From NCBI GenBank assembly GCA_030323885.1, contig CM059192.1, positions 72,001 to 136,000 of the forward strand: a DNA stretch of 64,000 nt. The letters are read 5' to 3'. This document shows positions 1 to 64,000 of this stretch, one piece after another. This stretch comes from Branchipolynoe longqiensis. Its lineage: Eukaryota; Annelida; Polychaeta; Phyllodocida; Polynoidae. The notes beneath the pieces are model-generated. The model saw nothing but the letters and a program-made list of their open reading frames with translations, ran no database searches and was not told the DNA's origin. Within the stretch, counting starts at the first letter, position 1; every line of letters starts with the position of its first letter. A program made the translations under genes and the position numbers.

Positions 1-190
1 ATTCAAAATTAATAGAAATACAGAACCCTAACCTTATAAATTTAATATAATCTATTCGTTGGATATGTGTTCTATATGTGTACCAAGCAGTTTGTCTCTA
101 GGTGGTGTAGTTTTAGAGATATTTCACTTTTTCTGTATGAAGGTTGCTCATAGCCATTGCGTTTGCAGTGTGACAGTGTGCCTTTTAGGT
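1..190. repeat. M1-type interspersed repeat, cut by window edge
   Basis: This AT-rich stretch matches, in the same orientation, two units near 62745-63130 and, in reverse complement, the paired units inside the TIR elements at 28111-28612 and 40293-40794. Shared landmarks are a run like AATTTAATATAATCTATTC and a tail like GAGATATTTCACTTTTTCTG. The left part lies outside the window, so its own terminus cannot be seen. It is a non-coding repeat; small open frames in it have no family resemblance. Confidence 0.75.
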
Positions 191-293
191 CCACTAGTTC
201 AGTGGCGAAGCGAACGGCAGGAATTTGAACTAAAAAGTCGGAGGTCCCCCATTATATTAGCTGCCCAGGTAGTACAACCCAGCATTCGACTTT

Positions 294-735
294 AAAGGCC
301 CTGTCAGACCTTGCCGGACCGGGGAACCGGACGAGAACCGGACACTGTCCGGTTATGTACGGCGATGTTCGGGTACCGTCCGGTAACCATCCAGCGGTGT
401 CCGGTACAAGTTTTGAACATGCACAAAACTTCTACCAGACACCGCCAGACTGAGATGTCCGGTACATGTCCGGTGCCCATCCGTACATGTCCGGTACCCA
501 TCCTTTGGTATCCGGTACCCATCCATTGGTGTCCGGTACATGTCCGGTACCCATCCGTTACGTGTCCGGTTCTCATCTGGTACATGTACGGTACTTATCC
601 GATTGTCCGGCGGCAATTAACCCAATTTTGCGCTACATTTCGATAGATTTCTTCACCGGACAACACCGGACTAGAAATTTCTTTGTCCGGTGGTCTCGGT
701 GCTCAGTCCGGTGAGGCGTGACAATGACTTAAAGC
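294..735. mobile_element. M2 hypervariable TIR element, CCGGTAC-word copy
   Basis: The ends are imperfect inverted repeats: the left reads CTTTAAAGGCCCTGTCAGAC and the right, reverse-complemented, CTTTAAGTCATTGTCACGCC. Between them the sequence is built from permuted words such as GTCCGGTAC and TACCCATCC. A near-palindrome around 408-431 (TTTTGAACATGCACAAAACT) recurs in three other elements at 9425, 32365 and 39401. There is no transposase, so this is a non-autonomous MITE-like element. Open frames on both strands are products of the word repeats. Confidence 0.65.
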
Positions 736-1805
736 CTGACTCATTTATTACTTATTTTCAGGTGTTCATTTACAGGGCTAACTATGATTTATAGATTAGT
801 ATATATTATTGACGTTGATATATTCTTTGGCAATTGTAGACATGAGGCATCATCTATGGGTTGATCACGGTCATACTGTCGAAACACACCAGGCACACAT
901 CTCTTGCAACTCATTTTTCACACATTTGATCATGGGAATTCTTTGGACCATCTAGCTCTCAGCCCTATTCCAAATAAATCTACATGGACAGTTGGGAGGG
1001 TGGGATGGATAAAATGTGCGATATGGCAGCTCTTGGGTCTGTACTGATCGAGTGTCAGGTAAGGAATGGCCTAGCTTTCAAATCCACCACCGGAAGTTAA
1101 CTTCCACCGTGCTACACTACACGGTATCTATGGTATGCATCACTATGGAGCCCGTAGTCAGGGTTTTGAATTATGCATGTTACCGGCAACATGTACAATG
1201 TGTGTAGAAACCTGAAACATAAAATATAGGAAAGGATTAAAAAAAGCTATTGTCAACACTATCTTTGGTGCTTTGGCACAGTACATTTTACCGCCAAGAT
1301 TAAATTAATTTCTTTTTTATGCTGTGTTTATACTGTCCATAGCATGTAAGCTTGAGTGATTGGGCTTGTTTTCAATGCTGGCCAGTTGTAGTAGTGGTTT
1401 AATCTTATCACACAGTAGGAGATGATAAGATGTTTTTGTTTCGCACACAGTAGCAGGTACATGGTGATTATTTAGTATCTGTAGATGTTTGAGCTTGTTT
1501 TGTGTTGGGGTTGGCTATCCAAGGTCGATCCGAAATAGTGAAGGACTGCTAAGATATTCATGTTACGCCAAGATAAAGTGGAATGCGTTGCTAATGCACC
1601 TTAATTATTTCTCATCTTTTCATTAAGCTTCACTAAGATACTTTCCATCCACTTCTTGGTGGTTCGGGCACTGTTATCCAGACCGACAGACAGACCAACA
1701 GGGGGGCTACATGGGGAGTGTTAGAGTGTGAACTCATAAGGTAAAGATCCACAATGCCTCCAGTGTTGGATACCAGGTGTCGCCCTGTTTCAGCTCACCA
1801 CTTCA
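736..1805. other. Unassigned intergenic sequence
   Basis: About 1.07 kb with no recognisable coding frame, tRNA or long tandem repeat. Composition is mixed and AT-leaning. A short open frame at 1016-1207 has no recognisable motif. Nothing supportable is seen here. Confidence 0.5.
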
Positions 1806-2164
1806 TGGTTGGTTGGTCGTTGGAGTTTTATGTCCTGACAACATCTAAGCTCATATCAGGGCGGGTACCGACTTGTGGCAGTGCGCACTCATGGCCACTT
1901 TATAGTGTGGCCCAACTGGGAGACCAGGCTACCAGCACCATGACTTGATGTTTCACTCAGTCACATTATTCTGATACTGATCAAACCAGTCCTTGCCCTA
2001 TCATAATAATGCCGAGTGACTGGCTAGGAAACGACAAGTATCAATTTTTAAGTCATTGGTTTGACTCGACCAGGATTCGAACCCACAAGCCCATGGGTTC
2101 GGATCCCTTGATCTTCCAAAACAGGAGACTGACGCTCAACCCATTCGGCCATCCCGTCTGGTCC
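1806..2164 (-). mobile_element. SINE-A (tRNA-derived), near full length
   Basis: Read on the minus strand it opens with a tRNA-like head: box A like TGGCCGAATGGGTT and box B like GGTTCGAATCC. It continues into a conserved body ending in the motif that reads GTCCTGACAACATCTAAG on the plus strand, with a GGTT-rich tail. At least ten full or partial copies occur in this window. The head resembles a class II (Ser/Leu-like) tRNA, with an extended variable region. Confidence 0.85.
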
Positions 2165-2269
2165 CCACTTCAGGCCTGTCAGTGAAAACCAAAAACATAT
2201 TTTCAGTAAAAGACACTCCTGTGTTTATGTACAGTCAGCAGTGCTCGCCTATCAGGGGGGAGTGGGGTA

Positions 2270-2730
2270 CTCCATATCGGATATAGATATGCTATCTCTG
2301 ATGTTATATGGTATGCAGTTATTGCAGGAATAGCAATACCTCAGGGAGTTTGACGCCCCTGCCCTGCAGAGTTGTAAACCACTGCCTTGTGGTACAGGTT
2401 CTTGACAGAACCGAAGGCTAAGGGAGCAAACCCTAAACAGAAAACCATGTCACTGTGGCAGCATTAAGGGCGGTTAATGTATGGAACTCCCAACATCTCC
2501 CGACCAGCCACTGCAGGGACAAATAGTTTTGCGCCTGTCGTGACATGTTCTTGCCGGTGTGAAACCTCTATTTGCTCCCCGAGAGAGTGCCGCTGGTAAC
2601 TTGCAAAAGCCAGCAGCACTTCAACACTTTTGCAGGCAGCTTTCATGAAATGAGAGCGGCAGTCAAGTAATGAAAGCAGTCTTTGTCGCATCGCGACCGA
2701 CAGCATGATGATGATGATCTCTGATGTGGA
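2270..2730 (+). mobile_element. Short retroposon sharing the LINE 3' tail
   Basis: Similar sequence recurs inverted at 61000-61410 and partly at 33085-33270. Its 3' end, read on the plus strand, contains the hairpin word GTCGCATCGCGAC, then GACAGC and an (ATG)n tail at 2700-2720. The same hairpin and trinucleotide tail end the LINE on the minus strand at 13741. This suggests a non-autonomous element mobilised by that LINE. No tRNA-like head was seen. The minus-strand open frame 2464-2733 starts inside the trinucleotide tail and is not a gene. Confidence 0.65.
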
Positions 2731-2777
2731 CACGTCGCTATTGAATCTCAGCTCAGGCTTCCTCGTGTCTGTTTATT

Positions 2778-3038
2778 TTGTAGTAGTTTGCACTGAACTC
2801 TCGGGCAATGCGTCATATAGACATACCTGTAGGCCTGGATAGGGTGATTGCATCAGGGAGCCTGGTAGTATAATGGTTAGCATGTTACAACTGGAATGGG
2901 AAGAAGTATGGGTTCGAATCCTACTCTAGGCACACTATTTTCCATTTGCATCATCTCTATGACACTGGTGCCATGGCCAGGATCCTGCACAAGCTACATG
3001 CTGCATGGCTGTTGAACCTGTTCTGAAGACATTACGTA
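2778..3038 (+). mobile_element. SINE-B (tRNA-derived)
   Basis: The head has a box A like TGGTAGTATAATGGTTAGCA near 2868-2887 and a box B like GGGTTCGAATCC near 2911-2922, resembling Gly/Glu/Asp-type tRNAs. The downstream body (CATGACACTGG-like, then GTTGAACCT) recurs at 44566-44815 and 44886-44996. About 70 bases upstream of the tRNA-like part are also shared with the 44496 copy, so the unit may be longer than the tRNA-like core. Confidence 0.8.
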
Positions 3039-3590
3039 TGTGATAGTCCACGGCCTATCACACTGCCGCATACTCACGGAAGAATGCCAAGATTGAGTAA
3101 CAGTACGCTTCCACTGGTTTATTACAAAACCTATCCACTCTCCGCGGTGTCAACAGTCCACTGACCCACTATCCACTCTCCACGTTGTCAACAGTCCACT
3201 GACCCACCCCCTCACTCGCCAGGTCCCACATCGCCTCTATAGGTGGGTGGGGGTGTGCTAGCCACACACAGTTGAGGGCAGCCCTGCCCGGTGGCTAGCA
3301 TGCCGCCACCTAGCGCAGTTCAATATGGCTGCATAGGTGTGCGGTGTAGTGTCTGCTACCACACAGTGGTAGTGGAGCTTATGTACAGACTACTACACTG
3401 CCCCCACCCCTAGAGTTGCAATAGCCGAACCGATGAAAATCGAAAATGATAGAAGGCAACATGAGATCCAACTCGAAAGGGAGAGAAGCCTAACTACAAA
3501 CATCTTCGTATCCATATGCGCAATGCCTAGATCTGCATGCAGGTATAGCAAAGACTAGCTACCTATCTGCAAAAGCCTATCTGCAAAAAG
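3039..3590 (-). mobile_element. Possible LTR remnant with polypurine tract
   Basis: The segment 3039-3405 begins TGTGATAG and ends CTACTACA, so it has TG...CA ends. On the minus strand it contains AATAAA (plus-strand TTTATT near 3119). It is flanked at 3406-3420 by a C-rich stretch that reads as a polypurine tract (GGGGTGGGGGCAG) on the minus strand. This is the expected layout of a 3' LTR and its adjacent internal sequence. No partner LTR or pol remains, and a 38-bp tandem duplication (3133-3212) lies inside. It might instead be an unrelated repeat. Confidence 0.35.
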
Positions 3591-3599
3591 CAAACAACA

Positions 3600-3945
3600 G
3601 ACGGGATGGCCGAATGAGTTAGAGCGTCCGTCTCCCGTGCTGGTAGATCGTGGGGTCGTGGGTTCAAGTCCCGGTCGAGTCAAACCAATGACTTTAAAAT
3701 TGATACTTGTCGCTTCCTAGCCAGGCGCTCGGCATTATTAGGATAGGGCAAGGACTGGTGTGCTCAGTGTCAGGATAATGTGACTGAGTGGGATACCAGG
3801 TCATGGTGCCGGCGGCCTGGTTTCCCAGTGGGACAGCACTATAAAGTTGCCATGAGTGTGCACTGTCACAAGTCGGTACCCGTCCTGATATGACCTTAGA
3901 TGTTGCTAGGATGTAAAACAACAACAAACAAACAACAGCAAAAGC
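3600..3945 (+). mobile_element. SINE-A, near full length
   Basis: The tRNA-like head is intact: box A TGGCCGAATGAGTTAGAG at 3607-3624 and box B GGTTCAAGTCC at 3661-3671. The shared body follows, and the copy ends in an A-rich AAACAACAACAAACAAAC tail near 3915-3935. This is one of the clearest copies for defining the family consensus. Confidence 0.88.
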
Positions 3946-4667
3946 AAACAGTTCAATAATGGACATAAATCTAGGTGAAGAAAGGAGCTTTAAATATTTT
4001 GTCATCCTAGGCGACCTCTCCCAGCTTGTATGTAGAGTATGTAATAGAATGTTTTTTGCTGGGAGAGAGGAGAATTGTTCATACCCAACAAGTGGAACTC
4101 CCTCAACAGGATGAAGCAAAGAGCTGCTCAGTCCAACTTGGCCACCTCCCACATCAGGAGAACCGGCTGTGGGGCGCTCCTCCTTCTGCGCGGAGCAGCT
4201 CCTCTTTGAGCTCCCTCAGTCCGTCCTCCTGTGTGTCCGCATCGACTGGCCAGTAGATCACAGATGGTATTACACCCCGGACACATCACACAGACTCACC
4301 CAGGACACTCCACACTCGCCGACCCACTCCTGTGAAGAGTGCATGAAAGTAGAAGGGTGCTGTTACTTATAACAATTGAGAGAGTCTGCGCAGATACAAC
4401 GCTGGTATGTAGTACATACATTAGGAGGTTATGGGTGCCAGCAAGAACCCCTCCTCCTACAGGGCAAATTACCCCCTGTGCATCCTCAACTGCTATCAGG
4501 GAGGAGTCGATACACACCCTGTCATTCGTGAACTGCCAGAAGCACTTACTTTAAATAGTAATAAAATATAAAGAATGCAGTTTATTGTAAGAGTCAGGGA
4601 GGCACTGAAAATGATAATATCGTGTATAATATGTACAAGGGCCAACTCTCCAACTCTCACATCAATG
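3946..4667. other. Unassigned region
   Basis: Contains open frames on both strands of 60-75 codons, none with a recognised domain. A cysteine pair (CRVC) in the plus-strand frame near 4030 is too little to call a zinc finger. It may be decayed repeat or 3' untranslated sequence. No confident feature was found. Confidence 0.35.
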
Positions 4668-5004
4668 TCAACCTTGATCCACTGGATTAATTTTGAGAAA
4701 ATGTTTCCTAAAAGGTGTGAAAAAAGACAGAAGACAATTGAGAATCTGCTTTGGTAACCTGTCTGTTGACATCCTCATCACGTTTCCAGTCCACCAAAGG
4801 TTCTTTCTCATCAGAAGATATTCCATAGAGGACAGCCCCGTCCGATCGAGTATTTCCTTGTTTGTCACTTTGTTCTTCCAAGTTATCCTCAAGATCGAAT
4901 GCAGATGTCGCATCATGAAGGCTTGCAGCTTTTTCACCTGCTGTCTGTACACTGTCCAGGCAGTGGACTTCTTAGCATCCTTCAACCCTACTGACCATTC
5001 TTAG
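4668..5004 (-). pseudogene. LINE reverse transcriptase, C-terminal fragment
   Basis: The minus-strand translation contains WTVYRQQVKKLQAFMMRHL, then TWKNKVTNKEIL and LLMRKNLWWTGNVMRM. This matches, segment by segment, the end of the LINE protein encoded at 13833-14394. This copy is only the region after the polymerase domain; palm motifs are absent and the frame changes near its end. It is a dead, truncated insertion of the same LINE family. Confidence 0.85.
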
Positions 5005-5750
5005 CTGTGAGGCTGACTTAGGCGAGGGAACATTTACATGGTTGGATAGGTTTTCTCTATAAAATAGAACTGAAACTGAACTCTTGAATCAGTAATTTTA
5101 GAGAGTTTAAGTTGTACAGAATCAGTTCACTGTGGTAGGGTTCCGTGAGGAAATCGTTACAAAACCTATTTTGATTACTAGTGAAAAGCCTGTTACTGCT
5201 GAAGTCTACCCGTTTTACGACATGGCACACCCAAACACATCTGGGTTGTTTTCACCTCAAATATTTCCAACGTTAGCCATTTACAATCAAAGTCACTTGA
5301 AAGTAAAGTATTGTAGATTACAATGAGCAATCTAATGTATTTGCTCGGGAAAAAAAAACATGGTGAAAATTCAAAACCAACGGACTGTGCAACTTGCAAA
5401 TTTGTCACAAACTCGACTGTGTGAATCGGGGCCTTGGTTCTTACTTGACGCAAACCCTGTAAGGTGTATGGGGACTTTGATTCTGTTGTCGTGAATTCTG
5501 CCACTTGTGTGGCAACTGTCGCAAATGACATTAGATGTACGGGGGGCTTTGGCTCCCGCTTGTTGCGGCGGCGAACTCCGCCAGGTGTGTGGCTGGCTTT
5601 GGGGGTGGGAGTGTTGCGGATGGTGGCCTCTGATTGGCTGAGTATCATCGCTATCATCAGCCAACCACGTGATATTGTAAGATTACGTCAAGTGGAGCGT
5701 AATGACCTGGCCTTGGTGACACTTAGTGAAGAAGGAACTACCTTGGTGCC
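5005..5750. other. Mixed repeat remnants before the 26-bp array
   Basis: A TTAA-MITE (M3) right-end fragment lies at about 5275-5388, with the family's ATATTT...CTCGGGAAAA and GGACTGTGCAACTT ends. Sequence from 5390 to 5640 holds degenerate units of roughly 45-50 bp sharing TTTGG-CTCC/TTCTT and TGTGTGGC words. The plus-strand open frame starting at 5464 runs into the downstream array and owes its length to it. No gene is supported. Confidence 0.5.
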
Positions 5751-5754
5751 ACCT

Positions 5755-6763
5755 TGCTGTTGTCCAGTCTGTGTGGTGTCGCTTGTTCCCCAGTCTGTGT
5801 GGTGTCACTTGTTCCCCAGTCTGTGTAGTGTCACTTGTTCCCCAGTCTGTGTGGTATTGCATCACCTTCCTATTGTTCCCCAGTCTGTGTGGTGTCACTT
5901 GTTCTCCAGTCTGTGTGGTGTCACTTGTTCTCCAGTCTGTGTGGTGTCACTTGTTCCCCAGTCTGTGGTGTCACTTGTTCCCCAGTCTGTGTGGTATTGC
6001 ATCACCTTCCTATTGTTCCCCAGTCTGTGTGGTGTCGCTTGTTCCCCAGTCTGTGTGGCGTTGGTTGTTCCCCAGTATGTGTGGTGTCACTTGTTCCCCA
6101 TCTGTGTGGTGTCACTTGTTCCCCAGTCTGTGTGGTGTCACTTGTTCCCCAGTCTGTGTGGTGTCGCTTGTTCCCCAGTCTGTGTGGTGTCATTTGTTTC
6201 CCAGTTTGTGTGGTGTCGGTTGTTCCCCAGTCTGTGTGGTGTCACTTGTTCCCCAGACTGTGTGGTATTGCATCACCTTCCTATTGTTCCCCAGTCTGTG
6301 TGGTGTCAGTTGTTTCCCAGGCTGTGTGGTGTCGCTTGTTCCCCAGTCTGTGTGGTATTGCATCACCTTCCTATTGTTCCCCAGTCTGTGTGGTGTCGCT
6401 TGTTCCCCAGTCTGTGTGGTGTCACTTGTTCCCCAGTCTGTGTGGTGTCAGTTGTTCCCCAGTCTGTGTGGTGTCACTTGTTCCCCAGTCTGTGTGGTGT
6501 CACTTGTTCCCCAGTCTGTGTAGTGTCGCTTGTTCCCCAGTCTGTGTGGTGTCACTTGTTCCCCAGTCTGTGTGGTGTCACTTGTTCCCCAGTCTGTGTA
6601 GTGTCGCTTGTTCCCCAGTATGTGTGGTGTCACTTGTTCCGCAGTCTGTGTGGTGTCAGTTGTTCCCCAGTCTGTGTAGTGTCGCTTGTTCCCCAGTCTG
6701 TGTAGTGTCGCTTGTTCCCCAGTCTGTGTGGTGTCACTTGTTCCCCAGTCTGTGTGGTGTCCT
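5755..6763. repeat. 26-bp minisatellite, about 38 units
   Basis: Tandem units read GTTCCCCAGTCTGTGTGGTG followed by TCACTT. An occasional longer variant inserts GTATTGCATCACCTTCCTAT. The period is not divisible by three, yet the unit lacks stops in most frames, giving overlapping open frames of 413, 373 and 265 codons in different frames. That is a composition effect, so no protein is called. Confidence 0.95.
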
Positions 6764-6924
6764 CATCAAAAGATATCACGTTCCCTTAGCCCCGGACCGA
6801 CTCACTGTCCCTTTGTGCAGGAGACATGACGGATTCACCAACTTGACCCAGTGCTGCATTGTCCGTTTTCCCTGCGGGAGGTCCTGGGTTCGGTCTCTAT
6901 TAGGGACAGTTCTTACAAACTTCC

Positions 6925-7153
6925 TATTTACCACAGGGCAGGTTCTATTGAATTGACTTAGTATTATCCCCTTCTGTGCAATAACTAATGCTTAATGAAT
7001 GAACCATTATCTGGTTGGTTGGTATTGGAGTTTTACGTCCTGACAACATCTAAGGTCATATCAGGACGGGACAATTATCTAAGTTGGCTAAGTATTAAAT
7101 CTAGGGAAGTTTTTTTGTTTCAAAAGTTGGTGTTTTGATCGGACTATGCCGCT
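6925..7153. mobile_element. M3 (TTAA MITE) right part, split by a SINE fragment
   Basis: The right end reads ATCGGACTATGCCGCT followed by TTAA (7154-7157), as in other M3 copies. Internal words match 13460-13600. A 61-bp SINE-A 3' fragment at 7013-7073 interrupts it, flanked by ATTATCT at 7006-7012 and 7074-7080. The left end is not recognisable. Confidence 0.75.
7013..7073 (-). mobile_element. 5'-truncated SINE-A with 7-bp target duplication
   Basis: Only the 3' end of the SINE is present (GTTGG-rich tail, then TTTTACGTCCTGACAACATC on the plus strand). ATTATCT is repeated exactly on both sides. This is the signature of target-primed, LINE-dependent insertion with early termination. Confidence 0.75.
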
Positions 7154-7159
7154 TTAAGT

Positions 7160-7300
7160 GTCATGGTGATGTGATATTACAGCATGGTGCCAGCACCTCG
7201 GCACGTCAGTAAGGCAATACTATAAAGCGACAATAAGTGTGCACTGCCACAAGTCGATACTAGTATCCACGATGGCTCAGATGTTGCTAGGGTCTATGAC
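7160..7300 (+). mobile_element. SINE-A fragment (body and 3' end)
   Basis: Contains the body words CATGGTGCC, ACTATAAAG, GTGTGCACTGCCACAAGTC and GATGTTGCTAGG in order. The tRNA-like head and tail are missing. Divergence is higher than in the copies at 3600 or 8125. Confidence 0.7.
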
Positions 7301-7655
7301 CCCCCAAAGCCTTACTGACTGTGCTGTGGCCTTGTTCTGTCGGCATGGAGAAGTGAGGTCAGAGGTCAAGGCGCTGTCCGTGCATTGTTCACGCAGATTT
7401 CCCAGAATTCCCCGGCCAGTCACCCCCCCCCCCCCCCCACCTCTGCCGGGTTTACCTGCTTCATGTTTTTGGGGAGTTTTGGCTGCAAATCTGCAACACT
7501 GAATTGGCACCTCTGAAAGCGGTCCCATGTGGTCGGGAGTTGGCTTCCTATGGGTAGTGGTCAGAGAAATTGGGGGTGGGGGTGGGGGGCAAGGGGGGGG
7601 AGGAAGGAACAAGGCAGTCTAAGAGCTCAACAGCAGTCCTCTGTGAAGGCTAGGG
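7301..7655. other. Non-coding spacer with C- and G-runs
   Basis: Holds a C-run at about 7423-7438 and a G-rich block at 7570-7605. Open frames on both strands (7239-7502, 7277-7612) are proline- or glycine-rich because of these runs and show no domain. No gene is supported. Confidence 0.5.
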
Positions 7656-7659
7656 GAAG

Positions 7660-7935
7660 GCTGGGTGGTTGGTGTAGTTTTACGCCCCAGTAAGACAATA
7701 GGCCATTCCAGGACATGCACCGACTTGTGACAGCGCACACTCATGGTGACTTTATAGTGCTGCCCCATTGGGAAATCAGGCCGCCGGCACCATGACCTGT
7801 CCCATACAGTCACATTATCCTGACACTGTGCGCCCAGTCCCTGTCCTGACCTCATAACGCCTAACACCAAACGCCAAGCAGCAACAGGTACCTATTTTAT
7901 AAGTCATTGGTTTGACTCGACCAGGATCCAAACTT
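7660..7935 (-). mobile_element. SINE-A, head truncated
   Basis: On the plus strand it runs from a GGTTGGTGTAGTTTTACG-like tail through CACATTATCCTGACACTG to TTGGTTTGACTCGACCAGGA. It stops inside the box B region, so the rest of the tRNA-like head is lost. Confidence 0.8.
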
Positions 7936-8124
7936 CAGTCCCTCCAGATTCACCGGTATGCACCGTAAGTCCGGCCAAGGCCAGAGGAAGAAGTGAAGTA
8001 CCTGCTTCAGTGCGCAGCCGCACCGCAGGTGGCGCCGCTGTGGCCGAATCCGGAACTAGGGACTGGCGACCCTTGTGGTGAAGCCATATAAATGTGTTGC
8101 CTTCATTTAATGTCAGTAGGTTTT

Positions 8125-8459
8125 GTTTGTTTGTTGTTGTTTTACGTCCTAGCAACATCTAAGGTCATATCAGGATGGGGGTACCGACTTGTGACAGTGC
8201 GCACTCATGATGACTTTATAATGCTGCCCCACTGAGAGACCAGGCCGTCAGGACCATGACCTGATATCTCACTCAGCCACATTATCCTGACACTGAGCAG
8301 ACCAGTCCTTGCCCTATCCTAATAATGCCGAGCGCCTGGCTAGGAAGCCACAAGTATCAATTTTTAAGTCATTGGTCTGACTCGACCAGGGTTCGATCCC
8401 ACCATCTACCAACACGGGAGACAGACGCCCTAACCCATTCGGCCATCCCGGCTGGTCTT
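8125..8459 (-). mobile_element. SINE-A, near full length
   Basis: Complete from the TTGTTTGTTTGTTG tail (plus-strand view) to the head at 8436-8455, where ATTCGGCCATCCCGGCTGG is the complement of the start. Box B (GGTTCGATCCC on the plus strand, 8390-8400) and the box A complement are intact. Confidence 0.88.
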
Positions 8460-9114
8460 GTCAGTAGGTTGTGTCATATAGAACTAAATATCAGCAAAGC
8501 AATGTTCCGAATTCTCCACTGACGAAGTCAATGTCCCTTTATTGCCAAGATCCAGTGCTACATACAACTGCGTCATCACCGTGAACGTGATATTTAACTC
8601 CTTACTGCCGAGCAATGTGACCTTGTGATCCCGGGTGGCTCTACGTCATGATAATTTGGCTGAGTGGGATATTGGGTCATGGTGCGAATTATATAAAAGA
8701 TTCACCCCATACTTGCAGTAGGTGTGTATGACAACGTAGTTAAACACTCGTGAAAACTGCTTTAGTATGGAACAGAGAGTGGAATCCCTGGTTCGAGGAT
8801 TAAATGGCTACTTATATTGGCACAGAGTTGGTGAAATGAGAGAGAATGTAAAAAGACAAGATGGCGACCATAGAATTTTTCACTTTTAATGTCCATTAAA
8901 CTACATGTTTTATTATATTTTAAAAATAAAAAATAGTGGGTAAATATTAAGATATATGTGCGAAGAATATATTTAGCTTCTTCAATTAAGAATTTATCAG
9001 ATCATTTCATTTACTCGGTATGTATCTATTTTTCGCCACTTTTTCTATTGGGTTGGTTTTCATTCCTGCTGCAAGTACGAGGTGAATCTTTTATCTAGCT
9101 GCAAATAGCCTTAT
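8460..9114. other. AT-rich spacer
   Basis: No recognised coding sequence. A SINE-A body scrap (TGGCTGAGTGGGATATTGGG and CATGGTGCG) lies at about 8638-8692. The stretch 8880-9060 is AT-rich and featureless. Confidence 0.5.
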
Positions 9115-9195
9115 AGTCACCACGGATGCGCACTGCCACACGCTGTGTCCGTCCTGATGACCTTAGATGTTGCTAGGACCTAACCCCCAGTAAAC
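9115..9195 (+). mobile_element. SINE-A 3' fragment
   Basis: Contains GCGCACTGCCACA and CCGTCCTGATGACCTTAGATG, followed by TTGCTAGGACCTAA. These are the last 80 bases of the SINE-A body without head or tail. Confidence 0.65.
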
Positions 9196-9424
9196 CAATC
9201 AGAGCATACTTCCTGCTGATGCCCGGGTCTGGCTTGCGCAGAGTTCTCCAGGCTGACTGGTCCCCGTGCCTTCATCTGTGACGTCATGTTGCTTCACCTT
9301 GGTGCTGATAAGACTGATAGGCGGCCGCGCCTGTCTGTAATCGCCCGTGTGTGTGGGATCCTCTCCCGCAGGCCTGTATGTCATCTGCGTAGATGCACAT
9401 TGTAGGCTAAGTTATCATATACAG

Positions 9425-9848
9425 GTAAAGGGGCTGTCACATTAGGGTTTTTTGCGGGAGCGTATGGCGGCGTAAGCGTGTTACGTCATATACATCGGCA
9501 TACGCCGTATACGCTACGCATACGCTACGCATACGCTACTCATACGCCGCCAGATGCCGGCGTATGTGAAGCGTATGAGGCATACGCCGCCATACGCTTT
9601 CATAAATCCGTCCGTCCAAATTTGTTTGTGCATGCTCAAAAAAACCCGACCTATGAGGGCGTATGGCCCATACTGTCAAAAAATGTCACAGCACGCTCCC
9701 ATACGCTCCTCATACGCTCCTCGTAGGTTCCACATACGCTCAAAACCACCCGAAAGGTCACCAAATGTCATCATAGGCCGGCACGCGCAGGACCTACGTA
9801 GGTTTTCAATACGCTCCCGCCATACGCCGTAATGTGACAGGGCCTTTA
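9425..9848. mobile_element. M2 hypervariable TIR element, CATACGC-word copy
   Basis: The ends are inverted: left TAAAGGGGCTGTCACATTAG, right (reverse-complemented) TAAAGGCCCTGTCACATTAC. GCGGGAGCG is shared just inside. The arms consist of permuted CATACGC/GCGTATG words, so the whole element is rich in self-complementary pieces. A core near 9618-9645 (TTTGTTTGTGCATGCTCAAA) is the M2 palindrome. There is no transposase. Confidence 0.85.
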
Positions 9849-10329
9849 GGAAAACACTTGAAAATTTAAAAACAACTAATATAGAAACTACTAACACCCA
9901 AAACCGCAAAAGGTTGGTCCGAGAAAGATCAGGTAAACACTCCTGAGTGCGGGACCAGACCAATCCAGTATCACAGTTGTCCAGCGTTGAAAACAAGCCC
10001 CCTCATGTGAGCCTATGCGTTATGGGCAGAACAAAAAACTTGTCACAAAAAAAAAAAGTGTGTTAGGTGGGCGAATGCGCACATTCACCGTGTCCTGGTG
10101 CTGCGTAGTCATACTTCCTCACCACCTTGTTTGCTGCCTTCACACGCCACCTGGCGAGAGGGCGCTTCACTAACCCAGGCGCCTAGCACCGCGCCTAAAT
10201 ATTCCGTTTGCCTAGAGTCCATGATGTCGGGGTAGATGAGGGGGTGGTGGGGAGTGGCAGTGAGCGGTGCACAATGTAGACGACTAAAGGGTTCCACACA
10301 CTTGGAAGCAACAGCAGTACGCATGACAT
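9849..10329. other. Unassigned spacer
   Basis: No domain-bearing reading frame. A CGCCACCTGGCG motif sits at 10145-10156, followed by AGAGGGCGC. An A-run lies near 10040. The DNAJC12 exon that should encode the start of the J domain was looked for here and was not seen. Confidence 0.45.
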
Positions 10330-10540
10330 GGTATGCACTCACTCACTCACTCACTCACTCGGTCACTCACACATTCTCACTCACTCATCCACCCACTCGG
10401 TCACCCACTCGGTCACTCACACATACTCTCACTCACTCACTCACTCACCCACCCACACACACATTCATCCTCCCATTGACACACCCAATCACCCACCCAC
10501 TCACATACACTCCCACTCGCGGATTCATGCACCCACTCAT
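10330..10540. repeat. (ACTC)n-type simple repeat
   Basis: Runs of CACTCACTCACTCACTC with CACCCACC and CACACA variants. Long Thr/His/Ser open frames across it reflect the repeat. Confidence 0.9.
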
Positions 10541-11826
10541 ACACATTCTCCCTCACTCTCCCTCACTCTCGTCCCTCTCTTGTTTCACTCTCCCTCACTC
10601 TCCATCACTCTCAATCACTCTCCCCTCGCTGTGTGCCCACTGTGGGTGATTGAATTGCTGGTGCTGTCTCCACTGTTCACATTGTGCTTTTGTTGTTTCA
10701 CTCTCCCTCACTCTCCCTCACTCTCGTCCCTCGCTGTGTGCCCACTGTGGGTGATTGACTTGCTGGTGCTGCCTCCACTGTTCACATTGTGCTTCTGTTG
10801 TTTCACTCTCCCTCACTCTCCCTCACTCTCGTCCCTCGCTGTGTGCCCACGGTGGGTGATTGACTTGCTGGTGCTGCTTCCACTGTTCACATTGTGCTTC
10901 TGATGTTTCACTCTCCCTCACTCCCCCTCACTCTCCGCTCGCTGTGTGCCCACTGTGGGTGATTGACTTGCTGGTGTTGCCTCCACTGTTCACATTGTGC
11001 TTCTGTTTCACTCTCCCTCACTCTCGTCCCTCGCTGTGTGCCCACTGTGGGTGATTGACTTGCTGGTGCTGCTTCCACTGTTCACATTGTGCTTCTGATG
11101 TTTCACTCTCCCTCACTCCCCCTCACTCTCCCTCACTCTCCCCTCGCTGTGTGCCCACTGTGGGTGATTGACTTGCTGGTGCTGCTTCCACTGTTCACAT
11201 TGTGCTTCTGATGTTTCACTCTCCCTCACTCCCCCTCACTCTCTCCCTCACTCTCCCCTCGCTGTGTGCCCACTGTGGGTGATTGACTTGCTGGTGCTGC
11301 CTCCCACTGTTCACATCTGTGCTTCCTGATGTTTCACTGCTCCCTCCACTCTTCCATCACTTCCCTCACCTCTCCCTCACTCTCCCCTCGCTGTGTGCCC
11401 ACTGTGGGTGTTTGACTTGCTGGTGCTGCTTCCACTGTTCACATTGTGCTTCTGATGTTTCACTCTCCCTCACTCTCCCTCACTCTCTATCACTCTCCCC
11501 TCGCTGTGTGCCCACTGTGGGTGATTGACTTGCTGGTGCTGCCTCCACTGTTCACATTGTGCTTCTGTTGTCTCACTCTCCCTCACTCTCCCTCACTCTC
11601 GTCCCTCGCTGTGTGCCCACTGTGGGTGATTGACTTGCTGGTGCTGCCTCCACTGTTCACACTGTGCTTCCTTTGTTTCACTCTCCCTCACTCTCCATCA
11701 CTCTCCCTCACTCTCCCCTCGCTGTGTGCCCACTGTGGGTGATTGACTTGCTGGTGCTGCTTCCACTGTTCACATTGTGCTTCTGATGTTTCACTCTCCC
11801 TCACTCCCCCTCACTCTCCCTCACTT
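10541..11826. repeat. ~105-130-bp minisatellite upstream of DNAJC12 exon
   Basis: About eleven units, each with GCTGTGTGCCCACTGTGGGT, then GATTGACTTGCTGGTGCTGC, then CCACTGTTCACATTGTGCTT and a CTCTCCCTCACTCTCC block. Two further units at 12182-12390 follow a LINE insertion. The final, divergent unit supplies the pyrimidine tract and AG of the 12399 exon, so the array is an amplified intron 3' end. Confidence 0.93.
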
Positions 11827-12181
11827 TATTAAACTGTGTGGATTTCATGGCCCTGCGCCAACACTTTTACACTGCAAACAACATGCAAGACCTTTTTACT
11901 AAAGTAAAACAAGAAAAGATTTTAGCTTTTTTGAGGGCAGCTGGTTTGTACCAACTCATATAAGTTTTTAAACAAATTTCATCAGTGAATAATACTATCA
12001 TTTAGACTTTTATTTAGCTATATGATTGTGAGTTTACAAAATTCATGAGTGTCCATTGACACAAAATTGATTGTATGCTTTTACATGTAAAAGCGATGGT
12101 TTGAACAAAAACAAACATTTCTCGCCGTGAATATGGCCTATGCTGCCGACACGGCGTAAGGCAACCACCAATCAATCAATC
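11826..12181 (+). pseudogene. LINE 3' end (C-terminus and CAAT-tailed 3' UTR)
   Basis: An open frame 11826-11963 encodes the last 45 residues of a LINE protein, with a Cys near its start, FMALRQHFYTANNMQDLF and a final FLRAAGLYQLI. This is the layout of many APE-type LINE C-termini. The 3' UTR ends with TATGCTGCCGACACGGCGTA, then AGGCAACC and (CAAT)n. The same end recurs at 39766 and, in part, at 15829. It is 5'-truncated and interrupts the minisatellite. This LINE differs from the one at 13741. Confidence 0.7.
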
Positions 12182-12398
12182 AACCCTCACTCTCCCTCAC
12201 TCTCGTCCCTCGCTGTGTGCCCACTGTGGGTGATTGAATTGCTGGTGCTGTCTCCACTGTTCACATTGTGCTTCTGTTGTTTCACTCTCCCTCACTCTCC
12301 CTCACTCTCATCCCTCGCTGTGTGCCCGCTGTGTGCCCACTGTGGGTGATTGAATTGTTGGTGCTGTCTCCACTGTTCACACTGTGCTTCTGTTTCAG
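12182..12398. repeat. Last units of the ~110-bp minisatellite, with splice acceptor
   Basis: Two units continue the 10541-11826 array. The second runs into CACTGTGCTTCTGTTTCAG at 12380-12398, directly before the coding exon. Internal units have CTTCTGTTGTTTCAC or CTTCTGATGTTTCAC at the same place, so the working AG corresponds to AC in the other units. Confidence 0.9.
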
Positions 12399-12477
12399 AC
12401 GGAGCAGATTCTGGCCGAGTACAAAGTGAGGGTCCTGCAGTGTCACCCGGACAAGCACCAGGACGACCACACCGCGC
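12399..12477 (+). CDS. DNAJC12: DNAJC12-like exon, J-domain helices II and HPD loop
   Basis: Encodes 26 codons plus one base, including QILAEYKVRVLQCHPDKH. HPD at 12444-12452 is the J-domain tripeptide that stimulates Hsp70 ATPase. The segment aligns closely with the matching part of vertebrate DNAJC12 and insect JDP, and its length between HPDKH and the next helix is identical after splicing. The acceptor is TTTCAG at 12393-12398 and the donor GTACGT at 12478; the downstream intron is phase 1. DNAJC12 is a cytosolic Hsp40 co-chaperone; in vertebrates it assists folding of aromatic amino acid hydroxylases. The preceding exon, with the initiator Met and helix I, was not found upstream in the window. 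Confidence 0.93.
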
Positions 12478-13165
12478 GTACGTGTGTGTGTGTGGTGTGT
12501 GTGTGTGTGGTGTAGCCAGTGTGTGTGTGTGTGGTGTGTAGCCAGTGTGTGTGGTGTGTAGCTGGTGTGTGTGTGGTGTGTATCTGATGTATGTTGTGTA
12601 GCCGGTGTGTGTGTGGTGTGTAGCCAGTGTATGTGGTGTGTAGCCGGTGGGTGTGGTGTGCACCTGGTGGGTGTGGTGTGTAGCCAGTATGTGTAGCTGG
12701 TGTATGGTATGTAGCTGGTGTATAGTGTGTAGCCGGTGTGTATAGCTGGTGTGTGGTGTGTAGATGGTGTGTGGTGTGTAGATGGTGTGTGGTGTGTAGC
12801 AGGTGTGGTGTGTAGCTGGTGTGTGGTGTGTAGCCGTTGTGTGGTGTGTAGCTGGTGTGTGGTGTGTAGCCGTTGTGTGGTGTATAGCTGGTGTCTGGTG
12901 TGTAGCTGGTGTGTGGTGTGTAGCTGGTGTGTGGTGTGTAGATGGTGTGTGGTGTGTAGCTGGTGTGTGGTGTGTAGCCAGTGTGTGGTGTGTAGCCGTT
13001 GTGTGGTGTGTAGCCGGTGTGTGGTGTGTAGCCGGTGTGTGGTGTGTAGCCGGTGTGTGGTGTGTAGCCGGTGTGTGGTGTGTAGCCGTTGTCTGGTGTG
13101 TGGTGTGTAGCCGGTGTGTGGTGTGTGGCAGGTGTGTGGTGTGTAGCCAGTGTATGGTGATTGTG
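12478..13165. repeat. 18-bp minisatellite starting at the splice donor
   Basis: Units of GTGTGTGGTGTGTAGCCG begin within a few bases of the donor of the 12399-12477 exon, first as GT-rich variants. Because 18 is a multiple of three, frames stay open on both strands (up to 328 codons on the minus strand). These are artefacts rich in Thr/His or Val/Cys. Confidence 0.95.
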
Positions 13166-13253
13166 CACTGAGGTAAATGTGCCTGTAAATTCATCACACT
13201 GTGTGTATGTCTACCTGCTAGTCGTCCGTCCCTCTTCTCTGCAGCGTGTTTAA

Positions 13254-13600
13254 AGTTGCATAGTCCAATGGTTTTCACTTTCTGAAATTGTTCTGAGATA
13301 AATATATTGAATTGGTTGTTATAACCTACCTTACTTTAGTTTGAAGTAACTTTCATTTTTAATGGCTAACCTTCGAGATATTTGAGGTGCAAACATCCTA
13401 AATTGATTTTGGCAAGCATGCCAAAACTCTAACACCATAGGCTTATGCAGTAACAGGTTCTGTTAAATTGACTCAGTATGCCCTTCTATGTGGCAACAAA
13501 TGTTTAATAAATGCACCAATATCTAAGTTAGATAATTAGAATCAAATCTAGGTGAGTGTTTTTGTTTTGAAAATTTAATGCTTCATCGGACTATGCAGCT
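13254..13600. mobile_element. M3: TTAA-flanked MITE, complete
   Basis: The ends are inverted: AGTTGCATAGTCCAATG on the left and CATCGGACTATGCAGCT on the right. TTAA lies immediately outside at 13250-13253 and 13601-13604. Length is 347 bp with no coding capacity. TTAA duplication is the target preference of piggyBac-type transposases, though the termini do not look like classical piggyBac. This is the commonest element in the window, with about ten full or partial copies. Confidence 0.88.
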
Positions 13601-13832
13601 TTAACCTGATTTAATTCTAATTCTGACAGTCTATAAGTACGTCCTTTTGAACATGCATCTATTGTATTAAAGTTACATAGTCCAAAAATCCTAAAATTGT
13701 CGAAAATAAACACATGTGACCTTACATATCCAACTTAGATCATCATCATCATCATCATCATCATCATGCTGTCTGTCGCGATGCGACAAAGACTGCTTTC
13801 ATTACTTGACTGCCGCTCTCCATTTAGCTCTG

Positions 13833-14394
13833 CTATGAGAGTTGCGTCCATGAGTCGGTCTTAATGTCTCTCAGCTTCAGGTTTCTCTTGATGGTATCCT
13901 TGAACCGGAGACGAGGGCGCCCTCTCTTTCTGTAACCAGAAGACAGTTGAGAATAGAGGATCTGCTTTGGTAGCTTGTCTGATGACATCCTCATGAGGTG
14001 TCCAGTCCACCGGAGATTCTTTTTGATCAGAAGATCTTCCATAGAGGGCAGCGAGTATTTCCTTATTTGTCACTTTGTCCTTCCAGGTTAGCCTCATGAT
14101 TGAACGCAGATGCCACATCATGAATGCATGCAGCTTTTTCACCTGTCGTCTGTGCACTGTCCAGGCCTCGGCTCCGTATAGTAGGGTGGAGAGCACAATT
14201 GCACGGTAGATCTTGCCTTTGACCCGAATGGACACATGGTGGTTGTTCCAGAGTCTCTGGCGTAGTCGGCCGAAAGATTCGCTAGCCTTGGCCATCCTCC
14301 TCTGTATTTCAGCATCAATGCGTCCATCACTTGATATAGTGCTTCCGAGGTAGGTGAATTCCGGAACAGAGTTCAGCTTGTTTCCATCAACCAT
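13833..14394 (-). pseudogene. LINE reverse transcriptase, C-terminal part (frameshifted)
   Basis: Reads FTYLGSTISSDGRIDAEIQR, then LSTLLYGAEAWTVHRRQVKK and TWKDKVTNKEIL, the typical region after the RT domain. Near 14045 the frame changes and the remaining residues (KKNLRWTGHLMRMSSDKLPK to KLRDIKTDSWTQLS) continue in another frame to 13833. With the break near 14400-14444 this makes at least two disabling lesions in the ORF. Confidence 0.9.
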
Positions 14395-14443
14395 GATCTC
14401 CTCTCAGGTTCTTGTACAGTTGGGTTGGTACAGCACCTCCGTC

Positions 14444-15631
14444 TTACAGGCCAAACTTCTTTGATGCATCGGAGAAAGCATCCACTATTTTCTGGATCTC
14501 TTCAGCAGAGTGGGCAACCAGTGCACTGTCATCTGCAAATAGCAGCTCTCTCACCAGTATCCGAGTAGTCTTGGTCTTCGCTCTGAAGTGTGTGACATTG
14601 AATAGGTCAGCGCTCTGTCTGGACTGTATATAGATGCCATCCCCCATGTCTCGGAAAGCCTCGTCGAGCATTGCTGATAGGAAGATGGAGGCCAGTACAC
14701 AACCTTGCTTGACCCCAGTGGTAACCCCAAACGATTCCGAGACTTCCCCTCCAACATTAATGTTCGCCATCATTCCTGTATGTAGAGCCTCGATCATAGT
14801 TTTGAACTTCTCTGGGCATCCGTACTTCCTCAGTAGCTGCCATAGCCCGGTCCTCCCGACTGTATCAAATGCCTTAGTGAAATCGATAAATACCATGTAC
14901 AGTGGTCGGTCCTGCTCAATGCACTTTTCTTGTAGCTGTCGGAGACAAAATATCATATCCACGGTGCTCCAGTTACCTCTTAAGCCACACTGTGACTCCG
15001 GAACTAAATCAGGTGTTATGTGAATAGATAGTCTGTTGAGGAGGATCCTGGCGAAGATCTTGCCTGCTATGGAAAAAAGAGAGATTCCTCTATAGTTCCC
15101 ACAGTCTGTTCGATCACCTTTCTTGTAGATGGTTACAATGCTGGCATCCTTCCATGCTTGGGGTACAGAACTCTCCTCCCAGGCATTGGTGATTAGTTGG
15201 TGCAGTCTGTTGAACAGATTGTCTCCTCCGTGCTTCCATACTTCAGCAGGAATTCCATCACCCCCAGGTGCTTTGCCCTCTTTCAGGCTGGCGATTGCTC
15301 TAGCCATCTCATCCATGGTTGGAATCTCATCGAGGCATGTTTTGGTAATGCGCTGCTGGATGTTGTCCAGAGCTTCGTGATCTATGTCACCAGGGACGTT
15401 GAGTAGCTTCTGGAAGTGTTCACTCCATCTTGCCACAACTCTCTTGCTGTCAGAAAAGGTCTCCATTCCATCTGTTGATTTCAGGTGAACAGGTCCCTTC
15501 TTCACGGGTCCCCACACTTCCTTCAGTCCACTGTAGAAGCCCTTCATGTTGTTTCTGTCTGCAGCTCTCTGCAGCTCCTCTGCTTTCATTTCCCACCAGT
15601 CTGACTTCAATGCGCGGGTGCATTTTTGTAG
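14444..15631 (-). pseudogene. LINE reverse transcriptase, polymerase part
   Basis: About 396 codons carry the fingers and palm of a non-LTR reverse transcriptase. They include GGDGIPAEVWKHGG, VTIYKKGDRTDCGNYRGISL, then FIDFTKAFDTV (first catalytic Asp), GVKQGCVLASIF and FADDSALVAHS (catalytic Asp pair). The frame opens upstream to a Met at 15688, but those first codons come from the antisense of the host MITE and are not LINE sequence. It ends at a stop near 14444, where an apparent deletion and frame change separate it from the C-terminal part. Clade not assigned with confidence. Confidence 0.92.
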
Positions 15632-15957
15632 CTTAGATACTGGTGTATTATTAAGTATTTGTTGCTTCAATTTAATGGAATGCTTCACAAAAGCAATTTA
15701 ATTGAACGCGATACTAATGAAGCCTATGAGTTTTGGCAAGCACACCAAAATATAATTTGCATGTTTACACATAAAATATCTCCAAAGTTACATTTTAGGT
15801 CAAAGTTACTTGAAGCTAATAATAATATGACACGGCGTAAAGCAACCACAAAGCAATCGATCAGTCAAGCTGATATAATTAGATTAAAACAATCAACCTA
15901 ATATATTTATCTCGGAAAAAGATAGAAACTCAAAACCATCGGACTCCGCAACTTTAA

Positions 15958-16085
15958 GAAGCCAATCCGTGACCTGACTGCGCACCCGAGCGGCCGCCAG
16001 GGGGCGATCTGCTGGCGCCCCATGATGACAGCCTGAGCTAGTGGCGCCCCCCTGGAGGCCAACTGGTGGCGCAGCCTGGTGTGCG
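15958..16085. promoter_or_regulatory. Cluster of CTCF-like GC-rich motifs (tentative)
   Basis: Contains CCGCCAGGGGGCGATCTG at 15994-16011, then GTGGCGCCCCCCTGGAGGCC and CTGGTGGCGCAGCC within 75 bases. The first is close to the known CTCF core (CCASYAGGGGGCGC). It lies in the long DNAJC12 intron just before the acceptor array. Function is inferred from the motif only. Confidence 0.3.
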
Positions 16086-17862
16086 CCGGTACTGACGGCC
16101 TGTTGTCTGGTTACAGCGGGCTTGTACTGACGGCCTGTTGCCTGGTTACAGCGGGCCAGTACTGATGGCCCGTTGCTTGGTTACAGCAGGCCTGTACGGA
16201 CATCCTGTGCTTGGTTACAGCAGGCCTGTACTGATGGCCTGTTGCCTGGTTACAGCAGGCCTGTACTGATGGCCTGTTGCCTGGTTACAGCAGGCCTGTA
16301 CTGATGGCCTGTTGTCTGGTTACAGCGGGCTTGTACTGACGGCCTGTTGCCTGGTTACAGCGGGCCAGTACTGATGGCCCGTTGCTTGGTTACAGCAGGC
16401 CTGTACGGACGTCCTGTGCTTTGTTACAGCAGGCCTGTACTGATGGCCTGTTGCCTGGTTACAGCAGGCCTGTACTGATGGCCTGTTGCCTGGTTACAGC
16501 AGGCCTGTACTGACGGCCTGTTGCCTGGTTAGAGCGAGCCTGTACTCACTGCCTGTTGCCTGGTTACAGCAGGCCTGTACTGATGGCCTGTTGCCTGGTT
16601 AGAGCGGGCCTGTACTGATGGCCTGTTGTCTGGTTACACCTTGCCGGTACTGACGGCCTGTGCTTGGTTGCAGCAGGCCTGTACTGACAGTCTGTTGCCT
16701 GGTTACAGTGGGCCGGTACTGACGGCCTGTGCTTGGTTACAGCGGGCCGGTACTGACGGCCTGTTGCCTGGTTAAAGCAGGCCTGTGCTGACGGCCTGTG
16801 CATGGTTACAGTGGGCCGGTACTGACGGCCTATGTCTGGTTACAGCGGGCCAGTACTGACGGCCTCTGCATGGTTACAGCGGACTGGTACTGACAGCCTG
16901 TGCATGGTTACAGTGGGCCGGTACTGACTGCCTGTGCCTGGTTACACTGGGCCAGTACTGACGGCCTGTGCATGGTTACAGTGGGCCGGTACTGACGGCC
17001 TATGTCTGGTTACAGCGGGCCGTTACTGACGGCCTGTGCATGGTTACAGTGGGCTGGTACTGACGGCCTATGTCTGGTTACAGCGGGCCGGTACTGATGT
17101 CCTGTGCATGGTTACAGCGGGCCGGTACTGACGGCCTATGTCTGGTTACAGCGGGCTGGTACTGACGGCCTGTGCATGGTTACAATGGGTCGGTACTGAC
17201 GGCCTATGTCTGGTTACAGTGGGCCGGTACTGACGGCATGTGCATGGTTACAGTGGGCGGGTACTGACGGCCTGTGCCTGGTTACACTGGGCCAGTACTG
17301 TGGCCTGTGCTTGGTTACAGCAGGCCTGTACTGATGGCCTGTTGCCTGGTTAAAGTTGGCATGTACTGACGGCCTGTGCCTGGTTACAGTGGGCCAGTAT
17401 TGACGGCCTGTTGCCTGGTTAAAGCAGGCCTGTACTGACGGCCGGCCTGTTGCCTGGTTACACTGGGCCGGTACTGACGGACTGTTGCCTGGTTACAGTG
17501 GGTTGGTACTGATGGCCTGTTGCCTGGTTACAGCAGACTGGTACTGACGGCCTGTTGCCTGGTTACAGTGGACTGGTACTGATGGACTGTTGCCTGGTTA
17601 CAGTGGACCGGTACTGATGGACTGTTGACTGGTTACAGCGGACCGGTACTGACAGCCTGTTGCCTGGTTACAGTGGACCGGTACTGACGGACTGTTGCCT
17701 GGTTACTGTGGACCAGTACTGACAGCCTGTTGCCTGGTTACAGTGGACTGGTACTGACGGCATGTTGCCTGGTTACAGTGGACCGGTACTGACGGCATGT
17801 TGCCTGGTTACGGCGGACGGTGCTGACAGCCAGTTGCCTGGTTACAGTTGACCGGTACTGAC
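16086..17862. repeat. 34/35-bp minisatellite carrying a splice-acceptor motif
   Basis: About fifty units of GGTTACAGNGGNCCGGTACTGACGGCCTGTTGCCT (shown with variable bases as N), period 34-35. The piece CTGGTTACAGCGGACCGG recurs exactly at the junction of the DNAJC12 exon at 22425, where TTACAG is the acceptor and CGGACCGG the first exon bases. The array therefore repeats a splice acceptor plus exon start. It is interrupted near its right end by the Gypsy element and resumes for one unit at 22400-22424. Confidence 0.95.
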
Positions 17863-17980
17863 TGTAATGATGTATCGACACACTGGATTCTGTAAGGTAA
17901 CCGACTTTATTGGTTCTCGACTTCGATCACGTCACGTCCTGTTATTGGGGGGGGGCGTTCGGATACTTACATATCTTACA
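17863..17980 (-). repeat. Gypsy 3' LTR (118 bp)
   Basis: Nearly identical to 22284-22399 apart from G-run length and a few bases. It starts TGTAATGATG and ends TATCTTACA. TATTTCAGCC-type differences are not seen, so insertion is fairly recent. AATAAA occurs on the minus strand within it (TTTATTGG on plus). The CTGAC target duplication lies outside at 17858-17862. Inside, 17981-17990 reads as a purine tract on the minus strand. Confidence 0.93.
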
Positions 17981-18376
17981 TCTTCCCCTTTTATCACCAA
18001 GCAATACTTGGTCATGTAATATTTCTTACCCCATATCGTCACAACACTTAAATTAAACATGTGATATGTCTCGCGTGCAATGTTATTCTATAAAATGTGA
18101 TATTAAATCGGATGTCTGTCTAACAGTATTGCTTACTTAGTCTCTAGACTTACTTAATACGATGTTTTATGCTAGATTACACGTCCGTTCCGATGAACAT
18201 CCGTGCGTGAGTGCTGCTCATTACCGTCTATTCTTAACTGTATCCTATTGTCTACGTTCTTTGTATGACCTATCGGCGCCGTGTGACGTCATCCTATGTC
18301 TGTCTGCGTCATTGCCTTTTCTTATTCATTTAATAACGCGACCCTTCCTTGTTTGACCCACTACGTCTACGTAGTG

Positions 18377-19240
18377 CTACGTTGTATTCATGTTAAAACG
18401 TGTCGGAGGCTTACTAATTCTACCGTATCTTGTAGTGTAAGGTGAGTTATTTGTGGGTGTTAGACTCCTCTTTGTTATTTTCTCATTTACAATTGTTTGT
18501 GGACATTTGAAAATAAATTTCCTGTTTCTCCTTAACATATTACCTTTGTTATTACGAATTGTATAATCCCTCTTTCTAATGCCACCCGTCTCTGCGATGT
18601 GACCCAGCTCCCACTCATTATTATAATTTCTGTATCTAATTCGGTCTCCTACTTGTAAAAATGAATGTTCCTTGCCTGCGTGTCTGTCAAAATTTCTTTT
18701 TTGGATAAGTTGCCTATGCTGTAATTGTCTTGACATTGATGGTTCTATTGTAGCTTTTAGGCGATTATTCAATATTGGTAACCTAGATCTTAAACGTCTT
18801 GACATCAGCATCTGAGCTGGCGATGCTTTTATACCTTCTAATGATGTGTTCCTGTAGTTGAGCATGGCTATGTTAACATCAGTTTCATCCTTATGACATT
18901 TTCTTATCATGTTCTTGAAGGTCTGGACAGAACGTTCAGCCTGTCCATTACTTTGCGGGTGCATGGGATTAGTAAAGATTGGCTCAAACCCATAATACAC
19001 AGCAAAGTCATGAAATTCCCTGCTCGAAAATTGGGGACCATTGTCCGATACTACATATCGTGGAACGCCATGTCTACTAAATATTTGCTTCATAACATTA
19101 ATAACAGCCTTACTGGTAGTTTCTAACAATTCGACAACTTCGGGGAACTTTGAGTAATAATCGACAATTACTATGTAATCCTTATCCCCAACATGAAACA
19201 AGTCAACTCCAACTTTATTATATGGTACATCGGTTATCAC
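18377..19240 (-). pseudogene. Gypsy integrase catalytic core and C-terminus
   Basis: Carries the DDE triad in context: VGVDLF, SDNGPQFSS and NGQAERSVQTFK. A C-terminal region with RIRYRNYNNEWELGHIAE and RNRKFI resembles the GPY/F module. The frame differs by one base from the upstream RNase H/zinc-binding part, with the break at about 19241. The stop lies at 18377, about 400 bases before the LTR; that spacer holds no further gene. Confidence 0.92.
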
Positions 19241-20273
19241 ATGGTTGATTAATGGTTCTTTTCGCTGGCATTTTTCGACACTCTTGGCAAATAGTACATC
19301 GGGATACCGTCTCTTCTAACGTTCCCATCATCCCTGGCCAGAACACAGTGTCCCTCGCCAATTGTTTGCTTTTTATAATACCTAAATGAGCTTCATGCAA
19401 TTTTTTTAACATGTCTGTTCGCATCGATCTAGGGATAATAATTTGTGAACCCCTTAACAGTACTCCTTCAGACATGGTAATTTCGTCCTTAAATCTAAAA
19501 AACATCTGAACATCTGAGTCGAGGGCTTTTCCCTCTCTAGGCCAACCATGTATCGACAAGTCAATAATTTTTATCAGTGTCGGATCCAACACTGTTTCCC
19601 GCTTAGCGGCTTGGACCACGTCAGGATCAATCCCAATTGAAGCTACTGATATGTCCCGATCGTATAGGTCGTCAGGGGTCACACTTGATGTATGGGCTCT
19701 TGACAGGGTATCTGCAAAGAATAATTCAGTACCCTTCAAATATTGTACTTCAATATTATAATTCTGCAGCCTCATACGCATTCGTTGCATTCTTGCCGAT
19801 AGAGAATGCACCGGTTTCAACATTATTGCTACCAAGGGTTTATGATCTGTAATGACTGTGATTTCGTTTCCATAAATATAATCGTGAAATTTATTGCATC
19901 CGAAACAAATGGCTAATAACTCCTTTTCTATTACCGCATAACTGATTTGGGTGTCGTTTAGTGCTTTGGATGCCATAGCCACTGGTAATTTATCCTGGAA
20001 CAAGGTGGCACCCAATCCAAATTTGGATGCGTCTACTTGCAGAACAATGTGTTCTCTGCTATTGAAGAATCTCAACACTGGTGCGGTAGTCAATAAATAC
20101 TTCAAATTTTTGAAAGCTAAGGCTTGGTCCGCTTCCCAGTGCCAAGCTATATCCTTTTTTAATACTTGTCTTAACGGCTTTGTTATATGCGCCATGTTGG
20201 GGATAAATTTGTGTACATAACCCATCATTCCTAAGAACCGTTGCAATGCGGGTTTGTCTGACGGGCTGGGCAT
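19218..20273 (-). pseudogene. Gypsy RNase H and integrase zinc-binding domain
   Basis: Begins in the RT connection (LQRFLGMMGYVHKFIPNMA). RNase H follows with LQVDASKFGLGA, EKELLAI and ITDHKPL, then a Ty3-type LSARMQRMRM stretch. An HHCC zinc-binding domain (HEAHLG, CTICQEC) ends it. It is separated from the RT by a one-base frame change near 20380 and from the integrase core by another near 19241. Confidence 0.92.
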
Positions 20274-20355
20274 GTCGACAATTGCTTGTATTCTTTCAGC
20301 ATTGGGTTGGATACCTTCGGATGTTATAACATGTCCTACATAATTTACATTTGTC

Positions 20356-20985
20356 CTACATATCTTCGACTTGTTTCGGGTTCAGTTTCAGGTTTACTTG
20401 AATAGCTCGCTTCAGAACAGCTTCTAATCTTGAGTTATGCTCATCAATTGTTGACCCATGTACCAAGATATCATCTGTGATAACATGTACCCCTGGCAGA
20501 TCCATTAGAATCAGATTCATTTCCTGTATGAATATATCCCCGGCTGTTTTGATGCCGAACGGAAGTCTCGTAAACCTGAACCTGCCCCACGGGGTGTTGA
20601 ACGTGCATAATCTCGAACTTTCATTGTCGAGTTCGATTTGCCAGTATCCGCTATTTGCGTCAAGCACTGACAAATATTTGGCACCGTGCAACGTCGCTAC
20701 CACCTCTTCGACAGTTTTAACGGGGTAGGGACCTCGTAGGATAGCATTATTTAACCGTGTAGGATCTAGGCATATTCGTAATTTCCCCGGTTTCCTGACT
20801 ATTGTTACAGAACTCACCCAAGGGGTAGGCTCGTCTTGTTTTATGATAACCCCTAGGTCTAACATCCTTTTTAGTTCCATTTTGACATCGTCCACAATTG
20901 CTAATGGCACTCGACGTGGAGGGTCGATTACAGGGCATATGTTCTTATCAATGTAAATCTTAGCATTAACTTTGATGAGGCCTAA
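20356..20985 (-). pseudogene. Gypsy reverse transcriptase
   Basis: The palm motifs are LDANSGYWQIEL, RLPFGIKTA and a YxDD-box equivalent VITDDILVHG near 20468-20485. The frame is open upstream of the first Met (20910) to about 20985, where a PPRRVPLAI segment typical of the Gypsy RT start is encoded. The preceding gag-protease frame ends at 20990 in a different phase. A stop after VEDM at 20356 follows the frame change. Confidence 0.92.
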
Positions 20986-20989
20986 ACCC

Positions 20990-22258
20990 TCAGTATTGCC
21001 TTACCAGTTGATTTGCGATCTCATCACCCTCTACGGCGCCCAAGACATCTAACCGCGCCAATAAGCCTAATTGGACACACGATTGTTTTCCTAGAATCGC
21101 GCACCCGGCGTCCGTAACTTGAAATTTGATGCAGTGGCCCTCGACATTAAGGGATACCTCCCCATGCGGGCGAATCCTATGCCCACCATATGTCACTAAA
21201 TGACACAATGATGGAACCATACATGCTTTACTTATTTTATTGTACATTCTTAGCGGTAAAATATTGGCCTCTGATCCAGTATCCAATTTAAAACGGATAT
21301 CTAGGCCACCGACACAAAATACAGTGTACCACAACTCATTGTCCTCCTTGTCACTAGTACACAAGGTGCCTACAAACAAGTCCCCATTCACATCATCATT
21401 GTGACTGTCTCTTTCCTGATGAGCGATGATGTCCTCTGTCACATCAATCTCGTATACGGCTGCATTCCTACCTGTGTCTTGCTGCAACCGGCACATCTTC
21501 ACGAAATGTCCAATTTTTCGACATCCTAGACATTCTTTGCCTCTAGCTGGGCACGTCCCTGTTGCATGTGTATATCTGCATTGATTACACTTGTTACCCG
21601 CTCGTCGACTTGCTTGTTGTTGTTGATATCGACCAGCTGATCGCCGTATCCAAGGAGACGTCCCTGCTGCAGGCCGTTGTCTGTTCGTATATCCCGTCTG
21701 TACTGCATCGACTTGGTGTACGTCCCTCTGTTTTACTTGGGCGGATTTGATTTCGCTTAATCGACATAGTTGTATGCATTCTTCTAGCTTGAGATCTGGC
21801 AACTGTAACAGCTTGTTCCTTAATATATCATCCGTTACACCGCACACAATTCTGTCACATAGCAACGAAGATTCCAATTGTTCATAACAGCAATATTGCA
21901 CTCGGTGTTTAAGCTCTCTTATAAATGAATCCATACTTTGTTCCGCCTGATTAAAAGAGTTGAACTCGTAACGAATGACTGTCAAATTCGTTTTACCTTC
22001 ACAATACCGTGCAAACGCGTCTACCAATGGCTGTATCTTGTCTTTGTCCGTACCTTCCAGTGTGAAGGTCCTATGAACTTTCTGGGCTTCCACCCCCGCG
22101 ATGTGCAAAAATACGCAGCATTGAATCCGTTCTGTCTTCGTCAATCCACCAGCTGCTACAGCATATATTTTGTATGCCTGTAGCCAGCATCGCCAATTGA
22201 CCGCCATCTTTTCGTCCAGGTTCAGATATCCTGGTGGTTTCAGCCCGTGAAGCGCCAT
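20990..22258 (-). pseudogene. Gypsy gag with zinc knuckles and aspartic protease
   Basis: A 422-codon frame starts 26 bases inside the 5' LTR. The N-terminal half is a capsid-like region (VDAFARYCEGKTNLTVIRYE, FIRELKHRVQYCCYEQ). Two knuckles follow: CNQCRYTHATGTC, and a CX2CX4HX4C unit CLGCRKIGHFVKMC. Near the C-terminus is the retropepsin site KLDTGSEANILP. The frame itself is intact; only its connection to pol is out of phase, so it is filed with the broken element. Confidence 0.9.
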
Positions 22259-22283
22259 AATTCGACCTTAACATCTGACACCA

Positions 22284-22399
22284 TGTAATGATGTATCGAC
22301 ACACTGGATTCTGTAAGGTAACCGACTTTATTGGTTCTCGACTTCGATCACGTCACGTCCTGTTATTGGGGGGGCGTTCCGATACTTACATATCTTACA
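22284..22399 (-). repeat. Gypsy 5' LTR (116 bp)
   Basis: Matches 17863-17980. It ends 25 bases before the DNAJC12 exon at 22425, so the sequence upstream of that splice acceptor is mostly LTR. CTGAC at 22400-22404 is the second target-site copy. Confidence 0.93.
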
Positions 22400-22424
22400 C
22401 TGACGGCATGTTGCCTGGTTACAG

Positions 22425-22564
22425 CGGACCGGTTCGCGCGGCTGCAGACGGCCAAGGAGACACTGTGTGACGGGGAGGCACGCCGCGACTACGACACCTG
22501 GCGCCGCAGCGGGCTGGCGCTGAACTACACGGACTGGCGGGCCCGACGCGACGTGATGCACGCC
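22425..22564 (+). CDS. DNAJC12: DNAJC12-like exon, end of J domain
   Basis: With one base from the preceding exon it encodes P then DRFARLQTAKETLCDGEARR, DYDTWRRSGLALNYTDW and ARRDVMHA. This matches the J-domain helix III/IV region and following segment of DNAJC12 (human has FQKLQKAKEIL and ARYDHWRRS at the same positions). The acceptor is GGTTACAG at 22417-22424, identical to the repeat unit of the adjacent array. The donor is GTGAGT at 22565 and the next intron is phase 0. GC-rich codons contrast with the neighbouring AT-rich repeats. Confidence 0.95.
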
Positions 22565-22572
22565 GTGAGTAC

Positions 22573-22995
22573 TTTGTACTGTACTCTACCGGTCTACAGT
22601 GTACCCTTCTACACTGTGCTGTGCCATTCTACACTGTATTGTACCATTACACACTGTACTGTACCATTATTCACTGTATTGTACCATTCTACACTGTATT
22701 GTATCATTCTACACTGTACTGTACCCTTCTGTATTGTACCCTTATGCACTGTATTGTACCATTCTACACTGTTGTGTGCTGTGCTATTCTACACTGTACT
22801 GTTCTGTTCTGGGCTGTGCTGTTTGATACTTTACCTTTCTACACTGGGCTGTGTTGTGCTATACTGTTATATACTGTTCTATCCTGGGCTGTACTGTCCT
22901 GTTCTACTCAGTTATTTTGTACTTCTGTACAGTTCTACATAGTAATGTACTGTTCTACAGTGGGCTGTTCTGTGTTCGATTGTATTGTACTTCGC
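22573..22995. repeat. ~20-bp minisatellite beginning at the splice donor
   Basis: Units like TTCTACACTGTACTGTACCA start within about ten bases of the donor at 22565 and become degenerate toward 22990. Open frames in all three forward frames (145-203 codons, Tyr/Cys/Val-rich) are artefacts. Confidence 0.9.
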
Positions 22996-23034
22996 TATGT
23001 TTCATACAACTGTCAAACCCAAAGCTTATTTAGA

Positions 23035-23560
23035 TTGGATCCTGCATGTGTACGTTAGACACGGGTGGAAGCCTTGAACAGTTTGGTGCTTTTGTGATCC
23101 TGCATGTGTACGTTAGACACGGGTGCACGCATTGAACGTTTTGGTGCTTTTGTGATCCTACATGTCTACATTAGACACGGGTGCACGCATTGAACAGTTT
23201 GGTGCTTTTGTGATCCTCCGTGTCTACATTAGACACGGGTGCATGCATTGAACAGTTTGGTGCTTTTGTGATCCTCCGCGTCTACATTAGACACGGGTGC
23301 ACGCATTGAACAGTTTGGTGCTTTTGTGATCCTCCGTGTCTACATTAGACACGGGTGCACACATTGAACAGTTTGGTGCTTTTGTGATCCTACATGTCTA
23401 CATTAGACACGGGTGCACGCATTGAACAGTTTGGTGCTTTTGTGATCCTCCGTGTCTACATTAGACACGGGTGCACACATTGAACGGTTTGGTGTTTTTT
23501 TGTACGTTAGACACAAGTGCACACATTGAACGGTTTTGTGCTTTTGTGATCTGCTCGAAA
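23035..23560. repeat. 58-bp minisatellite, about nine units
   Basis: Units contain TTAGACACGGGTGCACGCAT, then TGAACAGTTTGGTGCTTTTG and TGATCCTCCGTGTCTACA. The last two units are shortened. The array lies inside the phase-0 intron between the second and third visible exons. Confidence 0.93.
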
Positions 23561-23753
23561 ACACCCAAACAAAGCCTGTATTTTGCATTTTGATGTGCAC
23601 ACCAAAAATAATTTAGGATGTTGTCACCTTTAATATCTGCCAAGTTAGCCCGTGAAAATAAGCCTACTTCAAACTAAAGTAAAATAAATCATAATCTTAA
23701 CCTGATATATTTATCTAAGATATTGACAATCAAAACCAGTGAATTGTCCAACT
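23561..23753. mobile_element. M3 right-end fragment
   Basis: Matches the right half of the TTAA MITE (TACTTCAAACTAAAGTAAAA, ATATATTTATCTAAGAT) and ends ATTGTCCAACT next to TTAA at 23754-23757. The left half is missing and replaced by the 58-bp array. Confidence 0.75.
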
Positions 23754-23908
23754 TTAAGTATGAGTCATGTAGATTGAAAAGAACAAAAATATATATTGCG
23801 CAAACTAGTGAATGACCGCCTTGCCCGGTGAGCAATCATTTAGCTACTTTGTCTTTCGAATATGAAGGGAGTTCTATTTCTTTTGGTGCCCCCACCCCCA
23901 CCTCACAG

Positions 23909-24023
23909 TCGATGCACTGGGCCATGAAGACGAAGAAAGATGCGATGCTCGAGGACGTGGCGCCACCTGGCGGCAAGCCGCAGTCACCAGAGGGCAGCAC
24001 CGACTCGTGGACAAGCGCGGTCG
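23909..24023 (+). CDS. DNAJC12: DNAJC12-like exon, central region
   Basis: Encodes SMHWAMKTKKDAMLEDVAPP and then GGKPQSPEGSTDSWTSAV plus one base. SMHW followed by a KK-x-x-MLE stretch is the conserved post-J segment of DNAJC12. The remainder is a low-complexity linker, shorter than in vertebrates. The acceptor is CCTCACAG (AG at 23907-23908) and the donor GTGAGC at 24024; the following intron is phase 1. A GCGCCACCTGGCGGC word within the coding sequence matches a motif found repeatedly in the non-coding part of this window. Confidence 0.93.
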
Positions 24024-24067
24024 GTGAGCGTCTGTGTCTGTGCGCGGCTGCTCGCCTCTTTGTCTAA

Positions 24068-24393
24068 AGCTGCAGTCCGATGAAACATCAAATTGTCAAA
24101 ACATAAGCAATTATTTACATTTGATTCTGCATATCTAACTTAGATACTGATGCACTTATTAAGCATGTGTCACCACATAGAAGGGAATACCGAGGCAATT
24201 TAATGGAAACTGTTACGGCAGAATCCTGGTATGCTTACCAAAACTAATTTGACATGTTTGCACTTCAGATATCTCAAAAGTTAGCCAATCAACATAAACG
24301 TTACTTCAAACTAAAGTAAGGTAGATTATAACAATCAAATTAATATATTAATCTCAGAAAAATGATAGTCAAAACCCATTGGACTATGCAGCT
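24068..24393. mobile_element. M3 copy, near complete
   Basis: Ends AGCTGCAGTCCGATG (left) and ATTGGACTATGCAGCT (right). Flanks are decayed TTAA (CTAA at left, TTAT at right). It lies at the start of the last DNAJC12 intron. Confidence 0.8.
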
Positions 24394-24397
24394 TTAT

Positions 24398-24490
24398 ATT
24401 ATAGTTGCATGGTCCGATGATCTCAGTATATTTCAAAACTACTGCTTTTGCTTATATTTGATCCTACATATCCGACTTAGATACAGAAAT
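24398..24490. mobile_element. M3 left-end fragment
   Basis: Starts AGTTGCATGGTCCGATG and continues with GATCCTACATATCCGACTTA, then departs from the family near 24490. It sits almost head to tail with the preceding copy. Confidence 0.7.
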
Positions 24491-24689
24491 AATTCTGAAT
24501 TTACAAGAACGTCTTTTCACACGATCACTGGAATAGACGGCCAATCTCGTCACTTCGAGGCTCTCGTTGACCTTGGCCTAGTTCCAAGCATCACGTGACC
24601 AGCTTGAACTGCGTTTACATACTTAAAAAATAAACGGCCAGTGTGCCACGTGATCACAGTGAGATGAGAAACTTTGTCACAATTTGGCT

Positions 24690-25111
24690 TCTAGCGTGGG
24701 ACTCTTGGCATGCTTGCCGAAATTATTTTGAATACTTTCACTTCAAAGATGTCCAAAATGAACCATTTCTCGTGAGTTAGTTTAGATTATTGGTAAGTAG
24801 ATTATGTTGAATACTTTCACTTCAAAGATGTCCAAAATGAACCATTTCTCGTGAGTTAGTTTAGATTAATGGTAAGTAGATTATGTTGAATACTTTCACT
24901 TCAAAGATGTCCAAAATGAACCATTTCTCATGACTTAGTTTAGATTATTGGTAAGTAGATTATGTTGAATACTTTCACTTCAAAGATGTCCAAAATGAAC
25001 CATTTCTCATGAGTTAGTTTAGATTAATGGTAACTAGATTATTATGACCAATCTGATATATTTATCTCAAAATCTTGGCAAAAAACTCTAATGCGATCGG
25101 ATTGTGCAGCA
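24690..25111. mobile_element. M3 right half with internal 79-bp tandem expansion
   Basis: Sequence typical of the M3 interior (CATGCTTGCCGAAATTATTT and ATATATTTATCTCAAAAT) frames four tandem 79-bp units at about 24728-25040. Each has GAATACTTTCACTTCAAAGA and GAACCATTTCTCGTGAGTTA. The right end ATCGGATTGTGCAGCA adjoins TTAA at 25112-25115. The repeat unit is itself M3 sequence, so the array grew inside the MITE. Confidence 0.82.
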
Positions 25112-25232
25112 TTAATTGATATCCTGTTGGTGAAGTTGTTGTATTAATTGTGGTTTTACATCCTAGCAATATTGTAGGGCATATTTGTAACTACAACTTG
25201 CATCATTCCATCAAATATGTTTATTCTGACCA

Positions 25233-25575
25233 GACGTGATGGCCGAATGAGCTGAACGTTCGTCTCCCGTTTTGGTAGATAGTGGGATTCAAACCCGGGG
25301 GTTCGAATCCCAGTCGAGTCAAACTAATGACTTAAAGATTGATACTTGTCACTTCCTAGCCAGGCGTTCAGCATTATTAGGCTATGGCAAGCACTGGTTG
25401 GCTCAGTGTCAGGATAATGTGACTGAGTGAGACATCGGTTCATGGTGCTGGCGGCCTGGTCTCGCAGTGGGGCAGCACTATCTCCAGGAGTGCGCACTGT
25501 CACAAGTCGTTACCCGTCCTGATATGACCTTAGAATTTGCCAGGACATAAAACTCCAACAACCAACCAACAAGTT
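25233..25575 (+). mobile_element. SINE-A, near full length
   Basis: Head GATGGCCGAATGAGCTGAAC with box B GGTTCGAATCCC at about 25301-25312. The body is intact and the tail reads AAAACTCCAACAACCAACCA. It lies inside the last DNAJC12 intron. Confidence 0.88.
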
Positions 25576-25696
25576 GTGTGTATTCTGAGTTACTATCGCC
25601 TGGACCCTGGAGCTGCGACCCGGCGGGTTTACACACCCGGACGTGGGGTGACTGTCCCTTCCAGCCCCATCCTTCAGTAGAGGCCGTGTAATTTAA

Positions 25697-25995
25697 AATT
25701 GCATAGTCCGATGAAAACATCAAATTTTCAAAACCAAAACACTTATATAGGTTTGATTATATATATTCAACTTAGATACTGGTGCACTTATTAAGCATTT
25801 GTTGCTGCATAGAAGGTCGTAATAAGTCAATTTAATAGAACCTGTTAGTACTTAAGTCTATGGTGTCAGAGTTTTGGCGTGCTTGCATTAAAATTTAAAA
25901 GTTACTTCAAACTAACGTAACGTAGATCATAACGATCAGCATAATGTATTTATCTCAGAAAATGGCAGAACTCAAAAGCAACGGACTATGCAACT
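25697..25995. mobile_element. M3 copy, complete
   Basis: 299 bp with ends AATTGCATAGTCCGATG and AACGGACTATGCAACT. Exact TTAA flanks lie at 25693-25696 and 25996-25999. One of the two clearest demonstrations of the TTAA target duplication. Confidence 0.88.
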
Positions 25996-26181
25996 TTAAA
26001 GTCATATTGAGCTCACCAACACATGGTTCCGCATGAACAAACTTGGTAGAATTCTTGCCCTACATTTGCTTTCTTTTAATTGCGTTGTAGACAAACTGTG
26101 CTAACAACCATTCTACATGAAATAAAATACCAAACCATGACATATTAATTAACAGATATCGGTTCCAAACGCCCTTTCCAG

Positions 26182-26261
26182 GTAACCAATGGACGACGTC
26201 GTCATGGCAACACTGGACTCCCAGCGAACACATCACCAAGTTCAGGAATTACGAGATCTGA
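26182..26261 (+). CDS. DNAJC12: DNAJC12-like terminal exon
   Basis: Completes a Gly codon with the preceding exon, then encodes NQWTTSSWQHWTPSEHITKF, RNYEI and TGA (26259-26261). The C-terminal KFRNYEI is identical to the end of vertebrate DNAJC12 and is the family's most diagnostic motif. The acceptor is CTTTCCAG (AG at 26180-26181). From 12399 the four exons sum to 414 bases, 137 codons plus stop, in one frame. A possible AATAAA lies at 27172-27177, about 0.9 kb downstream. Confidence 0.95.
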
Positions 26262-26357
26262 GCTAAGACTGCTTGTCTCCGGAACCACTTCCGGCACCAC
26301 TTCCGGAAACATCCGGAACCACTTGGAGGGAAGCGTCTGGAATAGTTATTCTCACCG
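26262..26357 (+). other. Likely 3' UTR with repeated CACTTCCGG words
   Basis: Immediately after the stop the sequence repeats CCGGAACCACTTCCGGCACC and related 13-base words four times. ACTTCCGG is the ETS core on either strand, but in this place it may simply be a short tandem repeat in transcribed sequence. No coding frame continues. Confidence 0.4.
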
Positions 26358-26700
26358 TCAGTGTCACCATGGCAGTGTCACACTGCCAGTGTCACACTGC
26401 CAGTGTCACACTGACGGTGTCACACTGACGGTGTCACCATGGCAGTGTCACACTGGCAGTTTTAGACTGGCAGTGTCATTGACTGTATTACACTGACGGT
26501 GTCACTGACAGCGCCACTGACGGTGTCACTTACAGTGACACTGACGGTGTCACTGACAGTGACACTGATGGTTTAATGATGGTGCCTCAGTCAGTGACAG
26601 TGTTACTAACAGTACCACAGATGGTACCACGGGGCGTGTAACTAATTATGCCATTAACGATGTCACTGACGGTACCACTGTGTTGTTGACGGTACTAGAA
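26358..26700. repeat. Degenerate ~12-bp repeat (GTGTCACACTGAC)
   Basis: Irregular tandem array of GTGTCACACTGCCA, GTGTCACTGACG and related words, more diverged to the right. Probably within the DNAJC12 3' UTR or just beyond. Confidence 0.8.
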
Positions 26701-26799
26701 TCACAAAGACTGAAACTGATTAACTGCAAGGTTTGTGAAAAGTAGAAGCAGACGTTGTATAGATGGTAGATGGTAGATCGCCGCTTGAGAGAAGCAGGT

Positions 26800-26862
26800 G
26801 TGTTGGTTGTAGGTTTACGTTTGACGTCCTGGCAAAATCTAAGGTGATATCAGGACGGGGTC
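26800..26862 (-). mobile_element. SINE-A 3' fragment
   Basis: The plus strand reads TGTTGGTTGTAGGTTTACG, then CCTGGCAAAATCTAAG and ATATCAGGACGGGG, the tail-end 60 bases of SINE-A, without head. Confidence 0.65.
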
Positions 26863-27385
26863 TGTGAGGTGGGTTGGCGACTATATATGTCTGCGTAAAC
26901 TGCCATGTTCTGTTCACTTATCGGTCCTTGAAAGGAACGAGTCTTCTGGCTAGGTGTGTTGGCAGAACACAAATACGCGCATCTCAATTTGATCAGCATT
27001 TTCAGACAAATGCGAAAGTTGCGGGTGCGATTTCTACGATGTTTGTTGCGAAGGCTTACTTCAGTGTTGACGCGTAGCGAAATGTTGGTAATTCAACCAT
27101 GTTTGTGGGTAGGAGTTAGTCCGAAGTAGAGAGAGAGTTGGAAATAGTGAAATAGATGAATCAGTCTCCGAAATAAATTAATTAGTCTCTAAAGAGATAA
27201 ATTAGTCTCCGAAATAGATGAATTAGTCATGAAGGAAATGCATTCAGGCTACAAATTGAAGCACGTGACCGGTGCTGTGGCCCTGCACTTTGAGTAGGTC
27301 AGTGAGTCCGAGTAACACTCGGCACTCTTGTGTCATTGGTTCTTTTTAAACACTTGTGTTGTCTGCATTTTTAGTGGTCCTAATT
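26863..27385. other. Unassigned; short GAAATAGATGAATTAGTC repeats
   Basis: Mostly unique sequence. Four degenerate copies of an AATTAGTCTCCGAAATAGAT word lie at 27135-27240, including the AATAAA at 27172. No domain-bearing frame was found; the 67-codon frame at 26874 is not recognised. Confidence 0.45.
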
Positions 27386-27800
27386 CCGACACAGATGATG
27401 CCTCATAATTCCGACACAGATGAGGCCTGATAATTCCGACACAGATGGCACCCTATAATTCCGACAGATGACGCCCCACAATTCCGACACAGATGGCACC
27501 CCATAATTCCGACACAGATGACGCCTCATAATTCCGACACAAATGACGTCTGATAATCCCGACATGGATGGCACCCCATAATTCCGACACAGATGACGCC
27601 TCATAATACTGACACAAATGACGTCTGATAATTCCGACACAGATGGCACCCCATAATTCAGTCAGATGGAGCGCCATAAATAGTTCAAAGATGGCACCCA
27701 ATAATTCAAAGTTGGCGTTCCATGATTCAGTCAAAGATAGCGGCCCATAATTCAGTCAAAGATGGTGCCCCACACTTTCGTCACAGATGACGCGCCATAA
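27386..27800. repeat. 25-bp minisatellite, about 16 units
   Basis: Units of ATAATTCCGACACAGATGGC plus ACCCC or ACGCCTC-like ends. The array degenerates to the right. Minus-strand open frames rich in Val-Ser-Glu-Leu are artefacts. Confidence 0.92.
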
Positions 27801-28110
27801 CTCACGTGATTAGCCTGTGGTAGAATTGCTGTTGATTTGAATGTTTAAGTTTGATTTGGTTGTAATATGTAAGTTGCAGTATCTCTGAGTCTGTAACTTT
27901 AACAGACCGTTGAACGGCTTCACGTGCTCTGTTCATTCAGTTTCCAACTGTCCTTGGATGACGGCATCCTCTCTTCATAGACAGGTGTTCGCTACTTTAG
28001 AATGTCACAAGGAGTCCACAGCCAGTATGCAACTGAACACGGAGGCCATGACGGCTGTCTGTTTGTTACACGTTTGTTCCCCGTGTGCGCAGGTTGTTGG
28101 TTCACCAGCA

Positions 28111-28612
28111 GGTGTCGCAGTTTGAGCGCCCTGCCAGTTTCAGCTGACTGCATACACTCAAACTCAAGGCATTGTCAATGGTCGTGAGCAATCTTCATAC
28201 AGAAAATACAGAAGAAGTGAAATATCTCTAAAACCACACCACCTATTAACAAATCGCTTAGTACACATATAGAAAACATCTTTACCAAAAAGATTATATT
28301 AAATTTATAAGGTTAGGGTTCTTGATTTCTATTTATTTTGAATAAAACTAATGTTTTGCACTCTGCGTACCATCAAACTCAAGGCATTGTCAATGGTCGT
28401 GAGCAATCTTCATACAGAAAATACAGGAAAAGTGAAATATCTCTAAAAGCACACTACCTAGAAACAAATCGCTTGGTACACATATAGAAAACATCTTTAC
28501 CAAAAACATTATATTAAATTCATAAGGTTAGTGACGATGCTGTCAGATTTTGACGCATGTGCATGAAACTGACAGTCAGCTCAAACTGGCAGGGCGCTCA
28601 AACTGCGACACC
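28111..28612. mobile_element. M1 TIR element with internal dimer
   Basis: The termini are near-perfect inverted repeats of about 38 bp: GGTGTCGCAGTTTGAGCGCC at left and its complement ending CTGCGACACC at right. Inside are two direct copies (about 28160-28350 and 28372-28535) of a ~190-bp unit with CAAGGCATTGTCAATGGTCG and GAAATATCTCTAAAA. No transposase. The second copy is at 40293-40794, and related units with different ends lie at 1-190 and 62745-63130. A target duplication is not clear. Confidence 0.88.
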
Positions 28613-28660
28613 GGGTCCCAGGTCACGTGACACCTTGGTGGTGTGCTGGTTAACAATGAG

Positions 28661-29088
28661 GGCCGTAATCGATTAAGACGACTCGGGTCACCCGAGTCGT
28701 CAGAATTTCAAATAGAACACCGCGAGTGGAGTTGACAAATACACGTGCCGTGTGCAAAACGACTCAACACCAGTAACCCACCTCTTAGCTGGGGTTTGCT
28801 AGGAGCGATGACGTCACATCTGTGCTAGTACCTGTAGGATAACAGCTACCAGTACAAGTCCTACATGTTGTTTTAATGCTTCTTTTTTTAAATAACCCAG
28901 ATTTTCAGCTTGTACAATCATAAAATACTTTAAATCCTATCGGTTATTGAAAAAAAATATTAAGTTTTAGATTAAGCCACCATTTTGTCCACCCGAGCGT
29001 ATTCGTTTATTCAACCCGAGTCTGTAGGATGTGCGCATGCGCCAAAAAGTGGCTCGGGTGACCCGAGTTGATTAATCGATTACGCCCC
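28661..29088. mobile_element. M4 TIR element with palindromic sub-terminal block
   Basis: Left GGCCGTAATCGATTAA and right TTAATCGATTACGCC are inverted. Just inside each lies a palindrome ACTCGGGTCACCCGAG, or its counterpart at the right (CTCGGGTGACCCGAG). About 430 bp, no coding frame. Single copy in this window. Confidence 0.8.
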
Positions 29089-29142
29089 AGGTGACGAGCT
29101 CTGTGCTGCTGAGTGAAAGTCTGCCTGAGGGAACCGGTGACA

Positions 29143-29228
29143 TCTATCAACCTGTATAAATACACCCGTACCTATCAACCTGTATAAATACACCCTTACC
29201 TATCAACCTGTATAAATACACCCGTACC
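29143..29228. repeat. 28-bp tandem repeat, three units
   Basis: TATCAACCTGTATAAATACA followed by CCCGTACC is repeated three times with one or two changes. TATAAATA within the unit is TATA-box-like, but no downstream gene is seen. Confidence 0.85.
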
Positions 29229-29687
29229 GCCACCTGATGAGGGACATCTGATAGCATGTTCGCCAAGTCAGCATTTTAAACAGAGTAATGGGTTATCGCG
29301 ACAGTTATTGATGAACTGATCTAGTTAGTTATATGTAATTAGTGGGTGGGGAATGAGGTGGATCTCATTAAAGTCTACTCGTCTGTCAGTGAGAACGGTG
29401 CGTTCGTGTTTGCTGGCTGTTAGAAGTGTGTTATGTATTGATGTGTTCTGCTTTGCGCGTTCTGTGACCTATTTAGAATAGGTTTAAAGGGGTGCAGCAT
29501 TAACATGGGTCACTTATGGATTGATCCCCTTTGAACGTCTGGTAAACTTGCCTTTCACAATTGTCTCCGCTGTTTTGTAATGTTCTAATTGTGCATCGCG
29601 TATTGATGTGGCGTTGGCTCATCAAGACTGAAGCCATCCATTAATGTGTATTATTTTGCGTCTTTCCGTTCTATTGAGAGCCAGTCA
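29229..29687. other. Unassigned spacer
   Basis: No coding frame above noise, no tandem repeat and no recognised mobile element. Confidence 0.45.
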
Positions 29688-29905
29688 TTTTTGTTCTTGA
29701 AGATTTATGCCGCCTGTCATGGATAAATCTGAATAGTCGTATTTTCACCATTAGACAGCTGGTCGATAGAAAGCCCATCCCTACACTTTTACCGACCCAA
29801 GGGATTTTTAACCTCCCACACCACATAGACATGGTATGAGAGCAACTGGCCTTTGATGACACAAAGTTATGCACAGTGGTGGAAATGCAAATTGGCGGAG
29901 ATGAT
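29688..29905 (-). mobile_element. SINE-C body fragment
   Basis: Matches the body and tail of the SINE at 30124-30440 (TTGAAGATTTAT, CTTTTACCGACCCAAGGGAT, CCTTTGATGAC). It lacks the tRNA-like head, which should follow near 29905. Confidence 0.8.
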
Positions 29906-30123
29906 GGCATGAGGCATTGCGGTGTACATATGTATTTTATTTTAAATGTACTTCCTTGTGTATTATATCTGCCAATTACTAGGTAATTATGTTCTGCTTG
30001 GAGACTATATGCTATTGTAATGCATAGAGAGTATATGCTATTGTACTGCTTCGAGAGTATATGCTATTGTACGGCTTCGAGAGTATATGTACTGCTATCT
30101 TCTATGAGCTTCCTCTCTCTCTC

Positions 30124-30440
30124 TCTCTTGAAGATTTATACTGCCTATCATGGATAAGTCTGAATAGACTTGTTTTCACCATTAGACAGTTTGTCGATAG
30201 AAAGCCTGAGCCTACACTTTTACCGACCCAAGGGATTTTTAACCTCCCACACCACATAGACATGGTATGAGAGCAACTGGCCTTTGATGACGCTGTAAGT
30301 TATACACAGCGGTGGAAATTCAAATTGGCAGAGGTTGGGGTGGGCACAGGGAATCAAACCACCGACCTTCAGATTAGGAGTCTGACCTAGAAAAAAGTCA
30401 GACACTCTAACCACTCCGCCACAGAGAACACCTTCCATGG
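30124..30440 (-). mobile_element. SINE-C (tRNA-derived), near full length
   Basis: On the minus strand the head reads TGTGGCGGAGTGGTTAGAGT (box A) with box B GGTGGTTTGATTCCC, a third tRNA-like head distinct from SINE-A and SINE-B. The body ends with a plus-strand TTGAAGATTTATACTGCC tail complement. Other copies are at 29688 and 38104/38827. Confidence 0.87.
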
Positions 30441-30741
30441 TTACAAGTCAGTCTGTTGATGGCCTGCTGCAGTTAGGGACAGAAGTGAAGTTGTCCACAC
30501 AATTTGCTGCCTTGTCGTCAACTTGCTTTGTGCTTCCCTAATTTACCAACCTTTTGAGTTTCCAGCCACGTTTTGAAATAAAATAGCAGAAGTAAAATAT
30601 CCATATGGATATATTCAACTAGAAGTCAGTTGTTGTTTTTCCTTTACTAATTACTCTAAGCTAGTGGCATAATCCACTGTTTTTCTGGGGGTCTGCCCTA
30701 TTTCAAGTGTTTGTTTGATCATTGCAATCCCATTTCATTAA
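30441..30741. other. Unassigned spacer
   Basis: AT-leaning sequence with no recognisable gene or repeat. Confidence 0.4.
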
Positions 30742-30960
30742 AGCTGCCTAGTCCAATGAAAATATCAAATTTTCAAAACCAAAAGAATGATTTGGATTTC
30801 ATTCTACATATCTAACTGAGATACTGGTGCACTTATCAAACATTTGTCGCTGCATAGTTGTGAATACTGGGGTAATTTAATAGAACCTGTTACTGCAGAA
30901 ACCTAGGGTGGAACAGTTTTGGCATGCTTGCCAAAATTAAATTTACAGAGAAAATTGGTG
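30742..30960. mobile_element. M3 left-half fragment
   Basis: Begins AGCTGCCTAGTCCAATG just after TTAA (30738-30741) and follows the family to CATGCTTGCCAAAATTAAAT, then stops. The right half is absent. Confidence 0.8.
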
Positions 30961-31199
30961 CTGTTTTGTTAAATACTTTTAGCTAAAATAAGTAGGTTAC
31001 TAGTTAATTCTTAAGTCTGCGGCAATGTAAACATATCCCAGAAGACCTTGCATCCATTCCTTTTGAGTGATTGTCCTGACTGTTGCTCGACCTAGAAACT
31101 TGCACAGTACGTCTGAAGTGGGTCTAATAGACAAGTAGGACTGTTTGCAGCAGTTCCCAAAACGTTACCCCATTTTAAAATCAGCTAGCGTTCCTTCAG

Positions 31200-32275
31200 C
31201 ATATGTTCCAAGAGGCGGGAGTAATGTTTACGTCAAGTAAGGGATTGACCCACTGAGCCAAGAGGAGGCCTGTTCCAAGAGGCGGGAGTAATGTTTACGT
31301 CAAGTAAGGGATTGACCCACTGAGCCAAGAGGAGGCCTGTTCCAAGAGGTGGGAGTAATGTTTACGTCAAGTAAGGGATTGACCCACTGAGCCAAGAGGA
31401 GGCCTGTTCCAAGAGGCGGGAGTAATGTTTACGTCAAGTAAGGGATTGACCTACTGAGCCAAGAGGAGGCCTGTTCCAAGAGGCGGGAGTAATGTTTACG
31501 TCAAGTAAGGGATTGACCTACTGAGCCAAGAGGAGGCCTGTTCCAAGAGGTGGGAGTAATGTTTACGTCAAGTAAGGGATTGACCCACTGAGCCAAGAGG
31601 AGGCCTGTTCCAAGAGGCGGGAGTAATGTTTACGTCAAGTAAGGGATTGACCCACTGAGCCAAGAGGAGGCCTGTTCCAAGAGGCGGGAGTAATGTTTAT
31701 GTCAAGTAAGGGATTGACCTACTGAGCCAAGAGGAGGCCTGTTCCAAGAGGTGGGAGTAATGTTTATGTCAAGTAAGGGATTGACCCACTGAGCCAAGAG
31801 GAGGCCTGTTCCAAGAGGCGGGAGTAATGTTTACGTCAAGTAAGGGATTGACCCACTGAGCCAAGAGGAGGCCTGTTCCAAGAGGCAGGAGTAATGTTTA
31901 TGTCAAGTAAGGGATTGACCCACTGAGCCAAGAGGAGGCCTGTTCCAAGAGGTGGGAGTAATGTTTATGTCAAGTAAGGGATTGACCCACTGAGCCAAGA
32001 GGAGGCCTGTTCCAAGAGGCGGGAGTAATGTTTATGTCAAGTAAGGGATTGACCTACTGAGCCAAGAGGAGGCCTGTTCCAAGAGGTGGGAGTAATGTTT
32101 ACGTCAAGTAAGGGATTGACCTACTGAGCCAAGAGGAGGCCTGTTCCAAGAGGCGGGAGTAATGTTTACGTCAAGTAAGGGATTGACCCACTGAGCCCAA
32201 GAGGAGGCCTGTTCCAAGAGGCGGGAGTAATGTTTATGTCAAGTAAGGGATTGACCCACTGAGCCAAGAGGAGGC
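31200..32275. repeat. 67-bp minisatellite, 16 near-identical units
   Basis: Each unit has TTCCAAGAGGCGGGAGTAAT, GTTTACGTCAAGTAAGGGAT and GACCCACTGAGCCAAGAGGA in order. Units differ mainly at three two-state sites (GGCGGG/GGTGGG, TACGTC/TATGTC, CCCACT/CCTACT). The low divergence points to recent homogenisation. No gene. Confidence 0.96.
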
Positions 32276-32364
32276 AACGGGTTTCAGAATTACTGAAAGC
32301 AAGCTGACAGAAAAGTCCACATTTCATTTCCAATTCCAACCCACTGCACCGAGTGCCTGAACCT

Positions 32365-32668
32365 TAGCCCCAGTCACACATCACCGGATTGGGGGAAACG
32401 GACAGAAACCAAACAAAATCCATTTTGTGTCCATCCAAGTTTTGAACATGCACATAACTAGGAACGGATGCCGCCGGACTGATGTGTACGCTTCTTGTCC
32501 GTTTTGAGTTTGTTTCATCCGTTGGCTATCTGTTCATGTCCGTTCGTCCAGCGGCCTTTGACCCGATATCGCAACATTTTGACACATTTTAATACATTTT
32601 GATACTTATGTTGCCCGGACTATACAATTCTGTCCCATTGCTCAATCCGGTGATGTGTGACTGGTGCT
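32365..32668. mobile_element. M2 TIR element, CCGTT-word copy
   Basis: The ends AGCCCCAGTCACACATCACC and (reverse-complemented) AGCACCAGTCACACATCACC are strongly inverted, followed on both sides by GGATTG/CAATCC. The core AAGTTTTGAACATGCACATA lies at 32438-32457. The arms contain permuted GTCCGTT/CCGTTCGTCC words. Confidence 0.85.
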
Positions 32669-32764
32669 TTTTCTTTGTTAGATTGAGTGACGGATGTTTA
32701 CAATGGGAGGAGGGGGCTGGTGGCTGACACATTTGCTTGCACTGTCAGGGCCTTTAGTTAGATT

Positions 32765-33066
32765 GTAGTTTTTTGTTGTTTTATATCTGAGCAAGATATA
32801 TGATCATAGCAGGACGGGTACTGACTTGCAACAGTGTGCACTCAAGATCAGGTCACTGGCACCATGACTGGATATCCTACTCAGTCACATTATCTTGATA
32901 CAGAACTAACCAGTCCTTGCCCTATGGTATTAATGCTGACCGCCAGGCTAGATAGCGACAAGTATCAATTTTGTGAGTCATTGGTTTGACTCCGTCAGGG
33001 TTCAGAACTCCCGACCTTCCCTACTGGAAGCGCGCGCTCTATCGATTCGACCAGCGCGTCCGGTCA
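32765..33066 (-). mobile_element. SINE-A, diverged
   Basis: Plus-strand order of TGTTTTATATCTGAGCAAGA, CACTGGCACCATGACTGGAT, TTGGTTTGACTCCGTCAGGG and ending CGACCAGCGCGTCCGGTCAC. The head differs from the usual copies (GAATCGATAGAGCGCGCGC on the minus strand), so it may represent a subfamily. Confidence 0.75.
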
Positions 33067-33084
33067 CCCTTTTGTTATGCGAGG

Positions 33085-33273
33085 CCCCTGTAGGTGAGAC
33101 CTCTATTTGCTCCCCAAGAGAGTGCCGCTGGTAACTTGCAAAAGCCAGCAGCACTTCAACACTTTTGCAGGCAGATTTCATGAAAGAGAGCTAAATGGAG
33201 AGTGTCAGTCAAGTAATGAAAGCAGTCTTTGTCGCATCGCGACCGACAGCATGATGATGATGATGATGATGGA
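33085..33273 (+). mobile_element. Short retroposon / LINE 3' tail, 5'-truncated
   Basis: Shares CTATTTGCTCCCCAAGAGAG and AACTTGCAAAAGCCAGCAGC with 2565-2650. It then carries GAGCTAAATGGAGAG, which is found otherwise only in the LINE 3' UTR near 13815-13835. It ends with GTCGCATCGCGACCGACAGC and (ATG)n. It therefore mixes features of the short retroposon and the LINE. Confidence 0.75.
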
Positions 33274-33675
33274 TGTAGGGAGTGGGGGTGGGAGTGGGGG
33301 GGGGGGTGTAAATGAAGGCTGGTACAACGCGACCTGATCTGTTTATGGCACATGTTAGTGGAATCATGCTTTGTAGTCAACAAAGTGAGATGAGATTTGT
33401 GATATGGTTAGCAGGGCCTAGCCTCCATGTATGCAGGTACGTAGCTGCATGCCACCTGAGATTACAACTTTTATTTTTGATTAAAATACATGATGCTTTA
33501 TAGCATTTTATTCCATCATGTTTCATTACACCAACAAAAGGCCTCGCCGAATAGGTCCAATAGCAGCCGCTATTCACAACTGTCGCCACCTTGGGGCATG
33601 GTGATGCCATTAACATCCGCCAGGTGGCGTCACAGGCGATATTCAGTGTATACATTGTGGAGACTAAACGGCTGA

Positions 33676-33855
33676 TTAGCTCAGTGTCAGGATAATGTGA
33701 CTGAGTGGGATATCAGGTCATGGTGCCGGTGGCCGAATTTCCCAGTGGGGCAGCACTATAAAGTCATCATGAGTGTGTACTGTCACAAGTCAGTACCTGT
33801 TCTTATATGACCTTGGCATGTCGCCCGGACGTAAAACTCCAACAACCAACAAATC
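33676..33855 (+). mobile_element. SINE-A, 5'-truncated
   Basis: Starts within the body (GCTCAGTGTCAGGATAATGT), runs through AGGTCATGGTGCCGG and ends GTAAAACTCCAACAACCAAC. Confidence 0.82.
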
Positions 33856-34300
33856 TCCAATTAAAGCCATACCAACGACTTGGAGAACCGTGAGAATGGC
33901 ATAAACCTTTTACTTTATATGTTAGACTGAGTTCTATCATCTGTATTCAATTTGCGCATAGATACAGGACTTACCAAATGGACGGCTTCTTATCTACAGT
34001 CTCTACACCGTTCCAAGTCGGACATGACCTCACATGTTATTAGGACGTAAAACCCCAACCAGTCACCCGCAAGCTGCAGTCACAGCGCGCTTCTCTCTAT
34101 CGCCCCGCGTCAGTCATGGCCGGGTCACGTGGTAGCGCACAGACCGGTGACGTCATGCGCTGAATGTTGTCTGCCCCGCTCCTGTGGGAAGTAGTGCATG
34201 CAGTTGGCGCCCACTGAGGCTTTAGGTGCAGCAGCCCTGTCGGAACTCAGCCGTCGTCACACTCTGCTGAGTCGTCCCACTTCCAGCACCAGGCAGCCTC
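33856..34300. other. GC-rich spacer, possible promoter-proximal region
   Basis: A SINE-A end scrap lies at 33990-34065. Downstream are an E-box CACGTG (about 34127) and a CRE-like TGACGTCA (about 34149), then a reading frame from ATG 34198 with plausible composition (LAPTEALGAAALSELSRRHT) before it runs into the CA-rich array. No family is recognised and no splice donor is evident. Confidence 0.3.
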
Positions 34301-34304
34301 CCTA

Positions 34305-35330
34305 CACACACTCACATACACTACACTCACACACTCACATACACTACACTCACACACACCGTCACACCCTCACACACACTCACCACACACACAAACACAC
34401 TCACCACACACACACACTCACATACACTACACTCACACACTCACATGCACTACACACCCACTCACCACACACAAACTCACATACACTACACTCACACACA
34501 CCCTCACACACACTCACACACAAACATACTCACCACACACACACTCACATACACTACACTCACATACACTACACACACACTTACATACACTACACTCACA
34601 CACACTACACACACACTCACATACACTACACTCACACACTCACATACACTACACACACTTACATACACTACACTCACACACACTACACTCACACACTCAC
34701 ATACACTACACACCCACTCACCACACATACACTACACTCACACACACCCTCACACACACTCACCACACACTCACACACAAACATACTCACCACACACACT
34801 CACATACACTACACTCACACACTCACACACACTACACACACTTACATACACTACACTCACACACACTACACACACCCTCATCACACACTACACACACAAC
34901 CTCATCACACACTCACATACACTCACACACTCACTCATCACACACACTACACACACCCTCACCACACACACACTCACACACACAAACTCACACTACACTC
35001 ACACACACTACACTCACACACCCCCTCACACACTACACTCACACATACCCTCACACCCTCACACACACTACACTCACACACTCACTCACCACACACACTG
35101 CACACACCCTCACCACACACACACAAACTCACACACACTAAGCTCACACACACACTACACTCACACACACACTCACCACACACACTCACCACACACACAC
35201 TCACAACCACTCACCACACTCACACACCCTCACACCCGCCCTCACACACTCACACTCAGACACTCACACACACACACTTGCATGCACACTCACACACTCA
35301 CAGACACATTCACACACACACTCAGACACT
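34305..35330. repeat. CACACTCACATACACTA-type low-complexity array
   Basis: About 1 kb of mixed CACACT, CACATACACTACACT and CACCACA words. It returns in shorter form at 37195-37350. Two overlapping Thr/His frames (382 and 295 codons) arise from it and are not called. Confidence 0.93.
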
Positions 35331-35439
35331 GAATCCAGCTTTTTGACCAGCCTGGTGTGTTTATATTATAAGTTATTATGTGGCTGTGGACAACGAAACC
35401 GACAAGTTGTAAACTTCAGAAGTGACCCTGGGTGTGCCG

Positions 35440-35600
35440 TGTGTGTCTATGTGTGTGTATATATGTCTAGCAGTGTGTCTGTAGGTGTCTATGTGTGTCT
35501 ATATGTATCTACATGTGTATATATGTCTAGCAGTGTGTCTGTGTGTGTCTATATATGTCTAGCAGTGTGGATCTGTGCGTCTGTGTGTCTCTCTGTGTGC
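35440..35600. repeat. TGTGTCTATATGTCTAGCA-type repeat
   Basis: Degenerate GTGTGTCT/ATATGTCTAGCAGTGTG words, four to five units. No gene. Confidence 0.7.
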
Positions 35601-35605
35601 ACACT

Positions 35606-36740
35606 TCTCAGGCCGACCCACACCGTCAGGCCGACCATCCTGCTACCCAACTGTCAGGCTGACCATCCTGCTACCCACACAGTCAGGCTGACCATCCTGC
35701 TACCCAACCGTCAGGCCGACCATCCTGCTACCCAACTGCCAGGCTGACTGACCTGCTACCCACACCATCAGGCCGACCAGCCTGCTACCCACACCGTCAG
35801 GCCGACCGTCCTGCTACCCACACCGTCAGGCCGACCGTACTGCTACCCACACCGTCAGGCCGACCGTACTGCTACCCACACCGTCAGGCTGACCCTCCTG
35901 CTACCCAACCGTCAGGCCGACCGTCCTGCTACCCACACTGTCAGGCCAAGCGTCCTGCTACCCACACCGTCAGGCTGACCCTCCTGCTACCCACACCATC
36001 AGGCCTACCGTCCTGCTACCCACACGGTCAGGCTGACCCTCCTGCTACCCAGACCATCAGGCCGACCATCCTGCTGCCCAACTGTCAGGCCGCCCGTCCT
36101 GCTACCCACACCGTCAGGCCGCCCGTCCTGCTACTCACACCGTCAGGCCGCCCGTCCTGTTACCCACACCGTCAGGCTGACCCTCCTGCTACCCACATCG
36201 TCAGGCCGACCATTCTGCTACCCATACCATCAGGCCGACCATTCTGCTACCCATACCATCCGGCCAATCGTCCGGCCGACCGTCCTGCCACCCAACCGGC
36301 AGGCTGAACCTCCTACTACCCACACCGTCAGGCCGACCGTCCTGCTACCCACACCGTCAGGCCGACCATCCAGTTACCCACACCGTCAGGCTGACTCTCC
36401 TGCTACCCACATCGTCAGGCTGACAGTCCTGCTACCCACACCATCAGGCTGACTGTTCTGCTACCCATACCATCAGGCCAACCGTCCTGCTACCCAACTG
36501 TCCGGCCGACCGTCCTGCCACCCAACTGGCAGGCTGACCCTCCTGCTACCCACGCCGTCAGGCCGACTGTCCTGCTAGCCACACCGTCAGGCCGACCGTC
36601 CTGCTACCCACACCATCAGGCCGACCGTCCTGCTACCCACACCATCAGACCGACCGTCCTGCTACCCACACCATCAGGCCGACCGTCCTGCTACCCACAC
36701 CATCAGACCGACCGTCCTGCTACCCACACCATCAGGCCGA
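35606..36740. repeat. 29-bp minisatellite, about 39 units
   Basis: Units of CAGGCCGACCGTCCTGCTAC plus CCACACCGT, with several point variants. The last unit runs into non-repetitive GC-rich sequence at 36741 (GTTGGACGCTGTGAGCACG). Confidence 0.95.
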
Positions 36741-36794
36741 CGTTGGACGCTGTGAGCACGTCCGGATAAGACGACGGACTGCGGGCCACATAGC

Positions 36795-36976
36795 CACCCA
36801 CACACATACCACCCCGCCAACATGCACATACACACACGTACACACACACACCACCCGCCCACACACACATATATACACACGTACACACACACCACCCGCC
36901 CACACACACACATATATACACACGTACACACACACCATCCGCCCACACACACACATATATACACACATACACACAC
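36795..36976. repeat. CA-rich ~55-bp tandem units
   Basis: Three units with CACCCGCCCACACACACA and TATATACACACGTACACACA. Minus-strand Val/Cys frames across it are artefacts. Confidence 0.88.
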
Positions 36977-37080
36977 GGCGAGGGTCAGTCACCGCAGACT
37001 GCTGGAGGAGGCAGACGCCGGGATCTAACTGCGCACCGTGAACGCCGTGAACGCCGTGAACGCCGTGGTGCAGGTAGGTA
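36977..37080 (+). other. GC-rich island with strong splice-donor consensus
   Basis: Between two repeat arrays lies about 100 bp of GC-rich sequence. It contains possible acceptors (GGGTCAG at 36981-36987, ACCGCAG at 36991-36997), a triple 9-bp repeat CGTGAACGC and a consensus donor CAG/GTAGGT near 37073. One frame ends LLEEADAGI-stop; another is open throughout. By analogy with the array-flanked DNAJC12 exons this could be a small exon, but no protein family is recognised. Confidence 0.22.
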
Positions 37081-37194
37081 GGTGTTACCCACTTACCGGT
37101 CTGTACAGGAAGGTCAGCTGGCCGGTTACTGGTGGACAGTGTGGCTACTGACTGGTCTTACAACAGGGTCACATTGTGGCTACTTACTGTTCTT

Positions 37195-37350
37195 ACAACA
37201 CTCACACACAAACACACTCACCACACACACACACTCACACACACTACACTCACACACTCACACTCACATACACTACACACACACTCACCACACACACTCA
37301 CATACACTACACTCACACACACTACGCACACACCCTCATCACACACTCAC
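37195..37350. repeat. CACACTCAC array, second block
   Basis: Same words as the 34305-35330 array, including the CACATACACTACACTCACAC phrase. Confidence 0.9.
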
Positions 37351-37359
37351 TGTGGTTAC

Positions 37360-37765
37360 TGGTTCACAGTGTAGCTACTTGCCAGTCTTTGTGATAGGCT
37401 CATCTTGTAGCTCCTTACTGGCATATTCGATAGGTTCACCTGGCTGGTTACTGGTTCAGCTGGCTGGTCACTGGTTCACTTGGCTGGTTACTGGTTGATC
37501 TGACTGGTTACTGATTCACCATGTAGCAACTTTACTGGTCTATATGATAGGCTCATCTTTTAACTCCTTACTGGTCTACGCGATCGATTCACCTGGCTGG
37601 TTACTGGTTCACCCAACTGGTTAATGGTTCACCTGGCTGGTTACTGGTTCACTTCACTGGTTACAGGTACACCTAATTGGTGACTGGTTCACGTGGCTGG
37701 TTACTGGTTGGTTCACCTGGCTGGTTACTGGTCCACGTTGTAGCTACTTACTGATATATTCAACA
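37360..37765. repeat. ~20-bp repeat (GGTTCACCTGGCTGGTTACT)
   Basis: Irregular tandem units of GGTTCACCTGGCTGGTTACT with CTTACTGGTCTA-type variants. Related words already appear at 37100-37190, so the array was split by the CACACTCAC block. Confidence 0.85.
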
Positions 37766-38103
37766 GGTTCACCCCAACCCCACCTACACAACCGCCCCTA
37801 CCCGACCACAGCGAGATACACCCGTGAGGGGATGCCAACCCAAACCACCCTACCATATTTGATTGTAAATAGAAAATTCAACTCGATTTAATGCTCCAAT
37901 CACTGCCGCCGCCTCCCCCCCCCCCCCCTCTATCTCCTCATCCGTCTCCCTCCTGCCCTGTTCATGCTGTCACTTCATGCATCTTCTTTGAATGTTCACT
38001 CAGTCGTGCAGCCTTTCCGTTAAGCGCATCTCCCCCCTCATGCACCCCCCCCCCCCCAATAAACACTGTCCGGGCTAAGCTAATGTCTCAGAGATGTGTG
38101 TAG
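37766..38103. other. Spacer with C-runs
   Basis: Two C-runs at about 37915-37930 and 38046-38060. No supportable gene. Confidence 0.45.
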
Positions 38104-38968
38104 AGCGTGGTGTTCTCTGTGGCGGAGTAGTTAGAGTGTCTGACTTTTTTCCAGGTCGGACTCCTAATCTGAAGGTCGGTGGTTCGATTCCCCGATTTGG
38201 ATTTCCACTGGTGTGTATAACTTACAGTGTCATCAAAGGCCAGTTACTCTCATACCATGCCTATAGCAGTGTTTACACGGGCAATTGTGAAGCGAATTAG
38301 GCAAATCGATTTATATGAAGCAATGTAGTGACGCGTTTACACGGACCGAGTTTGAAAGTGTTTCGGCGCCTGGAACCAGCAGCCTTAGTGGTCCGCCTGT
38401 AGCCGGCGAGCACTGCTATTTGTTTAGTTTACACTCGGCGATTCGACGCCGATGTAGCTGCTACGTTAATATCGCTTGGAATTTAAGGTTAATTTAATTA
38501 AATTTCATTATTTGAGTATGTAATTCTGTTAAATATGATCGCATTCAATAGATTTCGGCCTAATCGGTCCCTAACACTGACAGGCACCAGCAATAGTTAC
38601 AGCTGAGCCTGTAGCCGGCGAGCACTGCTATTTTACACTATCGCCGCCCGGGAACCAGCTGAATCGCTTCAAATAAACCACCTCGCGACCAGGTATTCAT
38701 AAAGCAAATCATATGAAGCGAATCAGCCCTAATCCGCTTCAGTGGCGCGTTTACACGGCGAATGTGAGGCGAACTAGGCAAGGCGATTTATATGAAGCGA
38801 TTTAACTCTCCCATGTAAACACGGCTTATGTCGTGTGGGAGGTTAAAAATCCCTTGGGTCGGTAAAAGTGTAGACTCAGGCTTTCTATCGACAAACTGTC
38901 TAATGGTGAAAACAAGTCTATTCAGACTTATCCATGATAGGCAGTATAAATCTTCAAGAAAAAAAATA
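38104..38968 (+). mobile_element. SINE-C interrupted by a TIR element
   Basis: The head TGTGGCGGAGTAGTTAGAGT and box B GGTGGTTCGATTCCC (38180-38194) start a SINE-C. The body breaks at 38264 and resumes at 38827 with GTGTGGGAGGTTAAAAATCC, ending GTATAAATCTTCAAG and an A-rich tail. The intervening 38265-38826 is an M5 element. Confidence 0.87.
38265..38826. mobile_element. M5 TIR element with 3-bp target duplication
   Basis: 562 bp with inverted ends AGCAGTGTTTACACGGG and CCCATGTAAACACGGCT. TAT is repeated outside at 38262-38264 and 38827-38829. Comparison with uninterrupted SINE-C copies confirms the junctions. The interior repeats GTTTACACGG and GAAGCGA words. A 3-bp duplication is seen with PIF/Harbinger-type transposases, but assignment is tentative. 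Confidence 0.82.
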
Positions 38969-38974
38969 AAAGAA

Positions 38975-39397
38975 AAAGAAGAGCCGAAAAAAGCAAACGC
39001 CGGCAAGCACAAGGAAACAAAAGCAAACACAACAAAGGCAAGGAAACGCAAGCGAAGGCAAGCGAAGGCAAGCGAGCGCAGGCGAGCGCAGGTGAGCGCA
39101 GGCAAAGGCAGGCAAAGGAAGATTCACAAACAAACACGAACAAACACAGGCAAACACAACCAAACACAGGCAACCACAGGCAAACAACCAAACACAGGCA
39201 AACACAACCAAAGGCAAGTAAACACAGGCGAACACAGGCGAACACAGGTGAACACAGGCGAACACAGGCGAACACAGGCATACACAGGCATACACAGGCA
39301 TACACAGGCAAACACAGGCAAACAAAAACAAACAAAAACAAACACAGGCAAACACAGGCAAACACAAGCAAACAGATGTAAGCAGATGTAAGAACAT
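38975..39397. repeat. 10-bp repeat (GGCAAACACA)n
   Basis: Begins as AAGCGAAGGC/GAGCGCAGGC words next to the SINE-C A-rich tail and becomes GGCAAACACA. Frames are open on both strands (Lys/Thr/Gln on plus, Cys/Leu/Phe on minus); artefacts. Confidence 0.93.
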
Positions 39398-39400
39398 GTC

Positions 39401-40140
39401 TAAAGGGCTGTCACATTACGACGCATCGTGCCGACGTATGTGATTTTTGGCCGCTACTTCGGGATACGTTGTTATGCATTACGCGTGCGTTAGGCGCTTG
39501 TTGGTATACACGTCAATGTACGTCAACGTTCGTCGAGATATGGTGTCGCGCATCAGGGGGTCGGCAAAGTTTTGTGCATGCACAAAACTTTTGACATACG
39601 ACAACGTGTGGATTTTACGTCGGCCGAACATTATGTATACGTTAAGCATACATCGATGTACATTAGACATATGTTAGACAAACACTGTTCACTATGTTGC
39701 ACTACATTGACCTATAGTAAAGGCAGTGGGAATGCACAGTCCGTGTACTGACAACGTATGGATAATGCCGTGAATATGGCTTATGCTGCCGACACAGCAT
39801 TAAGCAACCACCAATCAATCAATCAATCAATCGTACATCTAATGTACATTTAGCGTTTGTCCAGAATGTCTTGACGTATGTAACGTATGAGGCATAGTTC
39901 TGGCGATCGAATAATATATATAACGTTCACCAGTGTTGTGCAAATGTACTGTGAGTGTAATTCGAGCATTTTTCACTGAGAGGCCCATTAGCCATACGTT
40001 GGCCATACGCTATGTATACAGTATGTATACATACAACTTTGCCCCCCGCGCCGAAAAGTTTGACGCTTCTCGACATAAAAAAGTGATTTTACGTGTTGGC
40101 CGCATGCTTGCGAGATGCGTCGTAATGTGACAGTGCCTTA
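39401..40140. mobile_element. M2 TIR element, TACGTC-word copy, with LINE tail insert
   Basis: The ends TAAAGGGCTGTCACATTACG and (reverse-complemented) TTAAGGCACTGTCACATTAC are inverted and continue as ACGC. The core AAGTTTTGTGCATGCACAAA lies at 39567-39586. Arms are permuted GTATACGTC/TACGTTGG words. A (CAAT)n-tailed LINE end at about 39766-39832 is inserted. Confidence 0.87.
39766..39832 (+). mobile_element. CAAT-tailed LINE 3' end
   Basis: GTGAATATGGCTTATGCTGC then CGACACAGCATTAAGCAACC and (CAAT)n. Same 3' end as the LINE remnant at 12126-12180, here only 67 bp long. Confidence 0.8.
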
Positions 40141-40292
40141 AGGGTTAACTCCTCTTCAGTTGTCTCTCATGTCGATGTGTCAATGCTGGGTTCTAACCTA
40201 CCCTAACCGACCGATAGGCAGTCGACACCCCTGGTCCCCCCTGCCGACAGTCGCCAGCAGTTAGCAAAGTGACGGGCTGGTCGACTGGTTCT
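40141..40292. other. Short spacer
   Basis: No feature recognised. Confidence 0.4.
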
Positions 40293-40794
40293 GGTGTTGC
40301 AGTTTCAGCGCCCGGTCAGTTTCCACCACCTGTATCGACTCAAACTCAAAGCATTGTCAATGGTCGTGAGCAATCTTCATACAGAAAATACAGCAAAAGT
40401 GAAATATCTCTAAAACTACACCACCTATTAACAAATCGCTTGGTACACATATAGAAAACATCTTTACCAAAAAGACTGTATTAAATTTATAAGCTTAGGG
40501 TTCTTGATTTGTATTAATTTTGAATAAAACTAAGGTTTTGCACTGCGCATACCATCAAACTCAAGGCATTGTCAATGGTCGCTAGCAATCTTCAGACAGA
40601 AAATACAGGAAAAGTGATATATCTCTAAAACCACACCACCTAGAAACAAATCGCTTTGTACACATGTAGAAAACATCTTTACCAAAAACATTATATTAAA
40701 TTTATAAGGTTAGTGACGATGATGTTAGATTTTGATGCATGCGTATGAAACTGACAGGCAGCTGAAACTGACCGGGCGCTGAAACTGCGACACC
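40293..40794. mobile_element. M1 TIR element with internal dimer, second copy
   Basis: Ends GGTGTTGCAGTTTCAGCGCC and complement-ending CTGCGACACC. Same length (502 bp) and internal pair of ~190-bp units as 28111-28612. Terminal bases differ slightly (TTTCAGCGCCCGGTC here against TTTGAGCGCCCTGCC), and both ends of each copy changed together. Confidence 0.88.
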
Positions 40795-41217
40795 GGCAGG
40801 CTGTGTGGTGGCGCCACCTGCCGACTGGGAGGACTGGGTCGGCTGAACGCAGGTCGGCACAGTCGGTTTGGGCAGAGCCGCGCATTACAGAGCGCACTGA
40901 AACACGGGAAGTGCACGTGATGACTCTGTACATCAGTCACCCTGAGGAGGCTGACCTATATACACAGCGGTATACTTTGTAATATAGCATGGCAATTTAG
41001 TATACCATTCTCACCGTTGGTTTATGCTTTATTTAGAGTATATATCTAATCGTAAGGGATCAGTGACCATCACTTTTCCTAAATATAGAACATACCATCT
41101 CTCAACTAAATTTGGGACAGCAAAGTGTATGTAGTGATTGCCGAAGCATGTCGATCGTGCCTGCTAGTGTGTCACTTACTTTGGACATGAAGCTGGGATG
41201 ATCTAGATCTAAATACG
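40795..41217 (+). other. Unassigned; open frame to 40982
   Basis: A plus-strand frame without Met runs from about 40796 to TAA at 40980-40982, reading HLPTGRTGSAERR and later VMTLYISHPEEADLYTQRYT. Its composition is coding-like but no family is recognised. It could start at an AG acceptor (CCGGCAG at 40794-40800). The rest of the interval is AT-rich and blank. Confidence 0.25.
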
Positions 41218-42912
41218 CAATGTCTGAAGGGGGTTGACAGGAAGTCGGTACAAAGTAATTAACTTACAGAACCTGTTAACGGGAAGTCGGCACAAAGTAA
41301 TTAACTTACAGAACCTGTTGACAGGAACTTGGCACAAAGTAATTAACTTACAGAACCTGTTGACAGGAACTGGGCAGACAGTAATTAACTTACAGAACCT
41401 GTTGTCAGGAAGTCGGCACAATGTAATTAACTTACAGAACCTGTTGAAAGGAACTTGGTACAAAGTAATTAAGTGACAGAACCTGTTGACGGGAAGTCGG
41501 CACAAAGTAATTAACTTACAGAACCTGTTGAAAGGAACTCGGTACAAAGTAATTAAGTTACAGAACCTGTTGAAAGGAACTTGATACAAATTAATTAAGT
41601 TACAGAACCTGTTGACGGGAAGTCGGCACAAAGTAATTAACTTACAGAACCTGTTGAAAGGAACTCGGTACAAAGTAATTAAGTTACAGAACCTGTTGAA
41701 AGGAGCTCGGTACAAAGTAATTAAGTGACAGAACCTGTTGACGGGAAGTCGGCACAAAGTAATTAACTTACAGAACCTGTTGACAGGAACTTGGCACAAA
41801 GTAATTAACTTACAGAACCTGTTGACAGGAACTGGGCAGACAGTAATTAACTTACAGAACCTGTTGTCAGGAAGTCGGCACAAAGTAATTAACTTACAGA
41901 TCCTGTTGAAAGGAACTTGGTACAAAGTAATTAAGTGACAGAACCTGTTGACGGGAAGTCGGCACAAAGTAATTAACTTACAGAACCTGTTGAAAGGAAC
42001 TCGGTACAAAGTAATTAAGCTACAGAACCTGTTGAAAGGAACGTGATACAAATTAATTAAGTTACAGAACCTGTTGACAGGAACTCGGTACAAAGTAATT
42101 AACTTACAGAACCTGTTGAAAGGAACTTGGTACAAAGTAATTAAGTTACAGAACCTGTTGACGGGAAGTCGGTACAAAGTAATTAACTTACAGAACCTGT
42201 TGACAGGAACTCGGTACAAAGTAATTAAGTTACAGAACCTGTTGAAAGGAACTTGGTACAAAGTAATTAACTTACAGAACCTGTTGACAGGAACTCGGTA
42301 CAAAGTAATTAACTTACAGAACCTGCTGACAGGAACTTGGTACAAAGTAATTAACTTACAGAACCTGTTGGTGGGAACTCGGTACAAAGTAATTAAGTTA
42401 CAGAACCTGTTGAAAGGAACTTGGTACAAAGTAATTAAGTTACAGAACCTGTTGACAGGAACTCGGTACAAAGTAATTAACTTACAGAACCTGTTGACGG
42501 GAAGTCGGTACAAAGTAATTAACTTACAGAACCTGTTGGTGGGAACTCGGTACAAAGTAATTAACTTACAGAACCTGTTAACAGGAACTCGCTACAGAGT
42601 AATTAACTTACAGAACCTGTTGACAGGAACTTGGCACACAGTAATTAACTTACAGAACCTGTTGGTGGGAACTCGGTACAAAGTAATTAACTTACAGAAC
42701 CTGTTGGTGGGAACTCAGTACAAAGTAATTAACTTACAGAACCTGTTAACAGGAACTCGCTACAGAGTAATTAACTTACAGAACCTGTTGACAGGAACTT
42801 GGCACACAGTAATTAACTTACAAAACCTGTTGACAGGAACTTGGTACAAAGTAATTAACTTACAGAACCTGATGACAGGAACTTGGCACAAAATAATTAA
42901 CTTACAGAGTCT
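41218..42912. repeat. 42-bp minisatellite, about 40 units
   Basis: Units of CTTACAGAACCTGTTGACAG then GAACTCGGTACAAAGTAATT and AA. Because 42 is divisible by three and the unit lacks stops in two frames, a 448-codon frame on the minus strand and a 292-codon frame on the plus strand coexist. Stray diverged units lie at 43488-43555. Confidence 0.96.
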
Positions 42913-43064
42913 CCATTCAGTTAGCAGGTCACGTGACAGCGCTTTTAGCTGAATCCGTTCTTAGACATGCGCATGCCTGAGTGGTTGGCACGTGACCGTC
43001 AGCCCGGTGCACATGTACCCAGATGTATGTGTACTCCACAATGCTGGCCACCCACGCTATTTAA

Positions 43065-43170
43065 AGTTGCATGGTCCGATGAAATATACTTTTGTCAAAA
43101 TTAAAACAACTACTTACATTTGATCCTATATATCCAACTTAGATACTGGTGTATTAGCTAATGTTTTAGG
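43065..43170. mobile_element. M3 left-end fragment
   Basis: AGTTGCATGGTCCGATG follows TTAA (43061-43064), then GATCCTATATATCCAACTTA; it stops near TGGTGTATTAGC. Confidence 0.75.
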
Positions 43171-43419
43171 ACAGGATATACAGAATAACCCGTTAATTTA
43201 TATTATAACCTCACCCCTTTGGACATTCACTTTGAAACACTCATTATGCAGGGAGGCCATTAACCAATTAGGCCAATCTTGTGACCTCATTAGCCTCCCC
43301 AGACCAAGTAGACCTACTGTGCAGGGTCATGGAGGGGAAGGGGAAATGAGGTGGATATTCAATCCTGTTTGGTCAATTCTATAAATATAATTAATCAATT
43401 TGGGTAATTTAAATTTAGA

Positions 43420-43655
43420 AATTTATATATATATATTAGTATTAGCCGATCAATATATATATATTTGTTGGGGTCCATATATATTACAGAACCTGTAACT
43501 CGGAACTCGATACAAAGTAATTAACTTTCAGGACCTGTTGATGGGAACTTGGTATATATATATATATATATATTGATCTTACATATATATATATATATGT
43601 ACAGTTATATGTAGATATATTGACAAAATATATATATATTGATCGGCCAATACTA

Positions 43656-43686
<31 letters not shown>

Positions 43687-43690
43687 ATCA
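43420..43690. repeat. (TA)n blocks with inverted pieces
   Basis: Several (TA)n runs. ATATTAGTATTAGCCGATCA (43434-43453) is matched in inverted form by TGATCGGCCAATACTAATAT near 43641. Two diverged 42-bp units lie between (43488-43555). Confidence 0.8.
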
Positions 43691-44189
43691 TTAGAAGAAA
43701 GAGACAAGACAATAGTAATTAGTTTGGAGAGAGCTCTTGGCCTAAGCTCTGGCTGGTACACAAAAGACCGCCCAGCGGGCGGGGCGATAGGTAGCATTTT
43801 TGGGTCAAATGTTACAGGCCCTCCATTAAATAATATTCATATAATATATTTATGTAATACATAAGTATCCACTGATGCAGGCTTCCAGAGGCTTCCAGTT
43901 AGGATGAGAGGTCGACCCTCACATGAGTATTAACCGCCACAAATAATACCGTCGTGCCTGCCCAACTGTGTCCTCAACAATTAAGCCCTACCGATATGGG
44001 CCAGATCTCCAGGACATTAATATCACCTGTGTGACACCCCGGGAAGACTGTATCAGCAAAATAATGACGTGACGAGTGAGTAATAATCAACACATTGCTT
44101 GTGCTTGAACTACTACTAGTACTAGCACCATCTTCATGAAACTTGCTAATGTGTAACAGTAACGGAACCCCCGCCTTCACTGCCACCAG
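43691..44189. other. Unassigned spacer
   Basis: No recognisable gene. The minus-strand 70-codon frame at 43974-44186 contains a Ser run and no domain. Confidence 0.4.
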
Positions 44190-44490
44190 AGTCCCTCATA
44201 CTCACACTACCTACACTACAATACCTTCTCACACTACCTACACTACAATACCTACTCACAATACCTACACTACACTACCTACTCACACTACCGACACTAC
44301 GCTACATACTCACACTACCTACACTACACTACCTACTCACCCTACCTACAATACACTACCTACTCACACTACCGAGACTACGCTACATACTCACACTACC
44401 TACACTACACTACCTACTCACACTACCTACACTACACTACCTACTCACACTACCGACACTACGCTACATACTCACACTACCTACACGACA
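44190..44490. repeat. 27-bp satellite, left block
   Basis: Start of the large CACTACCTACACTACAATAC-type array, here about eleven units with CTACATACTCACACTACC variants, before the SINE-B insertion. Confidence 0.95.
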
Positions 44491-44493
44491 ATA

Positions 44494-44815
44494 CTGTAGT
44501 GGTCTGCACTGACCTCTCAGGCAAGTAACCACATAGACAGGTAGGCGTGGGGAGTGTGTTGATATCAGGGAGCCTAGGTGGTGTAATGGTTAGCACACTG
44601 GCCCGGAATGCAAAGAGATGTGGGTTCGAGTCCCGCTCTAGGCGCAGTATTTCCCATTTTCATCACCCCCATGACACTGGTTGCCGTGATCAGGATCCTG
44701 TACAAGCTTTGCGCTGTATGGTTGTTGAACCTACCCTGTGTATGTATGTGTTAGTGCATTGCCTGTATGTATGTAATTGTCAGCATTACAAGACTTACAA
44801 TTCCAGGGGGACGAG
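44494..44815 (+). mobile_element. SINE-B, full unit within satellite
   Basis: Upstream head GTAGTGGTCTGCACTGACCT, tRNA-like part with box A TGGTGTAATGGTTAGCACAC (44579-44598) and box B GGGTTCGAGTCCC (44622-44634), then the shared body to GTTGAACCTACCC and a GTATGTATGT tail. Confidence 0.87.
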
Positions 44816-44996
44816 TGTAGTGGTCTGCACTGACCTCTCAGGCAAGTAACCACATAGACAGGTAGGCATGGGGAGTGTGTTGATATCAGGGAGCCTAGGT
44901 GGTGTAATGGTTAGCACACTGGCCCGGAATGCAAAGAGATGTGGGTTCGAGTCCCGCTCTAGGCGCAGTATTTCCCATTTTCATCACCCCCATGAC
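44816..44996 (+). mobile_element. SINE-B, tandem partial duplicate
   Basis: Repeats the first 180 bases of the preceding unit almost exactly, then switches at CCCATGACA directly to satellite sequence. The near-identity and blunt switch point to duplication by recombination within the array and not to a second retroposition. Confidence 0.87.
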
Positions 44997-47900
44997 AATA
45001 CCTACTCACACTGCCTACAATACACTACCTACTCACACTACCTACACTACAATACCAGTTCACACTACGTACACTACAATACCTACTCACACTACCTACA
45101 CTACACTACCTACTCACACTACCTACACTATACTACCTACTCACACTACCTACACTACAATACCTGCTCACACTACCTACACTACACTACATACTCACAC
45201 TACCTACACTACAATACCTACTCACACTACCTACACTACACTACCTACTCGCATTACCTACACTACAATACCTACTCACACTACCTACACTACACTACCT
45301 ACTCACACTACCTTCACTACACTACCTACTCACAGTACCTTCATTACACTAGCTACTCACACTACCTACACTACAATACCTACTCACACTACATACACTA
45401 CAATACCTACACACACTACCTACACTACACTACCTACTCACACTACCTACACTATACTACCCACACACACTACCTACACTACACTACCTGCTCACACTAC
45501 CTACACTACACTACATACTTACACTACCTACACTACAATACCAGTTCACACTACGTACACTAGAATACCTACTCACACTACCTACACTACAATACCTACT
45601 CACACTACCTACACTATACTACCTACTCACACTACCTACACTACACTAGCTGCTCACACTACCTACACTACACTACCTGCTCACACTACCTACACTACAA
45701 TACATACTCACACTACCTACACTACACTACATACTCACCCTACCTACACTACAATACCTGCTCACACTACCTACACTACAATACATACTCACACTACCTA
45801 CACTACAATACCTACTGACACTACCTACACTACAATACCTACTCACACTACCTACACTATGCTACCTACTCACACTACCTACAATGCACTACCTACTCAC
45901 ACTACGTTCACTACACTACCTACTCACACTACCTACACTATGCTACCTACTCACACTACCTACACTAATCTACATACTCACACTACCTACACTATAATAC
46001 CTACTCACACTACCTACACTACACTACCTACTCACACTACATACACTACAATACCTGCTCACACTACCTACACGAAAATACCTACTCACACTACCTACAC
46101 AACAATACCAGCTCACACTACCTATACTACACTACCTACTCACACTACCTACACTACAATACCAGCTCACACTACCTACACTACAATACCAGCTCACACT
46201 ACCTACACTACCCTACCTACTCACACTACCTACAGTACAATACCTACTCACATTACCTACACAACAATACCAGCTCACACTACCTACACTACCCTACCTA
46301 CTCACACTACCTACACTACAATACCTGCTCACACTACCTACACTACAATACCTGCTCACACTACCTACACTACAATACCTGCTCACACTACCTACACTAC
46401 ACTACCTACTGACACAACCTACACTACACTACCTGCTCACACTACCTATACTACAATACCTTCTCACACTACCTACCCTACACTTCCTACTCACACTACC
46501 TACTCCACAATACCTTCTCACACTACCTACACTACACTACCTACTCACACTACCTACACTACACTACCTACTCACACTACCTACACTACACAACCTACTC
46601 CTACTACCTACACCACACTACCTACTCACACTACCTACACTACACTACCTGCTCACACTACCTACACTACACTACCTACTCACACTACCTACACTACACT
46701 ACCTACTCACACTACCTACACTACACTACCTACTCACACTACCTTCACTACACTACCTACTCACACTACCTACACTACACTACCTGCTCACACTACCTAC
46801 ACTACAATACCTACTCACACTACCTACACTACAATACCTACTCACACTACCTACACTACACTACCTACTCACACTACTTACACTACAATACCTACTCACA
46901 CTACCTACACTACACTACCTAGTCACACTACCTACACTACACTACCTACTCACACTACGTACACTACACTACCTGCTCACACTACCTACACTACAGTACC
47001 TACTCACACTACCTACACTACACTACCTACTCACACTACCTACACTATACTACCTACACTACACTACCTACTCACCCTACCTACACTACAATACCTGCTC
47101 ACACTACCTACACTACACTACCTACTCACACTACCCACACTACACTGCCTACTCACAATACCTACTCACACTACCTACACTACAATACCTACTCACACTA
47201 CCTACACTACGCAACATACTCACACTACCTACACTATTATACCTACTCACACTACCTACACTACACTACCTACTCACACTACCTACACTACAATACCTAC
47301 TCGCACTACCTACACTACAATACCTGCTCACACTACCTACACTACACTACCTGCTCACACTACCTACACTACAATACCTACTCACACTACCTACACTACA
47401 ATACATACACTACACTACCTACTCACACTACCTACACTACACTACCTACTCACACTACCTACACTACAATACCTACTCACACTACCTACAATGCGCTACA
47501 TACTCACACTACCTACACTACAATACCTACTCACACTACCTACACTACAATACCTACTCACACTACCTACACTACACTACATACTCACACTAACTACACT
47601 ACAATACCTACTCACACTATCTACACTACAATACCTAGTCACACTATATACACTACAATACCAGCTCACACTACCTACACTACCCTACCTACTCACACTA
47701 CCTACACTACAATAGCTTCTCACACTACCTACACTACAATACCAGTTCACACTACATACACTACAATACCTACTCACACTAACTGCACTACGCTACATAC
47801 GCAGACTACCTACACTACAATACCTACTCACACTAGCTGCACTACAAAACCAACTCACACTACCTACACTATAATACCTGCTCACACTACCTACACTACA

Positions 47901-50900
47901 ATACCTACTCATACTATCTACACTACAATACCAGCTCACACTACGTACACTACACTACCTACTCACACTACCTACACTACACTACCTGCTCACACTACCT
48001 ACACTACAATGCCTACTCACACTACCTACACTACAATACCTACTCACACTACCTACACTACAATACCTACTCACACTACCTACATTACACTACCACCTCA
48101 CACTACGTACACTACACTACCTACTCACACTACCTACACTACAATACCTACTCACACTACGTACACTACAATACCTACTCACACTACCTACACTACAATA
48201 CCTACTCACACTACATACACTACAATACCTACTCACACTACCTACACTACCTACTCACACTACTTACACTACAATACCTACTCACACTACCTACACTACA
48301 CTATCTAGTCACACTACCTACACTACACTACCTACTCACACTATGTACACTACACTACCTGCTCACACTACGTACACTACAATACCTACTCACACTACCT
48401 ACACTACACTACCTACTCACACTACATACACTACACTACCTACACTACACTACCTACTCACCCTACCTACACTACAATACCTGCTCACACTACCTACACT
48501 ACACTACCTACTCACACTACCCACACTACACTGCCTACTCACAATACCTACTCACACTACCTACACTACAATACCTACTCACCCTACCTACACTATGCAA
48601 CATACTCACACTACCTACACTATTATACCTACTCACACTACCTACACTACACTACCTACTCACACTACCTACACTACAATACCTACTCGCACTACCTACA
48701 CTACAATACCTGCTCACACTACCTACACTACACTACCTGCTCACACTACCTACACTACAATACCTACTCACACTACCTACATTACAATACCTACACTACA
48801 CTACATACTCACACTACCTAGACTACACTACCTACTCACACTACCTACACTACAATACCTACTCACACTACCTACAATACGCTACATACTCACACTACCT
48901 ACACTACAATACCTACTCACACTACCTACACTACACTACATACTCACACTACCTACACTACAATACCTACTCACACTATCTACACTACAATACCTACTCA
49001 CACTATCTACACTACAATACCAGCTCACACTACCTACACTACCCTACCTACTCACACTACCTACACTACAATAGCTTCTCACACTACCTACACTACAATA
49101 CCAGTTCACCCTACATACACTACAATACCTACTCACACTACCTGCACTACGCTACATACTCAGACTACCTACACTACAATACCTACTCACACTACCTGCA
49201 CTACAATACATACTCACACTACCTACACCATAATACCTGCTCACACTACCTACACTACAATACCTACTCATACTATCTACACTACAATACCAGCTCACAC
49301 TACGTACACTACACTACCTACTCACACTACCTACACTACACTACCTGCTCACACTACCTACACTACAATACCTACTCACACTACCTACACTACAATACCT
49401 ACTCACACTACCTACACTACAATACCTACTCACACTACCTACATTACACTACCAGCTCACACTACGTACACTACACTACCTACTCACACTACCTACACTA
49501 CAATACCTACTCACACTACCTAAACTACAATACCTACTCACACTACCTACACTACAATACCTACTCACACTACCTACGCTACACTACCTACTCAGACTAC
49601 CTACACTACAATACCTACTCACACTACTTACACTACAATACCTACTCACCCTACCTACACTACAATACCTACTCACCCTACCTACACTACACTACCTGCT
49701 CACACTACCTACCCTACAATACCTACTCACACTACCTACACTACAATACCTGCTCACACTACCTACACTACCTACTCACACTACCTACACTACACTACCT
49801 ACTCACACTACCTACTCACACTACCTACACTACAATACCTACTCACACTACCTACCCTACGCTACACACTCACACTACCTACACTATGATACCTACTCAC
49901 ACTACCTACACTACACTACCTACTCACACTACCTACACTACAATACATACTCACACTACCTACACTACAATACCTACTCACACTACCTACACTACACTAC
50001 CTGTTCACACTACCTATACTACACTACCTGCTCACACTACCTACACTACAATACCTACTCACACTACCTACACTACAATACCTACACTACACTACCTACT
50101 CACACTACCTACACTACAATACCTACTCACACTACCTACACCATGGAACATACTCAGACTACCTACACTGCAATACATACTCACACTACCTACACTACAC
50201 TACCTTCTCACACTACCTACACTACACTACCTTCTCACACTACCTACACTACAATACCTACTCACACTATCTACACTACAATACCTACTCACACTACCTA
50301 CACTACAATACCTACTCACACTACCTACACTACACTACATAGTGACACTACCTACACTACAATACCTACTCACACTATCTACACTAGAATACCTAATCAC
50401 ACTATATACACTACAATACCAGCTCACACTACCTACACTACCCTACCTACTCACACTACCTACACTACAATACCTTCTCACACTACATACACTACACTAC
50501 CTACTCACACTACCTGCACTATGCTACATATTCAGACTACCTACACTGCAATACCTACTCACACTACCTACACTACAATACCTACTCACACTATCTGCAC
50601 TACAATACCTACTCACACTACCTACACTACAATACCTGCTCACACTACCTACACGGCAATACCTACTCACACTATCTACACTGCAATACCAGCTCACACT
50701 ACGTACACTACACTACCTACTCTCACTACCTACACTACACTACCTGCTCACACTACCTACACTACAATACCTACTCACACTACCTACACTACAATACCTA
50801 CTCACACTACCTACACTACAATACCTACTCACACTACCTACACTACAATACCAGTTCACACTACCTACACTACACTACCTACTCACACTACCTACACTAC

Positions 50901-53900
50901 ACTATCTACTCACACTACCTACACTACAATGCCTACTCACACTACCTACACTACACTACATACTCACACTACCTACACTACAATACCTACTCATACTATC
51001 TACACTACAATACCTACTCACACTATCTACACTACAATACCAGCTCACACTACCTACACTACCCTACCTACTCACACTACCTACACTACAATACCTTCTC
51101 ACACTACCTACACTACAATACCAGTTCACACTACGTACACTACAATACCTACTCACACTACCTACACTACGCTACATTCTCAGACTACCTACACTACAAT
51201 ACCTACTCACACTACCTACACTACAATACCTACTCACACTACCTGCACTACAGTACCTACTCACACTACCTACACTACAATACCTGCTCACACTACCTAC
51301 ACTACAATACCTACTCACACTATCTACACTACAATACCAGCTCAGACTACGTACACTACACTACCTACTCACACTACCTACACTATACTACATGCTCACA
51401 CTACCTACACTACAATACCTACTCACACTACCTAGACTACAATACCTACTCACCCTACCTACACTACAATACCTACTCACACTACCTACACTACAATGCC
51501 AGTTCACACTACCTACACTACACTACCTACTCACACTACTATACACTACACTACCTACTCACACTACCTACTCTACAATACCTACTCACCACTACCTACA
51601 CTACAATACCTACTCACACTAACCTACACTACAATACCTACTCACACTACCTACACTACAATACCTACTCACACTACCTACACTGCAATACCTACTCCCA
51701 CTACCTACACTATAATACCAGTTCACACTACCTACACTACAATACCTACTCACACTACCTACACTACAATACCTACTCATACTACCTACACTACAATACC
51801 TGCTCACACTACCTACACTACAATACCTACTCACAGTACCTTCATTACACTAGCTACTCACACTACCTACACTATAATACCAGTTCACACTACCTACACT
51901 ACAATACCTACTCACACTACCTACACTACAATACCTACTCACACTACCTACACTACAATACATACTCACACTACCTACACTACAATACCTGCTCACACTA
52001 CCTACACTACAATACCTACTCACACTATCTACACTACAATACCAGCTCAGACTACATACACTACACTACCTACTCACACTCCCTACACTATACTACATGC
52101 TCACACTACCTACACTACAATACCTACTCACACTACCTACACTACAATACCTACTCACACTACCTACACTACAATACCTACTCACACTACCTAGACTACA
52201 ATACCTACTCACCCTACCTACACTACAATACCTACTCACACTACCTACACTACAATGCCAGTTCACACTACCTACACTACACTACCTACTCACACTACTT
52301 ACACTACACTACCTACTCACACTACCTACTCTACAATACCTACTCACACTACCTACACTACAATACCTACTCACACTACCTACACTACAATACCTACTCA
52401 CACTACCTACACTACAATACCTACTCACACTACCTACACTGCAATACCTACTCACACTACCTACACTATAATACCAGTTCACACTACCTACACTACAATA
52501 CCTACTCACACTACCTACACTACAATACCTACTCATACTACCTACACTACAATACCTGCTCACACTACCTACACTACAATACCTACTCACAGTACCTTCA
52601 TTACACTAGCTACTCACACTACCTACACTATAATACCAGTTCACACTACCTACACTACAATACCTACTCACACTACCTACACTACAATACCTACTCACAC
52701 TACCTACACTACAATACATACTCACACTACCTACACTACAATACCTGCTCACACTACCTACACTACAATACCTACTCACACTATCTACACTACAATACCA
52801 GCTCAGACTACGTACACTACACTACCTACTCACACTCCCTACACTATACTACATGCTCACACTACCTACCACTCACACCTACACTACACTACTACCACAC
52901 TACCTACACTACAATACCTACTCACACTACCTACACTACAATACCTACTCACACTACCTACACTACAATACCAGTTCACACCACCTACACTACACTACCT
53001 ACTCACACTACCTACACTACACTACCTACTCACACTACCTACACTACAACACCTACTCACACTACCTACACTACAATACCTACTCACACTACCTACACTA
53101 CAATACCTGCTCACACTACCTACACTACAATACCTACTCACACTACCTACACTATAATACCAGTTCACACTACCTACACTACAATACCTACTCACACTAC
53201 CTACACTACAATACCTACTCATACTACCTACACTACAATGCCTACTCACACTACGTACACTACAATACCTACACTCACTACCTACACTACAATACCTACT
53301 CACACTACCTACACTACAATACCTACTCACACTACCTACACTACAATACCTACTTACACTACCTACACTACAATACCTACTCACACTACCTACACTATAA
53401 TACCAGTTCACACTACCTACACTACAATACCTACTCACACTACCTACACTACAATACCTACTCACACTACCTACACTACAATACCAGTTCACACTACCTA
53501 CACTACACTACCTACTCACACTACCTACACTACAATACCTACTCACACTACCTACACTACAATACCTACTCACACTACCTACACTACAATACCTACTCAC
53601 ACTACCTACACTACAATACCAGTTCACACTGCGTACACTACAATACCACTCACACTACCTACACTACACTACCTAATCACACTACCTACACTATGCTACC
53701 TGCTCACACTACCTACACTACAATACCTACTCACACTACCTACACTACAATACCTACTCACACTACCTACACTACAATACCTACTCACACTACCTACACT
53801 ACAATACCAGTTCACACTACGTACACTACAATACCACTCACACTACCTACACTACACTACCTAATCACACTACCTACACTATGCTACCTGCTCACACTAC

Positions 53901-54525
53901 CTACAGTACAATACCTACTCACACTACCTACACTACAATACCTACTCACACTACCTACACTACAATACCTACTCACACTACCTACACTACAATACCAGTT
54001 CACACTACCTACACTACACTACCTACTCACACTACCTACACTACAATACCTACTCACACTACCTACACTACAATACCTACTCACACTACCTACACTACAA
54101 TACCTGCTCACACTACCTACACTATACTACCTACTCACACTACCTACACTACAATACCTACTCACACTACCTACACTACAATACCTGCTCACACTACCTA
54201 CACTACAATACCTACTCACACTACCTACACTACAATACCTGCTCACACTACCTACACTATACTACCTACTCACACTACCTACACTACAATACCTACTCAC
54301 ACTACCTACACTACAATACCTACTCACACTACCTACACTACAATACCAGTTCACACTACCTACACTACACTACCTACTCACACTACCTACACTACAATAC
54401 CTACTCACACTACCTACACTACAATACCTACTCACACTACCTACACTACAATACCTACTCACACTACCTACACTACAATACCAGTTCACACTACGTACAC
54501 TACAATACCACTCACACTACATACA
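44997..54525. repeat. 27-bp satellite, ~9.5 kb, with higher-order repeats
   Basis: About 350 units of CACTACCTACACTACAATAC followed by CTACTCA. Diagnostic variants recur at fixed spacing: CACTGCCTACTCACAATACC near 47142 and 48528, and CTATTATACC at 47235 and 48621, both offset by 1386 bp. CACTATACTACATGCTC occurs at about 51381, 52086 and 52842, offset 705-756 bp. Very long Thr/Tyr/His/Leu frames (up to 928 codons) exist, but they overlap in different frames and have no start context or domain. They are treated as non-coding. Confidence 0.96.
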
Positions 54526-54599
54526 CACACCGTCACTGTCAACATCTACGTGACACGAGCTCTGCTCTGTGATGTAAGTCTACCCTCAAATGGACAGCC

Positions 54600-54692
54600 T
54601 CTAGATCCGGCTGGCCTGGAATGTTAAGAAGTGACAGGTTTAATCCTGCTCTTGGATCACTATTTCCATTTTTATCACACCCACGACATATA
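54600..54692 (+). mobile_element. SINE-B fragment, diverged
   Basis: GGCCTGGAATGTTAAGAAGTGACAG-like sequence, a box B relic and CACTATTTCCATTTTTATCA follow the SINE-B order without the box A region. It lies just right of the satellite, as the intact SINE-B does at the left. Confidence 0.6.
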
Positions 54693-54744
54693 TGTGGTAT
54701 ATAAATACCCAAGTGTGTGGGCTCGTTAGGACGACGTGGCGCGG

Positions 54745-54830
54745 GCGGTGTGCCTGTGTGTGCCTGTGTGTGCCAGTGTGTGTGTCTGTGTGTGCCTGTG
54801 TGTGTCTGTGTGTGTCTGTGTGTGCCTTAC
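54745..54830. repeat. (TGTGTGCC/TGTGTGTC)n simple repeat
   Basis: About ten TGTGTGCCTG/TGTGTCTG words. Flanking frames are artefacts. Confidence 0.88.
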
Positions 54831-54874
54831 GTAACCCAGGAATGCAGACCGCGGCGCCCACCACTCGGGCAGTC

Positions 54875-55062
54875 GGGGTAAGGGCGGATCTGCCGCCAGG
54901 TGGTGTCAATAGGGGTAAGGGCGGATCTGCCGCCAGGTGGTGTCAATAGGGGTAAGGGCGGATCTGCCGCCAGGTGGTGTCAGTAGGGGTAAGGGCGGAT
55001 CTGCCGCCAGGTGGTGTCAGTAGGGGCAAGGGCGGATCTGGCGCCAGGTGGCGCCCCGCCTG
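54875..55062. repeat. 37-bp tandem repeat, five units, with CCGCCAGGTGG
   Basis: Units of GGGGTAAGGGCGGATCTGCC then GCCAGGTGGTGTCAATA. Each unit contains one copy of the CCGCCAGGTGG motif seen singly elsewhere in the window. The last unit reads GGCGCCAGGTGGCGCC. Confidence 0.92.
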
Positions 55063-55339
55063 AAATACCAGCATTCACCTGACGAGAGCACCGCCACCCG
55101 AATAACCGATATGTTATATGTGTATATGTTTATAAAAAAAGACCTGAGCAAAGCATTTGATGCTACTGAAATGCGGATAATCAAATGACTTATCAGCAGT
55201 TACTGCTTGGTAGGACAACGCCAACACTACAGCTGGCCAGCATTGAAAACAAGCCTGGATACCCAGGCTTACATGCTATGGACAGTATAAATACAGCCTC
55301 AATAAAAAATAAAAAATAAAAAATGTATATATATATATA

Positions 55340-55373
<34 letters not shown>
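55063..55373. other. Spacer ending in (TA)n
   Basis: No gene recognised. (AAAAAT)n and (TA)n occur at 55300-55373, immediately before the M6 element. Confidence 0.5.
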
Positions 55374-56757
55374 TATATGGGTCACTCTCCTGAAAAATGG
55401 CCAGAAGTGTCACATGGAGAGTTAAAATCTAATATTTGAATTTTTAACATTTTCTGGTTGCAAATGAAAGCGGGAAATCTCCCCTTTACATATATGTAAA
55501 ATATAAATTGATGAGATAAAAAATAAAGTCCATGATTAAGCTATGTCTTATGGCAGTATAACATGTGTTGCTCAGATGTAACACATGTTTAGGACATCAC
55601 ACAGTCTGTTTAATAAAAAATGTGCAGAATTAAATAATTTCATACTTAGAAGCATATTAATCATGGCATAATATACAGAAATATCTATGGCTTATATTGA
55701 TTTTTAAACAAAATTAATTCCCAGCCATGCTTTATTCACTGAATAATTAGTGTACAATATTTGTGTGGCATCCAGACACCACTTGTTAGATCTGTGTCGG
55801 GAATTTGTAATGTTGTTTCTGAAGTCATCACTTCTTTTCAAATTTAAGCATGCATAAGTGTTAATAAATACTTCGTTTTTGATTTGGGAACTGTTTTGTT
55901 TGATATATCAATGCAATATATATATAATACGACCTGCTGAACGACCCATTGACTTCGCCCTCTCTCATGCCTGCTCTCTCCCTGCGTGTCCGCGCCCCCT
56001 ACCCATGAACCCCTCCCCCCCATCCACATTTGACAAAACAACTATTATAACTCAATGACTCGAGAATCACTACCCCATCTTTAGACCCATTACCACCACT
56101 ACATAACTACATCTTCAACCAGCAATGCACACAATATAAACCACTATACATGCACAACATGGCACTATTTAAAGACTAACCGTTATTAAAACCAAAATCT
56201 AACTGATATACACACACAGCATATGATTTAACCACTAGTGTACATTACTGCACACTCTATCTTGATGCATATAGATACTTTGCACTATGTTCAGTACATA
56301 TGCTGTACACTATGCAGCATAGGCTGCTCCCCCACTTTCTTTTATGTTCAGAATGGGTTGTGCTGCACACAATGCAACACATTCCACTTCCACTATGTAC
56401 AGATGAAATGCGACCACTCCGACGGCTGGAAGACCAGTGCCCCGGCGCTGACAAAATATGTATTCAGATGAATAAAAATATTTACCAAAAAAAATACAAG
56501 ATGTTAGTAAGGATTCAACCACGTCCCATATGTCATGTTACAAATGGCTGACTGTAAACTGTTTTTTTTGTACAAAAACACTTCATAACTAAAAGGACCA
56601 AAGTTGCACACAGTTTATTTTATTTCCCTTATTTCTTTCATCAAATCTTAACATGAATATGAAAAGTATAAAGAAAAAAATAAGTAGAACGTTTTTTTAT
56701 TGATGTTTTTAAAATTCTATACCATGCTGACCAGTTTTCAGGAGAGTGACCCATATA
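55374..56757. mobile_element. M6 TIR element, 1.38 kb, non-coding
   Basis: The ends ATATGGGTCACTCTCCTGAA at left and its complement at right (TTCAGGAGAGTGACCCATAT) match over about 25 bp, each followed inward by AATGG or ACTGG. TA-rich sequence lies outside both ends, compatible with TA target choice. The interior has no frame above 85 codons and no transposase motif, so it would depend on a helper. Single copy here. Confidence 0.8.
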
Positions 56758-57861
56758 GATATATACATATTTAAAGGGGCAACTACAGTTTAAAATAAAC
56801 ACAAGGTGGGACTCAAGTGAGACGAGTATATTCTCCTGCTAGGAATATTAGCCCTTTCCCTAAATTTCTTTTGTTACTCCTCCGGTACGAGTGAGGATCT
56901 GCACGTCTGTTAAGGACACGGAGGGCCGGTGGTGGCGCCACAGGTCGTGAGTGACAGACGCAGGAGGCAGAACATAGAATATTCGGTAATATATTATATA
57001 ATCGCGCCTATATTCTCGCACAATACGTTCTATGTCACATATATATTTGCACGCGCATGCCTGCACATGCGTTGCACCCGCGGTGAATGCATCTGTGCAG
57101 GTGTGGCGTCTTGGCGACCCACATACACCTTTGTAACCTATATCCGTTACGCTTCTATGCATATAGATATACTCTGGGTATACCCCGTGTATGCTAGTGC
57201 ACGTACAGCTAGGTGCTTCCACTGTGTCATAGTTCTCCGGGGTGGGGGTGGGGGTGGGGGTGGGGGGGGGGGGGGTTCGATCCGCCAGGTGGCGGGGTGG
57301 GGCGCCCTCTCGCCACTGCTTGCTGGGTGACCGCCTCGGTCACCCCGGCGCCTCCGCCCCCCCCCCCCCCCTTCGACTTGCATTGGTTTTATAAATGTAT
57401 ATATCTATATATAAACTGTATCTCTATATATACATCTCTATATATAGACTATATCTGACAGCTGGGGGTGGCACTCCACCAACGGAGGAATAGACATATA
57501 AAGCATATGTTCCCCTCGATGAATACTCGTATAATGCGTTATAATCGCATATAAACGATATGCGGTCTAAATTTTAAAAACGAATGCTTAAACCGGCGCA
57601 TTCGAAACGGCCGGAAATGCCCGGCTTGGCGCGGAGCCGTCCGAAATGCGGGCCAAGGTTCCGTAAAGGAACGTCCCGACGGATCCGAAATAGCATAGCT
57701 GAAGCAGGCCCGATATACATGTCCGCACGTGACCAACGCATACACTCGCAATTTATATTCATATAATACATTATATAGCACATATAAATTCCCAGCGAGT
57801 GGAGTGTGATGCTCCACACAGGGGGTTGGAATAATGCATGCTGGTCATCACCCTATCCACC
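56758..57861. other. Unassigned region with G-tract, C-tract and CpG-rich block
   Basis: Includes a (GGGGGT)n/G-run at 57240-57275, CCGCCAGGTGGCG at 57282-57294 and a C-run at 57356-57371. A CpG-rich block lies at 57585-57725. Frames on both strands in the CpG block (60-92 codons) have no recognised domain. No gene is supported. Confidence 0.45.
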
Positions 57862-60705
57862 AGAACTTGTCTACATGGCTCCCTGCCTGAGAGTGCAGTG
57901 CACACTACAACACTACTGATCTGTAGCCTGAGAGTGCAGTGCAGACTACAACACTACTGATCTGTAGCATGAGAGTGCAGTGCAGACTACTACACTACTG
58001 ATCTGTAGCCTGAGAGTACAGTGCACACTACAACACTACTGATATGTAGCCTGAGAGTGCAGTGCAGACTACAACTACTGAGCTGTAGCCTAAGAGTTCA
58101 GTGCAGATTACAACACTACTGATCTGTAGCCTGAGAGTTCAGTGCAGATTACAACACTACTGATATGTAGTCTCAGAGTGCAGTGCACACTACAACACTA
58201 CTAATCTGTAGCCTGAGAGTACAGTGCACACTACAACACTACTGATCTGAAGCATGAGAGTGCAGTGCAGACTACTACACTACTGATCTGTAGCCTGAGA
58301 GTGCAGTGCAGACTACTACACTACTGATCTGTAGCCTGAGAGTGCAGTGCAGACTACAACACTACTGATCTGTAGCCTGAGAGTACAGTGCAGACTACAG
58401 CACTACTGATATGTAGCCTGAGAGTGCAGTGCACACTACAACGCTACTGATCTGTAGCCTGAGAGTGCAGTGCAGACTACAACACTACTGATCTGTAGCC
58501 TGAGAGTACAGTGCAGACTACAGCACTACTGATATGTAGCCTGAGAGTGCTGTGCAGATTACAACACTACTGATCTGTAGCCTGAGAGTGGAGTGCAGAC
58601 TACAACACTATTGATATGGAGCCTGAGAGTGCAGTGCAGACTACAGCACTACTGATATGTAGCCTGAGAGTGCTGTGCAGATTACAACACTACTGATCTG
58701 TAGCCTGAGAGTACAGTGCAGACTACAACACTACTGATCTGTAGCCTGAGAGTGAAGTGCACACTACAGCACTACTGATATGTAGCCTGAGAGTGCAGTG
58801 CAGACTACAACACTACTGATATGTAGCCTGAGAGTGCTGTGCAGATTACAACACTACTGATCTGTAGCCTGAGAGTGCAGTGCAGACTACTACACTACTG
58901 ATCTGTAGCCTGAGAGTGCAGTGCAGACTACAACACTACTGATCTGTAGCCTGAGAGTACAGTGCAGACTACAGCACTACTGATATGTAGCCTGAGAGTG
59001 CAGTGCACACTACAACGCTACTGATCTGTAGCCTGAGAGTGCAGTGCAGACTACAACACTACTGATCTGTAGCCTGAGAGTACAGTGCAGACTACAGCAC
59101 TACTGATATGTAGCCTGAGAGTGCTGTGCAGATTACAACACTACTGATCTGTAGCCTGAGAGTGGAGTGCAGACTACAACACTATTGATATGGAGCCTGA
59201 GAGTGCAGTGCAGACTACAGCACTACTGATATGTAGCCCGAGAGTACAGTGCAGACTACAACACTACTGATCTGTAGCCTGAGAGTGAAGTGCACACTAC
59301 AGCACTACTGATATGTAGCCTGAGAGTGCAGTGCAGACTACAGCACTACTGATATGTAGCCTGAGAGTGCTGTGCAGATTACAACACTACTGATCTGTAG
59401 CCTGAGAGTGGAGTGCAGACTACAACACTATTGATATGGAGCCTGAGAGTGCAGTGCAGACTACAGCACTACTGATATGTAGCCTGAGAGTGCTGTGCAG
59501 ATTACAACACTACTGATCTGTAGCCTGAGAGTGCAGTGCAGACTACAACACTACTGATCTGTAGCCTGAGAGTGAAGTGCACACAGCACTACTGAATGCA
59601 GAGCTTCAACTACTGATCTGTAGCCTGAGAGTGCAGTGCAGACTACAACACTACTGACTGATGTGCACCTAGCCCTGAGTAGCTGCAGTGCAGACTACAG
59701 CACTACTGATATGGAGCCTGAGAGTGCAGTGCAGACTACAGCACTACTGATATGGAGCCTGAGAGTGCAGTGCACACTACAGCACTACTGATATGGAGCC
59801 TGAGAGTGCAGTGCAGACTACAGCACTACTGATCTGTAGCCTGAGAGTGCTGTGCAGATTACAACACTACTGATCTGTAGCCTGAGAGTGGAGTGCAGAC
59901 TACAACACTATTGATATGGAGCCTGAGAGTGCAGTGCAGACTACAGCACTACTGATATGTAGCCTGAGAGTGCTGTGCAGATTACAACACTACTGATCTG
60001 TAGCCTGAGAGTGCAGTGCACACTACAACACTACTGATATGGAGCCTGAGAGTGAAGTGCACACTACAGCACTACTGATATGTAGCCTGAGAGTGCAGTG
60101 CAGATTACAACACTACTGATCTGTAGCCTGAGTGTGCAGTGCAGATTACGACACTACTGATCTGTAGCCTGAGAGTTCAGTGCAGACTACAACACTACTG
60201 ATATGTAGCCTGAGAGTGCAGTGCACACTACAATTGTACTGATCTGTAGGCTGAGAGTGCAGTGCAGACTACTACACTACTGGTCTGTAGCCTGAGAGTG
60301 CAGTGCAGACTACAACACTACTGATATGTAGCCTGAGAGTGCAGTGCAGACTACTACACTACTGATCTGTAGCCTGAGAGTACAGTGCAGACTACAACAC
60401 TACTGATCTGTAGCCTGAGAGTGAAGTGCACACTACAACACTACTGATCTGTAGCCTGAGAGTGCAGTGCACACTACTACACTACTGATCTGTAGCCTGA
60501 GAGTGCAGTGCAGATTACAACACTACTGATCTGTAGCCTGAGAGTTCAGTGCAGATTACAACACTACTGCTCTGTAGCCTGAGAGTGCAGTGCAGACTAC
60601 TACACTACTGATCTGTAGCATGAGAGTGCAGTGCAGACTACAGCACTACTGATATGTAGCCTGAGAGTGCAGTGCAGACTACTACACTACTGATCTGTAG
60701 CCGGA
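57862..60705. repeat. 41-bp minisatellite, about 69 units, with higher-order repeats
   Basis: Units of CTGTAGCCTGAGAGTGCAGT then GCAGACTACAACACTACTGA and T. A multi-unit block containing GTGCTGTGCAGATTACAAC, then GAGTGGAGTGCAGACTAC and CTATTGATATGGAGCC, recurs starting near 58546, 59120, 59365 and 59845. A scrambled stretch at about 59580-59690 marks a rearrangement. Confidence 0.96.
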
Positions 60706-60999
60706 GGGTTGGTGTGTGTGTGGGTGGGTGGGGGGGGGGGGTGTTTATAGCATGTCCTGCCGGGAGGAGAGTGTTCAACAGCAGGCCTTGAGGCGCCACC
60801 TGGGGAGGGGCAAGTAACCAGCAAGTGAAGACAACAACAATGGGGCGTTAAGAATAGACATGGGCACTGTAAAATCGCGCCTGCAACCCCGAAATAGGAG
60901 AGACGGTGTTGGATACGTGTGTGTACTTGTGTGGTGCAGCTGCCCGGTGTACGCCATGCTGGGTGACAGGTCCGCTCTTAGTGTATTCATATATATATA
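60706..60999. other. Spacer with G-run
   Basis: GT/G-rich sequence at 60708-60742 and GGCGCCACCTGGGG at 60792-60805. No gene recognised. Confidence 0.45.
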
Positions 61000-61412
61000 T
61001 TATCATCATCATCATGCTGTCGGTCGCAATGCGACAAAGACTGCTTTTATTTCTTAACCGCTGCTATTTTGTGTGGTTGTGCATTTCATAAAAGCTGCTT
61101 GTACAGTGTTCAAGTGCTGCTGGCTTTTGCAAGTTACTAGCAGCACTCTCTCGGGGAGCAAATAGAGGTCTCACAACGGCAAGAACACTTCAAGACAGGC
61201 ACAAACTATTTGTCCCTGCAGTAGTTGGCCGGGAGATGTTGGGAGTTCCCTTCATCACTGCCCTTAATGCTGCCATCGAAGCATGGTTTTCTATTAGGGT
61301 TTGCTCCCTTAGCCTTAGGTTCTATCAAGAACCTGTACCACAAGACAGTGAGTGGTTTATAACTTTGCAAGGCAGGGGTGTCAAACTCCCTGAGGTATTT
61401 TAGCAGATAGGT
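61000..61412 (-). mobile_element. Short retroposon sharing the LINE 3' tail
   Basis: Inverted relative to the 2270-2730 copy. (ATC)n at 61003-61015 is followed by GCTGTCGGTCGCAATGCGAC, the complement of the LINE 3' hairpin, and then the shared body through CTGTACCACAAGACAGTGAG and CAAACTCCCTGAGGTATT. Confidence 0.75.
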
Positions 61413-61414
61413 AC

Positions 61415-61427
61415 TGCATTACCCACA

Positions 61428-61458
<31 letters not shown>

Positions 61459-61600
61459 GTGTATATATATATATGTATATGTATATGTATATGTATGGTG
61501 CATGTGTCCTGTGTGCGCCATGCCGGGTGACAGGTCCACTCTTAGTCTTAGTGTATGTATATGACATGGATATGTGTAATATATAATATATATAAAAGCA
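61415..61600. repeat. (TA)n/(TATG)n microsatellite
   Basis: ATATATATATATATATAT and GTATATGTATATGTATATG runs with intervening unique sequence. Confidence 0.9.
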
Positions 61601-61726
61601 CAACACTACAGATGGCATTCACTATTTAGGTTCACGTACGGAATTAACCAGCACGTATGTGTATGTGCTCTAAAACCTATTGTGGGAATATAAACAAGGA
61701 CACTACCACTTATCAGTTCTCTTCTG

Positions 61727-61972
61727 TATATTAATCATTATCTACTGCTACTATCCTGCTGTATACACATATATATGTGATGTATAAGCATTATGCGAGT
61801 ATAAAGCCGCGTAAGGGAATTTCTATGTCTTTGTTACACTGTATTATGTTATTCCGATATTATATTATTGGCCAATGGGCTTCCTGCATCTATTTGCTTC
61901 CTACTCATACGGGTACCAGTGGCTCCACCACCGCCTGACCATACTTCCGCCGCTACTACTGTCACTTGCGAC

Positions 61973-62010
<38 letters not shown>

Positions 62011-62048
62011 ATACAGCAGGATAGTAGCAGTAGATAATGATTAATATA
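61727..62048. repeat. M7: exact 43-bp inverted repeat pair
   Basis: TATATTAATCATTATCTACT, GCTACTATCCTGCTGTATAC and ACA at 61727-61769 are matched exactly in reverse complement at 62006-62048. The 236-bp interior is unique. Either a small foldback/MITE element or a local inverted duplication; the outer flanks are AT-rich and a target duplication cannot be judged. Confidence 0.85.
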
Positions 62049-62077
62049 TATATATATATATATATATATGCGTTCAA

Positions 62078-62500
62078 TCAATCAATAGTTCCGTCCTCTA
62101 GTCGAGGGTTGGATGCAATGGTTCTCCACTTGTCCCGATGGTGTGCTGTTCTGATAGACTGTGAATAATTCAAGCCTGTCCACTGTGAAATATTTGTAAA
62201 CCATGATGTTCTTGGTCTCCCTCTCCCTCTGCTGCCATTCACCTTCCCTTCCAACAATGTACGGTATATTGAACTCTGACGAATGATGTGGCCAAAATAA
62301 ATAAGTTTCTTTGTCTGTATAGTGGCAAACAAGCTTTTCTTATTTTTAATTTTTCTGAGAACTTCTTTGTTGGTGATCTTCTTTGTCCATGATAATTTCA
62401 TCATCCTTCGATAAGTCCACATCTCAAATGCTGCTAAACGTTTGTACATTTTCTTAGAGATTGTCCATGTCTCAGCCCCATACATTAGAGTAGACCACAC
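62078..62500 (-). pseudogene. LINE reverse transcriptase C-terminal fragment (second family)
   Basis: A 140-codon minus-strand frame carries LMYGAETWTISKKMYKRLAA, FEMWTYRRMMKLSWTKKITN and KEVL, with GRGRPRTSWFTN near the end. This is the post-palm region of an APE-type LINE. It is only distantly similar to the 13833-14394 copy, so it belongs to another family. It ends at a plus-strand CAATCAATC run (62073-62087). Palm motifs are missing. Confidence 0.88.
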
Positions 62501-62600
62501 ATAACACTGAAGAATACGCTTCCTTGCGCGTTATATATATATATAGAATACGCCTCCTATGAAGAATATACGCGTTATATATATAAATATATACTTGGAT
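62501..62600. repeat. ATATACGCGTTATATATA-type repeats
   Basis: Two to three diverged units with GCGTTATATATATA and GAATACGCCTCCTATGAAG. No gene. Confidence 0.7.
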
Positions 62601-63235
62601 ATGTAGAATTAAATCTAGGTGAGTGTTTTGCTTTCGAATAGACCTATTTCACTGTTTACTAACAACATCGTGTATGCGCGCGCAGGTTGGCTGCAGAACG
62701 AATGCACACTGCCACTGAGTTTGCCAGTACGCCTAGTGCAAAACGTTTATTTTATTCAAAATTAATAGAAATGCAGAAGCCTAACCATATTAATTTAATA
62801 TAATCTATTCGTTGCATATGTTTTCTATATGTGTTCCAAGCGGTTTGTTTCTAGGTCGTCTGGTTTTAGAGATATTTCACTTTTTCTGTAAGAAGATTGC
62901 TCACGGCCATTGAGTTTGCCGGTATGCGCAGTGCAAAACGTTTATTTTATTCAAAATTAATAGAACTGCAGAACCCTAACCTTATGAATTTAATATAATC
63001 TATTCGGTGAATATGTTTTCTATATTTGTTACAAGCGGTTTGTTTATAGGCGGTGTGGTTTTATAGATATTTCACTTTTTCTGAATGAAGATTGCTCATA
63101 GCCATTGAGTTGGCAGTGTGACAGTGTGTCATCCTGCATCCAAACTGTGCGTGCACTGACTTAAATACCCATGCTGACGTCATATGAAATAGGTCTATAT
63201 GCTCTTTTTTTATCCGACTCTGTAGTTATAATGAG
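62601..63235. mobile_element. M3 fragment split by an M1-related TIR element
   Basis: M3 words (AATTAAATCTAGGTGAGTGT) stop at 62637 and M3-end-like ATCCGACTCTGTAGT resumes near 63214. Between lies an element with ATAGACCTATTTCA (62638-62651) and TGAAATAGGTCTAT (63185-63198) as inverted ends. It holds two ~190-bp M1-type units (about 62745-62920 and 62935-63110). Confidence 0.72.
62638..63198. mobile_element. M1-related TIR element with different ends
   Basis: 561 bp. The 14-bp inverted ends (ATAGACCTATTTCA) are unrelated to the GGTGTCGCAG ends of the other M1 elements, yet the internal dimer is the same repeat in the opposite orientation. GCAAAACGTTTATTTTATTC precedes each internal unit. Confidence 0.78.
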
Positions 63236-63479
63236 CAGTAACCCGGATTGAACATCACCACACACCCCGCTCCGCGTACTCCTCTAGATTTCATTCTACA
63301 TATCCGACTAAATGCTACCACGCAAGTGGAGAGTCCCAGTGGGGGCGGGGGTGTGGGGGGGGGGCATGCTGGTACCCCCCCGCCCCCCAACAGAGGGGCG
63401 GCGGGGGAAGCTGGTACCCCCCCCCCCCCCCAACAGAGGGGGGGGGACCACTACAGAGCTTATAACATGCGATAAACGG
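63236..63479. other. G/C-run block
   Basis: A G-rich stretch near 63340-63365, a C-run after 63375 and C-run/G-run pairs at 63416-63450, with CCCCCAACAGAGGGG repeated twice. An M3-like scrap (TTCATTCTACATATCCGACT) lies at 63290-63309. The open frames are low-complexity artefacts. Confidence 0.6.
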
Positions 63480-63483
63480 TCTA

Positions 63484-64000
63484 TCACTATCCATATACAC
63501 ACGCACGGCGGTGCAGTCCTGTAGACACAGATCCATATACACACGCACGGCGGTGCAGTCCTGTAGACACAGATCCATATACACATGCACGGCGGTGCAG
63601 TCCTGTAGACACAGATCCATATACACATGCACGGCGGTGCAGTCCTGTAGACACAGATCCATATACACATGCACGGCGGTGCAGTCCTGTAGACACAGAT
63701 CCATATACACACGCACGGCGGTGCAGTCCTGTAGGCACGGATCCATATACACACGCACAGTGGTGCAGTCATGTAGACACAGATCCATATACACATGCAC
63801 GGCGGTGCAGTCCTGTAGACACAGATCCATATACACACGCACGGCGGTGCAGTCCTGTAGACACAGATCCATATACACACGCACGGTGGTGCAGTCCTGT
63901 AGGCACAGATCCATATACACATGCACGGCAGTGCAGTCCTGTAGGCACAGATCCATATACACATGCACGGTGGTGCAGTCCTGTAGGCACAGATCCATAT
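63484..64000. repeat. 42-bp minisatellite, at least 12 units, runs off the window
   Basis: Units of ATCCATATACACACGCACGG then CGGTGCAGTCCTGTAGACAC and AG. Since 42 is divisible by three, long minus-strand frames (218 and 227 codons, Cys/Ile/Trp- or Leu/Asp-rich) appear; they are not called as genes. Confidence 0.96.

Follow-up and report, generated by a model that had tools for sequence, protein, structure and literature searches.

An intron of a DNAJC12 gene contains a minisatellite whose units resemble the 3′ splice site of the exon that follows it. How did an array and an acceptor come to share a sequence: did the array grow out of the splice site, or did the splice site come to lie in an array of other origin? 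This question is considered here for a window of 64,000 nucleotides (the whole stretch of DNA that was analysed), the relevant features of which are listed in Table 1. The reading we prefer, to which we give a probability of about 0.78, is that of a "mirage", a minisatellite whose units span an exon–intron junction, in which the region of the acceptor was duplicated and expanded, and was later split by an LTR element.

Table 1. Features of the DNAJC12 locus (positions are those of the window)
Feature	Position	Strand	Remarks
DNAJC12 exon 2	12399..12477	+	79 nt, phase 1 end; donor GTACGT at 12478
Minisatellite	16085..17862	+	51 units, mostly 34-35 bp; TRF, anchor scan and 18-mer matching
Unit content			branch-like CTGAC/CTGAT, TGGTTACAG, 9 exon-like bases; each unit resembles the acceptor of DNAJC12 exon 3
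Target-site duplication CTGAC, left copy	17858..17862	+	5 bp
LTR retrotransposon	17863..22399	-	inserted in array; LTRs, domains, target-site duplication
LTR	17863..17980	-	118 bp
LTR	22284..22399	-	116 bp
Target-site duplication CTGAC, right copy	22400..22404	+	doubles as the branch-point-like motif closest upstream of the true acceptor
Last array unit	22400..22433	+	contains the true acceptor (AG at 22423-22424) together with the opening 9 bases of exon 3
DNAJC12 exon 3	22425..22564	+	140 nt; acceptor AG 22423-22424; donor GTGAGT at 22565
DNAJC12 exon 4	23909..24023	+	115 nt
DNAJC12 exon 5, coding part up to stop	26182..26261	+	ends ...KFRNYEI*

Judged by its predicted protein, the gene is DNAJC12: the J domain with its HPD motif and the C-terminus of the family are both present, the model comprising exons 2-5 only. 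When joined, these exons form one open frame with the C-terminus KFRNYEI (the family ends in KFRNYE[IVL]), and exons 2-3 match the DnaJ domain PF00226 (Pfam, E 3.4e-12). The joined protein matches 174 proteins at E <= 0.001 (best E 3.0e-31), and many of those with names are DNAJC12; the top match has 48% identity over 100% of the query, and the highest identity among the matches listed is 50% over 76%. A search of C7:2001-84400, where 5000 bases within C7:2001-12000 read N, did not reveal exon 1; thus, the gene model is incomplete. SIRT1 lies upstream of DNAJC12, on the opposite strand and head to head with it.

Exons 2 and 3 joined across the junction encode HPDKHQDDHTAPDRF. The spacing of ten residues between HPDK and F is common to the window and to 119 of the 120 DNAJC12 homologues among the matches listed, so the start of exon 3 has apparently not moved. 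Among these 120, HPDKH or HPDKN is present in 115, HPDKQ in four and an insertion in one; the exception (P0045, a bird isoform) has its extra residues exactly at the place of the exon 2/3 junction, which, by our reading, is compatible with an intron located there too. AGs between 22300 and 22470 end at 22317, 22424, 22447, 22456 and 22459. The original prediction, that exon 3 starts at 22425 and preserves the family length, is therefore upheld both by the spacing and by 22424 being the sole AG between 22317 and 22447. Acceptors at the AGs after 22424 were rejected, as conserved residues would be lost, and alternative donors of exon 2 within the GT run were rejected by our reading, as they lead to a frame shift or to added residues. 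The junction residues PDRF fit the family (e.g. AERF in Pinctada and Batillaria), although the first residue of the pair is acidic in 50/115 and the second is R or K in 10/115 (n=115), which makes the pair weak evidence.

The array itself is regular. TRF resolves 16085-17862 into 51.3 copies of a 35-mer, and an anchor scan gives 51 units with a spacing of 33-39 bp, mostly 34 or 35. The 18-mer CTGGTTACAGCGGACCGG, allowing <=3 mismatches, is found at 35 places in the window, 34 of them in 16107-17855 and one at 22415-22432, against 0.04 expected from dinucleotide shuffles; the predicted "about fifty copies" of the exon's own 3′ splice site were thus confirmed. Array and junction had also been said to carry the same string, and this stands for the 34 array places if up to three mismatches are allowed; the exact 18-mer is present at the junction (22415-22432) and in one array unit only (17629). 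Likewise, places in the array match the 34-base junction string (22400-22433) at up to 33 bases, whereas the best + strand place in the window outside the array matches at 19/34.

Some 26 bases of each unit correspond to the intron and 9 to the exon. The exon-like part is identical to the start of exon 3 at 4 to 9 of its 9 bases, most units having GGC where exon 3 has GAC; the AG is in position in 44/51 units, TGGTTACAG is identical in 37/51, and a yTnAy motif lies ~21-26 nt upstream in 48/51. Of the 42 copies of the 50-mer that covers -40..+10 of the exon 3 acceptor, 41 cross the junction. In the single assembly used, the units diverge from one another rather than being identical.

At present, the array is separated from exon 3 by 4.5 kb of an LTR retrotransposon. 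Aligned over 116 bases, its two LTRs are identical at 115, and a run of G holds a further difference of 2 bases; stretches adjoining the LTRs resemble, by our reading, a PBS and a polypurine tract. The element contains pieces of reverse transcriptase, RNase H and integrase (Pfam), the order of which suggests the Ty3/Gypsy type; its first long frame is without a Pfam match. The target duplication, CTGAC, is 5 bp long and perfect on both flanks. When the element and one CTGAC are removed, the reconstructed empty site is an exact array unit that runs gapless into exon 3. Thus, before the insertion the array abutted exon 3, its last unit being the one that holds the true acceptor; this agrees with the original suggestion, one of two, that the splice site now sits in a repeat unit. 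Since the insertion lies inside a unit, the array came first and the LTR element later. The claim that the 3′ end of the intron carries tens of decoy acceptors is correct as to their number (the 44 units with an AG), but the array that holds them is now 4.5 kb from the exon. The retrotransposon was absent from the original prediction, as were the precedents discussed below (lancelet mirages and the ABCA7 VNTR).

Where did the unit come from? In the genome of 1.85 Gb, the exact 18-mer occurs twice. A 72-base query of two units gave at least 30 matches in the whole genome, 29 in the array and one at the junction, all at this locus (the search ignores very common words, so match counts are lower bounds). 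On this search, a dispersed repeat or transposon as the source of the unit was rejected. The ten units nearest to exon 3 are closer to the junction in sequence than the remaining 41 (by Mann-Whitney test, p is 8e-6 when whole units are compared and 1e-3 for the exon part, for a split picked after inspection of the units), and GAC, as in exon 3, is present in those ten units and in one other. Over the whole array, similarity showed no significant steady trend (Spearman p 0.09 and 0.58). Taken together, the matches confined to this locus, the conserved spacing at the junction and the likeness of the nearest ten units to it make it more likely that the array grew out of an acceptor already in place, one of the two possibilities originally raised, than that an array of foreign origin captured the acceptor.

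A junction-spanning array is not a general feature of the boundaries surveyed: one boundary in 50 is spanned by its own local copies (1/19 in DNAJC12 and SIRT1, 0/31 in four CCT genes). Three of the 19 DNAJC12/SIRT1 boundaries have local copies of their 50-mer, which cross the boundary only at the exon 3 acceptor; the 50-mer of the exon 3 donor has 0 copies at the survey threshold. In the CCT genes, a lone copy is present at one donor among the 31 boundaries, beginning at the first base of the intron (31 of 32 strings were used, one not being found; spanning was judged from the ranges of the copies, with a joining check on the CCT5 junctions only). Copies within 7 kb are found for 35% of random 50-mers (n=600), and copies in the CCT survey for 23% (n=300), so that an array lying close to an exon is nothing unusual here. 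Nor is proximity enriched: 3/19 boundaries lie <=40 bases from an array, compared with 25% of random points. By TRF, 43% of the window lies in tandem arrays. The figure is 33% for C7:2-72 kb, 19.5% over nine 10-kb stretches situated 90 kb from the starts of other contigs, and 10.6% over ten interior ones. Within DNAJC12, the tract preceding the exon 2 acceptor is the end of a different array, the units of which, by our reading, stop before the AG, and the exon 2 donor runs into a GT-rich array.

This abundance of arrays gives some footing to a different history, in which an older intronic minisatellite reached exon 3 and supplied a new acceptor from its last unit, replacing the old splice site. 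The window is very rich in arrays, the array end before the exon 2 acceptor indicates that it is not uncommon here for an array to extend up to an exon, and GGC stands in most units in place of the exon's GAC. Recruitment is nevertheless unlikely: overwriting would have had to keep the length of the junction, which is unchanged relative to 119/120 listed homologues, and the nine exon-like bases within the unit would also have had to survive it; the fit of PDRF to the family, weak as that evidence is, points the same way. An assembly artefact, with the array or the LTR element misjoined, has to be considered as tandem arrays are hard to assemble and a single assembly was examined. It is very improbable, given that the perfect 5-bp target duplication, the near-identical LTRs and the unit-exact empty site are marks of a real insertion, and that the array units differ from each other. 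Short motifs ending in AG are common, so an ordinary array might resemble a splice junction by chance; we give this next to no credence and rejected it on the shuffles (0.04 expected, 35 seen) and on the contrast between 19/34 bases outside the array and 33 within it, to which the empty site can be added.

Growth out of the acceptor, which we prefer, probably proceeded as follows. A tandem duplication took in roughly 26 bases of the intron and 9 of the exon at the 3′ splice site that exon 3 already had, and the duplicated stretch expanded to some fifty intronic units, the true acceptor remaining as the last of them; the direction of growth is the step that we infer. Later, an LTR retrotransposon, probably of the Ty3/Gypsy type, entered the CTGAC of the last unit, shifting this unit and exon 3 by 4.5 kb from the other units and leaving CTGAC on both sides.

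The locus would be a clean system in which to ask how the spliceosome chooses one of about 45 similar acceptors. With a matrix built from 24 acceptors of the genome (median 7.6), the score of the true site is 4.9, and 16 of the 24 exceed it. The decoys have a median of 5.1, and 23/44 are at or above the score of the true site, which is also reached by 25/145 AGs at 13501-15800 with the same matrix. Local strength therefore does not single out the true acceptor. The likeliest discriminator would be exon definition: the last unit may be used by the spliceosome since it alone adjoins a real exon with a consensus donor, GTGAGT. Splicing exon 2 to the decoys in silico reaches a stop in 44/44 cases, after 4 codons in 41 and after 22-27 in three; as we read it, the stop after four codons is provided by the unit that follows, within its branch-like motif. 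By our arithmetic, the chance of a stop within four codons is about one in six, and the units are not independent; thus, the early stops are no proof of selection. Any use of a decoy would be expected to lead to a premature stop and loss of the message by nonsense-mediated decay, which would leave the number of units nearly neutral. NAGNAG tandem acceptors also place several acceptors in tandem; these are spaced by 3 nt and in frame, whereas the spacing in the DNAJC12 array is 34-35 nt and its decoys lead to stops. A role as a recursive-splicing (ratchet) site was rejected, with GT following the acceptor position in 0/51 units.

Alternatively, the array might be a functional battery of poison acceptors, the number of units setting the dosage of DNAJC12 via degraded mis-spliced message. 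That decoys score like the true site and all lead to stops would be in keeping with this, as would the human ABCA7 VNTR, in which the number of units is reported to be able to change splicing (PMC5954066). We consider such a function quite improbable, as lancelet mirages are described as not interfering with regular splicing (PMC3087553, PMC3902484), and as the LTR element has put the decoys 4.5 kb from exon 3. A low probability is likewise given to an extension of the idea, in which an array of variable length, made of equally strong poison acceptors, would tune DNAJC12 output and the retrotransposon, having inserted at the branch-point motif and so duplicated it, would have insulated the true acceptor from the decoys; if true, the insulation would be a natural experiment in splice-site competition.

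The host was placed with a tree of CCT5 (15 chosen rows). The genome groups with Capitella, Dimorphilus, Paralvinella and Helobdella at a support of 88/86 (below the star of the tool), with one close relative at 100/100, and the split from three hemichordates and a coral has 98/96; the best named CCT5 match is Capitella, at 76%. Thus, the host is probably an annelid, as judged from one gene in a tree with no lancelet row. If this placement holds, the mirage architecture extends to a spiralian with a large genome.

The architecture is known already from lancelets and from one human gene, the interruption by a transposon being the twist of the present locus. Lancelet (amphioxus) mirages are described in the globins BflGb6 and BflGb9 and in Adh3, TnC and PGBD5 (PMC3087553, PMC3902484). 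In BflGb6 the repeats also cover the 3′ end of an intron and the 5′ part of an exon, i.e., an acceptor-side case, and regular splicing is reported as undisturbed (PMC3087553, PMC3902484). The DNAJC12 array is like these in that tandem units cross an exon–intron boundary and many, not all, retain the AG. It differs in its number of units, which greatly exceeds that of the globin mirages (BflGb6 is given 6 and 3 units of 150-160 bp in two haplotypes); in the length of the unit, which is 10-72 bp in the Adh3 mirage; and in the last unit having been split off by an LTR element. Instability of the unit number between individuals or tissues also belongs to the description of mirages. The reported hosts of mirages are cephalochordates, which is a host range rather than a structural feature.

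In the human case, ABCA7 is reported to carry an intron-18 VNTR with a 25-bp unit that includes the exon-18 splice donor; use of a decoy keeps one unit and leads to a frameshift and premature stop, and the length, about 12 to 427 units, changes splicing (PMC5954066). Both are intronic minisatellites that contain the exon's own splice site; the VNTR repeats the donor, whereas the DNAJC12 array repeats the acceptor, with 0 copies of the exon 3 donor 50-mer at the survey threshold. Among annelids, a full-text literature search in which most subscription journals lay outside coverage recognised no junction-spanning array. Intronic minisatellites are reported in the metallothionein genes of earthworms, a likeness that consists in the annelid intron, the available part of the report making no mention of repeats that span a splice site (PMC12783039). 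In human segmental duplications, expansion of internal tandem repeats (minisatellites) is reported to alter exon–intron structure, and exonic repeats can become introns (PMC2812944). Unlike those cases, the intron of DNAJC12 is apparently in an old position, and the exon is unchanged.

Exon 2 of DNAJC12 is also flanked by tandem arrays: the tract preceding its acceptor is the end of the upstream array, and the GT-rich array begins directly at its donor. A 50-mer around the acceptor has 11 copies in the upstream array and the corresponding donor 50-mer has seven in the downstream array, none of the copies spanning either junction. In CCT5, located in another stretch of the genome (L035), the donor region has undergone one duplication, the match running from intron base +1 onward; this may represent a two-unit, donor-side start of a junction-repeat array like that of DNAJC12 exon 3.

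Features beside the exon 3 acceptor array (window coordinates unless a prefix is given)
Feature	Position	Strand	Remark
Tandem array, units about 105-116 bp	10576-12394		upstream of exon 2
GT-rich array (GTGTGTGGTGTGTAGCCG)	12478-13159		downstream of exon 2
Reverse transcriptase match and adjacent frame	13861-15697 (match 14444-15697)	minus	same intron as exon 3 acceptor array
Two tRNA matches	44572-44644; 44893-44965
Array, 27-bp unit, about 353 copies	44995-54530		very large
SIRT1 exons	-22699 to -36327	minus	same contig (C7), upstream of window
Duplicated CCT5 donor region	L035:9674-9775

The reverse transcriptase region probably belongs to a non-LTR element. DNAJC12 exon 1 was not found in C7:2001-84400; SIRT1 and DNAJC12 are arranged head-to-head, the same order as in human.

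Tandem arrays occupy 43% of the window, which starts 72 kb into a 106-Mb contig, as against 10.6% of the interior sampled stretches, and their density exceeds that of the other sampled stretches. The two strands of the 27-bp array differ strongly in composition, with a GC skew of about -0.9, and the array is shortly preceded by both tRNA matches, which have identical scores and a spacing of 321 bp.
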